From Rhodoferax sp. BLA1 (GTDB lineage Bacteria; Pseudomonadota; Gammaproteobacteria; Burkholderiales; Burkholderiaceae_C): a stretch of 64,000 nt of DNA. Shown piece after piece: positions 1 to 64,000 of the stretch (position 1 is the first letter of the stretch; the number at the start of each line of letters is the position of its first letter). The stretch is taken from positions 62,001 to 126,000 of the forward strand of contig NZ_SZVI01000004.1 in the NCBI RefSeq assembly GCF_013416775.1, given 5' to 3'. The notes beneath the pieces were generated by a model that was not told where the DNA came from, ran no database searches, and was given only the letters and a program-made list of their open reading frames with translations. A program made the translations under genes and the position numbers.

Positions 1-180
1 GAAAGCATCGACCGCGCGGTGGCGGCTTTTCCCGACCCGCAGACGATTTTTGAGACCAATATGCAGACCATGGAGAACCTCGGTCTGGCGGGCTGGCAGG
101 CCTTGCAGGTGGACGCCAGCCCGGTCTCAGTCGACGCGCTCGACGTGGCATCATCCCCGCATGACCTCAAAACACCCTGA
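1..180 (+). CDS. 3' end of an unidentified gene (partial)
   Basis: An open frame runs in from the left edge and stops at a TGA at 178-180. The visible 59 residues include the segment TMENLGLAGWQAL and end in SSPHDLKTP. I do not recognise the family. The pattern of an Asn-rich loop followed by a Gly-Trp-x-Ala segment is loosely like the end of HAD-type phosphatases, but this is too weak to name it. It overlaps the start of the next gene by about 20 bases, which suggests translational coupling. The frame has no internal stop and codon use matches the neighbours, so it is probably a real gene end. Confidence 0.6.
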   Translation, partial: ESIDRAVAAFPDPQTIFETNMQTMENLGLAGWQALQVDASPVSVDALDVASSPHDLKTP

Positions 181-1156
181 CACCCGCCGCCCAAAGCAGG
201 GCGAGCGCCCTTCTGCCCGTTCTGGTGCGACGGCGCCCAGTCCCCAACCCTTGGCCGATGAACTGCGCCCGGGTCAGTCGATCGAGTTGCTCAAGGAGCT
301 ACACATCCTGACGCGTGAGGGCAAACTCAACCAGGACTCGCGGCGCAAGCTCAAGCAGGTCTACCACCTCTACCAGTTCATTGAAAAACTGTTGCTGGAG
401 CTGCCGCAGCAGGGGAGGGCGCCCAGCACAACGGGCGACACCAGTGCTGACACCAGCCCCGCCGGGCTCACCCTGGCCGACCACGGCGCTGGCAAGTCCT
501 ACCTGGGCTTCATCCTGTACGACCTGTTTTTCCGGCAGCAAGCCCAGGGCCACATCTACGGCATCGAGACACGCTCCGAGCTGGTGGAGAAGTCGCAGGC
601 GTTGGCCAGCCGCCTGGGGTTTGAGCGCATGTCCTTTTTGAACCTGACGGTGGCCGAGTCGACAGCGTCAAGCCGTTTGCCCGAACACATCGACGTGGTC
701 ACCGCTTTGCATGCCTGCGACAGCGCTACTGACGATGCGATTGCTTTTGGTCTGCAAAAACGGGCGCGGGTGATGGTGTTGGTGCCCTGCTGCCAGGCCG
801 AGGTGGCGCGGGTGCTGAGCCAGCACAAGGCGCTGTCTTTGTCACGCACACCGCTGGCCGAGTTGTGGCGGCATCCCTTGCACACGCGCGAGATGGGCAG
901 CCAGATCACCAATGTGCTGCGCTGCCTGTACCTGGAGGCCTGTGGTTACCAGGTCACGGTGACCGAGCTGGTCGGCTGGGAACACAGCATGAAAAACGAG
1001 CTGATCATTGCCCGTTATACCGGTGCCCGAAAACGCGCCAGCGCCGAACGGCTGCACAACTTGTTGTCCGAGTTTGGCCTGCTGTCCCTGCTTCATACAC
1101 GCTTTACATCCTTGCCGGACAATGCCGTGCCGCCTTTGTCGGGCGAATTGGTTTGA
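161..1156 (+). CDS. SAM-dependent methyltransferase, Methyltransf_32-like
   Basis: This 331-residue protein has a glycine-rich nucleotide motif LADHGAGKSYLG near residue 115, the segment VTALHACDSATD, and VPCCQAEV. These three together are typical of the Methyltransf_32 family (relatives include eukaryotic METTL25-like proteins), whose substrates are mostly unknown; an RNA or protein substrate is possible. The start chosen is the ATG at 161, which overlaps the end of the preceding frame; the longer frame from 50 reads through the upstream gene and is unlikely to be used. The N-terminal 40 residues are polar and probably disordered. No signal peptide is visible, so it should be cytoplasmic. 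Confidence 0.8.
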   Translation: MTSKHPDTRRPKQGERPSARSGATAPSPQPLADELRPGQSIELLKELHILTREGKLNQDSRRKLKQVYHLYQFIEKLLLELPQQGRAPSTTGDTSADTSPAGLTLADHGAGKSYLGFILYDLFFRQQAQGHIYGIETRSELVEKSQALASRLGFERMSFLNLTVAESTASSRLPEHIDVVTALHACDSATDDAIAFGLQKRARVMVLVPCCQAEVARVLSQHKALSLSRTPLAELWRHPLHTREMGSQITNVLRCLYLEACGYQVTVTELVGWEHSMKNELIIARYTGARKRASAERLHNLLSEFGLLSLLHTRFTSLPDNAVPPLSGELV

Positions 1157-1183
1157 ATTGGTAAGCGTTTTTTGGAGAGAAGC

Positions 1184-1651
1184 ATGAAAGCAATCATGAA
1201 AATGGGTTTGTCCACCGCCTTGGTGCTGGCCCTGGGCGCCTGCGCCACCAGCAGCCCGGACGTGATCCAGCGCGGTGATGCCCAGCGCATGTCGCAAGTG
1301 CAAGATGGGGTGCTGTTGTCGATTCGCACCGTCACCGTGGACGGCAGCCAGAGTGGTATTGGTGCCGCCGTGGGTGGTGTCACCGGCGCTGTGGCGGGCG
1401 CCAGCCGGGGTGCTGGCGGCGGCGAGAGTCAGGTGATTGGTCTGTTGGTGGGCGTGGCCGGTGCTGTGGCTGGCAACACCATCGAACGTATGTCCACCCG
1501 AGAAGAAGCCAATGAACTGCTGATCCAACTCAAGGGCGGTGAGCGCCGTGCCATTGTGCAGGCCAAGGGCAGTGAAACCCTGGTGCCGGGTGACTCGGTG
1601 ATCATTGTCACCACCGGTGGCAAGGTGCGTGTGACCAAGGCCCCCAAGTAA
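1184..1651 (+). CDS. SlyB-like glycine-zipper outer membrane lipoprotein
   Basis: The 155-residue product starts with a lipoprotein signal peptide whose lipobox LGAC places the lipidated cysteine at residue 20. The middle contains two glycine-zipper stretches (GIGAAVGGVTGAVAG and VGVAGAVAGN), which in the SlyB/Pcp/17-kDa antigen family insert into or associate with the outer membrane. Length and layout fit SlyB, which stabilises the envelope. The ATG at 1184 is preceded by a good ribosome site GGAGAGA at 1174-1180; an in-frame TTG at 1172 would lie within that site. The gene stands 27 bases after the methyltransferase and may be co-transcribed with it. Confidence 0.85.
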   Translation: MKAIMKMGLSTALVLALGACATSSPDVIQRGDAQRMSQVQDGVLLSIRTVTVDGSQSGIGAAVGGVTGAVAGASRGAGGGESQVIGLLVGVAGAVAGNTIERMSTREEANELLIQLKGGERRAIVQAKGSETLVPGDSVIIVTTGGKVRVTKAPK

Positions 1652-1676
1652 ACGCGGGTCGGTTTTTGCCGGAACC

Positions 1677-2381
1677 ATGTCACGCCTGCTCCGCCTGACC
1701 CTGCCGGGCTGGCCACACCACATCATCCAGCGTGGCAACAACCGCCAGGCCATTTTTGCCAGCGCGGCGGATTACCGTTTCTGGCTGGACCTGCTGGCGC
1801 AGCAGGCACCCCGTTATGAGGTGTTGATCCACGCCTATGTGCTGATGGACAACCACTTCCATCTGCTGGCCACCCCCAAGACCGCTGACGGCCTGCCCAA
1901 ACTGATGCAGGCCGTGGGGCGCAGTTATGTGCGGTACTTCAACCAAAGCCAGCAACGCACCGGCACCTTGTGGGAGGGGCGTTACCGCTCAACCGTGATC
2001 CAACCCGAGCGTTATCTGCTGGCCTGTATGGTCTACATGGACCTGAACCCGGTGCGCGCCGGTCTGGTGGCGCAGGCCCAGGACTACCCCTGGTCCAGCC
2101 ATGGACATTGCCTGGGGCAGCGGGTGGACCGGTTGATCACGCCGCACGCCGTGTTCTGGCAGCTGGGCAACACCCCGTTTGCCCGTGAATCCGCTTACGC
2201 CGAGTTGGTGCGCTCAGGCATCAACTCGGTGCAACAGGCGGCGCTGACCGAGTCCACCCTGGCCGGTTGGGCCCTGGGGGAGCCGGATTTTGTGGCAAAT
2301 TTGCAAAAAAACACCGAGCGTCGAGTGGTCAAAAAAGCCGCCGGGCGACCCGTATCAGCCCCCAAAATAATCATGAAATAG
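1677..2381 (+). CDS. REP-associated tyrosine transposase (RAYT, Y1_Tnp)
   Basis: This 234-residue protein belongs to the Y1 single-strand transposase superfamily. It starts with the RAYT signature GWPHHIIQRGNNR and has the HUH metal-binding motif as H60-F61-H62 in MDNHFHLL. The segment SYVRYFNQ supplies the candidate catalytic tyrosine (Y84), followed by GTLWEGRYRS and the conserved YMDLNPVRAGLV. RAYTs are domesticated relatives of the IS200/IS605 transposase, usually present once per genome and thought to mobilise REP palindromes. All motifs are intact, so it may be active. Its stop codon lies inside a copy of the dispersed palindromic repeat found throughout this window. Confidence 0.9.
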   Translation: MSRLLRLTLPGWPHHIIQRGNNRQAIFASAADYRFWLDLLAQQAPRYEVLIHAYVLMDNHFHLLATPKTADGLPKLMQAVGRSYVRYFNQSQQRTGTLWEGRYRSTVIQPERYLLACMVYMDLNPVRAGLVAQAQDYPWSSHGHCLGQRVDRLITPHAVFWQLGNTPFARESAYAELVRSGINSVQQAALTESTLAGWALGEPDFVANLQKNTERRVVKKAAGRPVSAPKIIMK

Positions 2382-2428
2382 GGCTCCAGCCCTTAAATCA
2401 AAAGAGATTATTGCTATGTTTATTAATA
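2376..2428 (+). repeat. Dispersed TAGCCCTT repeat, degenerate copy at the RAYT 3' end
   Basis: The sequence AAATAGGGCTCCAGCCCTTA, followed after a degenerate right arm by TTGCTATGTTTATTAATA, aligns over about 50 bases with the better preserved copy at 28654-28710. The TAG stop codon of the RAYT is part of it. Downstream, to the gltB start, an AT-rich tract contains ATTGGTATCTGACCCC at 2469-2484. From memory, similar tracts flank other Y1 transposase genes, so it may be part of the element; this is an inference. Confidence 0.55.
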
Positions 2429-2557
2429 TGTCCCTAATTTAATTTCCTGAAAGTCGGATAATTTGCAATTGGTATCTGACCCCTATTAATTGCTTTGGCA
2501 TCCTTGTTGCAATGCGGTACAGTCAAGCCCTTTTCGATACTTTTAGGAGCGCGCCCC

Positions 2558-7312
<4,755 letters not shown>

Positions 7313-7339
7313 AGCAGACCAACGTATCAGGAACACATC

Positions 7340-8806
7340 ATGGGAAAAGTCACTGGTTTCATGGAATACGAGCGCATCGAAGAGGGCTACAAGCCGGTGC
7401 CCGAGCGCCTGAAGAATTACAAAGAGTTTGTGATTGGTCTGGACGACACCCAGGCCAAAACCCAGGCCGCCCGCTGTATGGACTGCGGCACGCCGTTCTG
7501 CAACAACGGCTGCCCGGTCAACAACATCATCCCGGACTTCAACGATCTGGTGTACGGCGAGGACTGGCAAAACGCCATCGACGTGTTACACAGCACCAAC
7601 AACTTCCCCGAGTTCACCGGGCGCATCTGCCCGGCACCGTGTGAGGCGGCCTGTGTACTCAACGTCAACGATGACGCGGTGGGCATCAAGTCCATCGAAC
7701 ACGCCATCATCGATCGGGCTTGGGCCGAGGGCTGGGTCAAACCCCAACCTGCCAAACACAAAACCGGCAAAAAAATTGCGGTGGTTGGCTCCGGCCCTGC
7801 CGGTATGGCGGCGGCGCAGCAGCTTGCACGCGTGGGCCACGATGTGACCTTGTTCGAGAAGAACGACCGCGTCGGTGGCCTGCTGCGTTACGGCATTCCG
7901 GACTTCAAGATGGAGAAGTTGCACATCGACCGTCGGGTCGAGCAACTCAAGGCGGAATGTGTGACCATCCGCACCGGCGTGCTGGTGGGTGCACTGCCCA
8001 AGGGCAGCAAGGTCACCAACTGGGCCAAAGAGACCGTGTCGCCCGAGCAATTGCAGGCCGAGTTTGATGCGGTGTTGTTGACCGGTGGCTCCGAGCAGTC
8101 GCGTGATTTGCCGGTGCCTGGGCGTGATCTCGACGGGGTCCACTTTGCGATGGAATTCCTGCCGCAGCAAAACAAGGTCAATGCGGGCGACAAACTGAAA
8201 AACCAGTTACGCGCCGACGGCAAACATGTGATCGTGATTGGTGGTGGTGACACCGGCTCAGACTGTGTGGGCACCAGCAACCGCCATGGCGCGGTCAGCG
8301 TCACCCAGTTTGAGGTGATGCCACAACCGCCAGCACAAGAAAACCGCCCGATGACCTGGCCTTACTGGCCGATGAAGCTGCGCACCAGTTCCAGCCACGA
8401 CGAAGGTTGCACCCGCGAGTTCGCCATCTCCACCAAGGAGTTCATCGGTGAAAAAGGCAAACTCACCGGCTTGAAGACGGTCCACATCGAACTCAAAGAC
8501 GGCAAGATGGTCGAGGTTCCCGGCACCGAGAAGACCTACCAAGCCGATCTGGTGCTGTTGGCCATGGGTTTTGTCAACCCGGTCGCCACCGTGCTGGACG
8601 CCTTTGGCATCGAGAAGGACGCCCGTGGCAACGCCAAGGCGAGCACAGATTTTGTCGGCGGTTACGCCACCAATGTGCCCAAAGTGTTTGCCGCTGGCGA
8701 CGTGCGCCGGGGTCAGAGCCTGGTGGTGTGGGCCATCCGCGAAGGCCGTCAGGCAGCCCGCGCCATCGACGAGTTTTTGATGGGCTTCAGCGACCTGCCA
8801 CGTTGA
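7340..8806 (+). CDS. gltD: Glutamate synthase small subunit
   Basis: The 488-residue beta subunit supplies electrons from NADPH to GltB through FAD and iron-sulfur clusters. The N-terminal cluster cysteines are visible as C46, C49, C54 and C58 and again as C97, C101 and C105. A GxGxxG FAD motif, [15 protein letters not shown], lies near residue 148, and the NADPH motif [12 protein letters not shown] lies near residue 300. The C-terminal ATG-type motif [16 protein letters not shown] is intact. Length fits the family. It follows gltB in the same direction and is almost certainly in the same operon. Confidence 0.97.
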
Positions 8807-8894
8807 GTGGCAGACCGCGACCGGGTGTGGCCGGGCGGCCCCAGGGGCTTTCCTTTATGATCAAGGGTTCGGGTTTACCCCGACCCCAAGACCC

Positions 8895-9713
8895 ATGACC
8901 GCCACTTCTTCACATTCACTGGTTGAAATACGTCACCTGAGCTTCGGCTACGGTGAACGTGTGATCCTGGACGACATTTCGCTGGACATCCCGCGCGGCA
9001 AGGTCACGGCCCTGATGGGCGCCTCGGGCGGTGGCAAAACCACCATCTTGCGCCTGATTGGTGGTCAGATCCGTGCGCAACAAGGCCAGGCCCTGTTTGA
9101 CGGGCAGGATGTGACCCACATGACTCAGCCTGAGTTGTACACGGCGCGCCGGCGTATGGGCATGTTGTTCCAGTTTGGCGCGCTGTTTGCCGACCTCAGT
9201 GTGTTTGAGAACGTGGCCTTCCCGCTGCGCGAGCACACCGATCTGTCGGATGCCCTGATCCGAGACATCGTGCTGATGAAACTCAATGCCGTTGGCCTGC
9301 GTGGTGCACGTGATTTGATGCCCAGCGACCTGTCGGGGGGTATGGCGCGGCGTGTTGCCATGGCGCGTGCCATTGCGCTTGACCCGGAACTGGTGATGTA
9401 CGACGAACCCTTTGCCGGTTTGGATCCGATCTCGCTGGGCACAGCGGCCACACTGATCCGGGAGCTCAACGATGCCATGGGCCTGACCAGCATTTTTGTC
9501 TCACACGATCTGGAGCAGACCTTTGCGATTGCAGATCAGGTGATCATCCTGGCCAACGGCAAAATTGCTACCCAGGGTACCCCTGACGAGGTGCGCCACA
9601 GCACCGACCCGCTGGTGCATCAGTATGTCCACGCCTTGCCAGAAGGGCCGGTGCATTTCCACTATCCAGGCCCCAGTGTGAAACAAGACTTTGGTGGCGA
9701 GGTGGCGCCATGA
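8895..9713 (+). CDS. mlaF: Phospholipid transport ATPase MlaF
   Basis: MlaF is the cytoplasmic ATPase of the MlaFEDB complex that moves glycerophospholipids between inner and outer membranes. The 272-residue protein has Walker A GASGGGKT at residues 42-49, the signature LSGGMARR at 146-153, and Walker B LVMYDE at 166-171. The extra residues after the D-loop (FAGLDPISLG) are typical of Mla-type rather than nutrient-import ATPases. Its stop overlaps the mlaE start (ATGA). It heads an operon mlaFEDACB, the compact order expected in Betaproteobacteria. Confidence 0.95.
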   Translation: MTATSSHSLVEIRHLSFGYGERVILDDISLDIPRGKVTALMGASGGGKTTILRLIGGQIRAQQGQALFDGQDVTHMTQPELYTARRRMGMLFQFGALFADLSVFENVAFPLREHTDLSDALIRDIVLMKLNAVGLRGARDLMPSDLSGGMARRVAMARAIALDPELVMYDEPFAGLDPISLGTAATLIRELNDAMGLTSIFVSHDLEQTFAIADQVIILANGKIATQGTPDEVRHSTDPLVHQYVHALPEGPVHFHYPGPSVKQDFGGEVAP

Positions 9714-10492
9714 GCTGGTACCAACCCAAAAACATTGGTTTTGCCGTGCGCAGTCATCTGGACGCCATGGGTTATGCCGCACGCCTGTTTGGCCGTTTGC
9801 TGGCAACGGTGGGTTACGCGTTCAAACGCAGTGTGCTGGTGCGTGATCAGATCCATTTTCTGGGCAACTATTCCTTGCCGATCATCACGGTGGCCGGGTT
9901 ATTTGTCGGATTTGTGTTCGGGCTGCAGGGTTATTACGTTTTGAAACGTTATGGCTCCGCCGAGTCGTTAGGCTTGATGGTGACACTGAGCCTGTTGCGT
10001 GAACTCGGGCCGGTCGTGTCGGCCCTGCTGTTTGCCGGGCGTGCCGGTACCTCGCTGACGGCGGAGATTGGTCTGATGAAAGCCGGTGAGCAGATCAGTG
10101 TGATGGAAATGATGGCAGTCGACCCGATTGAGCGGGTGCTGGCGCCACGTTTCTGGGCCGGTGTGATCACCATGCCGCTGCTGGCCGCGATGTTCAGCGC
10201 CACCGGTGTGATTGGTGGCTGGGTGGTGGGGGTGTTGATGATCGGGGTGGACGGTGGCGCCTTCTGGAGTCAGATCCAGGGTGGCGTGGATGTGTTCCAG
10301 GACCTCGGTAACGGCGTCATCAAGAGTTTTGTGTTTGGTGTGGCGGTGACCTTTATAGCGCTGCTGCAGGGTTACAACGCACAGGCCACGCCCGAAGGTG
10401 TGGCCAAGGCCACCACCCGCACGGTGGTAATGGCGTCGCTGACGGTGCTGGGGTTGGACTTCATCCTGACCGCGATGATGTTCACGATATGA
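9710..10492 (+). CDS. mlaE: Phospholipid transport permease MlaE
   Basis: This 260-residue inner membrane protein has about five to six hydrophobic segments and the MlaE/permease core LRELGPVVSALLFAGRAGTS near residue 100, followed by EIGLMKAGEQI. The helix that contacts the ATPase is recognisable. It overlaps mlaF by four bases, so the two are translationally coupled. It pairs with MlaD to form the lipid channel. Confidence 0.95.
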   Translation: MSWYQPKNIGFAVRSHLDAMGYAARLFGRLLATVGYAFKRSVLVRDQIHFLGNYSLPIITVAGLFVGFVFGLQGYYVLKRYGSAESLGLMVTLSLLRELGPVVSALLFAGRAGTSLTAEIGLMKAGEQISVMEMMAVDPIERVLAPRFWAGVITMPLLAAMFSATGVIGGWVVGVLMIGVDGGAFWSQIQGGVDVFQDLGNGVIKSFVFGVAVTFIALLQGYNAQATPEGVAKATTRTVVMASLTVLGLDFILTAMMFTI

Positions 10493-10572
10493 CAGATACA
10501 CAAAGGCTGGGTTGGGCGGCAGCACGATCGCAGTCCACTAAGCCAGGTGTTAACCGATAAGAAGGGATATGA

Positions 10573-11052
10573 ATGCAACGCTCTAAAAATGATGTCTGGG
10601 TGGGGATGTTTGTGCTGCTGGGTGCGGTCGCAATTCTGTTTCTGGCACTGCAGTCGGCCAATTTGCTGAGCCTCAATTTCCAGAAGACTTACATGGTGAC
10701 GGCCAAGTTTGACAACATTGGTGGCCTCAAGCCCAAGGCTGCGGTCAAAAGTGCCGGTGTGGTGGTGGGCCGGGTGGAAGACATCGCGTTTGACGACAAG
10801 TCGTTCCAGGCCCGTGTCACCTTGGCGCTGGAAGACCGTTATGTGTTTCCCAAGGACAGTTCACTCAAGATTCTGACCAGTGGTCTGCTTGGTGATCAGT
10901 ACCTGGGCATCGAAGCGGGTGCAGATGATAAAAACTTGGCAAAAGGGGATGTTATCTCCAGCACCCAATCTGCCGTGGTGCTGGAAAATCTGATCAGCCA
11001 GTTCTTGTACAGCAAGGCGGCTGAACCGGCGGCGCCCGAAGCCAGCAAATAG
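10573..11052 (+). CDS. mlaD: MCE-domain lipid-binding protein MlaD
   Basis: The product has 159 residues, one N-terminal membrane anchor at about residues 9-29 and a single MCE domain containing FDNIGGLKPKAAVKSAGVVVG and LLGDQYLGIEAG. MlaD forms a hexameric periplasmic ring that shuttles phospholipid between MlaE and MlaC. There is an 80-base gap from mlaE, the largest in the operon, with GAAGGGAT at 10561-10568 as the ribosome site. Confidence 0.93.
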   Translation: MQRSKNDVWVGMFVLLGAVAILFLALQSANLLSLNFQKTYMVTAKFDNIGGLKPKAAVKSAGVVVGRVEDIAFDDKSFQARVTLALEDRYVFPKDSSLKILTSGLLGDQYLGIEAGADDKNLAKGDVISSTQSAVVLENLISQFLYSKAAEPAAPEASK

Positions 11053-11072
11053 TTAAAGGGATAACCCCAAAC

Positions 11073-11831
11073 ATGAATTCAAAAAAAATCACTCAGGGAT
11101 ACCACCGTTTCTCTACCCGTGTTGTGCTGGTGGCCGCAGCGCTGTTGCTGACCGCCTGCGCCAGTGGTCCCAATGCCAACCCGCGCGACCCGATGGAGCC
11201 GTTCAACCGCGGTGTCTACGGTTTCAACGATGCGGTTGACCGCGCGGTGATCAAACCGGTGGCCACCGCTTACCGCGACGTCTTGCCCTCACCCGTGCGC
11301 ACTGGCGTCAGCAATTTTTTCAACAACCTGCAAGACCTGTGGTCGTTTGTCAACAACACGCTGCAGCTCAAGGGTGAAGGTGCTGGCAACAGCATTGTGC
11401 GTTTTGGGGTGAACACCGTGTTTGGCCTGGGTGGCCTGATCGACATCGCCAGCGAGATGCGCATTGAGCGTCACCCCGAAGACTTTGGCCAGACCCTGGG
11501 GCGTTGGGGGGTCGGGGCGGGTCCGTATGTGGTCTTGCCATTGTTTGGCCCCTCCACGGTGCGCGACACTGCTGCAATGCCGGTGGACATGAAGGGCAAT
11601 GTGGTGTCGCAGGTGGACCACGTGCCCACCCGCAATTCAGCCACAGTCCTGAACTTGGTGAACCGGCGCTCGCAGCTGCTGGATGCTTCGCAGATGCTGG
11701 ATGAGGTGGCTTTGGATCCCTACAGCTTTACCCGCGACGCGTATTTGCAGCGCAGGCGCAACCAGGTGTATGACGGCAACCCCCCGGACGAAGAGGCGTA
11801 TGTGCCTGCCAACGATGTGGCCGGTCAATAA
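11073..11831 (+). CDS. mlaA: Outer membrane lipoprotein MlaA (VacJ)
   Basis: MlaA sits in the outer membrane and hands mislocalised phospholipids to MlaC. The 252-residue precursor has a signal peptide with lipobox LLTAC (Cys29) and the family motif DPMEPFNRGVYGFNDAVDR just after it. Further conserved blocks are ISNFFNNLQD-like VSNFFNNLQD and FGQTLGRWGVGAGPYVVLP. In Enterobacteria mlaA is at a separate locus; here it lies inside the operon between mlaD and mlaC, as is usual in Betaproteobacteria. Confidence 0.95.
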   Translation: MNSKKITQGYHRFSTRVVLVAAALLLTACASGPNANPRDPMEPFNRGVYGFNDAVDRAVIKPVATAYRDVLPSPVRTGVSNFFNNLQDLWSFVNNTLQLKGEGAGNSIVRFGVNTVFGLGGLIDIASEMRIERHPEDFGQTLGRWGVGAGPYVVLPLFGPSTVRDTAAMPVDMKGNVVSQVDHVPTRNSATVLNLVNRRSQLLDASQMLDEVALDPYSFTRDAYLQRRRNQVYDGNPPDEEAYVPANDVAGQ

Positions 11832-11849
11832 ATTTTGGATGGAATCACG

Positions 11850-12500
11850 ATGAAACGACGTTTTTTGCTAAGTAGTTTGCTGGTGTTTGGTGCGGCTTTC
11901 ATGGGTTTGGGCTCGGCCTGGGCGGCTGACGAAGCCCCCGACGTCCTGATCCAGCGGCTGACCAAAGAAGCGATCGACCTGATCCAGGCCGACAAAGGCG
12001 TGCAGGCCGGTGATGTGACACGCATCATGCAGCTGATCGACCAGAAGATCATGCCCAACCTGAACTTCCAGCGCATGACCGCATCGGCCGTAGGCCCGGC
12101 CTGGCGCCAGGCCACGCCTGAACAGCGCGCACGCCTGCAGGCCGAGTTCAAAACCCTGCTGGTGCGCACCTATTCCGGCGCCATGAGCCAGGCTAAAAAC
12201 CTGACCTTCAGCATCAAGCCGATGCGTTATGCGCCCGAAGACAAGGAAGTGATTGTGCGCACCCTGATCCAGGGCCGTGGTGACCCGGTGCAGCTGGACT
12301 ACCGCCTGGAGAAAACGCCGGGCGAAGGTGCTGGCTGGAAGATTTTTAACCTCAACGTGCTCGGTGTCTGGCTGGTGGACACCTACCGCAGCCAGTTCTC
12401 CCAGGAGATCAATGCCAAGGGCATTGACGGCCTGATCGCCACCCTGAGTGAGCGCAACAAGTCCAACGCCGCTGGCGACACCAAGGCGAACAAGGGTTAA
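11850..12500 (+). CDS. mlaC: Periplasmic phospholipid-binding protein MlaC
   Basis: MlaC is the soluble carrier between MlaA and MlaFEDB. The 216-residue precursor has a Sec signal peptide with probable cleavage after SAWA at residue 25. The remainder matches the Tol-Tpt/MlaC fold, with KIMPNLNFQRMTA and FKTLLVRTYSGAMSQ as recognisable blocks. The start is the ATG at 11850 with GGATGGA at 11837-11843; the TTG at 11835 would give an extended signal peptide and precede the ribosome site. It begins 18 bases after mlaA. Confidence 0.93.
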   Translation: MKRRFLLSSLLVFGAAFMGLGSAWAADEAPDVLIQRLTKEAIDLIQADKGVQAGDVTRIMQLIDQKIMPNLNFQRMTASAVGPAWRQATPEQRARLQAEFKTLLVRTYSGAMSQAKNLTFSIKPMRYAPEDKEVIVRTLIQGRGDPVQLDYRLEKTPGEGAGWKIFNLNVLGVWLVDTYRSQFSQEINAKGIDGLIATLSERNKSNAAGDTKANKG

Positions 12501-12502
12501 AC

Positions 12503-12784
12503 GTGCTGGAGCTGCCTGACCAATTGACCCACACCAGCGCCAGCGCCTGTCTGCGTGAGCTGGCGGCGGCTGTGCCCGATCAGCCTGCCGAGGTGGTGGT
12601 CAGTGCGACCAAGCTGGGGCGTTTTGATTCGGCAGCGCTGGCGGTGCTGTTGTCCTTGCGCCGCGACGCTCTGGCACTGGGCAAAACCTTTGCGGTGACC
12701 AAGCTGCCACAGCGCTTGACCGATCTGGCGCATTTGTATGGCATTGAGGAGCTGCTGCCCGACAGGCGGCAGACCCCCCGGTAA
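12503..12784 (+). CDS. mlaB: STAS-domain protein MlaB
   Basis: The 93-residue protein is a single STAS domain with the characteristic loop GRFDSAALAVLLSLRRDA. In the Mla complex, MlaB binds MlaF and is needed for assembly and activity of the ATPase. It starts with GTG two bases after the mlaC stop, which indicates coupling. Sequence similarity in this family is low, so the assignment rests on size, the DSAAL loop and position. Confidence 0.85.
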   Translation: MLELPDQLTHTSASACLRELAAAVPDQPAEVVVSATKLGRFDSAALAVLLSLRRDALALGKTFAVTKLPQRLTDLAHLYGIEELLPDRRQTPR

Positions 12785-12796
12785 AATAGCGGCCCC

Positions 12797-13747
12797 ATGT
12801 CCGCCATCTCCTTCCAGTCTGTCTCCAAAGCCTATCCTTCTCCCCGTGGTTCTCAGAGCGACACCTTTCTGGCGCTTGACCGGGTCAGTCTGGACATTGA
12901 GCCCGGCGAGTTTTTCGGCCTGCTCGGCCCCAACGGCGCGGGCAAAACCACCCTGATCACCATCCTGGCCGGTCTGGCCCGAGCCACTTCGGGGCGGGTG
13001 TCGGTGCTGGGCAGTGATGTCCAAACCGACTACGCCGCCGCACGACGCAAGCTGGGCGTGGTGCCGCAAGAGCTTGTGTTTGACCCGTTTTTTAATGTGC
13101 GCGAGGCGCTGCGTTTTCAGTCCGGCTACTTTGGTGTCAAACACAACGACGCCTGGATCGACGAGCTGCTGGAGAGCTTGGGCCTGACCGACAAGGCCCA
13201 CGTCAACATGCGTGCGCTCTCAGGCGGCATGAAGCGCCGCGTGCTGGTGGCGCTGGCGCTGGTGCACAAGCCACCGGTGATTGTGCTGGACGAACCCACC
13301 GCCGGGGTCGACGTGGAACTCCGCCAGACCCTGTGGGCCTTTATTGCCAAACTCAACCAGCAGGGCAGCACCGTGCTGCTGACCACGCATTACCTGGAAG
13401 AGGCCGAGGCCCTATGCGGGCGCATCGCCATGCTCAAGCAGGGGCGGGTGGTGGCGCTTGACACCACCAGTGCCTTGCTCAAGGCCGCCTCCGGCAATGT
13501 GCTGCAATTCAAGATTGATAGCGAACTCCCCCCGTCTTTGAAGGTCGGAGCCCGTATAACGGGCCGGGTTGTGCAGTACCCGGCCACCGACGCGCTGGCG
13601 ATTGAACGCTACCTGGCCGCCGCGCGTGAGGCCGGTCTGACGCTGCAGGACATCGAGATCCGCCGCGCGGACCTGGAAGACGTGTTCCTCGAAGTGATGA
13701 AACGCCACGCACCGGCCGAGTCCCCCGTCGCCGAGGTGATCACATGA
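12797..13747 (+). CDS. ABC-2 type transporter ATPase, YadG-like
   Basis: The 316-residue ATPase has Walker A GPNGAGKT at residues 44-51, the signature LSGGMKRR, and Walker B VIVLDEPTAG. A C-terminal extension of about 80 residues follows the H-loop, as in drug/polysaccharide exporter ATPases of the CcmA/YadG type. It overlaps the permease gene by four bases. The substrate is unknown. This pair lies next to mla operons in many Betaproteobacteria, which suggests an envelope role, but that is inference. Confidence 0.9.
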   Translation: MSAISFQSVSKAYPSPRGSQSDTFLALDRVSLDIEPGEFFGLLGPNGAGKTTLITILAGLARATSGRVSVLGSDVQTDYAAARRKLGVVPQELVFDPFFNVREALRFQSGYFGVKHNDAWIDELLESLGLTDKAHVNMRALSGGMKRRVLVALALVHKPPVIVLDEPTAGVDVELRQTLWAFIAKLNQQGSTVLLTTHYLEEAEALCGRIAMLKQGRVVALDTTSALLKAASGNVLQFKIDSELPPSLKVGARITGRVVQYPATDALAIERYLAAAREAGLTLQDIEIRRADLEDVFLEVMKRHAPAESPVAEVIT

Positions 13748-14499
13748 CCGGCTGGCAGATGCTGTTTTACAAAGAAGTCATGCGCTTTTGGCGTGTGGTC
13801 GGCCAGACCGTGGGCGGCCCGGTGCTCACCGCCATGTTGTACCTGCTGATTTTTGGCCATGCGCTTGAATCCCACGTCAAGGTCTACGGTCAGGTCAGTT
13901 ACACCGCCTTTCTGGTGCCCGGTCTGGCCATGATGAGCTTGCTGCAAAACGCCTTTGCCAACAGTTCCTCCTCGCTGATCGCCAGCAAGGTCATGGGCAA
14001 CCTGGTGTTTTTGTTGCTGACACCGCTGTCCTACTGGCACTGGTTTGTGGCCTACGTGGGCGCGTCCATCGTGCGTGGCCTGGTGGTGGCGCTGGGGGTG
14101 TTTGCGGTTGCGTTCTTTTTCACTGAGCTGAGTTTTGTCGCGCCGGTCTGGATCGCCGTGTTTGCGCTGATGGGAGCCACGTTGATGGGGGCTTTGGGCT
14201 TGATTGCCGGGCTGCACTCGGAGAAGTTTGAACAACTCGCCGCCTTCCAGAACTTCATCGTCATGCCGATGACCTTTTTGAGTGGTGTGTTTTACTCGAT
14301 CCATTCCTTGCCACCGTTCTGGCAGAAGGTCAGCCATGTCAACCCATTTTTCTACATGATCGACGGCTTTCGCTACGGCTTTTTTGGGGTGAGCGACGTG
14401 TCCCCCTGGCTCAGCCTGGGCGTGGTCAGTGCCACCCTGATGGTGGTCAGCCTGACTGCGCTGTACCTGCTGCGTATCGGTTACCGTATCCGTTCCTGA
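13744..14499 (+). CDS. ABC-2 type transporter permease, YadH-like
   Basis: This 251-residue inner membrane protein has six predicted helices and the ABC-2 membrane signature around NFIVMPMTFLSGVFYSI, near residue 175, followed by the short loop HSLPPFWQKVSHVNPFFYMIDGFRYGFFG. Those blocks are typical of the YadH/NodJ family. It is translationally coupled to the ATPase upstream (ATGA overlap). The exported substrate cannot be deduced from sequence. Confidence 0.9.
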   Translation: MTGWQMLFYKEVMRFWRVVGQTVGGPVLTAMLYLLIFGHALESHVKVYGQVSYTAFLVPGLAMMSLLQNAFANSSSSLIASKVMGNLVFLLLTPLSYWHWFVAYVGASIVRGLVVALGVFAVAFFFTELSFVAPVWIAVFALMGATLMGALGLIAGLHSEKFEQLAAFQNFIVMPMTFLSGVFYSIHSLPPFWQKVSHVNPFFYMIDGFRYGFFGVSDVSPWLSLGVVSATLMVVSLTALYLLRIGYRIRS

Positions 14500-14556
14500 G
14501 CTTCTTTAACCGCCACAGGCCGTGCGCATGCACTGCCTGACCAACACCTCTATCCC

Positions 14557-14799
14557 ATGAACGCTGACCAACTCAAAGCCCTGATTGCCGCCCACCTGCC
14601 TTGCGCGCATCTTGAGGTCGATGGCGACGGCCGCCACTGGTATGCGGTGGTGGTGTCGACCGAATTTGAAGGCAAACGTGCTATTCAGCGCCACCAGCGT
14701 GTCTACGCCACGCTGGGCGACAAAATGAAAACCGACGAGGTGCACGCCCTGTCGATCAAGGCATTCACCCCGGCCGAATGGGCCGCCCAACCCCGCTAA
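14557..14799 (+). CDS. ibaG: BolA family protein IbaG
   Basis: The 80-residue protein matches the short BolA-like IbaG (YrbA) family, with the conserved block RAIQRHQRVYATLGDKMKTD-like sequence and the final HALSIKAFTPAEW. Family members bind 2Fe-2S clusters with monothiol glutaredoxins. The position just upstream of murA is conserved from Enterobacteria to Betaproteobacteria. It starts 57 bases after the permease gene and ends 13 bases before murA. Confidence 0.92.
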   Translation: MNADQLKALIAAHLPCAHLEVDGDGRHWYAVVVSTEFEGKRAIQRHQRVYATLGDKMKTDEVHALSIKAFTPAEWAAQPR

Positions 14800-14812
14800 A
14801 TCCCCCTAAGCC

Positions 14813-16087
14813 ATGGACAAACTTCTGATTCGTGGTGGCCGCCCTTTGTTGGGTGAGGTCACCATCTCCGGTGCCAAAAACGCCGCCCTGCCCGAGCTGT
14901 GCGCCGCGCTGCTCACCAACGAGCCGGTCATCCTGCACAACGTGCCGCGCCTGAAAGACGTGGCCACCATGCGCACCCTGCTCGAACACATGGGTGTCAA
15001 GACCGAAACCTTTGGTGAACGCGGTGGCATGGGTTTCCATGCGGCTGACCCGATCCGCCCTGAAGCCCCTTACGAACTCGTGAAAACCATGCGCGCCTCG
15101 GTGCTGGCCTTGGGGCCACTGCTGGCGCGGTTTGGCCAGGCCAAGGTATCGCTGCCCGGTGGATGCGCGATTGGCTCACGCCCGGTAGACCAGCACATCA
15201 AGGGCCTGACCGCCATGGGCGCCGAGATTGTGGTGGAGCACGGCTACATGGTCGCCAAACTGCCCGAGGGCCGCACCCGTCTCAAAGGCGCACGCATCAC
15301 CACCGACATGGTGACGGTGACCGGCACCGAAAACTTCCTGATGGCCGCTTGCCTGGCCGAAGGTGAAACCATCCTGGAAAACGCAGCCCAAGAGCCTGAG
15401 ATCCCCGATCTGGCCGAGATGCTGATCAAGATGGGCGCCAAGATCGAAGGCCACGGCACCAGCCGCATCCACATCCAGGGCGTGGACAAGTTGCACGGCT
15501 GCACCCACCAGGTGGTGTCAGACCGCATCGAGGCTGGCACCTTTTTGTGCGCGGTGGCTGCTGCCGGTGGGGATGTGCTGGCGCGCCACGCCCGCATCGA
15601 CCACCTGGAGGCCGTGGTCGAAAAACTGCGCGAAGCTGGCGTGACGATCACCGCTGTGGAAGACGGCATCCGTGTCCAGTCCAGCGGTGCGGCCCAGCTC
15701 AAGGCGCAGAGTTTCCGCACCACCGAGTACCCGGGTTTCCCGACCGACATGCAGGCGCAGTTCATGGCGCTCAACAGCGTGGCGCAAGGCACGGCCAAGG
15801 TCACCGAGACGATCTTCGAGAACCGCTACATGCACGTCAACGAACTGGTGCGCCTGGGCGCCAAGATCCAGATCGACGGCAAGATTGCCCTGGTCGAAGG
15901 TGTGCCCCAGCTGTCGGGCGCCACCGTGATGGCGACCGACCTGCGCGCCTCGGCCAGCCTGGTGATTGCCGGTCTGGTGGCGCAAGGTGAAACCCGCGTG
16001 GACCGCATCTACCATCTGGACCGGGGTTATGACCAGATGGAAAACAAGCTGCGTGCGCTGGGTGCCGACATCGAGCGTGTTAAATAA
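14813..16087 (+). CDS. murA: UDP-N-acetylglucosamine 1-carboxyvinyltransferase
   Basis: MurA catalyses the first committed step of peptidoglycan synthesis, adding enolpyruvate to UDP-GlcNAc in the cytoplasm. The 424-residue protein has the substrate loop [11 protein letters not shown] near residue 19 and the catalytic cysteine C118 in [14 protein letters not shown], the residue alkylated by fosfomycin, so this enzyme should be of the sensitive type. The C-terminal block [21 protein letters not shown] is standard. Gene order ibaG-murA-hisG is classic. Confidence 0.97.
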
Positions 16088-16110
16088 GCGGTTGAGTATT
16101 CCTGTTTTTA

Positions 16111-16149
16111 TAGCTACCCGCCCTTTTTAAATAAGGGCTAGAGGCCAAA
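16111..16149 (-). repeat. Dispersed palindromic repeat directly before hisG
   Basis: On the minus strand this reads TTGGCCTCTAGCCCTTATTT followed by the second arm and TAGCTA, a good copy of the family. The plus-strand end AGAGG at 16140-16144, five bases before the hisG ATG, works as a ribosome binding site, so the repeat runs exactly to the start codon. Confidence 0.75.
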
Positions 16150-16785
16150 ATGATCACTATTGCACTGTCCAAGGGCCGGATTTTTGAAGAAACCATTCCT
16201 CTCCTCAAAGCCGCCGGCATTGAGGTGCTGGAAGACCCGGACACCTCGCGCAAACTCATCCTGACCACCAACCAGCCCGATGTGCGGGTGCTGGTGGTGC
16301 GCGCCACCGACGTGCCCACCTATGTGCAATACGGCGGTGCCGACATGGGCATCACCGGCAAAGACACGCTGCTGGAGCACGGCAGCCAGGGCCTGTACCA
16401 GCCGCTCGATTTGCAGATTGCCAAATGCCGCATCAGCGTGGCGGTGCGTTCGGACTTTGATTACAAAAGCGCGGTCAAAAAAGGCTCACGGCTCACGGTG
16501 GCCACCAAATACGTGGCGATTGCGCGCGACTTCTTTGCCAGCAAAGGTGTGCACGTTGACCTGATCAAACTCTACGGCAGCATGGAACTCGCGCCGCTGG
16601 TGGGCATGGCCGACGCGATTGTGGACCTAGTGTCCACCGGCAACACGCTCAAGGCCAACCATTTGGTTGAGGTCGAACACATCATGGACATCAGCTCGCG
16701 CCTGGTGGTCAACCAGGCCGCACTCAAGCTCAAACAGGCGCCCATGCGCCACATCATTGACGCGTTTGAGTCAGCTATCGCTTGA
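16150..16785 (+). CDS. hisG: ATP phosphoribosyltransferase catalytic subunit (short form)
   Basis: HisG catalyses the first step of histidine synthesis. The 211-residue length and the absence of the C-terminal regulatory ACT-like domain mark the short form, which needs HisZ for activity and feedback control; hisZ is not in this window. Recognisable blocks are [31 protein letters not shown] and the PRPP-binding segment [17 protein letters not shown]. The ribosome site AGAGG belongs to a repeat copy. The rest of the his operon is displaced by accessory genes. Confidence 0.96.
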
Positions 16786-16965
16786 CTGGTTTTTGAGCGC
16801 CTTGGGGGGGTGTTGATCGCGCCACCGGCAGCAGGCGCGCGCTGGATGAAAAGCCCTTGCTAGCTGCCTTGTAGTTGACCCGGGACGGCGTTCTTCGTGC
16901 GCCATTCTCCTGGCACAGGGCTTGGGTCGCCGTCTGACTGGAGGTATCCAAAAGTTGAAGCCTTT

Positions 16966-17010
16966 TTATGCCTCTAGCCCTTTTGCAACAAGGGTGAGTT
17001 GCTCTCATCG
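16966..17010 (+). repeat. Degenerate dispersed repeat in the hisG-DUF1877 gap
   Basis: TATGCCTCTAGCCCTTTTGC followed by AACAAGGGT and GTTGCTCTCAT aligns with the repeat family. It lies in a 459-base stretch (16786-17244) without a supportable gene. Apart from this copy I see no RNA gene, clear promoter or long palindrome there; the open frames present have unlikely composition. Confidence 0.5.
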
Positions 17011-17244
17011 TTGGATAGCTTGCGACTCCAGACCGTAGCGAGGAACTTATTTCTGAGTCGCTGCTGTTGCTGCAACGACTTGTAGATACGAATGCACAGG
17101 GAGGGAGGCAATTCATGACAATGCGGCCTAATCCGTCGGACATGGAATCTTTCACAAGTTGCTCTTGTGGGTTCCCTTTGCCGCTGCGGTGGCACCCCAC
17201 ATCAAACGTGGGACATCATCAACACTCGCCTGGAGACGTGGATC

Positions 17245-17823
17245 ATGAGCATGTTGTGCAGTCTGTACCGAATTTCCCCCGAACTGGTCACGCGTCTGAA
17301 GAACTCCCCGGACGTTGTTGGCGAGTTGCTTGGCTTGACTGCGCCTCCTCCGAAGGCCGGCTTCCTGTCAAAACTCTTCGGCAAACCTGCGAAACAGGCA
17401 CATTCTTCGGGACAGAAGTTTGAGCCTGTTGCCAAAGCCGACACGTTCGAACTCGATCAAGCTTGGCACATCTTGCACTACCTGTTTTCTGGCAGCAGCG
17501 CAGAAGGCCCGTGGCCAAGTGGGTTTCTCATGTCTGGGGGCGAGGAGGTCGGGCCCGACCAGGGCTACGGGCCAGTCCGTCTGCTCGACCCTGAACTTTC
17601 GCGTGCGGTGGCTACTTTTCTTGATGCACAGTCATTGCAGAAACTGGACGCCGCTTATGTTGTCAGCGATATTGAAGCGGCCGAGATCTATTGGCAAGCC
17701 TCCTCAGACGACACTGAGCGGCAGCTGCAAGTGCAAGAGTTGTGGCGTATGGTTCAGGAGCTTCGGGCCTTCTTTGAGCACACGGTACGAGCAGGCAATG
17801 CAACACTCGTCTCCATCTACTGA
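17245..17823 (+). CDS. DUF1877 family protein
   Basis: The 192-residue product contains the DUF1877 (YfbM-like) hallmarks: an N-terminal CSLYRISPELV segment, LDQAWHILHYLFSG near residue 85, and the acidic middle GGEEVGPDQGYGPVRLLDP. The molecular function of this family is not known to me; members are small cytoplasmic proteins common in accessory regions. The ATG at 17245 follows TGGAGA at 17231-17236; the upstream in-frame ATG at 17167 adds a segment without family similarity. Base composition is slightly more AT-rich than its neighbours, consistent with an acquired gene. Confidence 0.75.
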   Translation: MSMLCSLYRISPELVTRLKNSPDVVGELLGLTAPPPKAGFLSKLFGKPAKQAHSSGQKFEPVAKADTFELDQAWHILHYLFSGSSAEGPWPSGFLMSGGEEVGPDQGYGPVRLLDPELSRAVATFLDAQSLQKLDAAYVVSDIEAAEIYWQASSDDTERQLQVQELWRMVQELRAFFEHTVRAGNATLVSIY

Positions 17824-17947
17824 TCCGATGTCCACCCGTATTCTGAGCCAACACAATCACTCCACAACGACGTGGCGTTTGTAGGCCGTGGCGCAGCGCG
17901 AAGAGTCATCAGTCTGCGCCGGGCCAATCGTCGCGAGGCAAAACACG

Positions 17948-18097
17948 ATGTCGAAATTCTCTAAGCGTTCCATGATTCTGATGCCAACCGCCGAAGAGGA
18001 CAAAGCCATCACGGCAGCTGCCAGAAGTGATCCTGACGCGCAGCCCCTGACGCAAAAACAGCTGAAGTCCATGGTTCCCGTCCATGGCAGAAGTTGA
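17948..18097 (+). pseudogene. Truncated BrnA-type antitoxin
   Basis: The 49-residue frame begins MSKFSKRSMILMPTAEEDKA and continues with RSDPDAQPLTQKQLKSMVPV. This is the conserved N-terminal half of BrnA antitoxins, where it precedes a ribbon-helix-helix domain. Here the frame stops right after HGRS, and no sequence resembling the missing DNA-binding part is visible downstream before the next gene at 18155. No BrnT toxin gene is seen upstream. It is best read as the remnant of a toxin-antitoxin locus. A GTG-initiated longer frame from 17888 exists but adds nothing recognisable. Confidence 0.65.
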
Positions 18098-18154
18098 CGC
18101 CATGCCATGCTCCAAGCTTGAAAATAGGCATCCAACAAACGCAAACCTAACAAC

Positions 18155-18892
18155 ATGCGCCTAGCCCTTCTCTCCGATATCCACGGCAATCTTGCCGCTC
18201 TGGAGGCCGTCACTGCCGACCTGCGCCGCCGGGGTGTGGATCAGGTGGTGAACCTGGGGGACAGCCTGTCTGGCCCGCTGTTGCCGCGTGAGACCGCCCA
18301 GTTCCTGATGGCCCAGGGCTGGCTGAGCCTGGCGGGTAACCACGAGCGTCAGTTGCTCACACAAAATCCCGAGCAGATGGGGCTCTCTGACGCCTACGCC
18401 CACTCCCAACTGAGCACCCCGGAGTTGGACTGGATCAGGTCTTTGCCACCCAGCGTGCGTCTCAGCCCCGATGTGTTTTTATGCCACGGTTCACCGCGCA
18501 GTGATGTCGAGTATTTTCTGGAAACCCTGGAGGAGGGCGTTGTCCGCCAGGCCACCGCCGCCGAGGTCGATACCCGCCTGAGTGGCGAACTTGCGCCCCT
18601 GGTGGCCTGCGGTCACACCCATGTGGCGCGGGTGGTGCACACCCGGCGTGGGCAGCGCGTGGTGAATCCGGGCAGTGTGGGCCAGCCAGCGTATGACGAC
18701 ACCCACCCGGTGCCCCATGTGGTGGAGACCGGCTCGCCTGACGCGCGTTACGCCATTGTTGAGCAGCACAAGGACGGCTGGTGTGTGTCTTTGCTGTCAG
18801 TGCCCTATGACCACCAGTCCATGGCCCAACTGGCCCGATTACGCGGCCGCCCCGAGTGGGAGCACGCTTTGCTCACCGGCTACATGCCCTGA
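18155..18892 (+). CDS. Calcineurin-like metallophosphoesterase
   Basis: The 245-residue protein has all five motifs of the calcineurin-like phosphoesterase fold in order: D-x-H in LLSDIHGN (residues 8-10), GD in VNLGDS, GNHE near residue 60, the single H in FLCHGSP, and GHTH near residue 152. This matches the YfcE/MJ0936-like subgroup that folds into a dimetal phosphodiesterase or phosphatase. The natural substrate is not evident. It stands alone, followed by a terminator-like hairpin. Confidence 0.85.
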   Translation: MRLALLSDIHGNLAALEAVTADLRRRGVDQVVNLGDSLSGPLLPRETAQFLMAQGWLSLAGNHERQLLTQNPEQMGLSDAYAHSQLSTPELDWIRSLPPSVRLSPDVFLCHGSPRSDVEYFLETLEEGVVRQATAAEVDTRLSGELAPLVACGHTHVARVVHTRRGQRVVNPGSVGQPAYDDTHPVPHVVETGSPDARYAIVEQHKDGWCVSLLSVPYDHQSMAQLARLRGRPEWEHALLTGYMP

Positions 18893-18919
18893 GGACGTTG
18901 TGGTTCACACAAGTTATGC

Positions 18920-18943
18920 GCTGGCCCGCAGCCAGCATTTTTT
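18920..18943 (+). terminator. Rho-independent terminator after the phosphoesterase gene
   Basis: GCTGGC at 18920-18925 pairs with GCCAGC at 18931-18936 around a five-base loop, followed by ATTTTTT. A competing stem, CTGGCCCG at 18921-18928 with CGGGCCAG at 18946-18953, would exclude it. Confidence 0.6.
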
Positions 18944-18989
18944 AACGGGCCAGTTGGATGGCCACTGACTTCTGACTTCAAACTTGCCG

Positions 18990-19469
18990 ATGAATATTCA
19001 AACAGCCACGATGGCGGATGCTGCTGCGCTCGTGGGTATGGCGCTCACTTTCCGCAACCACCTTGAAAGAACCACCCCCACACAGGCCCAGTTTGAGCAA
19101 AGCATCACGGTGCTGCTCAACTCGCCCGATGCGCGGTTCCTGATCGCGTCCGATGACAACGGCCCCATCGGGTATGTGCTGCTTCGCTTCAGGTACTCCA
19201 TGTGGGTGGGCGGTGCCGAGGCCACCATCGAAGACCTGTTTGTGGACCCCAGCCGCCGCAAAAACGGTGTGGGCCGTGCGCTGATCGAGGCAGCTCTGCA
19301 AGCTGCCACCGCACAGGGCTGTTTGTCGGTGTGCCTGGATACCAACGAGCTCAACGTCGCCTCCAACGCGATCTACACCCAGTTGGGCTTCAACGCGGTG
19401 TCCAAGCGCTGGAACGGGCGCCAAATCTTCTATCGCAAACCCCTCCCCACCACCGCTGTGGCCAGTTGA
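18990..19469 (+). CDS. GNAT family N-acetyltransferase
   Basis: This 159-residue protein has the GNAT core: motif with EDLFVDPSRRKNGVGRALIE, whose RKNGVGRAL segment is the acetyl-CoA pyrophosphate loop, followed by CLDTNELNVASNAIYTQLGF typical of motif B. The acceptor substrate is unknown. The ATG at 18990 is preferred over an in-frame TTG two codons earlier. It lies between the phosphoesterase and hisD. Confidence 0.85.
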   Translation: MNIQTATMADAAALVGMALTFRNHLERTTPTQAQFEQSITVLLNSPDARFLIASDDNGPIGYVLLRFRYSMWVGGAEATIEDLFVDPSRRKNGVGRALIEAALQAATAQGCLSVCLDTNELNVASNAIYTQLGFNAVSKRWNGRQIFYRKPLPTTAVAS

Positions 19470-19513
19470 GCCGCTGTGGAGGCATCACCGGCCAGGTGGC
19501 AGGTTCGGAGATT

Positions 19514-19572
19514 TTGATGTTTTGAGGCGCTAGCCCTCGTTGAGTAAGGGCAATATGCTCTATCTTTGGTAG
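19514..19572 (+). repeat. Dispersed palindromic repeat upstream of hisD
   Basis: GGCGCTAGCCCTCGTTGAGT followed by AAGGGCA and ATGCTCTATCTTTGG is a moderately diverged copy, lying in the 196-base gap between the GNAT gene and hisD. Confidence 0.6.
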
Positions 19573-19665
19573 CGTTTTGATGGCTGTTTCCCCGTGGATG
19601 ACTCTTGCCGCTGCGGACCGGAGCGAGCACCCCGCTAAACTTGGGTCAACCCGAAGCCTGCCACC

Positions 19666-20991
19666 ATGAACACAACCGCCACCCCCGCCCGTTTATCCAC
19701 CGCCGACAGCTCTTTTGAGGCTGATTTCAAGGCCCGCCTGCATTGGTCTGCCGAGACCGACGCGGGCATCGAGCAACGTGTGGCCGATATCCTGGCCGAC
19801 GTGCAGGCGCGTGGTGACGCCGCCGTGCTGGACTACACCACCCGTTTTGACAGTCTGCGAGCCGCCACCATGGCCGAGCTGGAGCTGACCCAGGCCGAAC
19901 TCCAGGCTGCGTTTGAAGCCTTGCCCGAGGTGCAACGCAGCGCGCTCGAATCTGCCGCACGCCGTGTACGCAGCTACCACGAGGCGCAGAAAAAGGCCTG
20001 TGGCGAGAGCTGGAGTTACCGCGACGACGACGGCACGCTCTTGGGCCAGAAGGTCACCCCGCTGGACCGCGTTGGCATCTACGTGCCCGGTGGCAAGGCC
20101 GCCTACCCGAGCAGCGTGCTGATGAACGCCATCCCTGCGCATGTGGCCGGTGTGGGTGAAATCATCATGGTGGTGCCCACCCCGCGCGGCGAAAAAAACC
20201 AGCTGGTGCTGGCCGCCGCTTATGTGGCGGGTGTCACACGCGCCTTCACCATCGGCGGCGCACAAGCCGTGGCCGCGCTGGCTTACGGCACGGCCACTGT
20301 ACCGAAGGTGGACAAGATCACCGGCCCCGGCAACGCCTATGTGGCCAGCGCCAAAAAGCGCGTGTTTGGGGTGGTTGGCATCGACATGATCGCCGGGCCG
20401 AGCGAAATCCTGGTGCTGGCCGATGGCACAACCCCGCCCGACTGGGTGGCGATGGATTTGTTCAGCCAGGCCGAACACGACGAGCTGGCGCAAAGCATTT
20501 TGTTGTGCCCCGACGCGGCGTACATCGCGCAGGTGCAAGCCAGCATCACCAAGCTGCTGCCCGAGATGCCCCGCCGCGAGATCATTGCCAAGTCACTCAA
20601 CGACCGTGGTGCGCTGATCCTCACCCGCAGCATGGAAGAGGCCTGCGCCATCAGCGACCGCATTGCGCCCGAGCATCTGGAAGTCTCCAGCCGCGACCCG
20701 CACCGCTGGGAGCCGCTGCTCAAACACGCGGGCGCCATCTTTCTGGGTGCGTTCACCTCTGAGAGCCTGGGCGACTACTGCGCTGGCCCCAACCACGTGT
20801 TGCCCACCAGCGGCACCGCACGCTTCTCGTCACCGCTGGGGGTCTACGATTTCCAGAAACGCAGCAGCCTGATCGAGGTCAGCGAAGCCGGTGCCCAGAC
20901 CCTAGGCCAGATCGCCTCGGTGCTGGCCCACGGCGAAGGCCTGCAAGCCCACGCAAGGGCGGCGGAGATGCGCCTGCACGCCAAATCCTGA
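19666..20991 (+). CDS. hisD: Histidinol dehydrogenase
   Basis: HisD catalyses the last two NAD-dependent oxidations to histidine. The 441-residue protein carries the NAD and substrate blocks [20 protein letters not shown] and [18 protein letters not shown], then the zinc ligand region [13 protein letters not shown] (Gln and His), and EHLEV with a further His near residue 344. The final zinc ligand lies in [17 protein letters not shown]. It is separated from hisG by about 2.9 kb and from hisC by 3.5 kb of accessory genes. Confidence 0.97.
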
Positions 20992-21021
20992 CAGTCGCCT
21001 GGCGCCTCTGGTAGGTGCAAA

Positions 21022-21080
21022 TCGCTATATAACTTGTAGTGGTTAGCCCTCATTCAACGAGGGCTAGAGGCCAATTTGGC
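21022..21080 (-). repeat. Well-preserved dispersed palindromic repeat
   Basis: A near-perfect palindrome TAGCCCT (21044-21050) and AGGGCTA (21060-21066) is followed by GAGGCCAATTTGGCTT and preceded by the GCTATATAACTTG side arm. It lies between the convergent ends of hisD and the DUF1294 gene. Confidence 0.8.
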
Positions 21081-21081
21081 T

Positions 21082-21714
21082 TCAAAGGCTCAGAAAACGC
21101 CGTGCCCACGGCGAACACAGCAGCACCAAGCCCGCCACGTTGAGCAAAACGGTGGCCCAGAACACCGCGCGGAACTCCTGCTTGCGGGACTTGTGCCGCA
21201 GCCACTGCTGCGCCAGCAGTGCACCAGGCCAGCCCCCCACCAGCGCCAGCAGGTGCAAGGTCGACTCCGCCGTGCGCCAGCCCTGCGCCCGCGCCGCCGA
21301 CTTGTCCATGGCGTAGACGATGAAGGTCAGCAGGCTCAAACCCAGGTAGGCGCCCGCCACCCACAGCGGTGGGCGCCATAACACCGCAACGACGGCGTAC
21401 AGCACCAGAAACACAGGAATCACCAACAGCGTGGCGGTGCCCCACGGGGCCGCTGAGGGGCGCTGTCGGCTGGGGCCGGTGGCCTGTGCCACCCGTGCCG
21501 CACGCACCGGAGCCACATTTATGGCCCGCTTGCCCTTGGCGCCGGTTTCCACCTCAAAGGTATAGGCCAGGTTCAACTGTGGCCGCCCGCTGCCCGGCAA
21601 AAACGCCTTGATGTGCACAAACACCGGATTACCACCCTGGTCGGCTTGCAAAAAGCCAAAGCCCCGGTCGTCATGCCAGGTGGTGAGGGTGCCGGTGAAA
21701 CGGGTGGGGGTCAT
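21082..21714 (-). CDS. Cold-shock domain and DUF1294 membrane fusion protein
   Basis: The 210-residue protein has an N-terminal cold-shock-like beta-barrel (GTLTTWHDDRGFGFLQAD, then VFVHIKAF), matching the RNP1 and RNP2 single-strand nucleic acid binding motifs. After a basic linker, a DUF1294 domain follows with about four membrane segments and the block YAMDKSAARAQGWRTAESTLH and GGWPGALLAQQWLRHKSRKQ. This fusion is known in Proteobacteria, but its role is not. The ATG at 21714 begins at the cold-shock domain; a GTG at 21747 would add 11 residues. Confidence 0.85.
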   Translation of the reverse strand: MTPTRFTGTLTTWHDDRGFGFLQADQGGNPVFVHIKAFLPGSGRPQLNLAYTFEVETGAKGKRAINVAPVRAARVAQATGPSRQRPSAAPWGTATLLVIPVFLVLYAVVAVLWRPPLWVAGAYLGLSLLTFIVYAMDKSAARAQGWRTAESTLHLLALVGGWPGALLAQQWLRHKSRKQEFRAVFWATVLLNVAGLVLLCSPWARRFLSL

Positions 21715-21845
21715 GGGGCAGTAATCTATCTGCTTGCAGTGAACCAAGTCTGGGAAACCTTCTCAGGCTTTGGCTACAGCCGCGTGATGGAGCATGACGA
21801 CGCTGTTGGATTTCAGTCGTGAGTGGAAGGTTGGAAACGTTTGAG

Positions 21846-22598
21846 TTAGACCGCATCGTGCGCGGGCGGCGCGCCGGGAATTCTGGGTGACACATGCAGA
21901 ATGTCTTGAGCAATCTTCAAGAGAATGAAGTACGGCAACGGCAAGCCGCCCATCTTGTACCTAAGAAGATGCTGCACAGGAGCATCGAAGGTATTGTCGA
22001 CGTCTGCGCCGCCAGCTGCCGAAGGGTGTGACCCGTCAAGCGTGTTCGCAACTCGCTTGATCATCATTTCTCGAGAAATTGAGACCATCTCGAGCGGTCC
22101 GGCGTCTCGATGAAACGACAGGCGGACGGCCTCTGCCCCCAGCCATTGCGTGAAGCCGCAACGAGTAACGGTCTCTTCATTTAGCGCTTTGATGAGCGGT
22201 TGATCAAACGACGTGCCTACAACACAGAACTTGCCGATCTCTACAAGCGGGGGTGACACCTTCACGGCGATTCCTGCCGCGAAGTCACCTGCTCCGTCGT
22301 CCATTTCCGGGCCAGAAGCAAGGTGGCCGTTGCTCGCGTAGGTTCGGACGCCGCCGGGCATGTATGAGAAGACATACCTATGGCCACGGGCTGCACGCAA
22401 TACCTTCTTTGCGGGCAAGCCCGTGCGGAAATGGATTGACCTTGAGAAGTCCGGGGCGAGGGTCTCTAGGGGCTTCTTCAGCTCGGCCCAGAGTCTAAGT
22501 GTGTGTGAAAGGTCGAGTAGTGACACCTGATCGTAGTCTTTCACTGCGGCTTGGTAGTGCCGGCGAAGTCTCTCAAGGTGAAGCAGGATTGTGTTCAT
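21846..22598 (-). CDS. Hypothetical protein
   Basis: I do not recognise this 250-residue protein. It starts with a helical segment (MNTILLHLERLRRHYQAAVK) and a second leucine-rich helix, followed by a mixed beta-rich middle (FRTGLPAKKVLRAARGHRYV) and a Pro-rich end. No membrane segment or signal peptide is evident. It is followed upstream, in the same direction, by the zinc-ribbon DUF4145 gene 81 bases away, so the two may form an operon. Base composition is lower in GC than the his genes, consistent with acquisition. Confidence 0.65.
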   Translation of the reverse strand: MNTILLHLERLRRHYQAAVKDYDQVSLLDLSHTLRLWAELKKPLETLAPDFSRSIHFRTGLPAKKVLRAARGHRYVFSYMPGGVRTYASNGHLASGPEMDDGAGDFAAGIAVKVSPPLVEIGKFCVVGTSFDQPLIKALNEETVTRCGFTQWLGAEAVRLSFHRDAGPLEMVSISREMMIKRVANTLDGSHPSAAGGADVDNTFDAPVQHLLRYKMGGLPLPYFILLKIAQDILHVSPRIPGAPPAHDAV

Positions 22599-22679
22599 GA
22601 GGCCTAAAGTTTGAATTCACCGGCCTGCGCAGCTTTTCGCGCAGGTCCGGTGGAATGATGGGATGGTCGGCATGCGGCG

Positions 22680-23267
22680 CTATGCCTTCCGGCCGCGCTC
22701 GACCCGCGCGGGAAGGACATATAGAAACTGGGCCAGAGCGTTGGCGAACTCGATTGCTTTTGCGGCGTTTGCGCCGTCGGGAAGTTCGGCTTCTTCGTCA
22801 GCATGCCGTTGGTCGTTTGCGTCAAGCCGGATTTCATGTGCCCAAGCTGCCATCTCGGCAGTAATCAAATGGTTTTTAGCCGCCGCATCGATTCTTGAGT
22901 TCAAGCTCCCCTCCTTTAGACCTTTGTCTTTAAGCATTGCATCAACTGCGCTTGCGGTGAGCATTACCGCTCCGGCCGGTGCGTGGAGGCTGGCGATAGC
23001 TTGTGATAGGAAGTTGCGCGCACGAACAGGCACTTCGTTCGCAACAGTCTGAGGTGAAGGCCATATTTGATTAATCGCATGGTTCTGATCGCTTGGTGAA
23101 CTACCCATCACCAAGCCTCCGCATGAGACGCACTTGAAAACAGACCAAAAACGTTTGTTTCGTCCACCATGGTCCGCAGAATCCATTGCCCATTGTCGAC
23201 CAAGCAGCGGCTTTGCGACGTTGCAATGGGGGCAGCGATCAAGCTCAAGTTGATTTCCGTGATTCAT
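22680..23267 (-). CDS. Zinc-ribbon DUF4145 (HEPN-like) protein
   Basis: The 195-residue product has a four-cysteine zinc ribbon at the N-terminus (C12, C15, C46, C49). The C-terminal half, with ARNFLSQAIASLHAPAGAV, LNSRIDAAAKNHLI and EIRLDANDQRHADEEAELP, has the arrangement of DUF4145, a HEPN-like all-helical domain often fused to nucleases or present in defence-associated loci. The final R-x4-6-H motif of active HEPN RNases appears as RLDANDQRH. The start is the ATG at 23267; ten residues more are possible from 23297. Function is not established. Confidence 0.65.
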   Translation of the reverse strand: MNHGNQLELDRCPHCNVAKPLLGRQWAMDSADHGGRNKRFWSVFKCVSCGGLVMGSSPSDQNHAINQIWPSPQTVANEVPVRARNFLSQAIASLHAPAGAVMLTASAVDAMLKDKGLKEGSLNSRIDAAAKNHLITAEMAAWAHEIRLDANDQRHADEEAELPDGANAAKAIEFANALAQFLYVLPARVERGRKA

Positions 23268-23342
23268 GGGCGTATTCCGATAATTGATGACGTCCAACGT
23301 AATGTAGACGGCAAAATGTTGCCGGATATTCTGGCATCTTGA

Positions 23343-23395
23343 ATGAAAAAATCAGGCGTTAGCCCTTGTTTTGTATGTCTGATCTGCTCTGATAA
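23343..23395 (+). repeat. Very degenerate dispersed repeat
   Basis: AAAATCAGGCGTTAGCCCTT followed after a degraded arm by CTGATCTGCTCTGATAAAAAG resembles the repeat family. It lies in a 467-base stretch (23268-23734) without a supportable gene. Open frames there on both strands lack family similarity. Confidence 0.35.
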
Positions 23396-23643
23396 AAAGA
23401 GTGGCAAACCCGGCAGATGCCAGTTGTGTAGAGTGGTTTCCAGGGCCGTCATGTGTTTCTCCCCCATTATTGATCTGACTACAGCCGCCGGTATTTTCAT
23501 CTGGCCCGCCAGCCACGCGCAGTGGGTGAAGAAAACAACAATTTGGCAGCTCGCCGCCAGATAACCGCCGCATCCTGGTCACCACAATGTCCCGATCTTT
23601 CAACTGCCTCACCAGTTGCCTTGGCGGCATGGTTTAAAGCATT

Positions 23644-23670
23644 CTTTAATAGCTGCTGTCGCTATTAAAG
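23644..23670. repeat. Perfect inverted repeat upstream of the vapBC-like pair
   Basis: CTTTAATAGC at 23644-23653 pairs with GCTATTAAAG at 23661-23670 around a seven-base loop TGCTGTC. It lacks a T tract and may be another small dispersed hairpin. Confidence 0.5.
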
Positions 23671-23689
23671 CAAGTTTGAATATGGATAA

Positions 23690-23720
23690 GCACGAATTTC
23701 GTGCAACACGAATTTCGTGT
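23690..23720. promoter_or_regulatory. Tandem palindromic operator of the toxin-antitoxin pair
   Basis: Two 15-base palindromes, GCACGAATTTCGTGC at 23690-23704 and ACACGAATTTCGTGT at 23706-23720, share the core CACGAATTTCGTG and are spaced 16 bases centre to centre. They end 14 bases before the antitoxin start codon. Ribbon-helix-helix antitoxins typically bind such paired sites to repress their own operon, so this is very likely the autoregulatory operator. Confidence 0.75.
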
Positions 23721-23734
23721 AAACTGATTCCGCC

Positions 23735-23959
23735 ATGAAAAACGTCACCATCACTGTCGAAGACAGCACCCTGGAGTGGGTGCGGATCGAGGCGGCGCGG
23801 CGCAACACCAGTGTGTCGCGGCTGGTGGGCGAGATGCTCACCGAGAAGATGCAGTTTGACGACGCCTACACCCGTGCGCAGCGCGACTGGGAGGCCGACA
23901 CCTCCAGCTTCAACGCCGGCGGCAAGGCCTACCCAGTGCGAGGGGGCCAACATGGCTAG
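23735..23959 (+). CDS. Ribbon-helix-helix antitoxin (VapB-like)
   Basis: The 74-residue protein begins MKNVTITVEDSTLEWVRIEA and continues RRNTSVSRLVGEML, a typical ribbon-helix-helix DNA-binding domain of CopG/Arc type. The C-terminal part, with ending AYPVRGGQHG, would be the toxin-neutralising tail. The gene overlaps the toxin gene by eight bases and is preceded by paired palindromes that should be its operator. Confidence 0.8.
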   Translation: MKNVTITVEDSTLEWVRIEAARRNTSVSRLVGEMLTEKMQFDDAYTRAQRDWEADTSSFNAGGKAYPVRGGQHG

Positions 23960-24428
23960 CCCGCTGGACGCCACCGGCGCCATCGTTTTTGTGGACACCA
24001 ACGTGTTGTTGATGGCCGACGATGCGTTTGACGCCACCCGCCAGGCCCGTGTGCGCGACTGGTTGCAGGCACTGTGGCAGCGCCGCGCCGGGCGTGTCAG
24101 CACGCAGGTGCTGAGTGCGTATTACGTCAGCGCCACGCAGCACTTTGGCATGCCGCTGGGTGACGCCCGCGCCAAGCTGCGTCGTTACCAGCTCTGGCAG
24201 CCCTGGCAGATTGACCACCAGACGGTGGAAACCGCCTGGGGGGTGGAGGCCCGTTTTGGCCTGCCTTATTGGGACGCGCTGATCGTCGCTGCCGCCGCAC
24301 AAAGTGGCGCCAGCCATGTGTTGTCGCTCGACTTGACGCATGGCCAGCAGGTCGACGGCGTGACCATCCTGAGCCCGCTGCAAGCCACGCCGCTAGAGCT
24401 GGGTCTGACACTGGCGCTGGTGGACTGA
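23952..24428 (+). CDS. PIN-domain toxin (VapC-like) with one catalytic residue altered
   Basis: The 158-residue protein has the PIN RNase fold: the first acid D15 in IVFVDTNVLL, a third acid in PYWDALIVAAAA, and a fourth in LSLDLTHGQ. PIN toxins cleave tRNA or rRNA with three to four acidic residues holding a metal. The position usually occupied by glutamate in STQVLxEFY is alanine here (A56 in STQVLSAYY, codon GCG), one base from GAG. The toxin may be weakened or inactive. The ATG at 23952 lies inside the antitoxin gene. Confidence 0.8.
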   Translation: MASPLDATGAIVFVDTNVLLMADDAFDATRQARVRDWLQALWQRRAGRVSTQVLSAYYVSATQHFGMPLGDARAKLRRYQLWQPWQIDHQTVETAWGVEARFGLPYWDALIVAAAAQSGASHVLSLDLTHGQQVDGVTILSPLQATPLELGLTLALVD

Positions 24429-24449
24429 ATTTTTGAAAGTGATTGCCTG

Positions 24450-25583
24450 ATGTCTGCGAACGACCCCATCACAAGCCCTGCTTTGGACACGCTGATCCAG
24501 CGCCGCATCCGCGCAGACGTCCAAGCCATGCACGCCTACACCGTGCAAAACGCCACCGGCCTGGTTAAGCTCGACGCCATGGAGAACCCGCACCGGCTCT
24601 CACCCGAGTTGCAGGCCGAACTGGGCCAGCGCTTGGGCGCGGTGGCGCTCAACCGTTACCCCGGCCCCCGCATCACCGACCTGATGGTTGCGCTGCAGAA
24701 GCACGCCGCGCTGCCCGAGGGTTACGCCCTGATGCTGGGCAATGGCTCGGACGAGCTCATCAGCCTGCTTGCGCTGGCCTGCGCAGTGCCACCGTCGGCT
24801 GCCAACGGGCACAAAAAGGCCGTGGTACTGGCGCCCGAGCCGGGTTTTGTCATGTACGCCATGAGCGCCCAGTTGCAGGGGCTGGGCTATGTGGGTGTGC
24901 CCTTGACGGCAGATTTCGAGCTGGATGTGCCCGCAATGCTGGCCGCCATCGACCAGCACCAGCCCGCCATCACCTTCCTGGCTTACCCCAACAACCCCAC
25001 GGCCAATTTGTGGGACGACGAGGCCATGGAGGCGGTCATCAGCGCAGCCGGTGAGCACGGTGGACTGGTGGTGATTGACGAGGCCTACCAACCCTTTGCG
25101 ACCAAAAGTTACGCCGATCGCCTGACCCGCCACCCCCACGTGTTGCTGCTGCGCACGCTCAGCAAGTTTGGCTTGGCCGGTGTGCGCCTGGGTTATCTGA
25201 TCGGCCCGCAAGCCCTGATCAGTCAGCTCGACAAGGTGCGCCCGCCTTACAACGTGAGTGTGCTCAACTGCGAGGCCGCGCTGTTCGCGCTGGAACACCA
25301 GGCCGTGTTTGAACAACAGGCCCAGGACATCTGCCGCCAGCGTGAGCAGCTGCTCACCGTGCTGGCCGAGTTTCCCGGTGTGACGGTGTTCCCGAGCCAG
25401 GCCAACATGATCCTGATCCGGGTGCCAGACGCCCAGAAAACCTTTGAGGGCATGAAAGCCCGGGGTGTGTTGGTCAAGAACGTTTCTAAAATGCATTCAC
25501 TGTTGAACAACTGCCTGCGCCTGACGGTGGGCACCTCGCCCGAAAACCACCAGATGCTGGCAGCCCTGGAAGCCTCACTATGA
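24450..25583 (+). CDS. hisC: Histidinol-phosphate aminotransferase
   Basis: HisC transfers the amino group from glutamate to imidazole acetol phosphate. The 377-residue fold-type I aminotransferase shows LGNGSDELI (residues 97-105), PNNPTAN near 180-186, D210 in [10 protein letters not shown], and the PLP lysine K239 in [15 protein letters not shown]. It starts 21 bases after the toxin gene and overlaps hisB by four bases, beginning the main his block hisCBHAFIE. Confidence 0.96.
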
Positions 25584-26218
25584 CCAACTACCCGCTGACT
25601 GAACTTCCTGAAACCCCGGCCACCAGCGTGCCACGCATCGCCGAGCTGGCGCGCAACACCGCCGAGACCCAGGTGTCGGTGCGTGTCAACCTGGACGGCA
25701 CCGGTGAGTCCCGCTTACACACCGGTATCGGGTTTTTTGACCACATGCTCGACCAGATTGCCCGCCATGGTCTGATTGATCTGGACATCGACGCCGAGGG
25801 CGACTTGCACATCGACGGCCACCACACGGTGGAAGACGTGGGCATCACGCTGGGCCAGGCGGTGCACAAGGCGATTGGCGACAAAAAAGGCATCCGCCGC
25901 TACGGCCATGCCTATGTACCGTTGGACGAGGCACTATCGCGTGTGGTGATCGACTTCTCGGGTCGCCCCGGCTTGGTGATGGACGTGAAGTTCTCCAGCG
26001 GCATGATCGGCACCTTTGATTCACAGCTGGTGCACGAGTTTTTTCAGGGGTTTGTGAACCACGCTTTTGTCACGCTGCACATCGACAACCTCAAGGGGGT
26101 TAACGCGCACCACCAGGTTGAGACCATCTTCAAGGCCTTTGGCCGCGCGTTACGTGCTGCTATCGAGCTGGATGCGCGTTCCTTGGGCAGCATCCCGTCC
26201 ACCAAGGGTTCTTTGTAA
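25580..26218 (+). CDS. hisB: Imidazoleglycerol-phosphate dehydratase
   Basis: The 212-residue monofunctional dehydratase contains the manganese-binding histidine motifs [18 protein letters not shown] and [14 protein letters not shown], and the mirrored C-terminal block [18 protein letters not shown] with [19 protein letters not shown]. The phosphatase domain present in enterobacterial HisB is absent, as expected outside Gammaproteobacteria. It starts within the hisC stop (ATGA). Confidence 0.97.
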
Positions 26219-26228
26219 ATAATATGCA

Positions 26229-26284
26229 TAATCGACCTCTGGCCCTTGTTGATGTTGCCTAGGTAGCTATGGATGTAATAGTAA
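26229..26284 (+). repeat. Dispersed repeat overlapping the hisH start
   Basis: AATCGACCTCTGGCCCTTGT at the left and TAGCTATGGATGTAATAGTA at the right match the two arms of the family with a degraded centre. The hisH ATG at 26269 lies inside the right arm. Confidence 0.5.
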
Positions 26285-26976
26285 AGAACAGTTTCAGAAA
26301 AACCGTGGCCGTGGTCGACTACGGCATGGGCAATTTGCGATCCGTCACCAACGCGGTGCTGGCCGCCGCCCGTGGGGCGCAGGTCGACGTGGTCTGGGCC
26401 AAGCGCCCCGAAGAAGTGATGGCGGCTGAACGTGTGGTGTTGCCCGGTCAGGGTGCCATCCGCGACTGCATGCGCGAATTACACGACTCCGGCATGTACT
26501 CGGCGGTGACACACGCGCTGGCCAACAAGCCGGTGATGGGGGTCTGTGTTGGCATGCAGATGCTGCTGGACCACAGCCAGGAAGGGGATGACACAGACAG
26601 CGGCTTGGGCACAAACTGCCTCGGCCAGATCCATGGCGAGGTCATCAAGTTCGACCTGACCGGACAGATACAACCCGACGGCAGCCGCTACAAGGTGCCG
26701 CAGATGGGCTGGAACCAGGTCTACCAAACCCACGAGGGCACCAACAAGCCGCACCCGATCTGGGACGGTGTGCCCGACGGCAGCTATTTCTACTTTGTCC
26801 ATAGTTTTTACGCCAAACCGTCAGATACACGCCACAGCGTAGGCCAGACGGACTACGGCCAGCGCTTCAGTTCGGCCATTGCACGTGATAATATTTTTGC
26901 GACACAGTTCCATCCTGAAAAAAGCGCCGACCACGGCCTGGCCCTGTACCGCAACTTTCTCCACTGGCACCCCTGA
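26269..26976 (+). CDS. hisH: Imidazole glycerol phosphate synthase glutaminase subunit
   Basis: HisH releases ammonia from glutamine for HisF. The 235-residue class I amidotransferase has [12 protein letters not shown] at residues 16-27, the nucleophile C93 in [10 protein letters not shown], and the catalytic His-Glu pair in [11 protein letters not shown] near the C-terminus. The usual family start aligns with about residue 11 ([12 protein letters not shown]). The first ten residues ([10 protein letters not shown]) come partly from the overlapping dispersed repeat, and no other ATG lies between. Confidence 0.94.
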
Positions 26977-27114
26977 TAAAGTTTCATCTGACACCTGTCA
27001 TGTCTGCGAACCACTGTTTGGCAATCGCCCTGCGCCGGGCATGAACTAGCGCACCCTCCCGTTCAGCTTATCGGTTTCTTCTCGTTTTTCCCCCACTCTC
27101 AACCACGAAGCATC

Positions 27115-27855
27115 ATGCTTTTAATTCCTGCGATTGATCTCAAAGACGGCCATTGTGTGCGCCTGCAACAGGGCGATATGGCACTTGCCACCACCTTCAG
27201 CGAGGAGCCATCGGTGATGGCCCGCAACTGGGTGGACAAGGGCGCCCGGCGCCTGCATCTGGTCGATCTGAACGGCGCGTTTGCCGGGCACCCGAAAAAC
27301 GAGGCCGCCATCCGCAAGATCCTCAAGGCGGTGGGCAGCGAGGTGGATGTGCAACTGGGCGGCGGCATCCGCGACCTCGACACCATCGAGCGGTATCTGG
27401 ACGCTGGCTTGCGCTACGTCATCATCGGCACCGCAGCGGTGCGCAACCCCGGTTTCCTGCAGGACGCCTGCACCGCCTTTGGTGGCCACATCATCGTCGG
27501 GCTCGATGCCAAAGACGGCAAGATCGCCACCGACGGCTGGAGCAAACTCACTCGCCACGATGTGATCGACATGGGCAAAAAGTTTGAAGACTTTGGTGTC
27601 GAATCCATCATTTACACCGACATCGGTCGCGACGGCATGCTCAGCGGCATCAATGTGGAAGCCACCGTGCGGCTGGCACAGGCGCTGACCATTCCGGTGA
27701 TTGCCTCGGGTGGCCTGTCCAACATCGCCGACATCGAAGCCTTGTGCGCGGTGGAAGACGACGGTGTCGAAGGTGTCATCTGTGGCCGCGCCATCTACAG
27801 TGGTGACCTTGACTTTGAAGCTGCTCAGACGCGTGCTGACGAGTTGAACGGCTGA
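27115..27855 (+). CDS. hisA: ProFAR isomerase HisA
   Basis: HisA is the 246-residue TIM-barrel isomerase of step four. Catalytic aspartates are D8 in [11 protein letters not shown] and the one in [12 protein letters not shown] near residue 130. The phosphate-binding loops [13 protein letters not shown] and [16 protein letters not shown] are clear. There are 138 bases after hisH with no visible feature. Its stop overlaps the hisF start by one base (TGATG). Confidence 0.97.
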
Positions 27856-28655
27856 TGCTGGCCAAACGCATCATCCCCTGCCTGGATGTCACGGGTGGCC
27901 GGGTTGTTAAAGGTGTCAATTTTGTCGAGCTGCGTGATGCCGGTGACCCGGTCGAAATCGCCGCACGTTACAACGACCAGGGCGCGGACGAACTCACTTT
28001 CCTGGACATCACCGCCACCAGCGACGGGCGCGACCTGATCCTGCACATCATCGAGGCGGTGGCCAGCCAAGTGTTCATCCCGCTCACCGTCGGTGGCGGT
28101 GTGCGCACCGTGGAAGACGTGCGCCGCCTGCTCAATGCGGGTGCCGACAAGACCAGTTTCAACTCGGCAGCGATTGCCAACCCGCAGGTCATTCGTGATG
28201 CCTCGCGCAAATACGGCGCGCAGTGCATTGTGGTGGCGATTGATGCCAAACGTCGCAGCGCTGAAGACGCCTTGCGACTCGGCGCCAACGGCCAGCCGCT
28301 AGGTGAGGGCTGGGACGTGTACAGCCACGGTGGGCGCAAGAACACCGGGCTGGACGCGGTGGCCTGGGCAACCCAGATGGCCGAGTTTGGCGCGGGAGAG
28401 ATCTTGCTCACCAGCATGGACCGTGATGGCACCAAGTCTGGCTTCGATTTGGCGCTGACCCGCGCGGTGAGCGACGCCATCAGTGTGCCGGTGATTGCCT
28501 CGGGTGGTGTTGGCACGCTCGACCATCTGGCCGACGGCATCCAGCTCGGCGGCGCCGACGCGGTGCTGGCGGCGAGCATCTTCCACTACGGCGAGTTCAC
28601 CGTGGCGCAGGCCAAGGCGCACATGGCCGGGCGCGGCATCCCCGTTCGGATCTAA
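27855..28655 (+). CDS. hisF: Imidazole glycerol phosphate synthase cyclase subunit
   Basis: HisF uses ammonia from HisH to form imidazole glycerol phosphate and AICAR. The 266-residue TIM barrel has D11 in [18 protein letters not shown] and the second aspartate in [15 protein letters not shown]. Phosphate loops [15 protein letters not shown] and [16 protein letters not shown] are intact. It overlaps hisA by one base and lies just upstream of a dispersed repeat copy. Confidence 0.97.
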
Positions 28656-28710
28656 GCCAAATAGGCCTCTAGCCCTTATGCAATAAGGGCTGATAGCTAT
28701 ATTTTTTATA
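28654..28710 (+). repeat. Best-preserved dispersed palindromic repeat (reference copy)
   Basis: AAGCCAAATAGGCCTCTAGC is followed by CCTTATGCAATAAGGG, forming the palindrome, then CTGATAGCTATATTTTTTAT. I used this copy to judge the others. It separates hisF from hisI. Confidence 0.8.
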
Positions 28711-28723
28711 AGTCATCCTGATC

Positions 28724-29128
28724 ATGGACAATTCTTCCATGAACTATCTCGACACCATCCAATGGGACGCACAAGGCCTGGTGCCGGTCATCGCACAGGA
28801 GCAGGGCACGGGCGACGTGCTGATGTTTGCCTGGATGAACCGCGAGGCCCTGCAAAAAACCGCCGAACTGGGCAGGGCTGTCTATTTCAGCCGCTCGCGC
28901 AACAAGCTGTGGTTCAAGGGCGAAGAGTCCGGCCATGTGCAGATCGTGCATGAAATCCGAATCGACTGTGACGCCGACGTGGTGTTGCTCAAGGTCACCC
29001 AGACCGGCCACACACCCGGTATTGCCTGCCACACTGGCCGGCACAGCTGTTTTTTCAGCGTGTATGAGAACGGGGCCTGGAAAGTGACCGACCCGGTCTT
29101 GAAAGATCCCGAAACCATCTACAAATGA
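28724..29128 (+). CDS. hisI: Phosphoribosyl-AMP cyclohydrolase
   Basis: The 134-residue monofunctional HisI opens the adenine ring of PR-AMP. It has the conserved blocks [27 protein letters not shown] and the zinc ligands in DCDADVVLL and [10 protein letters not shown]. The first ATG is given; the ATG at 28739 ([15 protein letters not shown]) aligns better with the usual N-terminus and may be the true start. The end overlaps hisE by four bases. Confidence 0.95.
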
Positions 29129-29523
29129 GTGCCATGTCGTCTACCTCTTCTTCCGATTCCCTGGCCGCGCTGGCTGCCGTGATCGAGTCCCGCCTGCCCG
29201 CACACGGTGGCGACCCGGAGGCCAGTTATGTGGCGCGTCTGTTGCACAAGGGACCGGACGCCTTTTTGAAAAAAATTGGTGAAGAAGCCACCGAGGTGGT
29301 GATGGCCGCCAAAGACGCGGACCACGGTGGCGACCCTGCCAAGATCGTCTACGAAGTGGCCGATTTGTGGTTTCACAGCATGATTGCGCTGGCGCATTAC
29401 GGCCTGAGCCCGGCCGATGTGCTGGCCGAGCTGGAGCGCCGTGTTGGCACCAGTGGCATCACGGAAAAGGCGCAGCGCCAGGCCAAATCGCCTGACCAGT
29501 CGCCACAAGGAGAAACCTCATGA
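29125..29523 (+). CDS. hisE: Phosphoribosyl-ATP pyrophosphatase
   Basis: HisE removes pyrophosphate from PR-ATP. The 132-residue MazG-like helical protein has [20 protein letters not shown] and [11 protein letters not shown], carrying the acidic metal ligands, then [15 protein letters not shown]. The serine-rich first dozen residues are not conserved; the second ATG at 29134 is an alternative start. It overlaps both neighbours by four bases. Confidence 0.95.
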
Positions 29524-29933
29524 CCCAGGATTTTTCAAACGGCCCAAGCGGCGAGTCGCGCGAACTCGACGTGCAAACCCTCAATGGCCTGAACGCCTGG
29601 GGCACGGTCAGCTACATCCTGCACCTGGTGGTGGCGGTGGCGGCGCTGATTCCAGGCGCGCAGATGGGGCCGTTGTTGCTGGTGGTGGCGCTGGTGATTG
29701 ACCTGGTCAAGCGCGGTGATGCGGTGGGCACCTGGCACGCCTCACACTTTCGCTGGCGTATCCGCACGGTGATCATCGCCGGGTTGTTGTACGCGGTGAC
29801 GGCACCGCTGTGGTTGCTGTTCATCCTGCCGGGTTGGCTGGCCTGGCTCGCGGTGTCGATCTGGTTTTTGTACCGCATCGTCAGCGGTTTGACGAAGCTG
29901 AACAAAGGTTTACCCATGGAGATCCCCGCATGA
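29520..29933 (+). CDS. DUF4870-like inner membrane protein
   Basis: This 137-residue protein has about four hydrophobic segments, the first around [16 protein letters not shown] and the last around [17 protein letters not shown]. The central motif [12 protein letters not shown] is typical of DUF4870-like small membrane proteins. It is coupled to hisE and to the HIT gene by ATGA overlaps on both sides, so it is expressed with the end of the his operon. I know of no link to histidine synthesis itself. Confidence 0.8.
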
Positions 29934-30304
29934 GTGAGACGATGCTTGAGCATGATCCGAACTGCCTGTTCTGCAAAATTGTGGCGGGCCAGATCCCGTC
30001 CAAACCGGTGTACCAGGATGAGGAGTTTTACGCCTTTCACGACATCCATCCGTCGGCGCCGGTGCATTTTTTGATCATCCCCAAGCGACACATCCCGTCC
30101 ATGGCCCAGGTCACCGATGCGCATGCCGGTCTGCTGGGGCGCTTGATGGTGCTGGCGCCCAAGCTGGCGTTGCAGCTGGGTTGTAACCCTTACCCGGCCG
30201 GTGGCTTTCGCCTGCTCTGTAACACTGGGGCAGAAGGGGGCCAAGAGGTGCACCACCTGCATATTCATGTCATGGGCGGTCCGCGCCCGTGGTTGCGGGG
30301 ATAA
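29930..30304 (+). CDS. HIT (histidine triad) family hydrolase
   Basis: The 124-residue protein is a compact HinT-like nucleotide phosphoramidase. It has the metal site start [18 protein letters not shown], the substrate block [11 protein letters not shown], and the histidine triad [10 protein letters not shown] at the C-terminus. The start is ATG 29930, overlapping the preceding stop. HinT members hydrolyse aminoacyl-AMP and similar compounds. The position between hisE and tatA is typical of Betaproteobacteria. Confidence 0.92.
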
Positions 30305-30372
30305 TCCCTTCCTTTGGCCGCAGACGTCGCACTTGCCCGTCTAAAATTTCAGCATTCGTTAGGAGCAACAAG

Positions 30373-30606
30373 ATGGGTTCATTTTCAATTTGGCACTGGT
30401 TGATTGTTTTGCTGATTGTGGTCATGGTGTTTGGCACCAAGAAACTCAAGAACCTCGGCAGTGATCTGGGCGGTGCCGTCAAAGGTTTCAAGGACGGCAT
30501 GAAAGACGGCGGCACCACTGAAGAAGAAAAAGCAGCAGCCCAAGTTGCAAACACTGCCGCAGCCGACAAAACCACGATCGACGTGGAAGCCAAGCAAAAG
30601 TCCTGA
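30373..30606 (+). CDS. tatA: Twin-arginine translocase subunit TatA
   Basis: TatA forms the pore-like assemblies of the Tat export system. The 77-residue protein has one N-terminal membrane helix starting [20 protein letters not shown], with the conserved FG hinge, then an amphipathic helix ([20 protein letters not shown]) and an acidic, alanine-rich tail. The ATG at 30373 follows TAGGAGC at 30360-30366. Sequence upstream in the same frame is not conserved. Confidence 0.95.
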
Positions 30607-30631
30607 TGCTCTGGTTCAGTGTTAGGTTCGC

Positions 30632-31087
30632 ATGATTGATCTGGGTATTGCCAAGCTGGCGCTGATTGGTGCCGTGGCTTTGGTGGTGATCGGGCCGGAG
30701 AAATTGCCTCGTGTCGCCCGCACGGTGGGCACCTTGTTAGGCAAGGCGCAACGCTACATCAGCGATGTCAAGTCCGAGGTCAACCGCTCGATGGCGCTTG
30801 ATGAGCTCAAGCGCATGAAAGAAACGGTGGAAGACGCGGCCAAGGACGTTAACCAGACCATCCGTGACAACGCCGCAGACTTCGAGAAATCCTGGGCCGA
30901 ATCGTCCGGCGACAGCACCGCTGCCGCCGACTTCTCGCCGGTACCCGAATACCGGCACCCGAAGAAAAACTGGCGCCTCAAACAAGGTGCTGTGCCCAAC
31001 TGGTACAAAGCCCGCGCTGGTGTTCGCACCAAGGCTTTGTCGGGTGCCGCGCGTGTGGCGCGTTACCGGCCGACTTCCTTCAAGTAA
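30632..31087 (+). CDS. tatB: Twin-arginine translocase subunit TatB
   Basis: The 151-residue TatB starts [20 protein letters not shown] and then has the family hinge [14 protein letters not shown] long amphipathic and charged helical region follows ([20 protein letters not shown]), then a basic tail rich in Arg and Lys. With TatC it forms the receptor for twin-arginine signal peptides. It begins 25 bases after tatA and overlaps tatC by one base. Confidence 0.94.
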
Positions 31088-31884
31088 TGTCAGATCCCTC
31101 CAAAAAAGACGACGAACTGGCCGGCAGTGAACAGCCGTTTGTGCAGCATCTGATTGAGCTGCGTGACCGCCTGGTCAAGGCCACCATCGCCATTGTGGTG
31201 GTGGCTGTGGCGCTGGCGCTGTACCCCGGCCCCAGTGCCCTGTATGACCTGTTGGCGGCGCCGCTGGTGTCTCATTTGCCCGCTGGTTCCACGCTGATCG
31301 CCACCTCGGTGATTTCGCCTTTTATGGTGCCGCTCAAGGTGCTGATGATGGCTGCGCTCTTGATTGCGCTGCCGGTGGTGCTGTACCAGATCTGGGCTTT
31401 TGTGGCGCCGGGCCTGTACTCGCATGAGAAAAAACTGGTGATGCCGCTGGTGGTGTCGAGCACTGTGCTGTTTTTCCTGGGGGTGGCGTTTTGCTACTTT
31501 TTTGTCTTTGGCCGGGTGTTTGCGTTCATCCAGAGTTTTGCGCCCAAAAGCATCACGGCTTCTCCTGATATTGAGGCTTATTTGAGTTTTGTGTTGTCGA
31601 TGTTCCTGGCCTTTGGTCTGGCCTTTGAGGTGCCGGTGGTGGTGGTGGTGCTGGCGCGTATGGGCATTTTCAGCATCGAAAAGCTCAAGGAATTTCGCGG
31701 CTATTTTGTGGTGCTGGCCTTCATCATTGCTGCCATCGTGACGCCGCCCGACGTGGTGTCACAACTGGCCTTGGCGATCCCGATGGTGGCGCTGTACGAA
31801 ATTGGCATCATCGCGGCGCAGGTGTTCATCAAACACACCAAGGCACCGGACGACGAGGCCAAGACAAGCACCTCGTCATCCTGA
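31087..31884 (+). CDS. tatC: Twin-arginine translocase subunit TatC
   Basis: TatC recognises folded Tat substrates in the inner membrane. The 265-residue protein has six membrane helices. The start EQPFVQHLIELRDRLVKATI carries the conserved cytoplasmic HLxELR motif, and LPVVLYQIWAFVAPGLYSHEKK and YFVVLAFIIAAIVTPPDVVS are further family blocks. The Rieske subunit encoded downstream at petA is normally a Tat substrate. It ends convergently with the HtrA gene, 22 bases apart. Confidence 0.96.
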   Translation: MSDPSKKDDELAGSEQPFVQHLIELRDRLVKATIAIVVVAVALALYPGPSALYDLLAAPLVSHLPAGSTLIATSVISPFMVPLKVLMMAALLIALPVVLYQIWAFVAPGLYSHEKKLVMPLVVSSTVLFFLGVAFCYFFVFGRVFAFIQSFAPKSITASPDIEAYLSFVLSMFLAFGLAFEVPVVVVVLARMGIFSIEKLKEFRGYFVVLAFIIAAIVTPPDVVSQLALAIPMVALYEIGIIAAQVFIKHTKAPDDEAKTSTSSS

Positions 31885-31906
31885 GTCTTGTTTTCCCCCT
31901 CAGGTC

Positions 31907-33046
<1,140 letters not shown>

Positions 33047-33112
33047 GGAATTTTCTGGGGCGCAGCCCACTTTTGTGATGGAATCAAATTGTAGGTTTAG
33101 CGCCCATTTTCA

Positions 33113-33484
33113 ATGCCCACCCCGACAGAACACGTTCTTATTTTTGCCAACGCACCGGCCAAGCCCGCGCTGGGCGCGCCTTGTAATGGCTGCGGTGTGT
33201 GTTGCCTGCTGGCGCCGTGTCCACTCGGGGTGTTGCTGTCGGGTCACCGCCAGGGGCCATGTCGCGCCCTGCGCTGGCAGGCCGAGGGCGGCTTGTACCG
33301 GTGTGGTGCCATCACCTCGCCGCAGGAGGTGCTGGCTGAGCGCCTGCCGCCCTGGCTGCAGTCAAGCACCTCGCTGCTGGCGGTCGGCTTGGGCCGGCTG
33401 GCCAAGCGCTGGGTGGCCGCAGGGGTGGGGTGTGACTGTGATGCCGAATTGGAAGCCGAATCACCCCCCGCACAGCTGCCTTAG
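33113..33484 (+). CDS. YkgJ-type CxxCxxCC cysteine-cluster protein
   Basis: The 123-residue protein carries a cysteine cluster CNGCGVCCLLAPC at residues 24-36, and further cysteines at CRAL, RCGAI and GVGCDCD. This is the metal-binding pattern of the YkgJ (DUF/UPF0153) family, which probably binds zinc or iron-sulfur. The rest is not strongly conserved. It lies divergent from the protease gene and 51 bases before the Nif3-like gene. Function is not known. Confidence 0.75.
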   Translation: MPTPTEHVLIFANAPAKPALGAPCNGCGVCCLLAPCPLGVLLSGHRQGPCRALRWQAEGGLYRCGAITSPQEVLAERLPPWLQSSTSLLAVGLGRLAKRWVAAGVGCDCDAELEAESPPAQLP

Positions 33485-33535
33485 TGCTGATGCACGGGCT
33501 TATCATCGTGGCTATCCTTTCCCCTGGCTCTTTTC

Positions 33536-34294
33536 ATGATTCACCGTACCGAACTTCTGGGCACACTGGATGCCTTGCTCCAACCTGAGCGGTTTCGCGA
33601 TTACGGCCCCAACGGTCTGCAGGTTGAAGGCTGTGCCCAGGTCCGCAAAATTGTGTCGGGTGTGACCGCCAGTCGCGCGCTGATCGATGCCGCCATTGCC
33701 GCTGAGGCCGACACGATCCTGGTGCACCACGGCTTGTTCTGGCGCGGACAGAACGGTTGTATCACCGGCTGGATGAAACAACGTCTGGCTTTGCTGCTGG
33801 CGCACAACATCAACCTGCTGGCCTACCATCTGCCGCTGGACGCTCACCCGGAGTTGGGCAACAACGCCCAGCTCGGCCTCAAACTCGGACTGGTGGGCAC
33901 GGCCCGTTTTGGTGAACAAGACCTGGGCTGGCTCGGTGCGCGCCTGGACGGGCAAAGTTTTGTCTCGGCACAGGCTTTGGCAGACCATGTGGCTTGTGTG
34001 TTAAATCGGCCTGTAACCCTTGTTGATCAAGGGTCAAAAGCTATTCAAAAAATAGCGTGGTGTTCCGGAGGGGCGCAGAGCTATTTTGAGGCAGCCATTG
34101 CTGCGGGGGCTGATGCCTTCATCACTGGTGAGTTGTCCGAGCCACAAGCGCATCTGGCTCGCGAATGTGGTGTGGCTTATCTGGCCTGTGGTCACCATGC
34201 CACCGAGCGTTATGGCGCGCCCGCTGTGGCGACCCATGTGGCGGGCCTGTGGGGCCTGGCGCACGAGTTCATTGACATTGACAACCCGGCCTGA
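33536..34294 (+). CDS. Nif3-like dinuclear metal centre protein
   Basis: The 252-residue protein belongs to the Nif3/YbgI family of toroidal hexamers with a two-metal site. Metal ligands are visible in LVHHGLFW (residues 61-68), AYHLPLDAHPELGNN, and CGHHATERYG near the C-terminus. The segment RPVTLVDQGSKAIQKIAWC in the middle is encoded by a copy of the dispersed repeat, yet length and flanking family residues (WCSGGAQ) are normal. Members have been proposed to be GTP cyclohydrolase-like or DNA-repair related, but the role is unsettled. It lies seven bases before pdxA. Confidence 0.9.
   Translation: MIHRTELLGTLDALLQPERFRDYGPNGLQVEGCAQVRKIVSGVTASRALIDAAIAAEADTILVHHGLFWRGQNGCITGWMKQRLALLLAHNINLLAYHLPLDAHPELGNNAQLGLKLGLVGTARFGEQDLGWLGARLDGQSFVSAQALADHVACVLNRPVTLVDQGSKAIQKIAWCSGGAQSYFEAAIAAGADAFITGELSEPQAHLARECGVAYLACGHHATERYGAPAVATHVAGLWGLAHEFIDIDNPA
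34002..34056 (+). repeat. Dispersed repeat embedded within the Nif3-like gene
   Basis: AAATCGGCCTGTAACCCTTG followed by TTGATCAAGGGT, then AAAAGCTATTCAAAAAATAG, matches the repeat on both arms and across the central palindrome (ACCCTTGTTGATCAAGGGT). It is entirely inside coding sequence and translated in frame. Confidence 0.7.
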
Positions 34295-34301
34295 GCACAC
34301 C

Positions 34302-35381
34302 ATGACCACATCCAACCCACAACGGCCTCTGGCCATCACCCAGGGCGACCCGGCCGGTATCGGCCCGGAGATCATCGTCAAGGCGTTTCGGGATGCTCCA
34401 CAGGAGACGCGCAACTGTTTTGTGGTGGGTGATGTGGCCACGCTGCGTCGTGCCGCGCGCTGTGTGGCGGGCGAGGGTGTGGCGCTGCCGGTGCTGGTGT
34501 TGTCGCATGCCCAGGAGGCGCTGTCCTGCCCGCCCCTGTGTGTGCCGGTGTTGCCTTTGGATGACGCTTCCACCTTGCCGCCCGAGCCGTTTGGGCAACT
34601 GAGTGCTCGCGCTGGCCAGATGGCGGGGGATGCGGTGGTGTGGGCGGCCAATGCGGTCTTGCGTGGCGAAGTGGCGGCGCTGGTGACGGCGCCGCTCAAC
34701 AAGGCAGCGTTGTCGCTGGCGGGGGCTCCATATGCGGCCTATCCGGGTCACACCGAGTTGCTGCAGGCCCTGGCCGCAAAACACCAAGGGCTGGCGCTGG
34801 ACCAATGCCCGGTACGCATGATGCTTGCCAATGACGAATTGCGTGTGGTGCTGGTCAGCATCCATGTGTCCTTGCGGGATGCCTTGGCGGCGGTGACGTT
34901 TGACAATGTTTTGCAAAGTTTGCTGATCACCCACCATGCGCTGCTGCCGATTTTGGGGCGTGCCCCTCGGATTGGTGTGGCAGCTCTGAATCCGCATGCG
35001 GGTGAGGGCGGGTTGTTTGGCACCGAAGAGCAGACCATCATCGCCCCGGCCGTGGCGGCGGCGCGTCTGCAGGGAGTCAACGCCAGCGAGCCGCAAGCCC
35101 CTGACACGATCTTCATGCGGGCGCGCGCCAAAGCCGGGCAGGCCGGTGAATTCGACGTGGTGTTGGCGATGTACCACGATCAGGGCCTGATTCCGGTGAA
35201 ATATTTGGGGGTGGACAAAGGGGTCAATGTGACCCTGGGTTTGCCACTGGTGCGCACCAGCCCGGACCACGGCACGGCCTTTGACTTGGCAGGCAGTGGG
35301 CGTGCGGACGCATCCAGCTTGATCGAGGCGTTGCGTATGGCGCGCCAACTGGGACGTTTGCGTACGGAAAATGCTCGATAA
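34302..35381 (+). CDS. pdxA: 4-hydroxythreonine-4-phosphate dehydrogenase
   Basis: PdxA oxidises 4-phosphohydroxy-threonine in pyridoxal phosphate synthesis. The 359-residue protein starts with TQGDPAGIGPEIIVKAF, has the catalytic block APLNKAALSLAG, GHTELL with a metal-ligand His, ALNPHAGEGGLFGTEE, and YHDQGLIPVKYLG near the C-terminus, then RTSPDHGTAFDLAG. The start is the ATG at 34302, seven bases after the previous stop; the longer frame from 34086 runs through the Nif3 gene. Confidence 0.95.
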   Translation: MTTSNPQRPLAITQGDPAGIGPEIIVKAFRDAPQETRNCFVVGDVATLRRAARCVAGEGVALPVLVLSHAQEALSCPPLCVPVLPLDDASTLPPEPFGQLSARAGQMAGDAVVWAANAVLRGEVAALVTAPLNKAALSLAGAPYAAYPGHTELLQALAAKHQGLALDQCPVRMMLANDELRVVLVSIHVSLRDALAAVTFDNVLQSLLITHHALLPILGRAPRIGVAALNPHAGEGGLFGTEEQTIIAPAVAAARLQGVNASEPQAPDTIFMRARAKAGQAGEFDVVLAMYHDQGLIPVKYLGVDKGVNVTLGLPLVRTSPDHGTAFDLAGSGRADASSLIEALRMARQLGRLRTENAR

Positions 35382-35477
35382 GGCGGGTTTCTGCCTGTTG
35401 GGCTCTCCGGCGCAAAAAGTGGCTCAGCTACAATCCTACCCTTTGATTTGGTGTGGTTTTTATCATTGAGGATGCCC

Positions 35478-36092
35478 ATGAGTGAATCTGTTGTTAAAAC
35501 CGGTTTGGTTGACGCCGAAAAACGAACGTGGCTGATCGCTTCCAGTGCCGTGGGAGCACTCGGGACGGCAGCAGCAGTGGTCCCCTTTGTGGCGTCGTTC
35601 CAGCCCTCTGAGCGGGCCAAGGCTGCTGGTGCATCTGTCGAGGCAGATATTTCCACCTTGAAACCAGGCGAAAAAATGACCGTGGAATGGCGCGGTAAGC
35701 CGGTTTGGATCATCCGCCGTACGCCTGAAATGCTGGCTGCTTTGCCTAAGCTGGACAGTCAACTGGTTGATCCCGCCTCCACCCGCAAGCCAGAAGAGCA
35801 AGCGCCTGCTTATGCACGTAACGCCACACGCTCGATCAAACCCGAGTTCATGGTGGCCGTGGGCATCTGCACGCACCTGGGTTGTTCGCCGTCGGATAAA
35901 TTCCAAAGCGGCCCTCAGCCGTCGCTGCCCGATGACTGGGCTGGTGGCTTCTTGTGCGCTTGCCACGGCTCGACTTTTGACCTTGCTGGTCGTGTCTACA
36001 AGAACAAACCGGCGCCCGACAATCTTGAAGTTCCTCCCCACATGTACCTGTCAGACACCAAGTTGCTGATCGGTGACGACAAGAAAGCCTGA
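35478..36092 (+). CDS. petA: Ubiquinol-cytochrome c reductase Rieske iron-sulfur subunit
   Basis: The 204-residue Rieske protein has an N-terminal membrane anchor at about residues 13-36 and the 2Fe-2S ligands in CTHLGC and CACHGSTFD. These two boxes also bear the disulfide cysteines. It accepts electrons from quinol in the bc1 complex. The ATG at 35478 is preferred, six bases after the ribosome site GAGGA, over the ATG at 35472 inside it. Tat export is typical of the family, although the twin-arginine is not obvious ([10 protein letters not shown]). It heads petABC. Confidence 0.95.
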
Positions 36093-36103
36093 GGATTATT
36101 GAC

Positions 36104-37504
36104 ATGGCAGAATTCCACGAAATTTCCCCGAACGCGCCCTTGTCCGCCAAGGCGCTGAACTGGGTGGACAACCGCTTCCCCTTGTCCAAGCTCTTCAAAG
36201 AGCACATGAGCGAGTACTACGCACCGAAGAACTTCAACGTCTGGTACATCTTTGGTTCCTTGTCGCTGCTGGTGTTGGTGATTCAGATCGTTACCGGCAT
36301 TTTCCTGGTGATGCATTACAAGCCGGACGCTGCGCTGGCGTTTGCCTCGGTGGAGTACATCATGCGTGATGTGCCCTGGGGCTGGTTGATTCGTTACATG
36401 CACTCCACCGGTGCCTCTGCCTTCTTCCTGATGGTCTATTTGCACATGTTCCGTGGTCTGTTGTACGGCAGTTACCGCAAACCGCGTGAACTGGTCTGGC
36501 TGTTCGGCTGCGGTATTTTTCTGGCCTTGATGGCCGAAGCTTTCATGGGTTACCTGCTGCCCTGGGGACAGATGAGTTATTGGGGCGCGCAGGTGATCGT
36601 GAACCTGTTCTCTGCCATCCCCTTCATTGGCCCTGACCTGGCGTTGCTGATCCGTGGTGACTTTGTGGTGGGTGACGCCACGCTGAACCGCTTCTTCAGT
36701 TTCCACGTGATTGCGGTGCCGCTGGTGTTGCTGGGCCTGGTGGTGGCACACATCATTGCCTTGCATGAGGTGGGCTCGAACAACCCGGATGGTGTGGAAA
36801 TCAAGGCCAACAAAGACGAGAACGGTATCCCGCGCGACGGCATCCCGTTCCATCCGTACTACACGGTGCACGACATTTTTGGCGTCAGTGTGTTCCTGTT
36901 TGTGTTCTCGGCGATCATTTTCTTTGCGCCTGAGATGGGTGGGTACTTCCTGGAGTACAACAACTTCATCCCCGCCAACCCGTATGTGACACCGTTGCAC
37001 ATTGCGCCGGTCTGGTATTTCACACCGTTTTATTCGATGCTGCGTGCGGTCACCTCTGAGTTGATGTATGTGCTGATGGCGGTGACCGTGCTGGCAGCAG
37101 TCTTGGCGGTAGTCAAGGTCAAGATGCCGACCCTGTTCAAGGGTGTGATTGCGGTGGGTGCCGTGGTCATCGTGGCCTTGATGTTGTTGATCGAAGCCAA
37201 GTTCTGGGGTGTGGTTGCCATGGGGGGTGGCGTGGTGATCCTGTTCTTCCTGCCTTGGCTGGACAATAGCCAGGTCAAGTCCATTCGTTATCGCCCCACT
37301 TGGCACAAGTACCTGTATGCCGTGTTTGTGATCGACTTCCTGGTGCTGGGTTACCTCGGTATCCAGCCGCCTTCTGATATTGCCAACCGCGTGTCACAAG
37401 CCGGTACGCTGTTTTATTTTGGTTTCTTCTTGTTGATGCCTTGGTGGAGCCGCATGGGAGTCTTTAAGCCGGTGCCGAGTCGCGTTGTTTACAAGCCTCA
37501 CTGA
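36104..37504 (+). CDS. petB: Cytochrome b of the bc1 complex
   Basis: The 466-residue cytochrome b has eight or more membrane helices. Heme ligands are in helices with [20 protein letters not shown] and [20 protein letters not shown]. The quinol oxidation site motif PDWY-type appears as [18 protein letters not shown] (PVWY in place of PEWY, common in Betaproteobacteria). It follows petA by 11 bases and precedes petC by 17. Confidence 0.96.
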
Positions 37505-37521
37505 CCCGGAGAATTTTCACA

Positions 37522-38292
37522 ATGAAAACGAGTTTCATCAAAAAAGTCGCCCTGGGTGTGTCTCTGGTTTCGACGTTGTCTTTGTCTGCGTTCGCCAACA
37601 CGGCGGGACCGGCCTGGGACAAGGCCCCAGGCAAAATCTCCGACCAGACCTCTTTGCAAAACGGCGCCAAGACCTTTGTGGCCTACTGTCTGAGCTGCCA
37701 CGGCGCAGAGTACATGCGCTACAACCGCTTGCAAGACATTGGGTTCACGCCGGATCAAATCAAAACCGAACTGGTGCTGACCGACGCCAAGGTGGGTGAC
37801 ACCATGAAGTCGGTGATCTCCATGAAAGAGGGCAAGGCCTGGTTTGGCAACAACCCCCCTGATTTGAGTGTGATCGCCCGTTCGCGCGCTGGTGCCAATG
37901 GCTCGGGTGCTGACTACCTCTACACCTACATGCGTGGTTTTTACCGTGATGGTGCAAGCCAGACCGGATGGAACAACATCGTGTTCCCCAATGTGGGTAT
38001 GCCGCACGTCCTGTGGGAAATGCAAGGTGACCGCAAGGCGGTTTTCGAAGAAGTTGAAGAGCATGGGCAAAAAACCCATGTGTTCAAGGGCTTCGAGCAG
38101 ATCACGCCGGGCACTTTGACCACCGAGCAGTACGATCAGACGGTGGGTGACTTGGTCAACTACCTGCAGTGGATGGGTGAGCCAGTGCAATCCACACGCA
38201 AGACGCTGGGCATCTGGGTCTTGATTTTCCTGGCTGGGTTGACGGTGGTCACTTGGCGCTTGAACAAGTCTTTCTGGAAAGACATCAAGTAG
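37522..38292 (+). CDS. petC: Cytochrome c1
   Basis: The 256-residue precursor has a signal peptide (cleavage near SAFA, residue 25), the heme c site CLSCHGAEYMRYNRL, and a distal methionine in NVGMPHVLW. A C-terminal membrane helix, starting WVLIFLAGLTVVTWRLNKSF, anchors it on the periplasmic side. It passes electrons from the Rieske centre to soluble cytochrome c. It is the last gene of the bc1 operon, followed by a strong terminator. Confidence 0.95.
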   Translation: MKTSFIKKVALGVSLVSTLSLSAFANTAGPAWDKAPGKISDQTSLQNGAKTFVAYCLSCHGAEYMRYNRLQDIGFTPDQIKTELVLTDAKVGDTMKSVISMKEGKAWFGNNPPDLSVIARSRAGANGSGADYLYTYMRGFYRDGASQTGWNNIVFPNVGMPHVLWEMQGDRKAVFEEVEEHGQKTHVFKGFEQITPGTLTTEQYDQTVGDLVNYLQWMGEPVQSTRKTLGIWVLIFLAGLTVVTWRLNKSFWKDIK

Positions 38293-38339
38293 TCCGTTTA
38301 CATTTTCCGGATCGCTGAATCAGGCGATCCTGATGACTC

Positions 38340-38380
38340 AGAGTGGGGCTGCTTTGTGCACCCCGCTCTTTTTATTTTTT
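38340..38380 (+). terminator. Rho-independent terminator of petABC, abutting the sspA ribosome site
   Basis: AGAGTGGGG at 38340-38348 pairs with CCCCGCTCT at 38361-38369 (one G-T pair) and is followed by TTTTTATTTTTT. The sspA Shine-Dalgarno AGGAG starts at the very next base. Confidence 0.8.
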
Positions 38381-38393
38381 AGGAGCCTTCACC

Positions 38394-39005
38394 ATGATGG
38401 TGCTTTATTCAGGAACAACCTGCCCTTACTCTCACCGCTGCCGCTTTGTCCTGTTTGAAAAAGGCATGGATTTTGAAATTCGGGACGTTGACCTCTACAA
38501 CAAACCCGAAGACATCAGTGTCATGAACCCCTACGGGCAAGTGCCGATTCTGGTCGAACGTGACCTGATCCTGTACGAGTCCAACATCATCAATGAATAC
38601 ATTGATGAACGTTTTCCGCATCCGCAGTTGATGCCGGGCGACCCGGTCGACCGCGCCCGGGTTCGTTTGTTCCTGCTGAATTTCGAAAAAGAGCTGTTCA
38701 CCCACGTGTCAACCCTGGAGTCGCGCACCGCCAAGGCCAACGAAAAAGCTCTGGAAAAAGCACGCGCCCACATCCGTGATCGGCTGACCCAGCTGGCCCC
38801 GGTGTTCCTGAAGAACAAGTTCATGCTGGGTGATGGCTTCTCCATGCTCGATGTGGCCATTGCACCCTTGTTGTGGCGTCTGGATTACTACGGCATTGAG
38901 CTCAGCAAAAACGCGGCACCGCTGCTGAAATATGCAGAGCGCATTTTCTCGCGTCCGGCCTACATTGAGGCGTTGACACCTTCTGAAAAAGTGATGCGCA
39001 AATAG
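38394..39005 (+). CDS. sspA: Stringent starvation protein A (GST-like)
   Basis: The 203-residue protein has a glutathione S-transferase fold: thioredoxin-like N-terminal domain with LYSGTTCPYSHRCRFVLFEK and PYGQVPILVERDLILYESNI, and a helical C-terminal half. In Enterobacteria SspA binds RNA polymerase and changes gene expression in stationary phase. The gene pair sspA-sspB and the position after petABC are well conserved in Betaproteobacteria. AGGAG at 38381-38385 supports the ATG at 38394; the ATG at 38397 is an alternative. Confidence 0.92.
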   Translation: MMVLYSGTTCPYSHRCRFVLFEKGMDFEIRDVDLYNKPEDISVMNPYGQVPILVERDLILYESNIINEYIDERFPHPQLMPGDPVDRARVRLFLLNFEKELFTHVSTLESRTAKANEKALEKARAHIRDRLTQLAPVFLKNKFMLGDGFSMLDVAIAPLLWRLDYYGIELSKNAAPLLKYAERIFSRPAYIEALTPSEKVMRK

Positions 39006-39012
39006 GCAGACG

Positions 39013-39420
39013 ATGAGTGAGATGAATGACACCGAGTCCACGTCGACCCGTCCTTACCTGATCCGCGCTATTCACGAATGGTGTTGTGACAACGGCTACA
39101 CACCGCACATCACCGTTTCTGTTGATCACTCGGTGCAGGTGCCGCTGGAGTACGTCAAGGACGGCGAAATTGTGCTCAACGTGGGTTTGACCGCCACCAC
39201 GGGTTTGCAGCTTGGCAATGACTACATTGTGTTCAAGGCCCGCTTTTCCGGTGTGGCCAGAGACATCATGGTGCCGGTGGACCAGGTGATTGCCATTTTT
39301 GCGCGTGAAAACGGGCAAGGCATGGCCTTCCCGCAAATCAGCCGCCCTGAGCCAACACCAGAGCCAGAGGCGCCCAAGCCGACCAGTAGCCCACGCCCTG
39401 CGCTCAAACGCATCAAATAG
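39013..39420 (+). CDS. sspB: ClpXP adaptor SspB
   Basis: SspB delivers ssrA-tagged peptides to ClpXP. The 135-residue protein has the substrate-binding fold with PYLIRAIHEWCCDNGYTPH and SGVARDIMVPVDQVIAIFA, then a Pro/Glu-rich flexible linker and a basic C-terminus ending RPALKRIK, which matches the short ClpX-docking tail. It follows sspA by seven bases. Confidence 0.93.
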   Translation: MSEMNDTESTSTRPYLIRAIHEWCCDNGYTPHITVSVDHSVQVPLEYVKDGEIVLNVGLTATTGLQLGNDYIVFKARFSGVARDIMVPVDQVIAIFARENGQGMAFPQISRPEPTPEPEAPKPTSSPRPALKRIK

Positions 39421-39461
39421 TGGTCAGAGCAGCTTGCCTGCTCGTGTAAACTATGCCCCGT

Positions 39462-39537
39462 GCCGATTTAGCTCAGTTGGTAGAGCAACCGCCTTGTAAG
39501 CGGTAGGTCATCAGTTCGAATCCGATAATCGGCACCA
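39462..39537 (+). tRNA. tRNA-Thr (anticodon TGT)
   Basis: The 76-base cloverleaf has acceptor stem GCCGATT pairing with AATCGGC, the D-loop box TAGCTCAGTTGGTAGAGCA, an anticodon stem CCGCC with loop TTGTAAG (anticodon TGT), the T-loop TTCGAATC, and an encoded CCA end. Confidence 0.95.
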
Positions 39538-39550
39538 TCAAACACCTCAA

Positions 39551-39586
39551 AAGCCTCCAAGTAGTGATACGCGGGGGCTTTTTTTG
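39551..39586 (+). terminator. Rho-independent terminator of tRNA-Thr
   Basis: AAGCCTCC at 39551-39558 pairs with GGGGGCTT at 39573-39580 (one wobble), followed by a run of Ts to 39585. Confidence 0.8.
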
Positions 39587-39702
39587 GTGGGTACAGCAGG
39601 GGGCTCTCACACCTCGAACAGCGCTGTTGCGCTCAGGCCCATCGGACTGGCGCTGGAAGGTGTGTGGCTAGCCCATAAGATAACTCGTTGGAACTGGGTG
39701 AC

Positions 39703-39960
39703 GTGTTAAAAAAATGTTCAGTCTGCGGCACCGCCGTCAGACGCAGAGACTGCCACAAAAACCGTTATGGCGAATACATCTGCAGGCCGTGCCAGGCCAA
39801 CGGGGTGCGCTTTACCCCACGACGGCAGCTGATCCACGGTGGTAAAAAGTGGCTGCTCCGTTTTGTTGGGCTGTTGTTGCTGACCGGGGTTTTGGCTCTG
39901 CTTTTTTGGTGGCTGGGCCAGCTGTTCCCGCCATTGGAGTATGCCGACCAGATGAGGTGA
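39703..39960 (+). CDS. Zinc-ribbon small membrane protein
   Basis: The 85-residue product begins MLKKCSVCGTAVRRRDCHKN and has a second pair in YICRPCQANG, giving a four-cysteine zinc ribbon, then one C-terminal membrane helix that starts LLRFVGLLLLTGVLALLFWW. The topology, ribbon then single helix, suggests a cytoplasmic ribbon held at the membrane. The start is uncertain: the GTG at 39703 fits the domain, while a TTG at 39688 would add five residues. I do not know its function. Confidence 0.6.
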   Translation: MLKKCSVCGTAVRRRDCHKNRYGEYICRPCQANGVRFTPRRQLIHGGKKWLLRFVGLLLLTGVLALLFWWLGQLFPPLEYADQMR

Positions 39961-40005
39961 GCTGCCAACGTGCCAAAATCGCCACCTCTGCTTGCTGGCG
40001 TGGGT

Positions 40006-40314
40006 TTACGGTTGACGGCTTACCTTGAGCCGAATTGACTTCACCTCCAGGCCAGTAGCCCGTAGTTTTTCTTCGAAAGTGGGTAACAGTTGGCGCAGTT
40101 TGGCAGCGGTTGTGTTGTTGGACAACATCAGGCACCATGCGCCCTCTTCGAACGGCCCACTTTTAACAAACGGGCGCAGGGGTGCCGGGATCAGCATTTC
40201 GATTGCCCGCAAACGGGACAACGATGCCTTCTGTTGGGCCATCAACTTGGCCAGCCCTGGGTTGTTTTCGCTGGCCTGAAGCAGGGTAAATTGATGTTGG
40301 CTGCGAACGTTCAT
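40006..40314 (-). CDS. DUF721 (DciA-like) family protein
   Basis: The 102-residue product resembles the DUF721/DciA family, with LSRLRAIEMLIPAPLRPFVK and the end of the domain LLPTFEEKLRATGLEVKSIR. DciA proteins help load the replicative helicase in bacteria that lack DnaC. Similarity is weak and the protein is short, but this gene regularly lies divergent from an M23 peptidase gene near secA in Betaproteobacteria. It lies 20 bases from the next gene on the opposite strand. Confidence 0.65.
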   Translation of the reverse strand: MNVRSQHQFTLLQASENNPGLAKLMAQQKASLSRLRAIEMLIPAPLRPFVKSGPFEEGAWCLMLSNNTTAAKLRQLLPTFEEKLRATGLEVKSIRLKVSRQP

Positions 40315-40334
40315 GCGCTTGGATGGAGTAACAG

Positions 40335-41321
40335 ATGCAATTGATCATCACAGATGCCCGGCTTGCCAAGTCACGGGTTGTCAATTTGACGGGAGGGCGA
40401 CTGGCCGCGGTGGTGGCAACCATCGTGATCAGCTTGATGTTAACCACCCTGGGGGTTTACCACTGGGTGATTCTCAAAGGTGCCCGTGAAGGCTGGCCGG
40501 TGGTGGGGTCCCTGGTCAAGCTGGTGTCCAAAGACGATGTCGCGCAGCGTGACCGCTTCCTGCGGGAGAACCTGGACCTGATGGCGCGCCAACTCGGTGA
40601 AATGCAGGCCAAACTGCAGCAACTGGAGTCGCTGGGTGAACGTGTCTCTGGGCTGGCTGGTTTGCCGGTGCCTGCCGCCAAAGCGCTCACTGGCTCTGGC
40701 GGGCCCTTGGTGGCGTCGCGCGCGCTGAGCATGGAGGAGGTGCAGTCCGCCATGGTCGGGTTTGAGGAACTGGCCACACAACGCAGCAGTGTATTGACCG
40801 CGCTGGAGTCCAAGCTGTTTGACCTCAAGATGAAACGCATGATGACCCCCACCCAGAAACCGGTGACGGCCAGCGACATGGGCTCCGGTTTTGGCTGGCG
40901 TGTCGACCCCTTCAGCGGGCGCTCGGCCCTGCACACCGGGCAGGACTATGCCGCCCCGACGGGTACCCCGATCCTGGCTGCCGCAGGTGGTGTGGTGGTG
41001 ACGCAGGAGTACCACGCGGAGTACGGAAACATGGTGGAAATTGACCATGGCGGTGGTTTGATCACACGTTATGCCCATGCTTCCAGGACATGGGTCAAAA
41101 AAGGGGACCTGATCAAACGCGGGCAAAAAATTGCGGAGGTGGGTACCAGCGGCCGCTCCACGGGTGCCCATTTGCACTTTGAGGTCTGGGTACAAGGGGT
41201 GGTGCAAGACCCGCAAAAGTTTCTGGCGGTCCACCCGCAAGCACCCGCAACCACGGTGGCAGCCTTGGGCAATGCAGCGGCCCGACCAGCTGCTTTGGCA
41301 GCCAGCGCCTCGCCCAAGTGA
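40335..41321 (+). CDS. M23 family metallopeptidase, membrane anchored
   Basis: The 328-residue protein has a cytoplasmic N-terminus, one membrane helix (around residues 22-45), a coiled-coil region (residues about 65-100), and a C-terminal LytM domain. Zinc ligands are in SALHTGQDYAAP (H and D) and GAHLHFEVW, with the active-site histidine in RYAHAS. All catalytic residues are present, so it should cleave peptidoglycan crosslinks rather than act as an EnvC-type activator. It lies upstream of secA. Confidence 0.9.
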   Translation: MQLIITDARLAKSRVVNLTGGRLAAVVATIVISLMLTTLGVYHWVILKGAREGWPVVGSLVKLVSKDDVAQRDRFLRENLDLMARQLGEMQAKLQQLESLGERVSGLAGLPVPAAKALTGSGGPLVASRALSMEEVQSAMVGFEELATQRSSVLTALESKLFDLKMKRMMTPTQKPVTASDMGSGFGWRVDPFSGRSALHTGQDYAAPTGTPILAAAGGVVVTQEYHAEYGNMVEIDHGGGLITRYAHASRTWVKKGDLIKRGQKIAEVGTSGRSTGAHLHFEVWVQGVVQDPQKFLAVHPQAPATTVAALGNAAARPAALAASASPK

Positions 41322-41489
41322 GGGTTTCTGGTGGGTACTTGGCACACAGCTAAAATTGCCCACCTTGTTGTCAAAAATTGCCGTTTATCGAGCTTGTGAC
41401 AGCGTTGCTTAGCCCCATTTCAGTTAGATCGTAATAAAGGACTGCGTGTCTGTTTGCCGTGATTGGTGGACAAGTTGCGCACCGCATTC

Positions 41490-44234
41490 ATGGCCACCAA
41501 TTTCCTCACCAAAATTTTCGGCAGTCGCAATGACCGCCTGCTCAAGAAATACCGCCACACGGTCAGCAAGATCAATGCGCTGGAAGCGGGCTACGAGCAA
41601 CTCAGCGATGAGGCTTTGCGCGCCAAAACCGACGAATTCAAACAACGCATCAGCCAGGGCGAGTCGCTCGACAACCTCTTGCCCGAAGCATTTGCCGTGG
41701 TGCGTGAGGGCTCCAAACGTGTCATGAAGATGCGCCACTTTGATGTGCAGTTACTCGGCGGCATGTCTTTGCACGAAGGCAAAATTTCCGAAATGGGCAC
41801 CGGTGAGGGCAAAACCCTGACCGCCACGCTGCCGGTCTACCTCAATGCCTTGACTGGCAACGGCGTGCATGTGGTCACTGTGAATGACTACCTGGCCAAC
41901 CGCGATGCACAGTGGATGGGCAAGTTGTACAACTTCCTGGGCCTGAGTGTGGGCATCAACCTGCCCAATATGCAGCGCCCGGACAAGCAGGCCGCTTACC
42001 GCGCCGACATCACCTACGGCACCAACAACGAGTACGGTTTTGACTACCTGCGCGACAACATGGTGTACGAAGCGGCAGACCGTGTGCAGCGCGGGCTGAA
42101 CTACGCCATCGTCGACGAGGTGGACTCGATCCTGATTGACGAAGCGCGTACACCACTGATCATCAGCGGCCAGTCCGAAGACCAGACCAACCTGTACCAG
42201 GCCATCAAACGCATCGTGCCGCAGTTGGAGAAGCAGGAAGGTGAAGCCGACCCGCGCACCGGCGAGGGCATCACCAAACCGGGTGACTTCACGCTGGACG
42301 AAAAAAGCCGCCAGGTGTTCCTGACCGAACGTGGTCATGAAAACGCCGAACGTATCCTGGTGGAACTGGGCATGTTGCCCGAAGGCGCCAGCCTATACGA
42401 CCCGGCCAACATCACCCTGATGCACCACCTGTACGCCGCGCTGCGTGCACAGCACCTGTATTTCCGCGACCAGCACTATGTGGTGCAGGGCGGCGAGGTG
42501 ACCATTGTTGACGAGTTCACCGGCCGCCTGATGACCGGCCGGCGCTGGAGCGAAGGCCTGCACCAGGCCGTCGAAGCCAAGGAAGGTGTGGCGATCCAGC
42601 CTGAAAACCAGACCATGGCCTCGATCACCTTCCAGAACTACTTCCGCCTGTACGGCAAGCTGGCGGGCATGACCGGCACCGCCGACACCGAAGCCTACGA
42701 GTTCCAGGAAATCTACGGCCTGGAAACCGTGGTGATGCCACCCAACAAACCCAGCCGCCGCGACGATCAGCTCGACCGCGTCTACAAAACCACCCAAGAA
42801 AAGTACAACGCCGCCATCAAGGACATCCGCGAGTGTTATGAGCGTGGCCAGCCGGTGCTGGTGGGCACCACCTCGATTGAGAATTCCGAGTTAATCGCCG
42901 ACCTGCTGGAGAAAGAAAAACTGCCGCACCAGGTGCTCAACGCCAAACAACATGCGCGTGAGGCCGACATCGTGGCCCAGGCCGGTCGGCCCAAGATGAT
43001 CACCATCGCCACCAATATGGCCGGTCGCGGTACCGACATCGTGTTGGGTGGCAATGTCAGCAAAATGATCGAAGCCATTGAGGCCGACGAGGCCCTGGAC
43101 GCGGCGCAAAAGCAGCAGCAAATCCAGGCCATCCGCGACCAGTGGGCCAAAGACCACGAGCTGGTCACCCAACTCGGTGGCCTGCGCATCATCGCCACCG
43201 AACGCCACGAGTCACGCCGTATCGACAACCAGCTGCGTGGCCGCTCGGGCCGCCAGGGTGACCCAGGGTCTTCGCGCTTTTACCTGAGTCTGGACGACGC
43301 GCTGATGCGTATCTTTGCCGGTGACCGGGTCAAGGCCATCATGGACCGCCTCAAGATGCCCGAAGGTGAGGCGATTGAAGCCAGCATGGTCACCCGCAGC
43401 ATCGAAAGTGCCCAGCGCAAGGTCGAGGCGCGCAACTTCGACATGCGTAAACAGCTGCTCGAATACGACGACGTCGCCAACGACCAGCGCAAGGTGATCT
43501 ACCAGCAGCGCAACGAAATTCTGGACGCTGCTGACTTGTCCGCACAGATCCAGGGCCTGCGTGAAGGCTGTTTTGAAGACATCGTGCGCCAGTTTGTGCC
43601 CGCTGAGTCGGTGGAAGAGCAGTGGGACCTGGCGGCACTCGAAAAAGCTTTGCAAGACGAATGGCAAATCAGCCTGGCGTTACAAGCCCAGGTCAACGCC
43701 GCCAGCGCCATCACCGACCACGACTTGGTCGACACCGTCAAGGCCCACGTTAATGAACTGTTTGCCGCCAAAGTGGCGCTGGTGGGCAGTGAGAACTTCA
43801 CCCAGTTCGAACGTATGGTGCTGTTACAAACCATCGACAGCAACTGGCGCGACCACCTGAGTTCACTCGACTACCTGCGCCAGGGCATCCACCTGCGTGG
43901 TTACGCGCAGAAGCAGCCCAAGCAGGAGTACAAGCGCGAAGCCTTTGAGCTGTTTGGCCAGATGCTCGACTCGGTCAAAAACGAAGTCACCAAAATGTTG
44001 ATGACGGTGCGCGTGCAGTCGCAAGAAGAAGCCGCACAAGCCGCCGCCGCCATGGAAGACCGGGCCGAGCGTGTCAGCAACGTCACCTACAGCGCGCCTA
44101 CTGAGACCGGTGAGGTCGAAACCACGGTGGACGCGACCACCGTGGCGCAAGAGGTGCCGCGTGTCGGTCGTAATGACCCTTGCCCCTGCGGCAGCGGCAA
44201 AAAATACAAGCAGTGCCACGGCAAGCTGAGCTAA
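41490..44234 (+). CDS. secA: Preprotein translocase ATPase SecA
   Basis: SecA drives export through SecYEG. The 914-residue protein has Walker A GTGEGKT near residue 102, the DEAD-like [15 protein letters not shown], the helicase block [17 protein letters not shown], and the C-terminal zinc finger [14 protein letters not shown] that binds SecB and phospholipid. The start chosen is the ATG at 41490, matching the family N-terminus [20 protein letters not shown]. An in-frame TTG at 41463 would add nine residues. No clear ribosome site precedes either one. Confidence 0.97.
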
Positions 44235-44251
44235 GCCACACTGACTGCATG

Positions 44252-44279
44252 AAAATCGGGCCTAGCGCCCGATTTTGTT
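44252..44279 (+). terminator. Rho-independent terminator of secA
   Basis: AAAATCGGGC at 44252-44261 pairs perfectly with GCCCGATTTT at 44267-44276 around a five-base loop, followed by GTTT. The A tract on the left also allows it to work for the opposite strand. Confidence 0.8.
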
Positions 44280-44323
44280 TATTTGGCTCCCCCGAATGTG
44301 TTTTGACGTTTTGAAAGACCACC

Positions 44324-45553
44324 ATGCCCGTCAACCTGCTCGCCCCGAATCCCGCTGAACTCTTCCCCATCGCCGGTGTGACCATCGGCATCACCGAGGC
44401 CGGTATCCGCAAAGCCAACCGCAAGGACCTCACGGTGGTGCAAATCGCCGCGGGTGCCTCGGTCTCGGGTGTGTTCACCCAAAACCGCTTCTGCGCCGCC
44501 CCGGTGCAGATTTGCCGCGAACATCTGGCGGGCAACCAGGGCATTCGCGCCATGGTCATCAACACCGGCAACGCCAATGCGGGCACCGGTGCCGACGGCC
44601 TGGCCCGCGCCCAACAAAGCTGCGCCGCACTGGCAAGCCGTCTGGGCATCAGCGCGCAGCAAGTGCTGCCGTTCTCCACCGGTGTGATCATGGAAACCCT
44701 GCCGGTGGAGCGTATCGAGGCCGGGCTGGACGCCGCCATTCTTGACGCCAAGCCCAACAACTGGCTCAACGCCGCGCACGCCATCATGACCACCGACACC
44801 GCCCCCAAGGCTTTTGGCGCGCAGGTGAGCATTGATGGTGTGACGGTCAGCATCACCGGCATCAGCAAAGGCGCGGGCATGATCCGCCCGAACATGGCCA
44901 CCATGCTGGGTTTTATGGCCACCGACGCCAATGTCGCCCCGGGTCTGATGAAACAACTGGCCACCGAGCTGGCCGAAGGTTCGTTCAACCGCGTCACCGT
45001 CGACGGCGACACCTCCACCAACGACTCCTTTGTGGTGATCGCCACCAACAAGGCGGCGCACCCGGTGATTGACTCGCTGGCCAGCCCGGCTGGTCAAGCC
45101 CTCAAGGCTGCCATGCTCGGTGTGGCACAAAAACTGGCGCAAGCCATTGTGCGGGATGGGGAGGGTGCTACTAAATTTATCAGCATCAAGGTTGAAGGTG
45201 GTTTGACCCAGGCCGAGTGCCGCCAGGTGGCCTACGCCATTGCGCACTCGCCACTGGTCAAAACCGCTTTTTTTGCCAGCGACCCGAACCTGGGCCGTAT
45301 CCTGGCCGCCGTGGGTTACGCCGGCATCACCGACCTGGACCAAACCGGCATTGACCTGTACCTGGACGACGTGCATGTGGCGGTCAAAGGTGGCCGCAAC
45401 CCGGCCTACCGCGAAGAAGACGGCCAGCGTGTCATGAAACAAAGCGAAATCACCGTGCGGGTGCTGCTGGGCCGGGGCAGCGCGGCAGACACCGTCTGGA
45501 CCTGCGACCTGAGCCACGAATACGTCACCATCAACGCTGATTACCGCTCATGA
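44324..45553 (+). CDS. argJ: Bifunctional ornithine acetyltransferase/N-acetylglutamate synthase
   Basis: ArgJ recycles the acetyl group in arginine synthesis. The 409-residue precursor self-cleaves before the threonine of the block [14 protein letters not shown], which becomes the N-terminal nucleophile of the beta chain. The oxyanion block [13 protein letters not shown] and the later [15 protein letters not shown] and the typical C-terminal NADYRS are all present. It overlaps the DUF815 ATPase gene by four bases. Confidence 0.96.
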
Positions 45554-46443
45554 ACGAACGTTTTGACCAGCTGCTGGCCCGTGCCGAGCAGCTGATGGCC
45601 CGCATTGAGTCGGTGCTGCCGCAACCGCTGGCGCAGCCGGACTGGGCCGCCTCCAGCGCCTTTCGTTACCGCAAACGCAGTGCCGGGCGCAGCAGCCTGG
45701 AGCCGGTGCGCCACATTGGCGCGATGAAGCTGGCCGACCTCAAAGCCATCGAGCCACAAAAGGAAAAAATCCAGCGCAACACCTGGCAGTTTGTACGTGG
45801 TGACCTGGCCAACAACGTGTTGCTCACCGGCGCCCGTGGCACCGGCAAGTCCAGCCTGATCCGCGCCTGCCTCAACGAATACGCCCACCTGGGCCTGCGC
45901 CTGATCGAGGTCGACAAGGCCGACCTGGTAGACCTGCCCGATATCGTGGAGCTGGTGTCGGACCGGCCCGAAAAATTCATCGTGTTTTGTGACGACCTGA
46001 GTTTTGAAGACGGCGAACCCGGCTACAAGGCGCTCAAGTCGATCCTTGACGGCTCGGTGGCCGCCACCACGCCCAATGTGCTGATCTACGCCACCAGCAA
46101 CCGCCGCCACCTGTTGCCCGAGCACATGAAGGACAACCTCACCTACACCCACGCCCCAGACGGCGAGGTGCACCCGGGTGAGGTGGTCGAAGAAAAAATC
46201 TCGCTCTCCGAGCGGTTTGGCCTGTGGGTCAGCTTCTACTCCTTCAACCAGGACGAGTACCTGGCCATCGTGGCGCAGTGGCTCACGTCCTTTGGTGTGG
46301 CCACCAGCGTGATCGAAGCCGCCCGGCCCGAGGCCCTGGTCTGGGCGCTGGAGCGCGGCGCCCGCAGCGGCCGTGTCGCTTACCAGTTTGCCCGTGATCT
46401 GGCGGGCCGCCAATCGGCCGCACACGGCGCCGCCCAGCCATGA
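45550..46443 (+). CDS. DUF815 AAA-type ATPase
   Basis: The 297-residue protein matches DUF815, a family of AAA+ ATPases of unknown role. It has [20 protein letters not shown] with Walker A GARGTGKS, Walker [12 protein letters not shown], and sensor 1 in [12 protein letters not shown]. The N-terminal 80 residues are helical. It is coupled to both argJ and mutT through ATGA overlaps, which is the regular arrangement in Comamonadaceae. Confidence 0.85.
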
Positions 46444-46913
46444 GCCAGCCAAACAAGCCATTGGTGGCCGATGGACACGAGGCGCGAGAAGGTGGCCCCA
46501 ACCGCAAGGTGGTCGATGTGGCTGTGGGCGTGCTGATCCAGCCCGATGGTCACTTCTTGCTGACCTCGCGCCCCGAGGGCAAGGTCTACGCCGGTTATTG
46601 GGAGTTTCCCGGTGGCAAGCTCGAAGCCGGTGAAACCGTGGAGCAAGCCCTGGCGCGTGAGTTACACGAAGAACTGGGCATCACCACCGGCCAGATCCAG
46701 CGTTGGCGCGAGGAGCTGGTGGACTACCCGCACGCCCTGGTGCGCCTGCATTTTTGCAAGGTGCTGGACTGGTCGGGTGAGTTGCAGATGCGCGAGGCAC
46801 AGAGTTTTGCCTGGCAGCAGATTCCGGTGAAAGTGGGCCCGGTCTTGCCCGGCACTGTTCCCGTCTTGCAATGGCTGGCCGCCGACATCGGCTGGACGGG
46901 TGCTCTGTATTAA
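46440..46913 (+). CDS. mutT: Nudix hydrolase MutT (8-oxo-dGTP diphosphatase)
   Basis: The 157-residue enzyme has the Nudix box GGKLEAGETVEQALARELHE followed by ELGI, matching GX5EX7REUXEEXGU. Flanking residues (LTSRPEGKVYAGYWEFPGG) agree with MutT rather than other Nudix families. It removes 8-oxo-dGTP and prevents AT-to-CG changes. It closes the argJ-DUF815-mutT operon; the position after secA and argJ also argues for mutT. Confidence 0.92.
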   Translation: MSQPNKPLVADGHEAREGGPNRKVVDVAVGVLIQPDGHFLLTSRPEGKVYAGYWEFPGGKLEAGETVEQALARELHEELGITTGQIQRWREELVDYPHALVRLHFCKVLDWSGELQMREAQSFAWQQIPVKVGPVLPGTVPVLQWLAADIGWTGALY

Positions 46914-46960
46914 AGAGCTACTAGCCCTTGATGTATAAGGGCTAGAGGCCGATTTGGCTT
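46913..46960 (-). repeat. Well-preserved dispersed palindromic repeat
   Basis: On the minus strand this reads AAGCCAAATCGGCCTCTAGC, then CCTTATACATCAAGGG and CTAGTAGCTCT. It fills the whole space between the convergent mutT and trmL stops. Confidence 0.8.
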
Positions 46961-47429
46961 AAGAGAGGCTGGCAAACCCGTTTTGCCGCCAAGCCTCAAA
47001 CACCGTCACCGCCACCGCGTTGGACAAATTCAGGCTGCGCTGGCCAGGCACCATGGGCAACTTGATCGATGTGGTGGGGGCAAAGGCCAAGCGCACCGCG
47101 TCGCTCAGCCCCTTGGTTTCCGAGCCAAACACCAGATAGTCCCCCGGCTGGAACGCCACCTCAAACACGTTGCGGCTGGCGCGGGTGGTCAGCGCAAACA
47201 TGCGCTCAGGCGGCGGGTTTTGGGTGGCCAGAAACGTGGCCCAGTCGGCGTGGCGCTTGACGGTGGCGTACTCGTGGTAATCCAGCCCGGCGCGGCGCAT
47301 GTGTTTGTCGTCCATCGAAAACCCCAGCGGCTCCACCAGGTGCAGCGTGCAACCGGTGTTGGCCGCCAGGCGGATGACGTTGCCGGTGTTCGGCGGGATT
47401 TCGGGTTCGACCAGGACAATGTGAAACAT
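46959..47429 (-). CDS. trmL: tRNA (cytidine(34)-2'-O)-methyltransferase
   Basis: TrmL methylates the wobble base of certain tRNA-Leu species. The 156-residue SPOUT-fold protein begins MFHIVLVEPEIPPNTGNVIR and has the knot motifs VFGSETKGL and GQRSLNLSNAVAV, which bind SAM. The start is the ATG at 47429, matching the family; a frame extension to 47540 is not conserved. Confidence 0.95.
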   Translation of the reverse strand: MFHIVLVEPEIPPNTGNVIRLAANTGCTLHLVEPLGFSMDDKHMRRAGLDYHEYATVKRHADWATFLATQNPPPERMFALTTRASRNVFEVAFQPGDYLVFGSETKGLSDAVRLAFAPTTSIKLPMVPGQRSLNLSNAVAVTVFEAWRQNGFASLS

Positions 47430-47477
47430 GGGTGGATTGTCGCTGCTTGGCCTCAGGTGTTTTGCGCCTTGGGTGGC

Positions 47478-47553
47478 AGCGGGTGGGCCATTGGGGCCCA
47501 CCTCAGACGCGCTTCGCTTTGCGACATCGGTGCACCCCAATGGCCCACTCGCT
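47478..47553. repeat. Long inverted repeat with 19-base arms
   Basis: AGCGGGTGGGCCATTGGGG at 47478-47496 pairs with CCCCAATGGCCCACTCGCT at 47535-47553 with one wobble. The 38-base loop contains the nested GCGCTTCGCTTTGCG and a CCCACC/GGTGCA pair. It lies between trmL and a HEPN-like gene, unlike the TAGCCCTT family in sequence. Confidence 0.75.
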
Positions 47554-47561
47554 ACAGGGTG

Positions 47562-48218
47562 CTACAGGTCTGCAACCAGTGTCTCGACGCCAGACACCAT
47601 TGCGGCTGCATCCTGCTCGGTGTATTGCGTCCACTCCCCGTGAGCGGCTTTGTTGCCGATCTCTGCCCAAGCGGTTATTTGTTTCTGCTTAGCCATGTTG
47701 AATGCACCGACTTTAGTGAGATCGGCATTCATTCGATCTAGCTTGCCTTCGCTCACGCCATACCTACTCGCCAAGTCCTTCAGGGCCGACTCAAGTGAGA
47801 CTCTGGCGAGGATGCATGCCGGATCTTTATATCCAGAGGCCAAAAGTTCTTTTGCTTGGCTAATTGCATCGGATAGAACCTCTGCTTTTGCAAGAGTTCG
47901 TATGTTGAATAGGTAGCCACCTTCATAGTCCTCCCGGGCTGCCCGAAAGATTCCATAGCTGTCGTTGAAATCTGAGACCCATCCACCAAATTTCGTGTAG
48001 TGCTCGGCTAGATTTTTGTAGTGAACGCTGGATTCACCAAATGTTCTGTTCAAGAGATTCAGAACATTTGTCGCCCACTCTTTGTACAGATCAGATGGCA
48101 CCTTGTAATAGGCTTTGCCTTCGTTGTTCACAAAGTCCACCTCTTTCGCTGCCAGCACAGCCTCAGCTTTAGTATTTAGTTCGCCAAAGCGTCTGACAAT
48201 GATTGGATCAAGATGCAT
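47562..48218 (-). CDS. HEPN/DUF4145-like protein
   Basis: This 218-residue protein is mostly helical. The C-terminal half, with LARVSLESALKDLASRYGVS, then KQITAWAEIGNKAAHGEWTQ, has the DUF4145-like arrangement in which a final helix bears a short N-x-A-x-H motif. Such HEPN-related domains occur in toxins, in abortive-infection systems and in regulators. No nuclease or ATPase domain accompanies it here. Lower GC content and atypical codons compared with trmL suggest transfer. Function is unknown. Confidence 0.65.
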   Translation of the reverse strand: MHLDPIIVRRFGELNTKAEAVLAAKEVDFVNNEGKAYYKVPSDLYKEWATNVLNLLNRTFGESSVHYKNLAEHYTKFGGWVSDFNDSYGIFRAAREDYEGGYLFNIRTLAKAEVLSDAISQAKELLASGYKDPACILARVSLESALKDLASRYGVSEGKLDRMNADLTKVGAFNMAKQKQITAWAEIGNKAAHGEWTQYTEQDAAAMVSGVETLVADL

Positions 48219-48405
48219 TCGCTAGCCCCTTGCATGGTATGTCAATACAGTTTTAAAAAACCGGCAAATACCTCAGACAGCGTCAGATGATTCTGGACCT
48301 CAAGGTTTCCCCAGCTTGCCGCGGGAGCCAGTCAGCGGTCATTTGATAGCAAGGTGTCGACGACGAAGTTGCGCCATATCAAACGATGCCACCCACCCTG
48401 TGGCG

Positions 48406-48882
48406 CTACGGATACACCCGCCCATCCTTGTGAGAGAAGACCCAAACCCCATTCTCTGAACGGGCCACCAGATCATCGTCCGGATAGATCACTTCGTCCA
48501 CCGGTGTCCTGTCGCCAACCTCCAGGTAGACCGCATCCATCGTGGATTCGTTGCGCAGTTGGTGGGCGTTGCCGCTGCCTGCTTTGAAGCCGGCACACAT
48601 GCCTGCGCTGAGTTCTGTGCGTCCTTCATCGGTGAGCAACACCAGGCAGCCTGACACAACATAAACAAACTCGTCCTGCTGGGTGTGGGCATGCCGCAGT
48701 GCCGAGATGGTTCCGGGTGGCAGTGTGGTGATGTTCACGCCAAAGTTGCTCAGGCCAAACAGGTCACCCAGCGGGCGTTTCACCCGGCCTGTGATCATCG
48801 AACGAAATGGCTCCGGGTAGTTGGAAGGTTTTGTGCGTGGCGCGGCGTTCAGCGCCACAAGGGCAAGTGGGTGGTTTTGCAT
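48406..48882 (-). CDS. Cupin-domain protein
   Basis: The 158-residue protein has a single cupin barrel. Motif 1 is ALRHAHTQQDEFVYVVSGCL, giving His, His and Glu metal ligands, and motif 2 is SGNAHQLRNES with the second His. The C-terminal part, ending FSHKDGRVYP, is a frequent feature of small cupins of unknown substrate. It lies 51 bases downstream of a methyltransferase gene in the same direction. Confidence 0.8.
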   Translation of the reverse strand: MQNHPLALVALNAAPRTKPSNYPEPFRSMITGRVKRPLGDLFGLSNFGVNITTLPPGTISALRHAHTQQDEFVYVVSGCLVLLTDEGRTELSAGMCAGFKAGSGNAHQLRNESTMDAVYLEVGDRTPVDEVIYPDDDLVARSENGVWVFSHKDGRVYP

Positions 48883-48933
48883 GGTGGGTCTGTGGGAGGG
48901 GTGGTGTGAGGGGTTTGTGAGGTGTCGTTTGGC

Positions 48934-49605
48934 TCAGGCGTGTGCGACCCATCCGCGAAACGCCAGGCTTTGGTAGAAGGTGCTGATGTCTGAGAAACCG
49001 GCCTGCTTCATGAGTGCTTCGTCCTGGTCCGGTGTCAGGATCGGCAACTGTTGGCTGATCGCCGCCGCTGCCGTCTTGGCCTGCTCTGGATCGACGCCAG
49101 AAGCGATGGCAAACGCCGCACATCTGGACAACCACAAATCACGTTCGCCCGGCGTATCAGACATGCTGTAGTGCATGGCAACAAACACCGCACCGGGCTT
49201 TAACCGAGCATGGATTTCACACAGTGTGCGGTAACGCTCCGCTTCGGTGGTGAAGTGCAGCGTCAAGAGGCAAGACGCGGCATCAAACGGCCCTTTGGGC
49301 GCAACTTCAACATAACCCTGGTGCAACTGAACGCGCGAAGCCAGGGGCCCGAGCGCCGTCTTGGCCAGACCCAACATGTCGGCGGAGGGGTCAACACCAT
49401 CCAACGCCCAACCAGGAAACGACTCGGCAAAGGCGGTGAGTTCCAAACCACCGCCAGCGCCAATGACCAACACGCGCCCATCGGCGGGGGTGCTTTCGGC
49501 CATCAGCAGGCCTGCCATACGATGAACGGCACGCAAGCCAGGAACACGGCGCAGTGCGTTTTGTGCGTAGTCGGAAATGGCCTTGGGATCTGAGAAGGAT
49601 GACAT
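48934..49605 (-). CDS. Class I SAM-dependent methyltransferase
   Basis: The 223-residue protein has motif I VLVIGAGGGLELTAFAESFP near residue 45, the acidic SAM ribose ligand in LDGVDPSADMLGLA, and the post-motif segment AASCLLTLHFT. This matches the Methyltransf_11/25 group; the acceptor is unknown. The ATG at 49605 begins a standard N-terminus (MSSFSDPKAISDYAQNALRR). It lies between an acetyltransferase gene and the cupin gene. Confidence 0.82.
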   Translation of the reverse strand: MSSFSDPKAISDYAQNALRRVPGLRAVHRMAGLLMAESTPADGRVLVIGAGGGLELTAFAESFPGWALDGVDPSADMLGLAKTALGPLASRVQLHQGYVEVAPKGPFDAASCLLTLHFTTEAERYRTLCEIHARLKPGAVFVAMHYSMSDTPGERDLWLSRCAAFAIASGVDPEQAKTAAAAISQQLPILTPDQDEALMKQAGFSDISTFYQSLAFRGWVAHA

Positions 49606-49700
49606 GCAGTGTTGCCTTAATTTGGAGATGGAGAGGCCACCACTTGCCTGCTTGTTGTGGTGAGCGCGGTTTTGACGTGAAGTTGATGGAGCGGTTGGGC

Positions 49701-50363
49701 TCACGCCTCTGAACACGCACGTAGCGCGTCAACGTCTGCTGCCACGATGGCGGGCAGGTGTTGGGTGATCTTTTCAATCGGCCAGTTCCACCACGCCACG
49801 TCCTCCAGCGCCGAGACAGTGTCTGGTGGGAAGCGTTCCTTGATGACTTTGGCCGGGTTGCCGCCGATGACGGTGTAGGCCGGTACATCGGCCACCACCA
49901 CGGAGCGCGATGAAATGATGGCGCCGTTGCCGATGTTTACGCCGGGCATGATGAGGCAGTCATACCCAATCCACACGTCGTTGCCAATGACGGTGTCGCC
50001 TTTGTACGGCAGCTCGCTCGGCTGGGGCATGACCTTCTCCCACCCGTTGCCAAAAATCTGGAAGGGGTAAGTGGAGAAACCGGATGTCTTGTGGTTGGCG
50101 CCGTTCATGATGAACTTGACGCCACGGGCTATGGCGCAGAATTTGCCGATGATCAGCCGGTCGCCAATGAACGGGAAATGGTAGAGGACGTTGCGCTCGA
50201 AGTTCTCAGAATCATCCGGATCGTCGTAGTAGGTGTAGTCGCCAATGACGATGTTCGGATTCGTCACGGTGTTTTTGATGAAACACACCTGCGGGAAACC
50301 CGCCATTGGGTGCCTGTCTTGTGGATTCGGGCCGTTCAAGGGAGCTCCTGTTGAAATGTTCAA
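49701..50363 (-). CDS. Vat/CatB-type xenobiotic acetyltransferase
   Basis: The 220-residue hexapeptide-repeat protein closely resembles the Vat streptogramin A and CatB acetyltransferase family. The family pattern is seen in order: FIKNTVTNPNIVIGDYTYYD, LIIGKFCAIARGVKFIMNGA, catalytic His in GANHK, GNGWEK, DTVIGNDVWIGYDCLIMPGV, and IGGNPAKVIK. The left-handed beta-helix would form a trimer with acetyl-CoA between subunits. Homology suggests an O-acetyltransferase; resistance activity cannot be claimed from sequence. It is in an accessory cluster on the minus strand. Confidence 0.85.
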   Translation of the reverse strand: MNISTGAPLNGPNPQDRHPMAGFPQVCFIKNTVTNPNIVIGDYTYYDDPDDSENFERNVLYHFPFIGDRLIIGKFCAIARGVKFIMNGANHKTSGFSTYPFQIFGNGWEKVMPQPSELPYKGDTVIGNDVWIGYDCLIMPGVNIGNGAIISSRSVVVADVPAYTVIGGNPAKVIKERFPPDTVSALEDVAWWNWPIEKITQHLPAIVAADVDALRACSEA

Positions 50364-50469
50364 CGCAAGACGGGGAGACAGCCGTCTGACTCCCTCACCT
50401 GGCCATTGTCACCCCAACATTGACCCCAAAACCCCCGGGGACCCGCATGAGCCAAGCGGCGCTGGCGTG

Positions 50470-51183
50470 TCACTCCGTCCGCGCCACCACCAAGCCCGTC
50501 ACCTCACTGGCCCCAGCCGCCTTGAGCACCCGCGCCGCCGTGAACAGCGAGGCGCCGGTGGTCATCACATCGTCCACCAGCACCACACGTTGGCCACGCA
50601 GAATGTCGGCCAGCAAGGGGTCCACGGCAAAGGCGTGGTTCAGCACCGTGAGGCGTTCGCTGCGTTTGAGGGTGTGTTGTGCCGGGGTGTCCTGAATCCG
50701 CAGCAGGATGCCGGCGCGGGTTTTGGTCGGCTCCAGCGCACGGGCCAGCAGCAGGGCCTGGTTGTAACCGCGCTCCTTGAGCCGGGTGGTGGACAGAGGC
50801 ATCGGCAGCAGCACATCCGCCTCGTCCAGCGCGGGTTCGACCCAGGGTACGGCGCGTAGCAGCGTGGCAAAGCTGCGCACCAGGCCGGGTTCAGCGTGGA
50901 ACTTGAAGTCTTGCACCAGGGTGGACCACGGGTAGGCATAGGCCACGGCGGCGAGGCAGTTGTCCAGCGGTGGTGGGTTCTTCAGGCAGGCGCCGCAGTG
51001 GCGCATACCCGCAGGCAGGGGCAGGGCGCAGCTGATACAACGGGTGTGTGGCTGGGCAAACTGGCTCACGCAGGCCTCACACACCGGTTGCGACGGCCAG
51101 GCGTGGCAGACCCGGCACTGGCTGGGCAGTGTCGGCAGTTTGAGGCGCCGGGGCAGTGCCCCCGAGAGCAGCTTACCAATCAT
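50470..51183 (-). CDS. comF: ComF family phosphoribosyltransferase-like protein
   Basis: The 237-residue protein has the N-terminal zinc-binding cysteines of ComF (CRVCHAWPSQPVCEACVSQF and CISCALPLPAGMRHCGAC) and a C-terminal phosphoribosyltransferase fold with the PRPP loop VVLVDDVMTTGASL. ComF takes part in DNA uptake by competent cells in other bacteria. The start at 51183 gives the best match and has GGGGGAG upstream on the minus strand; 51222 would overlap the opposite-strand gene. It is divergent from the BioC-like gene. Confidence 0.85.
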   Translation of the reverse strand: MIGKLLSGALPRRLKLPTLPSQCRVCHAWPSQPVCEACVSQFAQPHTRCISCALPLPAGMRHCGACLKNPPPLDNCLAAVAYAYPWSTLVQDFKFHAEPGLVRSFATLLRAVPWVEPALDEADVLLPMPLSTTRLKERGYNQALLLARALEPTKTRAGILLRIQDTPAQHTLKRSERLTVLNHAFAVDPLLADILRGQRVVLVDDVMTTGASLFTAARVLKAAGASEVTGLVVARTE

Positions 51184-51220
51184 CCAGTCAATATACTCCC
51201 CCCGACTTTGCCGTTTTGCC

Positions 51221-52147
51221 ATGCCCAACCAACAGCCCCCCACCATTGACCCCCGTGCCGCACAACGCTGGTTAGACCTACCTGTGGCCGAATCGCCCTG
51301 GTTGCATGAAGAGGTGGCGCGGCGCATGCAGGAACGGCTGGAATGGATCACGGTGTTGCCCAGCAGTTGGGTGCACTGGGCGCCGCTCAAAGGTGGGCTG
51401 CAGGCGCACAGCCTGATCACGCAGCGCTACCCCAAAGCCACCTGCACGGTGCTGGAGGGCTCCAGCGCAGCTATGCAGCAGGCGGGCAAGGCGCTGTTGC
51501 CCTCGCGCTGGAAACCCCAAGCCTGGTTGCAACCCAAAACCCAGGTAGTGATGCAGGTGGATCAGCCCGCACAGATGGTGTGGGCCAACATGGGCTTGCA
51601 CATGGCGGCTGACCCGCAAGGGCTGATGGCCCAGTGGCATGCCGCGTTGCAGGTGGATGGATTCCTGATGTTTTCCTGCCTGGGGCCGGACACGCTCAAA
51701 GAGTTGCAAACCCTCTACAAAACGCTGGGCTGGCCCGCGCCCGCCCACGAGTTCACCGACATGCACGATTGGGGCGACATGCTGGTGGGCGCCGGGTTTG
51801 CCGAACCGGTGATGGACATGGAACGCATCACGCTCACCTTTGAAACCCCCGAGCGCCTGTTGCAGGAGTTGCGCGGCCTGGGGCGCAACCTGCATGTGGC
51901 GCGGTTTGTCGGTTTGCGCGGGCGCGGCTGGCGTCAGCAGCTGCTCAAGGCGCTGGCGCAGCAGCCCTTAAAACTCACGTTTGAGGTGATCTACGGTCAC
52001 GCGTTTAAACCCACACCGCGCCTGTCGGTGGCCGCACACAGCGAAATCAGCCTGGGAGACATGCGGGCGGCGCTGTCGCGCGGGCGGCCACGTGAAGGGG
52101 GCTTGCCGCCCGTGCCCAGTCATCAGGGTGGGCGAGGGCAGTTATGA
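51221..52147 (+). CDS. BioC-like methyltransferase with degenerate SAM motif
   Basis: The 308-residue protein has the layout of malonyl-ACP O-methyltransferase BioC: LHEEVARRMQERLEWI at the start, YPKATCTVLEGSSAAMQQAG with an acidic residue after strand 2, and later LQVDGFLMFSCLGPDTLKEL and HDWGDMLVGAGFAEPVMDME, the usual BioC C-terminal blocks. However, the glycine-rich motif I (normally LDxGCGxG) reads SWVHWAPLKGGLQ. It may have lost methyl transfer or bind SAM differently. It overlaps the next gene by four bases. Confidence 0.7.
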   Translation: MPNQQPPTIDPRAAQRWLDLPVAESPWLHEEVARRMQERLEWITVLPSSWVHWAPLKGGLQAHSLITQRYPKATCTVLEGSSAAMQQAGKALLPSRWKPQAWLQPKTQVVMQVDQPAQMVWANMGLHMAADPQGLMAQWHAALQVDGFLMFSCLGPDTLKELQTLYKTLGWPAPAHEFTDMHDWGDMLVGAGFAEPVMDMERITLTFETPERLLQELRGLGRNLHVARFVGLRGRGWRQQLLKALAQQPLKLTFEVIYGHAFKPTPRLSVAAHSEISLGDMRAALSRGRPREGGLPPVPSHQGGRGQL

Positions 52148-52371
52148 GCCAAATTGGCCTCCAGCCCTTATTGATGCTGGGCTGTTTGCTCCTATTTTTA
52201 GTGTCGTTGGTCACGCTTCTGGTGGTGACTTGGCGTCGCCATCGGGCGGGTAAACAAGCGGATGGGAATTTTCACAGCAGTTTGCCAGTGGAAATGGCTT
52301 GGGTGCTGGTACCCGCGCTGATGGTGCTGGTGCTGCTCTGGTTCATCACGCGGGCGTTCTGGGGCGACTGA
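52144..52371 (+). CDS. Small membrane protein resembling the CoxB helix hairpin
   Basis: The 75-residue product has two hydrophobic helices (residues about 8-28 and 48-70) joined by a polar loop. The second, VEMAWVLVPALMVLVLLW, parallels the CoxB segment VEILWTVVPFVILVVIAV encoded 600 bases downstream. It resembles only the membrane hairpin of oxidase subunit II, without a CuA domain. The first 18 residues are encoded by a repeat copy. The ATG overlaps the preceding stop (ATGA). Function is unknown; a role in oxidase assembly is only a suggestion. Confidence 0.65.
   Translation: MSQIGLQPLLMLGCLLLFLVSLVTLLVVTWRRHRAGKQADGNFHSSLPVEMAWVLVPALMVLVLLWFITRAFWGD
52145..52200 (+). repeat. Dispersed repeat at the start of the 75-residue gene
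   Basis: GAGCCAAATTGGCCTCCAGC, then CCTTATTGATGCTGGG, then CTGTTTGCTCCTATTTTTAG aligns over its whole length with the reference copy at 28654-28710. It is translated in frame from the ATG at 52144. Confidence 0.7.
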
Positions 52372-52561
52372 CCGCTGTCTGATCGCGACCAAGCGCTGGG
52401 TGTTCATTGGCAGAACGCGGCGCACCACTTCAATAACCAGTTTGACGTTGTGGGATTTGTCGGGGGTCTTGTTGGTGTCAGGGCCGCTGTGAACAATCGG
52501 TCGGTGTTTTGGCTGCTGGCACGGCGATGTGTTCACTGAAAAGAACTAACGTGGGGGACCC

Positions 52562-53737
52562 ATGCTCACCCAATCGACTGGCTTCCTTCGGGATCGACTT
52601 TCAGCGCGCGTTGCGCCGACATACAAAGGGTTTGTTGCGGGTGCCCTTGCGCTGTTTAGCAGCCTGGCCCGTGCGGCGTGGGAACACGGCCTGCAAGATC
52701 CGGTAACAGCGAGTGCCCGCCACGCCCAGGATTTACACACCTGGATGATGTGGTTGATTTCAATCATCTTTTTTGGCGTGTTTTCGGTGCTGGTGTATTC
52801 GCTGTACGCCCACCGCAAGTCCAAGGGGCACCAGGCGGCCCAGTTTCATGACAACACCAAGGTCGAGATTCTCTGGACCGTGGTGCCTTTTGTGATTCTG
52901 GTGGTGATCGCCGTGCCGTCCACCCGTGCGCTCGTGGCCATGCGTGACACCTCCCAACCAGACATGACCATCAAAGCCACTGGTTACCAATGGAAGTGGG
53001 GTTATGAATACCTGACAGGTGACGCTGCCGGTATCAAGTTTCAGAGTGTGTTGGCGACAACGCAGGACCAGATCCATGGACAGGCACCCAAAGATGAACA
53101 TTACCTGCTGGACGTTGACCGGCCGCTGGTTGTTCCGGTCAACCGCAAGGTGCGTATCCTGACCACCTCGGCCGATGTGATCCATGCCTGGTCCGTGCCG
53201 GCTTTTGCGGTCAAGACGGACGCGGTGCCCGGGTTTGTGCGTGAGACCTGGTTCAGGGCAGAAAAAGTGGGCATCTACCGTGGCCAGTGTTCGGAGCTGT
53301 GTGGCAAAGACCACGGTTTCATGCCGGTGGTGGTGGAGGTGGTGTCTGAAGAAAAATATGCCGCCTGGACCGCCGAGCAGAAGTCGCTGCTGGCAGCCAA
53401 TGCCGAAGACCCCAACAAAGTCTGGACCCTGGCCGAGCAGATCGCGCATGGTGAAAAAATCTACGCCAGCCATTGTGTCGCCTGCCATCAGGTCGGCGGC
53501 ACCGGCCTGCCGCCCGCTATTCCGGCACTGAATGGCTCCAAACTGGTCACGGGTCCGAAGGCCGACCACATCAACATTGTTTTGAAAGGCAAGGCCGGTA
53601 CCGCCATGGCGGCCTTTGCGGACCAACTCAACAACACGGACCTGGCGGCGGTTGTGACTTATGAGCGCAACGCCTGGAGCAACCACTCCGGCGACGTTGT
53701 CCAACCGTCTGAAGTGCTGGTCCTGCGCGGCAAGTGA
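52562..53737 (+). CDS. coxB: Cytochrome c oxidase subunit II with fused heme c domain
   Basis: The 391-residue CoxB has a signal segment, two membrane helices (residues about 60-83 and 100-120), and a CuA domain whose ligands are H208, C243, E245, C247, H251 and M254. An added C-terminal cytochrome c domain has the heme site C305-V-A-C-H309 and a Met ligand in KAGTAMAAF. This fused type lets the enzyme accept electrons through its own heme c. It is followed 30 bases later by coxA. Confidence 0.96.
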   Translation: MLTQSTGFLRDRLSARVAPTYKGFVAGALALFSSLARAAWEHGLQDPVTASARHAQDLHTWMMWLISIIFFGVFSVLVYSLYAHRKSKGHQAAQFHDNTKVEILWTVVPFVILVVIAVPSTRALVAMRDTSQPDMTIKATGYQWKWGYEYLTGDAAGIKFQSVLATTQDQIHGQAPKDEHYLLDVDRPLVVPVNRKVRILTTSADVIHAWSVPAFAVKTDAVPGFVRETWFRAEKVGIYRGQCSELCGKDHGFMPVVVEVVSEEKYAAWTAEQKSLLAANAEDPNKVWTLAEQIAHGEKIYASHCVACHQVGGTGLPPAIPALNGSKLVTGPKADHINIVLKGKAGTAMAAFADQLNNTDLAAVVTYERNAWSNHSGDVVQPSEVLVLRGK

Positions 53738-53767
53738 CCGAACGCATCGCGCCGAAAGGAAAACACC

Positions 53768-55384
53768 ATGTCTGCCATTGACACCACCCTCCATCCCGGT
53801 CACGACGACCACGGGGCACACACGGCGCATCCACCCAAAGGCATATTGCGTTGGCTCACCACCACCAACCACAAGGACATCGGGACGATGTACCTCTGGT
53901 TCAGCTTTGTCATGTTTCTGGTGGGGGGGGCCATGTCGCTGGTGTTGCGCGCTGAACTGATGCAGCCCGGGATTCAGTTTGTGACCCCCGAGTTCTACAA
54001 CCAGATGCTGACGCTGCATGCGCTGATCATGGTGTTTGGGGCCATCATGCCGGCGTTTGTCGGCTTTGCCAATTGGATGTTGCCGATGATGGTAGGCGCC
54101 TCGGACATGGCCTTTGGGCGCATGAACAACTGGAGCTTCTGGTTGTTGCCTCCGGCGGCTATTTTGCTGACCTCGTCGTTGTTGATGCCTGGCGGAGCTG
54201 CTGGCACGGGCTGGACGCTGTACCCGCCCTTGTCGGTTCAGATGGGCATTGGCATGGACATGGCCATTTTTGCCATCCATATTCTGGGCATGTCCTCCAT
54301 CATGGGGTCGATCAACATCATCACCACCATCCTCAACATGCGTACACCGGGCATGAGCTTGATGAAAATGCCGATGTTCTGCTGGACCTGGCTGGTGACG
54401 GCCTTCTTGCTGATTGCCTCCATGCCAATCTTGGCTGCTGCCGTCACCATGCTGCTCACCGATCGCCATTTCGGCACCAGTTTTTTCAGCGCGGCCGGTG
54501 GGGGGGACCCGGTGCTGTTTCAGCACATCTTCTGGTTTTTTGGTCACCCTGAGGTGTACATCATCGCGCTGCCGGCCTTTGGTGTGGTGTCGCATGTCAT
54601 TCCGGCGTTTTCACGCAAGCCGCTGTTTGGTTACACCTCGATGGTGTATGCCATTGTGGCGATTGGCCTGATGTCATTTTTGGTCTGGGCGCACCACATG
54701 TATGTCACCGGCATCCCGCTCACGGGGCAGCTGTATTTCATGTACGCCACGCTGCTGATTGCCGTGCCCACCGGGGTCAAAGTGTTCAATTGGGTCACCA
54801 CCATGTGGCGCGGCTCGCTGAGTTTTGAGACGCCGATGTTGTTTGCGCTGGGGTTTCTATTTTTGTTCACCATTGGTGGGTTGACCGGCCTGGTGTTGGC
54901 GATCACGGCGGTGGATATCCAGTTGCAGGACACCTACTATGTGGTGGCGCACTTTCACTATGTGATGGTGGCCGGAGCCCTGTTCTCGGCCTATGCCGGC
55001 CTGTATTACTGGTTGCCGAAGTGGACCGGCCACATGTACAGCGAGACACTGGGTCAGTGGCATTTCTGGTTGTCGCTGGTGTTTTTTAACATTGCGTTTT
55101 TCCCGCAGCACTTTCTGGGCTTGGCCGGTATGCCGCGGCGTATTCCCGACTACGCCCAGCAGTTCACCGAGTTCAACATGGTGTCGAGCATCGGTGCCTT
55201 TGGGTTTGGCATCAGCCAGTTGCTGGTGCTGGTGGTGGTTTTTAAAACCATCAGGTCGGGCGAGAAAGCCGCTGCGAAGCCCTGGGAAGGGGCCGAGGGC
55301 CTGGAGTGGAGCGTGCCTTCACCCGCGCCGTACCACACGTTTGCAGATCCACCCCCGTTTGACACCTCCCGGATACACGGCTGA
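53768..55384 (+). CDS. coxA: Cytochrome c oxidase subunit I
   Basis: The 538-residue catalytic subunit of the aa3-type oxidase has every metal ligand: H84 for heme a in TLHALIMVF, H260 with the cross-linked Y264 in GHPEVY, H309-H310 for CuB in WAHHMYVTG, and H395 and H397 (heme a3 and heme a) in AHFHYVM. It has about twelve membrane helices and reduces oxygen to water while pumping protons. The order coxB-coxA-small protein-ctaG is conserved. Confidence 0.98.
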   Translation: MSAIDTTLHPGHDDHGAHTAHPPKGILRWLTTTNHKDIGTMYLWFSFVMFLVGGAMSLVLRAELMQPGIQFVTPEFYNQMLTLHALIMVFGAIMPAFVGFANWMLPMMVGASDMAFGRMNNWSFWLLPPAAILLTSSLLMPGGAAGTGWTLYPPLSVQMGIGMDMAIFAIHILGMSSIMGSINIITTILNMRTPGMSLMKMPMFCWTWLVTAFLLIASMPILAAAVTMLLTDRHFGTSFFSAAGGGDPVLFQHIFWFFGHPEVYIIALPAFGVVSHVIPAFSRKPLFGYTSMVYAIVAIGLMSFLVWAHHMYVTGIPLTGQLYFMYATLLIAVPTGVKVFNWVTTMWRGSLSFETPMLFALGFLFLFTIGGLTGLVLAITAVDIQLQDTYYVVAHFHYVMVAGALFSAYAGLYYWLPKWTGHMYSETLGQWHFWLSLVFFNIAFFPQHFLGLAGMPRRIPDYAQQFTEFNMVSSIGAFGFGISQLLVLVVVFKTIRSGEKAAAKPWEGAEGLEWSVPSPAPYHTFADPPPFDTSRIHG

Positions 55385-55391
55385 GCTTGCC

Positions 55392-55541
55392 ATGAAGAAC
55401 GACACCTTGCACCCGACAACCGCGCGATCTTCCCCGCGTCAGATCGCTGCCAACCGGCGTTTGGCGCTGGGGCTGGCACTGTTTGCGCTGGCGGCGTTTG
55501 TTTCTTATGTCTTGCGCCAGTGGTGGGTGACCAGTGCGTGA
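55392..55541 (+). CDS. Cytochrome oxidase small assembly protein
   Basis: This 49-residue protein has a polar N-terminus (SPRQIAANRRLALGLALFAL) and one membrane helix, ending RQWWVTSA. Its position between coxA and ctaG, its size and the R-x-R-R-LALGL pattern match the small protein called cytochrome oxidase small assembly protein in Betaproteobacteria. It begins eight bases after coxA. Confidence 0.8.
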   Translation: MKNDTLHPTTARSSPRQIAANRRLALGLALFALAAFVSYVLRQWWVTSA

Positions 55542-55558
55542 CAACCCATGAGTCCGTC

Positions 55559-56140
55559 ATGAGTCAGCCGGTTGCTCCCACCGACACCCTGATGCGGCTG
55601 TCCAACCGCCGTCTGGCGTGGCGCTTGTTGGCGGTGGTGGCTGCCAGCCTGTTGTTTGCTGCGGTCCAGCCGCAGCTGTACAAGGCCTTTTGTGAATGGA
55701 CAGGTATTTATGACATTGACCGGGCCGGCAAACTGGCACAAAGTGGTGTTGCCGCGCGCACCGTTGGCATCGAGTTTGACGCCAACAGTTTTGACAACGG
55801 CCTGCGTTTCAGCCCGGAGGTCACCACTCTGTCGGCGAAGACCGGTGACATCATCCTCGTGACCTATCGGGTCGAAAACACCCGTGCCACCACCGTCATC
55901 GGGCAGGCTGTGCCCAGTTATGGGCCACAACACGTGGCCAATTACATCGTCAAGCTGGATTGTTTTTGTTTCAAGCAGCAGACCTTTGCACCCCATGAGG
56001 TTCGCGAGCTGCCGGTGGTTTTTATCGTTGACCCCCGGCTGCCACAAGATCTGACCACGGTGACCTTGTCCTACACGTTTTTTGAGGTGCCCGCTGGGGC
56101 GGTGCAGGGTGAGCCAGGCAAAACAGGTGTGTCACTGTGA
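55559..56140 (+). CDS. ctaG: Cytochrome c oxidase assembly protein CtaG (Cox11)
   Basis: CtaG delivers copper to the CuB site of CoxA. The 193-residue protein has an N-terminal membrane helix (residues about 20-40) and a periplasmic beta domain with the copper-binding motif CFCF in LDCFCFKQQTF. The ATG at 55559 matches the family start; a frame upstream to 55520 overlaps the small assembly gene. DUF2970 follows with overlapping stop and start. Confidence 0.93.
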   Translation: MSQPVAPTDTLMRLSNRRLAWRLLAVVAASLLFAAVQPQLYKAFCEWTGIYDIDRAGKLAQSGVAARTVGIEFDANSFDNGLRFSPEVTTLSAKTGDIILVTYRVENTRATTVIGQAVPSYGPQHVANYIVKLDCFCFKQQTFAPHEVRELPVVFIVDPRLPQDLTTVTLSYTFFEVPAGAVQGEPGKTGVSL

Positions 56141-56343
56141 GCGCTCGTCCATCCGCCTCGTCAACCTTTGGCCGTGCGTTACGCACCGTCGGTTCGGCCA
56201 TGTTTGGTGTGCGCGGCAGCAAACGGCATGAGGAGGACGCTGCGGCGCTGTCACCGGTGGCGCTGGTGGCCGTTGCCCTGGTGTGTGTGGTGGTGTTTGT
56301 GCTTGGTCTGATCACGCTGGCCTCCATGATTGTGGGTGCTTAG
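56137..56343 (+). CDS. DUF2970 family small membrane protein
   Basis: The 68-residue protein has a charged N-terminal half with FGVRGSKRHEEDAA and one C-terminal membrane helix (VALVCVVVFVLGLITLASM). This is the DUF2970 family, found in cox clusters of Betaproteobacteria. It starts with GTG inside the ctaG stop. Its role in oxidase assembly is inferred from position only. Confidence 0.85.
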   Translation: MSARPSASSTFGRALRTVGSAMFGVRGSKRHEEDAAALSPVALVAVALVCVVVFVLGLITLASMIVGA

Positions 56344-56409
56344 GGCACAGCACCATCACTGCCCGCCTGGTTTCTTTGAATAGTTGACACGCCTTTTCTG
56401 GAGGTTGCC

Positions 56410-57264
56410 ATGAGCCCCATTGCAGAACGTAGCCGCTATTTTGTCCCGACACCTTCGTACTGGCCGCTGGTGGGCTCGGGCGCGTTGATGTTGCTGGCTT
56501 TTGGCGCCGTGCTCACCATGAACACGGTCCGCCACGGTGGGTGGGTGTTGTTGGCGGGTTTCCTGGTGTTGCTGATCATGCTGGTGGGCTGGTTTGGGCG
56601 CGTGATCAGAGAGTCCGAGGGCAAGCTGTACAACCTCCAGGTGGATCGTTCCTTTCGGCTGGGCATGGCCTGGTTCATTTTTTCCGAGGTCATGTTTTTT
56701 GTCGCCTTTTTTGGCGCCCTGTTTTATGTCCGGGTGCTGTCGGTTCCTGACCTGGCTGGCCCCGGGGGGGCGTTGTTATGGGATGGTTTTGTGAATCAAT
56801 GGCCCAGTGCCGGGCCTGCCGCCAAGGAAGTCTTCACACCGATGCAGGCTTGGGGTTTGCCCGCCATCAACACCGCCTTGTTGCTCAGTTCGGGTGTCAC
56901 CATCACCTGGGCACACTGGGGACTGATCGAGGGCAAACGCACACAACTGGTGCTAGGTCTGGCGCTGACGGTGCTGCTTGGGTTGACGTTTCTTGTGGTT
57001 CAAATGGTGGAATACCGGGAGGCCTATGCCCATCTGAATCTGAAACTGACCAGCGGGGTCTACGGGTCCACGTTTTATATGCTGACCGGGTTTCACGGAT
57101 TTCACGTGACGCTTGGCGCCATCATGCTGATGGTCATTCTGCTGCGGTCCGTCAAAGGCCACTTCACACCTGAGCGTCATTTCGCCTTCAAGGCCGTGGC
57201 CTGGTATTGGCACTTTGTGGATGTGGTGTGGCTGATCCTGTTTGTGGTGGTGTATTGGTTATGA
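56410..57264 (+). CDS. coxC: Cytochrome c oxidase subunit III
   Basis: The 284-residue protein has seven membrane helices and the subunit III hallmarks: FSEVMFFVAFFGALFY near residue 100, LLSSGVTITWAHWGL, FYMLTGFHGFHVTLGAIML with the conserved histidines, and AVAWYWHFVDVVWLILF at the C-terminus. It stabilises the oxygen site in CoxA. A good ribosome site TGGAGG precedes it at 56398-56403. Confidence 0.96.
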   Translation: MSPIAERSRYFVPTPSYWPLVGSGALMLLAFGAVLTMNTVRHGGWVLLAGFLVLLIMLVGWFGRVIRESEGKLYNLQVDRSFRLGMAWFIFSEVMFFVAFFGALFYVRVLSVPDLAGPGGALLWDGFVNQWPSAGPAAKEVFTPMQAWGLPAINTALLLSSGVTITWAHWGLIEGKRTQLVLGLALTVLLGLTFLVVQMVEYREAYAHLNLKLTSGVYGSTFYMLTGFHGFHVTLGAIMLMVILLRSVKGHFTPERHFAFKAVAWYWHFVDVVWLILFVVVYWL

Positions 57265-57269
57265 ACAAT

Positions 57270-57467
57270 TTACAGGTGCGTGTTGATCCAGCCGAAGTAG
57301 TGGCCACCCATCAGCAGCACAAACAGCAGTACCGACAGGGCAATGCGCCAGGTCAGTGCCTTGACCGTTCGGCGGGCATTCTGTGGGTCGTCACGAAAAA
57401 CAGGGAGCAAGGCGCTGCCCAGACTGACAACAATGGCCACAAGCAGGGTGATCACGACGTAACGCAT
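57270..57467 (-). CDS. DUF2909 twin-transmembrane protein
   Basis: The 65-residue protein has two membrane helices (around residues 4-22 and 40-58) joined by a polar loop with DDPQNARRTVKALTWRIALS. This is the DUF2909 family, regularly found convergent with coxC in Betaproteobacteria. It lies on the minus strand, six bases after coxC, within an otherwise plus-strand cluster. Function is unknown. Confidence 0.85.
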   Translation of the reverse strand: MRYVVITLLVAIVVSLGSALLPVFRDDPQNARRTVKALTWRIALSVLLFVLLMGGHYFGWINTHL

Positions 57468-57505
57468 AGGGGTTTACCTCGCCATTGGGGTGAGGTCGCG
57501 AGCTT

Positions 57506-58225
57506 ATGACATTTCTGCGGCAAACGCAGTTCAAGCGCCTGGTCATTGGCCTGGCCTTGATCGCCGCCTGCCTGGGTATGGCGCGTCTGCAGTGGTGGCG
57601 CGCTGAAACGCGCGGCGCAACGTTTGAGCACCAGCAGGCGAGCGTTCACCAACTCCCGATCTCCCTGAATGCTGCCGGGCGCGATGCCGATGTGCCGTCT
57701 TGGCACCCGGTTGCAGCGCAGGGTGTCTGGTTACCCGACAGCATCATTTATCTGGACAACAAAATTTATCAGCAGCGTGTGGGCTACCAAGTCCTGACGG
57801 CTCTGCAACTGGACGGCAGCCCGTTGGTGGTGCTGGTCAACCGCGGCTGGGTCGCGGCACCACGCTTGCGCTCCGATTTACCCGTTGTTGCCACGCCAAG
57901 CGGCCAGGTCAGCCTGGTGGGTTTCGCACGCAAGTATGAGGAGAAGGTTTTTGAATTTGGCCAGCCTGAGCCTGAGGGGTCAGTGTGGCAGCATGTGCGC
58001 GAGCCAGACTACCGTCAGCGCAGCGGCCTGGATGTGTTGCCTTTTATCGTCCTGCAATCGGACGGCTCGCCAGCCGGGTTGATGGCAGATGGCCTGGTTC
58101 GTGACTGGCGTGACGTCCGTAGCCCCGACAACCCGGCGTGGCGGCATATCGGTTACGCCATCATGTGGGTGGTGTTTGCGCTGATGGCCACGGGTTACAG
58201 CCTGATCGCCTGGAAGCGGGTTTGA
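57506..58225 (+). CDS. SURF1 family oxidase assembly protein
   Basis: SURF1 helps heme a insertion into CoxA. The 239-residue protein has an N-terminal membrane helix, a soluble periplasmic middle with RVGYQVLTALQLDGSPLVVL followed by VNRGWV, and a C-terminal helix near HIGYAIMWVVFALMATGYSL. This two-helix layout and the motif NRGWV are typical of Surf1/Shy1. The ATG at 57506 is used. Confidence 0.9.
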   Translation: MTFLRQTQFKRLVIGLALIAACLGMARLQWWRAETRGATFEHQQASVHQLPISLNAAGRDADVPSWHPVAAQGVWLPDSIIYLDNKIYQQRVGYQVLTALQLDGSPLVVLVNRGWVAAPRLRSDLPVVATPSGQVSLVGFARKYEEKVFEFGQPEPEGSVWQHVREPDYRQRSGLDVLPFIVLQSDGSPAGLMADGLVRDWRDVRSPDNPAWRHIGYAIMWVVFALMATGYSLIAWKRV

Positions 58226-58267
58226 TACACGCGATGAAACACATCTTTTCCACTCACAGCCTGCCCT

Positions 58268-58852
58268 ATGACTGAACTCACTTTGACCCCGAGCACCTCA
58301 CGACGTTCCGGGCGCTGGATTTTGTTCGCTTTGGCGGCGGTGTGTCTGTTGCCTTTGCTGCTGGCGGTGTATTTTCGTTATGTCTCGCCACCTGCGGTCA
58401 CCACCATGGCAGGCAAGCCGTTGACGCCGTTTGTGTTTCCCTACGCGTGGGTGCAGCAGATGGACGGCCAGCGGCTGGCACCACCTGGGGTTGGTGGTCA
58501 GTGGTGGGTGGTGGTCACGGGGTCGGGGGCTTGCGACGTGGCTTGCCGCGATGTGCTGTACCTCACCCGGCAGGCCCGCACCGCCCAGGGGCGCAACATG
58601 GAGCGACTCCAACGTGTCTGGGTCCTGACCGATGCCACGCGCCCAGATGCCGAGTTGTTGGCCAGTCACCCGGATTTGCAGGTGCTTTTGGCGACCGATG
58701 AGCGGGTGGTGCAGCTGTTGGGGGGCGAAACGAAAGATGCAGCGTCCCTGATCCATCTGGTCGACCGCCGAGGCTATGTGGTTTTTAAGTACGAGCCATC
58801 GGTGGAGCCCGGTGTGTTTATCAAGGAACTCCGCAAACTGGTCAAGTTTTAA
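58268..58852 (+). CDS. Thioredoxin-fold membrane protein of the cox cluster
   Basis: The 194-residue protein has one N-terminal membrane helix (residues about 17-38) and a periplasmic domain. The segment VVTGSGACDVACRDVLYLTR has a CxxxC pair in the place where SCO proteins have CPDVCP, and LIHLVDRRGYVVFKYEPSV resembles the end of a thioredoxin-like SCO fold. It is probably a copper or thiol chaperone, but this is inferred. It overlaps the tail of the opposite-strand gene by 11 bases. Confidence 0.75.
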   Translation: MTELTLTPSTSRRSGRWILFALAAVCLLPLLLAVYFRYVSPPAVTTMAGKPLTPFVFPYAWVQQMDGQRLAPPGVGGQWWVVVTGSGACDVACRDVLYLTRQARTAQGRNMERLQRVWVLTDATRPDAELLASHPDLQVLLATDERVVQLLGGETKDAASLIHLVDRRGYVVFKYEPSVEPGVFIKELRKLVKF

Positions 58853-60224
58853 AGTGTTGGCTAGGCAGCATGGCTCGCAGGCAGACCACCACAAACATCA
58901 CCCCGCCGATGATGGCGATCAGGCCGCCCAGACCCATCAAACCCATACCGATCTTCTGCGGCAGCGATGTCAGCAACTGCTCGGCACCCGCCACCTTGCG
59001 TTGCACACCATAACCGCCTGACCAGGCCAGACCCAAAACGTGAAGGAGTTGTCCGCCGCCGTACACGTAGGGCTGCCAGCGGGCCAAGTGACCGTCCGGG
59101 CTGCCGAAACCCAGGTGCGGCAACACCACGTAGGTCAAACCCATGAAGGCCAGAGTGACACCCACAATCGACCCGTGGTAGTGCGCCGGGATGACCACAT
59201 TTGCCCCCCTGATCAGGTAAGCCAGCACACCGCCGACCACAAACAACCCCATCGAGGCCAAAAACGCCGATTTGGCGGGCGACACCCGCTGGCGCACCTG
59301 CCACAAGGATCTGACTGCCAGCAGCACCAGCGGCGCCATCAACGCATGACCATAAATCATCAAGCGCATGAAAGACAGCATGTGCTCACCCGAGTCGATC
59401 TCAAACTGGTTGTAAATCACCGGCACCGCCAGCAGCGGCAGGGCTGCGAACAAAAACAGGCCCAACAGGGTGCGGCCAGACACCGCCACCGGCGCACCCA
59501 GCGCGTCGGCCAGCCAGAACCAGGCCACACACACCAGCAACGCGTGCTGGAACTGCAGCACATGCCCGCCACCCCAAAACAGTCGCTCCCACCGAGCAAT
59601 TCCCTGCAAATCGCTCACCGCCAGCCAGGAGCCCCCAAAACTGCCCAGGGCCAGCGCCGCGGCGATAGCCCCCAGCAGCATGGCCCAACGCAGCGCCGCA
59701 TGCGCTGACATTGGCGTTGTTGTCGCGATGGCCTTGATCTGGGGTGGGATGGTCAGCAGGGCACGCAGCACGGTCAGGCCAAAACCGGCCGCAGCCAGGG
59801 TCAGGCCAGTGAAGAACACCGGATGTTGCAGCACCGGGATGTAGTTGTTGAGCAGCGGCTGTGAATTGGGGAAAAAAGGTGCCACACCAATGAGTGCTGT
59901 GCCCACGGTGGCCAGCCAGAAGCCGACCCAGCCCAGGGCCGCCCAACGGCTGTTGCCCGCCAGACTCCAGAGCACACCTGCAAATGCCATGAACCAGACC
60001 AGCACCGACAGGTCAACGTGCACCACCAACGCTGCTCGAAAAAAATCGCGCAGCGGGAACACGTTGTGCAAGCCCGGTGTGCGCGATAACACCAGCAGCA
60101 GCGCCAGCAGCCCGGAGCCAATCAGCGCAGCCAGCCCCAGCTTGAGCCAGGCACGGGCCAGCCGTGTTGAGTGCGCGCTCAACGGTTCCATGAAAAACCC
60201 GGACGATGTGGCGAGAGGCGGCAT
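58842..60224 (-). CDS. Divergent heme-copper oxidase subunit I-like protein
   Basis: The 460-residue protein has about twelve membrane helices and resembles subunit I of heme-copper oxidases, nearer the cbb3/NorB branch. Heme ligands are seen as H69 in LVVHVDLSVLVWF and H348, H350 in PAHYHGSIVG. H221 in WGGGHVLQF matches the first CuB ligand, but the +4 Tyr is Phe, and the expected His pair in the next helix is one His (SGEHMLSF). No partner subunit is adjacent. It could be a heme sensor, quinol-linked NO reductase-like enzyme or assembly factor. The ATG at 60224 is chosen over a TTG at 60269. Confidence 0.75.
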   Translation of the reverse strand: MPPLATSSGFFMEPLSAHSTRLARAWLKLGLAALIGSGLLALLLVLSRTPGLHNVFPLRDFFRAALVVHVDLSVLVWFMAFAGVLWSLAGNSRWAALGWVGFWLATVGTALIGVAPFFPNSQPLLNNYIPVLQHPVFFTGLTLAAAGFGLTVLRALLTIPPQIKAIATTTPMSAHAALRWAMLLGAIAAALALGSFGGSWLAVSDLQGIARWERLFWGGGHVLQFQHALLVCVAWFWLADALGAPVAVSGRTLLGLFLFAALPLLAVPVIYNQFEIDSGEHMLSFMRLMIYGHALMAPLVLLAVRSLWQVRQRVSPAKSAFLASMGLFVVGGVLAYLIRGANVVIPAHYHGSIVGVTLAFMGLTYVVLPHLGFGSPDGHLARWQPYVYGGGQLLHVLGLAWSGGYGVQRKVAGAEQLLTSLPQKIGMGLMGLGGLIAIIGGVMFVVVCLRAMLPSQHFKT

Positions 60225-60358
60225 GTTGGGCAGAACCTTGTGTGGGTTATCGGGCAGGTCAGCAGACAAACGCGTCCAACTGTACGATAGGCGCGGTATC
60301 GACGTAGCCTAGCGACCCCCCACCTGGATGGACGGAGCCCAACTATGCAAGAGTTTCA

Positions 60359-61537
60359 GTGGTGAATCACTACCCCGCCTATGACCTCTCACCACTGGCT
60401 GGCCTGATGCTGGTGGCCGCACTGATGGCCCTGGGCCCGGTGCTCTGGGTCTGGTTCAAAAACCGGGGTGGCCGCAGCCACCAGAGGCAACAAGCGCTGC
60501 GTGTGCTGACCCTGTTCCTGACCTTTGATCTGGTGTTGTTTGGGGCGTTCACGCGTCTGTCGGACTCGGGTTTGGGCTGCCCCGACTGGCCGGGCTGTTA
60601 CGGCCAGTTGTCCCCTGTGGGGGCCGCAAGTCACATCACGGCGGCACAAAACGCCCAGCCCGATGGTCCGGTGACCCACACCAAAGCCTGGATCGAAATG
60701 ACCCACCGTTATCTGGCTTTGGTGGTGGGTGCGCTGATCACCTGGCAGGCCGCGCTGGCCTGGCGTGGCTGGTGGCGCCAGCGCACCTTGCCCCGGGCGG
60801 TTGCCCGACCAGGGGTGGGGCCAGGTTTGGCCACGCTGACCCTCATCTGGGTCGGCCTGCAGGGTGCTTTTGGTGCCCTGACCGTGAGCCTGCGGCTGTA
60901 TCCGGCCATTGTCACGCTGCACTTATTGGGCGCGCTGGTGTTGTTGATGCTGCTGGTGATGCAAGTGGTACGGGGTGCACCGGCGCCGCCCCAGCTTGTG
61001 AGTGCGGGTATGCGCCTGGGGCTGCTCGGGGCTGTGCTGTTGTTGCTGATGCAGGTGACGCTGGGGGGCTGGGTCAGTGCCAATTACGCCGTGCTGGCCT
61101 GCAGCGATTTCCCGACGTGCCAGGGGCGCTGGTGGCCCGAGATGGACCTGCGCCAAGGTTTTGAAGTCTGGCACGCTCTCGGGCGCAGTGCCTCTGGCGG
61201 TTACCTCAATCTGGCGGGTTTGACGGCGATCCATTTTGTGCATCGGTTGATGGCGTTGGTGGTGGTTGTGGTGCTGCTGACATTGGCCTGGCAACTCCAC
61301 CGCAGCCCGCCCTGGCGTGGTGCGGCGCGCCTGCTGGCGCTGCTGCTGGGTTTGCAACTGGCAACGGGTGTCAGCACCGTGGTGCTGGGTTGGCCACTGT
61401 TGGCGGCGCTGCTCCATTCGGGTGGTGCGGCGGCGTTGGTTTTGACGCTGACCTGGATGGTCGCCAGGCTGGACTGGCAGACCGAGCCGGTCCCTGCGGC
61501 GGCGCCTGGGATGAACCGTTCTGGAGTACAAGCATGA
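60359..61537 (+). CDS. ctaA: Heme A synthase (COX15/CtaA)
   Basis: CtaA oxidises the C8 methyl group of heme O to the formyl group of heme A. The 392-residue protein has eight membrane helices. The conserved blocks are [16 protein letters not shown], with the paired cysteines, [16 protein letters not shown], and in the second half [17 protein letters not shown] with VHRLMALVV. Heme ligand histidines are in MTHR and HFVHR. It starts with GTG at 60359 (or 60362) after the six-codon frame MQEFQW. It overlaps ctaB by four bases. Confidence 0.95.
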
Positions 61538-62439
61538 ACACAACGACTCAGCCGATGGGTTCGGGCAACTCTGTGTGGGCTCAGTATTACGCCATCACCA
61601 AACCCCGCGTTTTGTGGCTGATTGTGTTTTGCGCCCTGATTGGCATGGTGCTGGCCATTCCGCGTGTGCCAACGGTGGCACAACTGGGTCTGGCCTTGAC
61701 TGCCTCTGTCGGCATCTGGCTGGTGGCCGGTGCGGCGGCGGCGTTTAATTGCCTGATTGAGAAAAGCATCGACGCCAAGATGAAACGCACCGCCTGGCGG
61801 CCCACCGCCAAGGGTGAACTGGGTGACGGGCAAACCCTGCTGTTCGCCAGCAGCCTGGGCCTGCTGGGCTCCGCGCTGTTGTACTGGTGGGTGAACCCGC
61901 TCACCATGTGGCTGACGTTTGCCACCTTTGTCGGTTATGCCGTGGTGTACACGGTGATGCTCAAGCCCAGCACACCCCAAAACATCGTGATCGGCGGCGC
62001 TTCGGGGGCCATGCCGCCGGTGCTGGGCTGGGCCGCCATGACGGGCCAGGTGGGGCCGGAAGCGATGATCCTGTTTCTGATCATTTTTTTGTGGACGCCG
62101 CCGCATTTCTGGTCGCTGGCGCTGTACCGTGTGGAAGAGTTTCGCAAGTCCGGCCTGCCGATGTTGCCGGTGACCCATGGTCCGGCCTTCACGCGGTTGA
62201 TGGTGCTGGTCTACACCTGGGCGCTGGCGGCGGCGTGTCTGCTGCCTTTTGCCTACGGTATGAGTTCGTGGCTGTACCTGCTGGCGGCGGTGGTTCTGAG
62301 TGTCGGTTTTTGCCACTACGCCTGGCGTTTGTGGCGCAACTATTCCGATGCCTTGGCGCGCCAGACTTTTCGTTATTCACTGACACATCTGAGCACCCTG
62401 TTTGCCGCCCTGATGCTGGATCACTATCTGTTGCCCTGA
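61534..62439 (+). CDS. ctaB: Heme O synthase (protoheme IX farnesyltransferase)
   Basis: The 301-residue UbiA-family enzyme adds farnesyl to heme B. It has nine membrane helices, starts with [15 protein letters not shown], and has the first acidic motif as [20 protein letters not shown] and the second as [18 protein letters not shown]. The first motif departs from NxxxDxxxD, but this variant (NCLxExxIDxKMKRT) is typical of Comamonadaceae. It acts with CtaA. Confidence 0.95.
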
Positions 62440-62486
62440 GCGCCGCCAGGCCAGGGGCCTCATTCCCGGCGGATTATGATGTTTGC

Positions 62487-63098
62487 ATGAACAAACGACA
62501 TGCTCTTCAAAAGATAGCTTTTGGCGCTTTAACTGTATGGGCTGCAAGCCAATTAAGCGCCTGTGATTCAACAACCCCGGCGTTCACAGCGATCAACATC
62601 ACCGGCGCCGACTACGCCAAAGACTTTGCCCTGACCGACCACAACGGCCAGTTGCGTACCTTGAAAGACTTCCACGGCAAGATCGTGATGGTGTTTTTTG
62701 GGTACACCCAGTGCCCGGACGTGTGCCCGACCTCAATGGTCGAGATGGTCCGTATCAAACAACTGCTGGGGCCAGATGGCGACAAGTTGCAGGGCCTGTT
62801 TGTCACCGTGGACCCCGAACGCGACACCCCCGAGCTGCTAAAAGCTTACATGGAGAACTTTGACCCGACGTTTCTGGCGCTCTACACCACGCCTGAGAAA
62901 ACCGCGACCCTGGCCAAGGACTACAAGGTGTATTACAAAAAGGTGCCCGGCCCGACACCCACCAGTTACACCGTGGACCACACGGCGGGCAGCTACGTGT
63001 ATGACACCCAGGGAAACTTGCGCCTGTTCACGCGCTACGGCACCCAGCCCGAGCTGACCGCCGCCGACATCCGCCTGCTGCTGCAACCGGGGACCTGA
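62487..63098 (+). CDS. SCO family copper chaperone
   Basis: SCO proteins insert copper into the CuA site of CoxB. The 203-residue lipoprotein has lipobox LSAC (Cys25) after a signal peptide, the copper site CPDVCPTSM in FFGYTQCPDVCP, and a distal His in SYTVDHTAGSYVYD. The signal peptide coding region matches a degenerate repeat copy. It closes the cox cluster, before a dispersed repeat. Confidence 0.92.
   Translation: MNKRHALQKIAFGALTVWAASQLSACDSTTPAFTAINITGADYAKDFALTDHNGQLRTLKDFHGKIVMVFFGYTQCPDVCPTSMVEMVRIKQLLGPDGDKLQGLFVTVDPERDTPELLKAYMENFDPTFLALYTTPEKTATLAKDYKVYYKKVPGPTPTSYTVDHTAGSYVYDTQGNLRLFTRYGTQPELTAADIRLLLQPGT
62506..62562 (-). repeat. Degenerate dispersed repeat within the SCO signal peptide
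   Basis: On the minus strand this region reads AATTGGCTTGCAGCCCATAC, then a degraded centre and GCCAAAAGCTATC, aligning at both ends with the reference copy. The match is weaker than for the Nif3 and 75-residue gene copies. Confidence 0.4.
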
Positions 63099-63110
63099 TT
63101 GCTCTTTTTA

Positions 63111-63158
63111 CGATAGCTATCTGCCCTTTATTCATAAGGGCTAGAGGGTTAAAAAGCT
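63111..63158 (-). repeat. Dispersed palindromic repeat after the SCO gene
   Basis: On the plus strand, GATAGCTATCTGCCCTTTAT and TCATAAGGGCTAGAGGG form a clear copy of the family in opposite orientation to the reference copy. It lies between the convergent SCO and Bug-type genes. Confidence 0.75.
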
Positions 63159-63208
63159 TGTAAGTGATGGCTTCAGGCCGAATGGCCCTGAAGCACGGCG
63201 CCCATCCG

Positions 63209-64000
63209 CTACTCGTTGCTGACCCCGAGCGTTTTGATCACCCCGCCAAACAGGGCCGTGTCCGATTGGATGCGGTTGGCCAGCCCCTCGGGCGACGAGC
63301 CCACCACCTGCCAGCCCTGCTGGAACAACTTTTGCCGCACCTCAGGCGTGCGGCTGATCTCGCTGACCAGTTTGGCCAGTTTGGCAACAATCGGTGCGGG
63401 CAGGTTTTTGGGTGCCGCCACCGCGTTCCAGATTTCCAGGTTGAAGTTGGGCACACCGGCCTCAGCCATGCTGGGGTAATCTGGCGCTAGGCTGCTACGC
63501 CCGCTCGACGTCACACCAATGGCGCGCAACTTGCCACCTTTGACCTGGGCGATGGCTTGTGCGGGCGGCAGCATCGAGAGCTGCAGCAGCCCACCCACCA
63601 AACCACCGGCCACCTGCGCGTAACCAGGGAAGGGCACATGCACGACCTGCATGCCGGTGCGCGACTTGAGTAACTCCATGCCGATGTGGCCCACGGTGCC
63701 GACACCGGGCGAGCCATAACTCCAGCTGTCACCGGCTGCTTTTGCGGCCTTGAAGAATTCGGCTGCGGTGGCGCCTGGCGCGTTCAAGGGCGCGGTCAGC
63801 ACCAGCGGCGAGACACCCACCAGTGACACCGGCTGTAGGTCTTTCAACGGGTCATAAGCCAGCTTGGGGTTGAGCAGCTTGGCGGTGGTCATGTTGCCGT
63901 TGATCATCAGGCCCAGCGTGTGGTTGTCGGTGGCCTTGGCGACATAGTCGGCGCCGATGTTGCCGCCCGCCCCCACCTTGTTTTCCACAATCACCGGCTG
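63209..64000 (-). CDS. Bug/TctC-type tricarboxylate-binding protein (N-terminus cut)
   Basis: The 263 visible residues form most of a periplasmic tripartite tricarboxylate transporter substrate-binding protein. The frame enters the window at QPVIVENKVGAGGNIGAD, the usual block about 60 residues into such proteins, and continues with SYGSPGVGTVGHIGMELLK and HVPFPGYAQVAGGLVGG, the ligand-binding loop. These genes are greatly expanded in Comamonadaceae. The ligand cannot be predicted and the signal peptide is beyond the window. Confidence 0.92.
   Translation of the reverse strand, partial: QPVIVENKVGAGGNIGADYVAKATDNHTLGLMINGNMTTAKLLNPKLAYDPLKDLQPVSLVGVSPLVLTAPLNAPGATAAEFFKAAKAAGDSWSYGSPGVGTVGHIGMELLKSRTGMQVVHVPFPGYAQVAGGLVGGLLQLSMLPPAQAIAQVKGGKLRAIGVTSSGRSSLAPDYPSMAEAGVPNFNLEIWNAVAAPKNLPAPIVAKLAKLVSEISRTPEVRQKLFQQGWQVVGSSPEGLANRIQSDTALFGGVIKTLGVSNE

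Follow-up and report, generated by a model that had tools for sequence, protein, structure and literature searches.

The RAYT gene of the window (the whole stretch of 64,000 nucleotides of Rhodoferax sp. BLA1 analysed here) ends at a copy of a palindromic repeat that is abundant in the same genome. The question raised by this locus is whether the repeat is the substrate of the transposase, as the sequence-only reading had proposed, or merely its neighbour. The gene, its motifs and the gene that follows it are located as follows.

1677–2381, plus strand: RAYT (HUH/Y1 transposase) of 234 amino acids, TAG stop codon at 2379–2381 (open reading frame, protein search, Pfam, NCBIfam)
1848–1865, plus strand: codons of the HUH motif, DNHFHL (motif reading; NH-x-H in 78/79 orthologues)
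2034–2051, plus strand: codons of YMDLNP with the presumed catalytic Tyr120 (Y-x3-NP in 77/79 orthologues)
2558–7312, plus strand: gltB, glutamate synthase large subunit (NCBIfam PRK11750, 1694 bits)

The transposase is intact, as had been claimed from the sequence. The product of the 234-amino-acid reading frame matches Pfam Y1_Tnp (E 1.3e-9) and contains both the HUH and the Y motif; the motifs DNHFH, LWEGR and YMDLNP begin at residues 58, 98 and 120, respectively. The form YIDLNP is found in 61/79 orthologues. The match to the NCBIfam model 'REP-associated tyrosine transposase' (E 1.2e-21, 77.2 bits) lies below the cut-off of 80. Judged by length, a C-terminal extension is present, and Pfam reported no helix-turn-helix at E ≤ 5 in five of these RAYT proteins. 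The gene is the sole RAYT match in its own 4.46 Mb genome (protein search, E ≤ 0.01) and also the sole Y1_Tnp match by Pfam. The dN/dS ratio against two sister genomes is 0.10–0.11; the RAYT is under purifying selection. The orthologous loci comprise the window and the 80 best-scoring of 352 candidate relatives; gltB lies just 3' of the RAYT in 78/81 of them, and the nearest named relative among these best 80 is that of Rhodoferax sp. U11-2br (97% identical). A match at E ≤ 1e-10 was obtained in 77/89 genomes of the own genus, including G018, which holds a distant relative only. Selection maintains the RAYT, whose location is fixed; it does not behave as an active insertion sequence. An IS200/IS605 element was considered and rejected, since the gene occurs as a single copy with Y-x3-NP rather than as several near-identical copies with Y-x3-Q. 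In G006, a single-contig genome of the own genus without this RAYT, seven Y1_Tnp matches were seen (loci L113, L122, L125 and L128–L131), three of them equal in score; they probably represent an IS200-type element.

To describe the local repeat, a model was made of nine copies in the window, without the RAYT-linked one. With this model, the nine copies that went into it score 52.7–70.5 bits.

16096–16158, minus strand: local repeat copy, 63.1 bits
16957–17019, plus strand: local repeat copy, 54.8 bits
19513–19575, plus strand: local repeat copy, 52.7 bits
21022–21084, minus strand: local repeat copy, 62.1 bits
28652–28714, plus strand: local repeat copy, 67.2 bits
33996–34058, plus strand: local repeat copy, 58.1 bits
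46900–46962, minus strand: local repeat copy, 70.5 bits
52144–52206, plus strand: local repeat copy, 57.1 bits
63099–63161, minus strand: local repeat copy, 62.5 bits

The repeat is real and abundant in the genome, which has 345 matches to a 26-nt repeat pattern (≤3 mismatches) and none to the reversed control. Of 1491 candidates in the genome, 150 were scored with the model, and every one of them reaches 41 bits. Compared with the sister genome G002 (main aligned blocks 88–94% identical), 9/11 window repeats are in place, one of them 45 nt beyond the end of an aligned block. The repeats at 16970 and 52157 are without counterpart in G002 and are located within unaligned segments or at their margins. 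The family gives no clean sign of recent movement and appears to be mostly static now. Many copies (window 28665–28714, L083–L112) have a second short inverted repeat, AGCTAT...ATAGC, behind the main hairpin, which shows paired changes such as AGCTCT...AGAGC. The dominant arm type of the repeat varies between genomes of the genus, and separate old loci match the type of their genome, which may reflect concerted change of copies that stay in place, or just common ancestry.

The copy at the RAYT stop codon is a much poorer member of this family.

2369–2431, plus strand: degenerate local repeat copy overlapping the RAYT stop (model extent; 36-nt core 2382–2417; model, shuffles, orthologues)

Scored with the model made without it, this copy reaches 14.5 bits (E 0.34). 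It differs at 7/28 specified positions, with the left arm intact and the right arm mutated. When the region was shuffled 100 times, none of the shuffles matched the repeat as well, and one shuffle each of 22 stretches (411 kb) gave no match at ≤8 mismatches. Better copies, down to 1/28 mismatches, are present at the same place in orthologues (G004, G001, G052). The model gave 22 hits in 80 orthologous loci, and because 12 of the 22 start at locus position 3692–3693, the 3' end of the RAYT, the linked copy is taken to be ancestral. No copy was found 5' of the RAYT, either in the window sequence or among the model hits. The statement that the stop codon sits inside a repeat copy thus holds in part: the TAG at 2379–2381 belongs to an AAAT-N-GG flank common to several window copies, but it lies just outside the palindrome, whose core begins at 2382, and the copy is poor. 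Two inverted flanking copies, as expected of a REP-associated RAYT, are not present: there is a single degenerate copy on the 3' side and none on the 5' side. The repeat copy at the stop is real, ancestral, one-sided and decaying.

The conservation of this copy was compared among 79 genomes hand-picked from those with listed RAYT coordinates (43 with at least 20 repeats, 35 with at most 12 and one with 19; the counts are combined from several separate searches). The repeat is found at the stop at ≤8 mismatches in 11/79 loci. The median number of mismatches is 8 in the 43 repeat-rich and 14 in the 35 repeat-poor genomes, the latter being near the mean of about 15 for shuffles of the stop region. 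The corresponding Mann–Whitney test (p 2.5e-7) was not accepted as independent evidence, as there are two supported pairs on the RAYT tree. A second, minus-strand repeat about 4.1 kb upstream served for comparison. It is conserved at ≤6 mismatches in 9/9 own-genus genomes whose stretch reaches there, and the stop copy is present at ≤8 mismatches in the same nine. The arm type of this upstream copy (CCC/GGG, CGC/CGC or mixed) equals the dominant type of its genome in 8/9 cases, and the ninth has an altered right arm. Outside the genus, 4/10 repeat-rich stretches hold the stop copy at ≤8 mismatches and 1/10 holds a repeat near −4.1 kb, a position at which the order of genes may be different. The arm-type match of the linked copy had looked like coevolution of RAYT and repeat, but the repeat 4.1 kb away shows a match of similar quality, so that no special link of the stop copy to the RAYT is indicated by it. 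Within the genus, the stop copy is an ordinary old member of its family; the wider comparison leaves some room. A repeat-like segment with 7/28 mismatches was also noticed at 7252–7287, where it is read in frame as part of the C-terminal end of gltB (5–9 mismatches in relatives of the genus); the C-terminal tail of gltB may have been gained from a repeat.

The sequence-only reading had itself named a different palindrome at the orthologues as speaking against its proposal, and such a palindrome was found.

2426–2439, plus strand: RTGTCCC box (GGGACAY on the opposite strand), the first of two boxes conserved 3' of the gene
2467–2487, plus strand: downstream terminal inverted repeat (TIR), AATTGGTATCTGACCCCTATT, the only match in its own genome

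The 21-nt palindrome AATTGGAATCTGACCCCAATT is present 3' of the RAYT at ≤4 mismatches in 78/79 loci, compared with 0/79 shuffled ones, and its inverse is present 5' of the RAYT in 44/78 loci. Two loci, L018 and L060, were left out of this count as too short, and L037 starts inside the gene and so has no measured 5' end. An ATRTGTCCC box precedes the 3' TIR by about 40 nt in 62/81 loci. In the window itself, no 5' TIR is left. The consensus end and the TIR of the window (minus strand) both contain GGGGTCAG, which fits the motif GGGGWSAS. The three genomes of the own species (G000, G002 and G034) have one TIR each and 345, 328 and 305 repeats, respectively. Between the RAYT and gltB, a sequence TTGGCAT-N5-TTGCA (2495–2511) is conserved in many of the orthologous loci inspected; it resembles a sigma-54 promoter. 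Among the open-licence papers listed by searches, no report of either repeat was recognised for Comamonadaceae, Rhodoferax or Polaromonas. The available part of the Rhodoferax ferrireducens genome paper uses 'palindromic' of CRISPR only (PMC2755013).

Whether the repeat number follows the RAYT was analysed in a family sample of 397 genomes at least 90% complete, 258 of them with a RAYT at E ≤ 1e-60 and 139 without a match at this threshold, several of which carry distant relatives; G434 was counted among the 139 since its gene is in pieces. At least one repeat is present in 103/397 genomes. Counts of at least 26 repeats occur only in genomes with the RAYT (35/258 vs 0/139), so that as a count repeat abundance is not unrelated to the gene, and at least 10 repeats are found in 51/258 and 8/139 genomes, respectively. 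No repeat at all was found in 173/258 genomes with the RAYT. In the own genus, 23/76 genomes with and 0/12 without the RAYT reach 26 repeats; the rank test of repeat number gave p 0.055 (76 vs 13 genomes) and p 0.070 (49 vs 5 genomes at least 90% complete). The within-genus test covered three genera that are mixed for the RAYT and include a genome with five or more repeats. Here, the counts with and without RAYT are 75 and 78 vs 5, 7 and 25 in g66, 126, 9, 17 and 20 vs 1 and 0 in g14, and 11 vs 4, 13 and 2 in g105. Overall, genomes that lack the gene have fewer repeats (stratified permutation p 0.0065); applied to TIR counts, this test gave 0.0064. The prediction that repeat number falls without the gene holds in these figures as a count, but the distribution is phylogenetically clustered: on the tree of 79 RAYTs, repeat-richness takes eight changes, with two supported independent pairs. 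Moreover, G334 and G391, each on one contig, have 18 and 16 repeats and no RAYT by Pfam or tblastn, and no RAYT was found in G068 (82% complete, 24 repeats). The claim of 'no Y1 transposase in genus g86', taken from Pfam (4/6 genomes without match), was wrong in part: tblastn gives a 40–41% identical relative in 4/6, while G334 and G391 have none by either method. The association between repeat and RAYT is real as a count and is not separated from ancestry.

The TIR was counted in the same sample with a threshold of at least three copies, which excludes the two ends of the gene itself. This number is reached by 89/258 genomes with the RAYT and by 1/139 without it (Fisher 1.4e-18); 169/258 genomes with the RAYT have fewer than three. 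The sole exception without RAYT, G434, has 19 copies, and its RAYT lies in three overlapping pieces (L251), possibly a recent loss. The own genus shows no such contrast, with at least three copies in 65/76 genomes with and 9/12 without the RAYT; 11 of these 12 are drafts of 170–900 or so contigs or otherwise fragmented. The assumption that TIRs follow the RAYT everywhere therefore fails there. Three genomes of the genus (G006, G075 and G080) are without any TIR, and all three are without the RAYT. Away from the gene, the TIRs of relatives form inverted dimers at 18/18 places, which were picked for two nearby matches and hence reveal the form and not the frequency. The spacing from start to start is 48 nt in nine dimers (69 bp overall), 49 nt in one and 52–64 nt in eight, and the hairpin formed by the paired arms has −31 to −47 kcal/mol (RNA parameters). 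Several of the dimers at L231–L248 have a common 27-nt inner part of the type AATT-N-TCAAAA...AAAAG. In G424 and G142, the RAYT is flanked by the same TIR ends, 845–846 nt apart. The dimers resemble RAYT units stripped of their gene and can be compared with REPINs.

These features can be compared with several known arrangements. TIRYTs are described in the accessible part of the literature as RAYT-like genes between inverted repeats with the end motif GGGGWSAS and with TIR families that include dimers (PMC3733652). The present gene resembles these TIRYT/TIRtron units in lying between non-REP TIRs across orthologues, whose ends, GGGGTCAG and a GGGACAY-like one, fit this motif (PMC3733652). It differs in that its upstream end is lost here and in that its genome holds hundreds of copies of an unrelated repeat. 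Although TIRYTs have a helix-turn-helix according to the literature, Pfam showed none in five of these proteins. The available part of the TIRYT paper names neither this TIR family nor its hosts as a group (PMC3733652). Subclass 2.1 of TnpAY1 corresponds to RAYT group 1, described in the text available as without REPs and as probably comprising the TIRYTs (PMC6006769). The length of 234 amino acids (median of the group 238), the NHFH and WE motifs, SS after the tyrosine and the beta-proteobacterial host agree with this group as described there, whereas the Y motif YMDLNP falls between subclasses 2.1 and 2.3 and is nearer to the YVDLNP of the latter (PMC6006769). Members of group 1 have a C-terminal extension with helix-turn-helix similarity; here, the extension is present by length, and the Pfam search of five proteins gave no helix-turn-helix. 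On length and motifs, the RAYT is provisionally assigned to group 1/subclass 2.1. The only PDB sequence match is the E. coli TnpAREP structure 4er8 (E 0.014, residues 50–142), a distant protein of subclass 2.2, which has true REPs according to the available text (PMC6006769).

REP-associated RAYT genes are reported, in the portion of the source available, to be always flanked by two inverted REPs (PMC2817692). The present gene has the superfamily in common with them, as well as a repeat beside the gene and, as a count not separated from ancestry, a repeat number related to gene presence, but it has one worn copy on one side in place of the two inverted REPs (PMC2817692). Of the features of a REPtron, the HUH and Y-x3-NP motifs are thus present, and the two inverted flanking repeats are absent, there being one degenerate 3' copy and no 5' copy. 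REPINs are reported, in the part of the study available, to be commoner in E. coli genomes with a RAYT (PMC8049555). The TIR dimers resemble them as short inverted dimers persisting with a chromosomal RAYT (PMC3116915, PMC8049555, as far as these texts were available). They differ in being built of TIR rather than REP, and they are absent from the genome of the window.

We consider it moderately probable that this single-copy gene is a RAYT of the TIRYT kind, inherited vertically and fixed just upstream of gltB, and that the repeat at its stop comes from a separate family; the hairpin repeat beside the gene is probably incidental. The stop repeat is disfavoured as substrate because it is found in 11/79 loci, compared with 78/79 and 44/78 for the 3' and 5' TIR. 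The TIRYT reading is further supported by the constant place before gltB (78/81 loci), by the low dN/dS, by the family-sample contrast in TIR number (89/258 vs 1/139), by the 18 inverted TIR dimers and the same ends around the gene in G424 and G142, by the repeats of G334 and G391 in which no RAYT was found, by the static position of 9/11 window repeats and by the equal conservation of the repeat 4.1 kb away. It is weakened by the own genus, where the TIRs are not tied to the RAYT while counts of at least 26 repeats are seen only with it, by the within-genus test, which gave the same p of 0.006 for TIR and repeat, by the single TIR beside 345 repeats in the own genome, and by the 169/258 genomes with fewer than three TIRs and the lack of a Pfam helix-turn-helix. 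Our confidence is held at this modest level because the own-genus TIR result goes against it. It is very improbable that the 21-mer 3' of the gene serves the regulation of gltB and is unrelated to the RAYT. It does lie directly before the sigma-54-like gltB promoter in the loci inspected, but its inverse occurs 5' of the RAYT in 44/78 loci and it recurs elsewhere as inverted dimers.

That the RAYT spreads the local repeat, and that the copy at the stop is the remnant of its own flanking substrate, seems unlikely to us, although it accounts for several observations. The RAYT is the only Y1 transposase found in a genome of 345 repeats, counts of at least 26 occur only with it, repeat numbers are lower without it in the mixed genera, the stop region is closer to the repeat in repeat-rich genomes (median mismatches 8 vs 14), and the arm type of the linked copy matches its genome. 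This co-occurrence stands as a count. The role of spreader itself, as put forward by the sequence-only reading, is opposed by the different palindrome at the flanks of the orthologues, by the missing 5' copy and the static nature of most copies, by the repeat 4.1 kb off with the same conservation and arm-type match, by the phylogenetic clustering with two supported independent pairs, and by the own-genus contrast, which is not significant (p 0.055 and 0.070); the linked copy is ordinary in the genus. A doubtful third explanation combines the two palindromes by a substrate switch or double specificity: a TIRYT-type RAYT, which elsewhere has GGGGTCAG-ended dimers and TIRs in most relatives, would here and in some other lineages have adopted the hairpin behind its own stop and multiplied it into the hundreds, while the original ends were lost. 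The one TIR and 305–345 repeats of the own-species genomes, the position of the repeat inside the TIR-bounded unit in several orthologues and the purifying selection that persists without dispersed TIRs are in line with such a switch. However, the genus shows no inverse relation between the numbers of TIRs and of repeats (Spearman −0.11, p 0.32), the linked copy of the own lineage ranks with the more worn copies when repeat-rich genomes of the genus are compared, and most repeat copies are static.

For a RAYT of the TIRYT kind, the enzyme would recognise the TIR ends as folded single strands, as suggested by the HUH family, and would move the gene-less TIR dimers by HUH strand transfer through Tyr120, as RAYTs are thought to do for REPINs. 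In the own species, the upstream TIR end and all dispersed copies are gone, and the RAYT would have no visible partner left or would serve another purpose. The repeat at the stop would belong, as an old copy, to a separate family; it would have provided the stop codon by chance and would now be decaying.

The enzyme of a RAYT gene does not have to act on the adjoining repeat, and such studies require repeats from elsewhere in the genome as controls. Two repeat families with one transposase and many natural losses constitute a direct test system for RAYT specificity. With the TIR dimers, a kind of RAYT described as being without REPs gains a clear REPIN-like dimer family.
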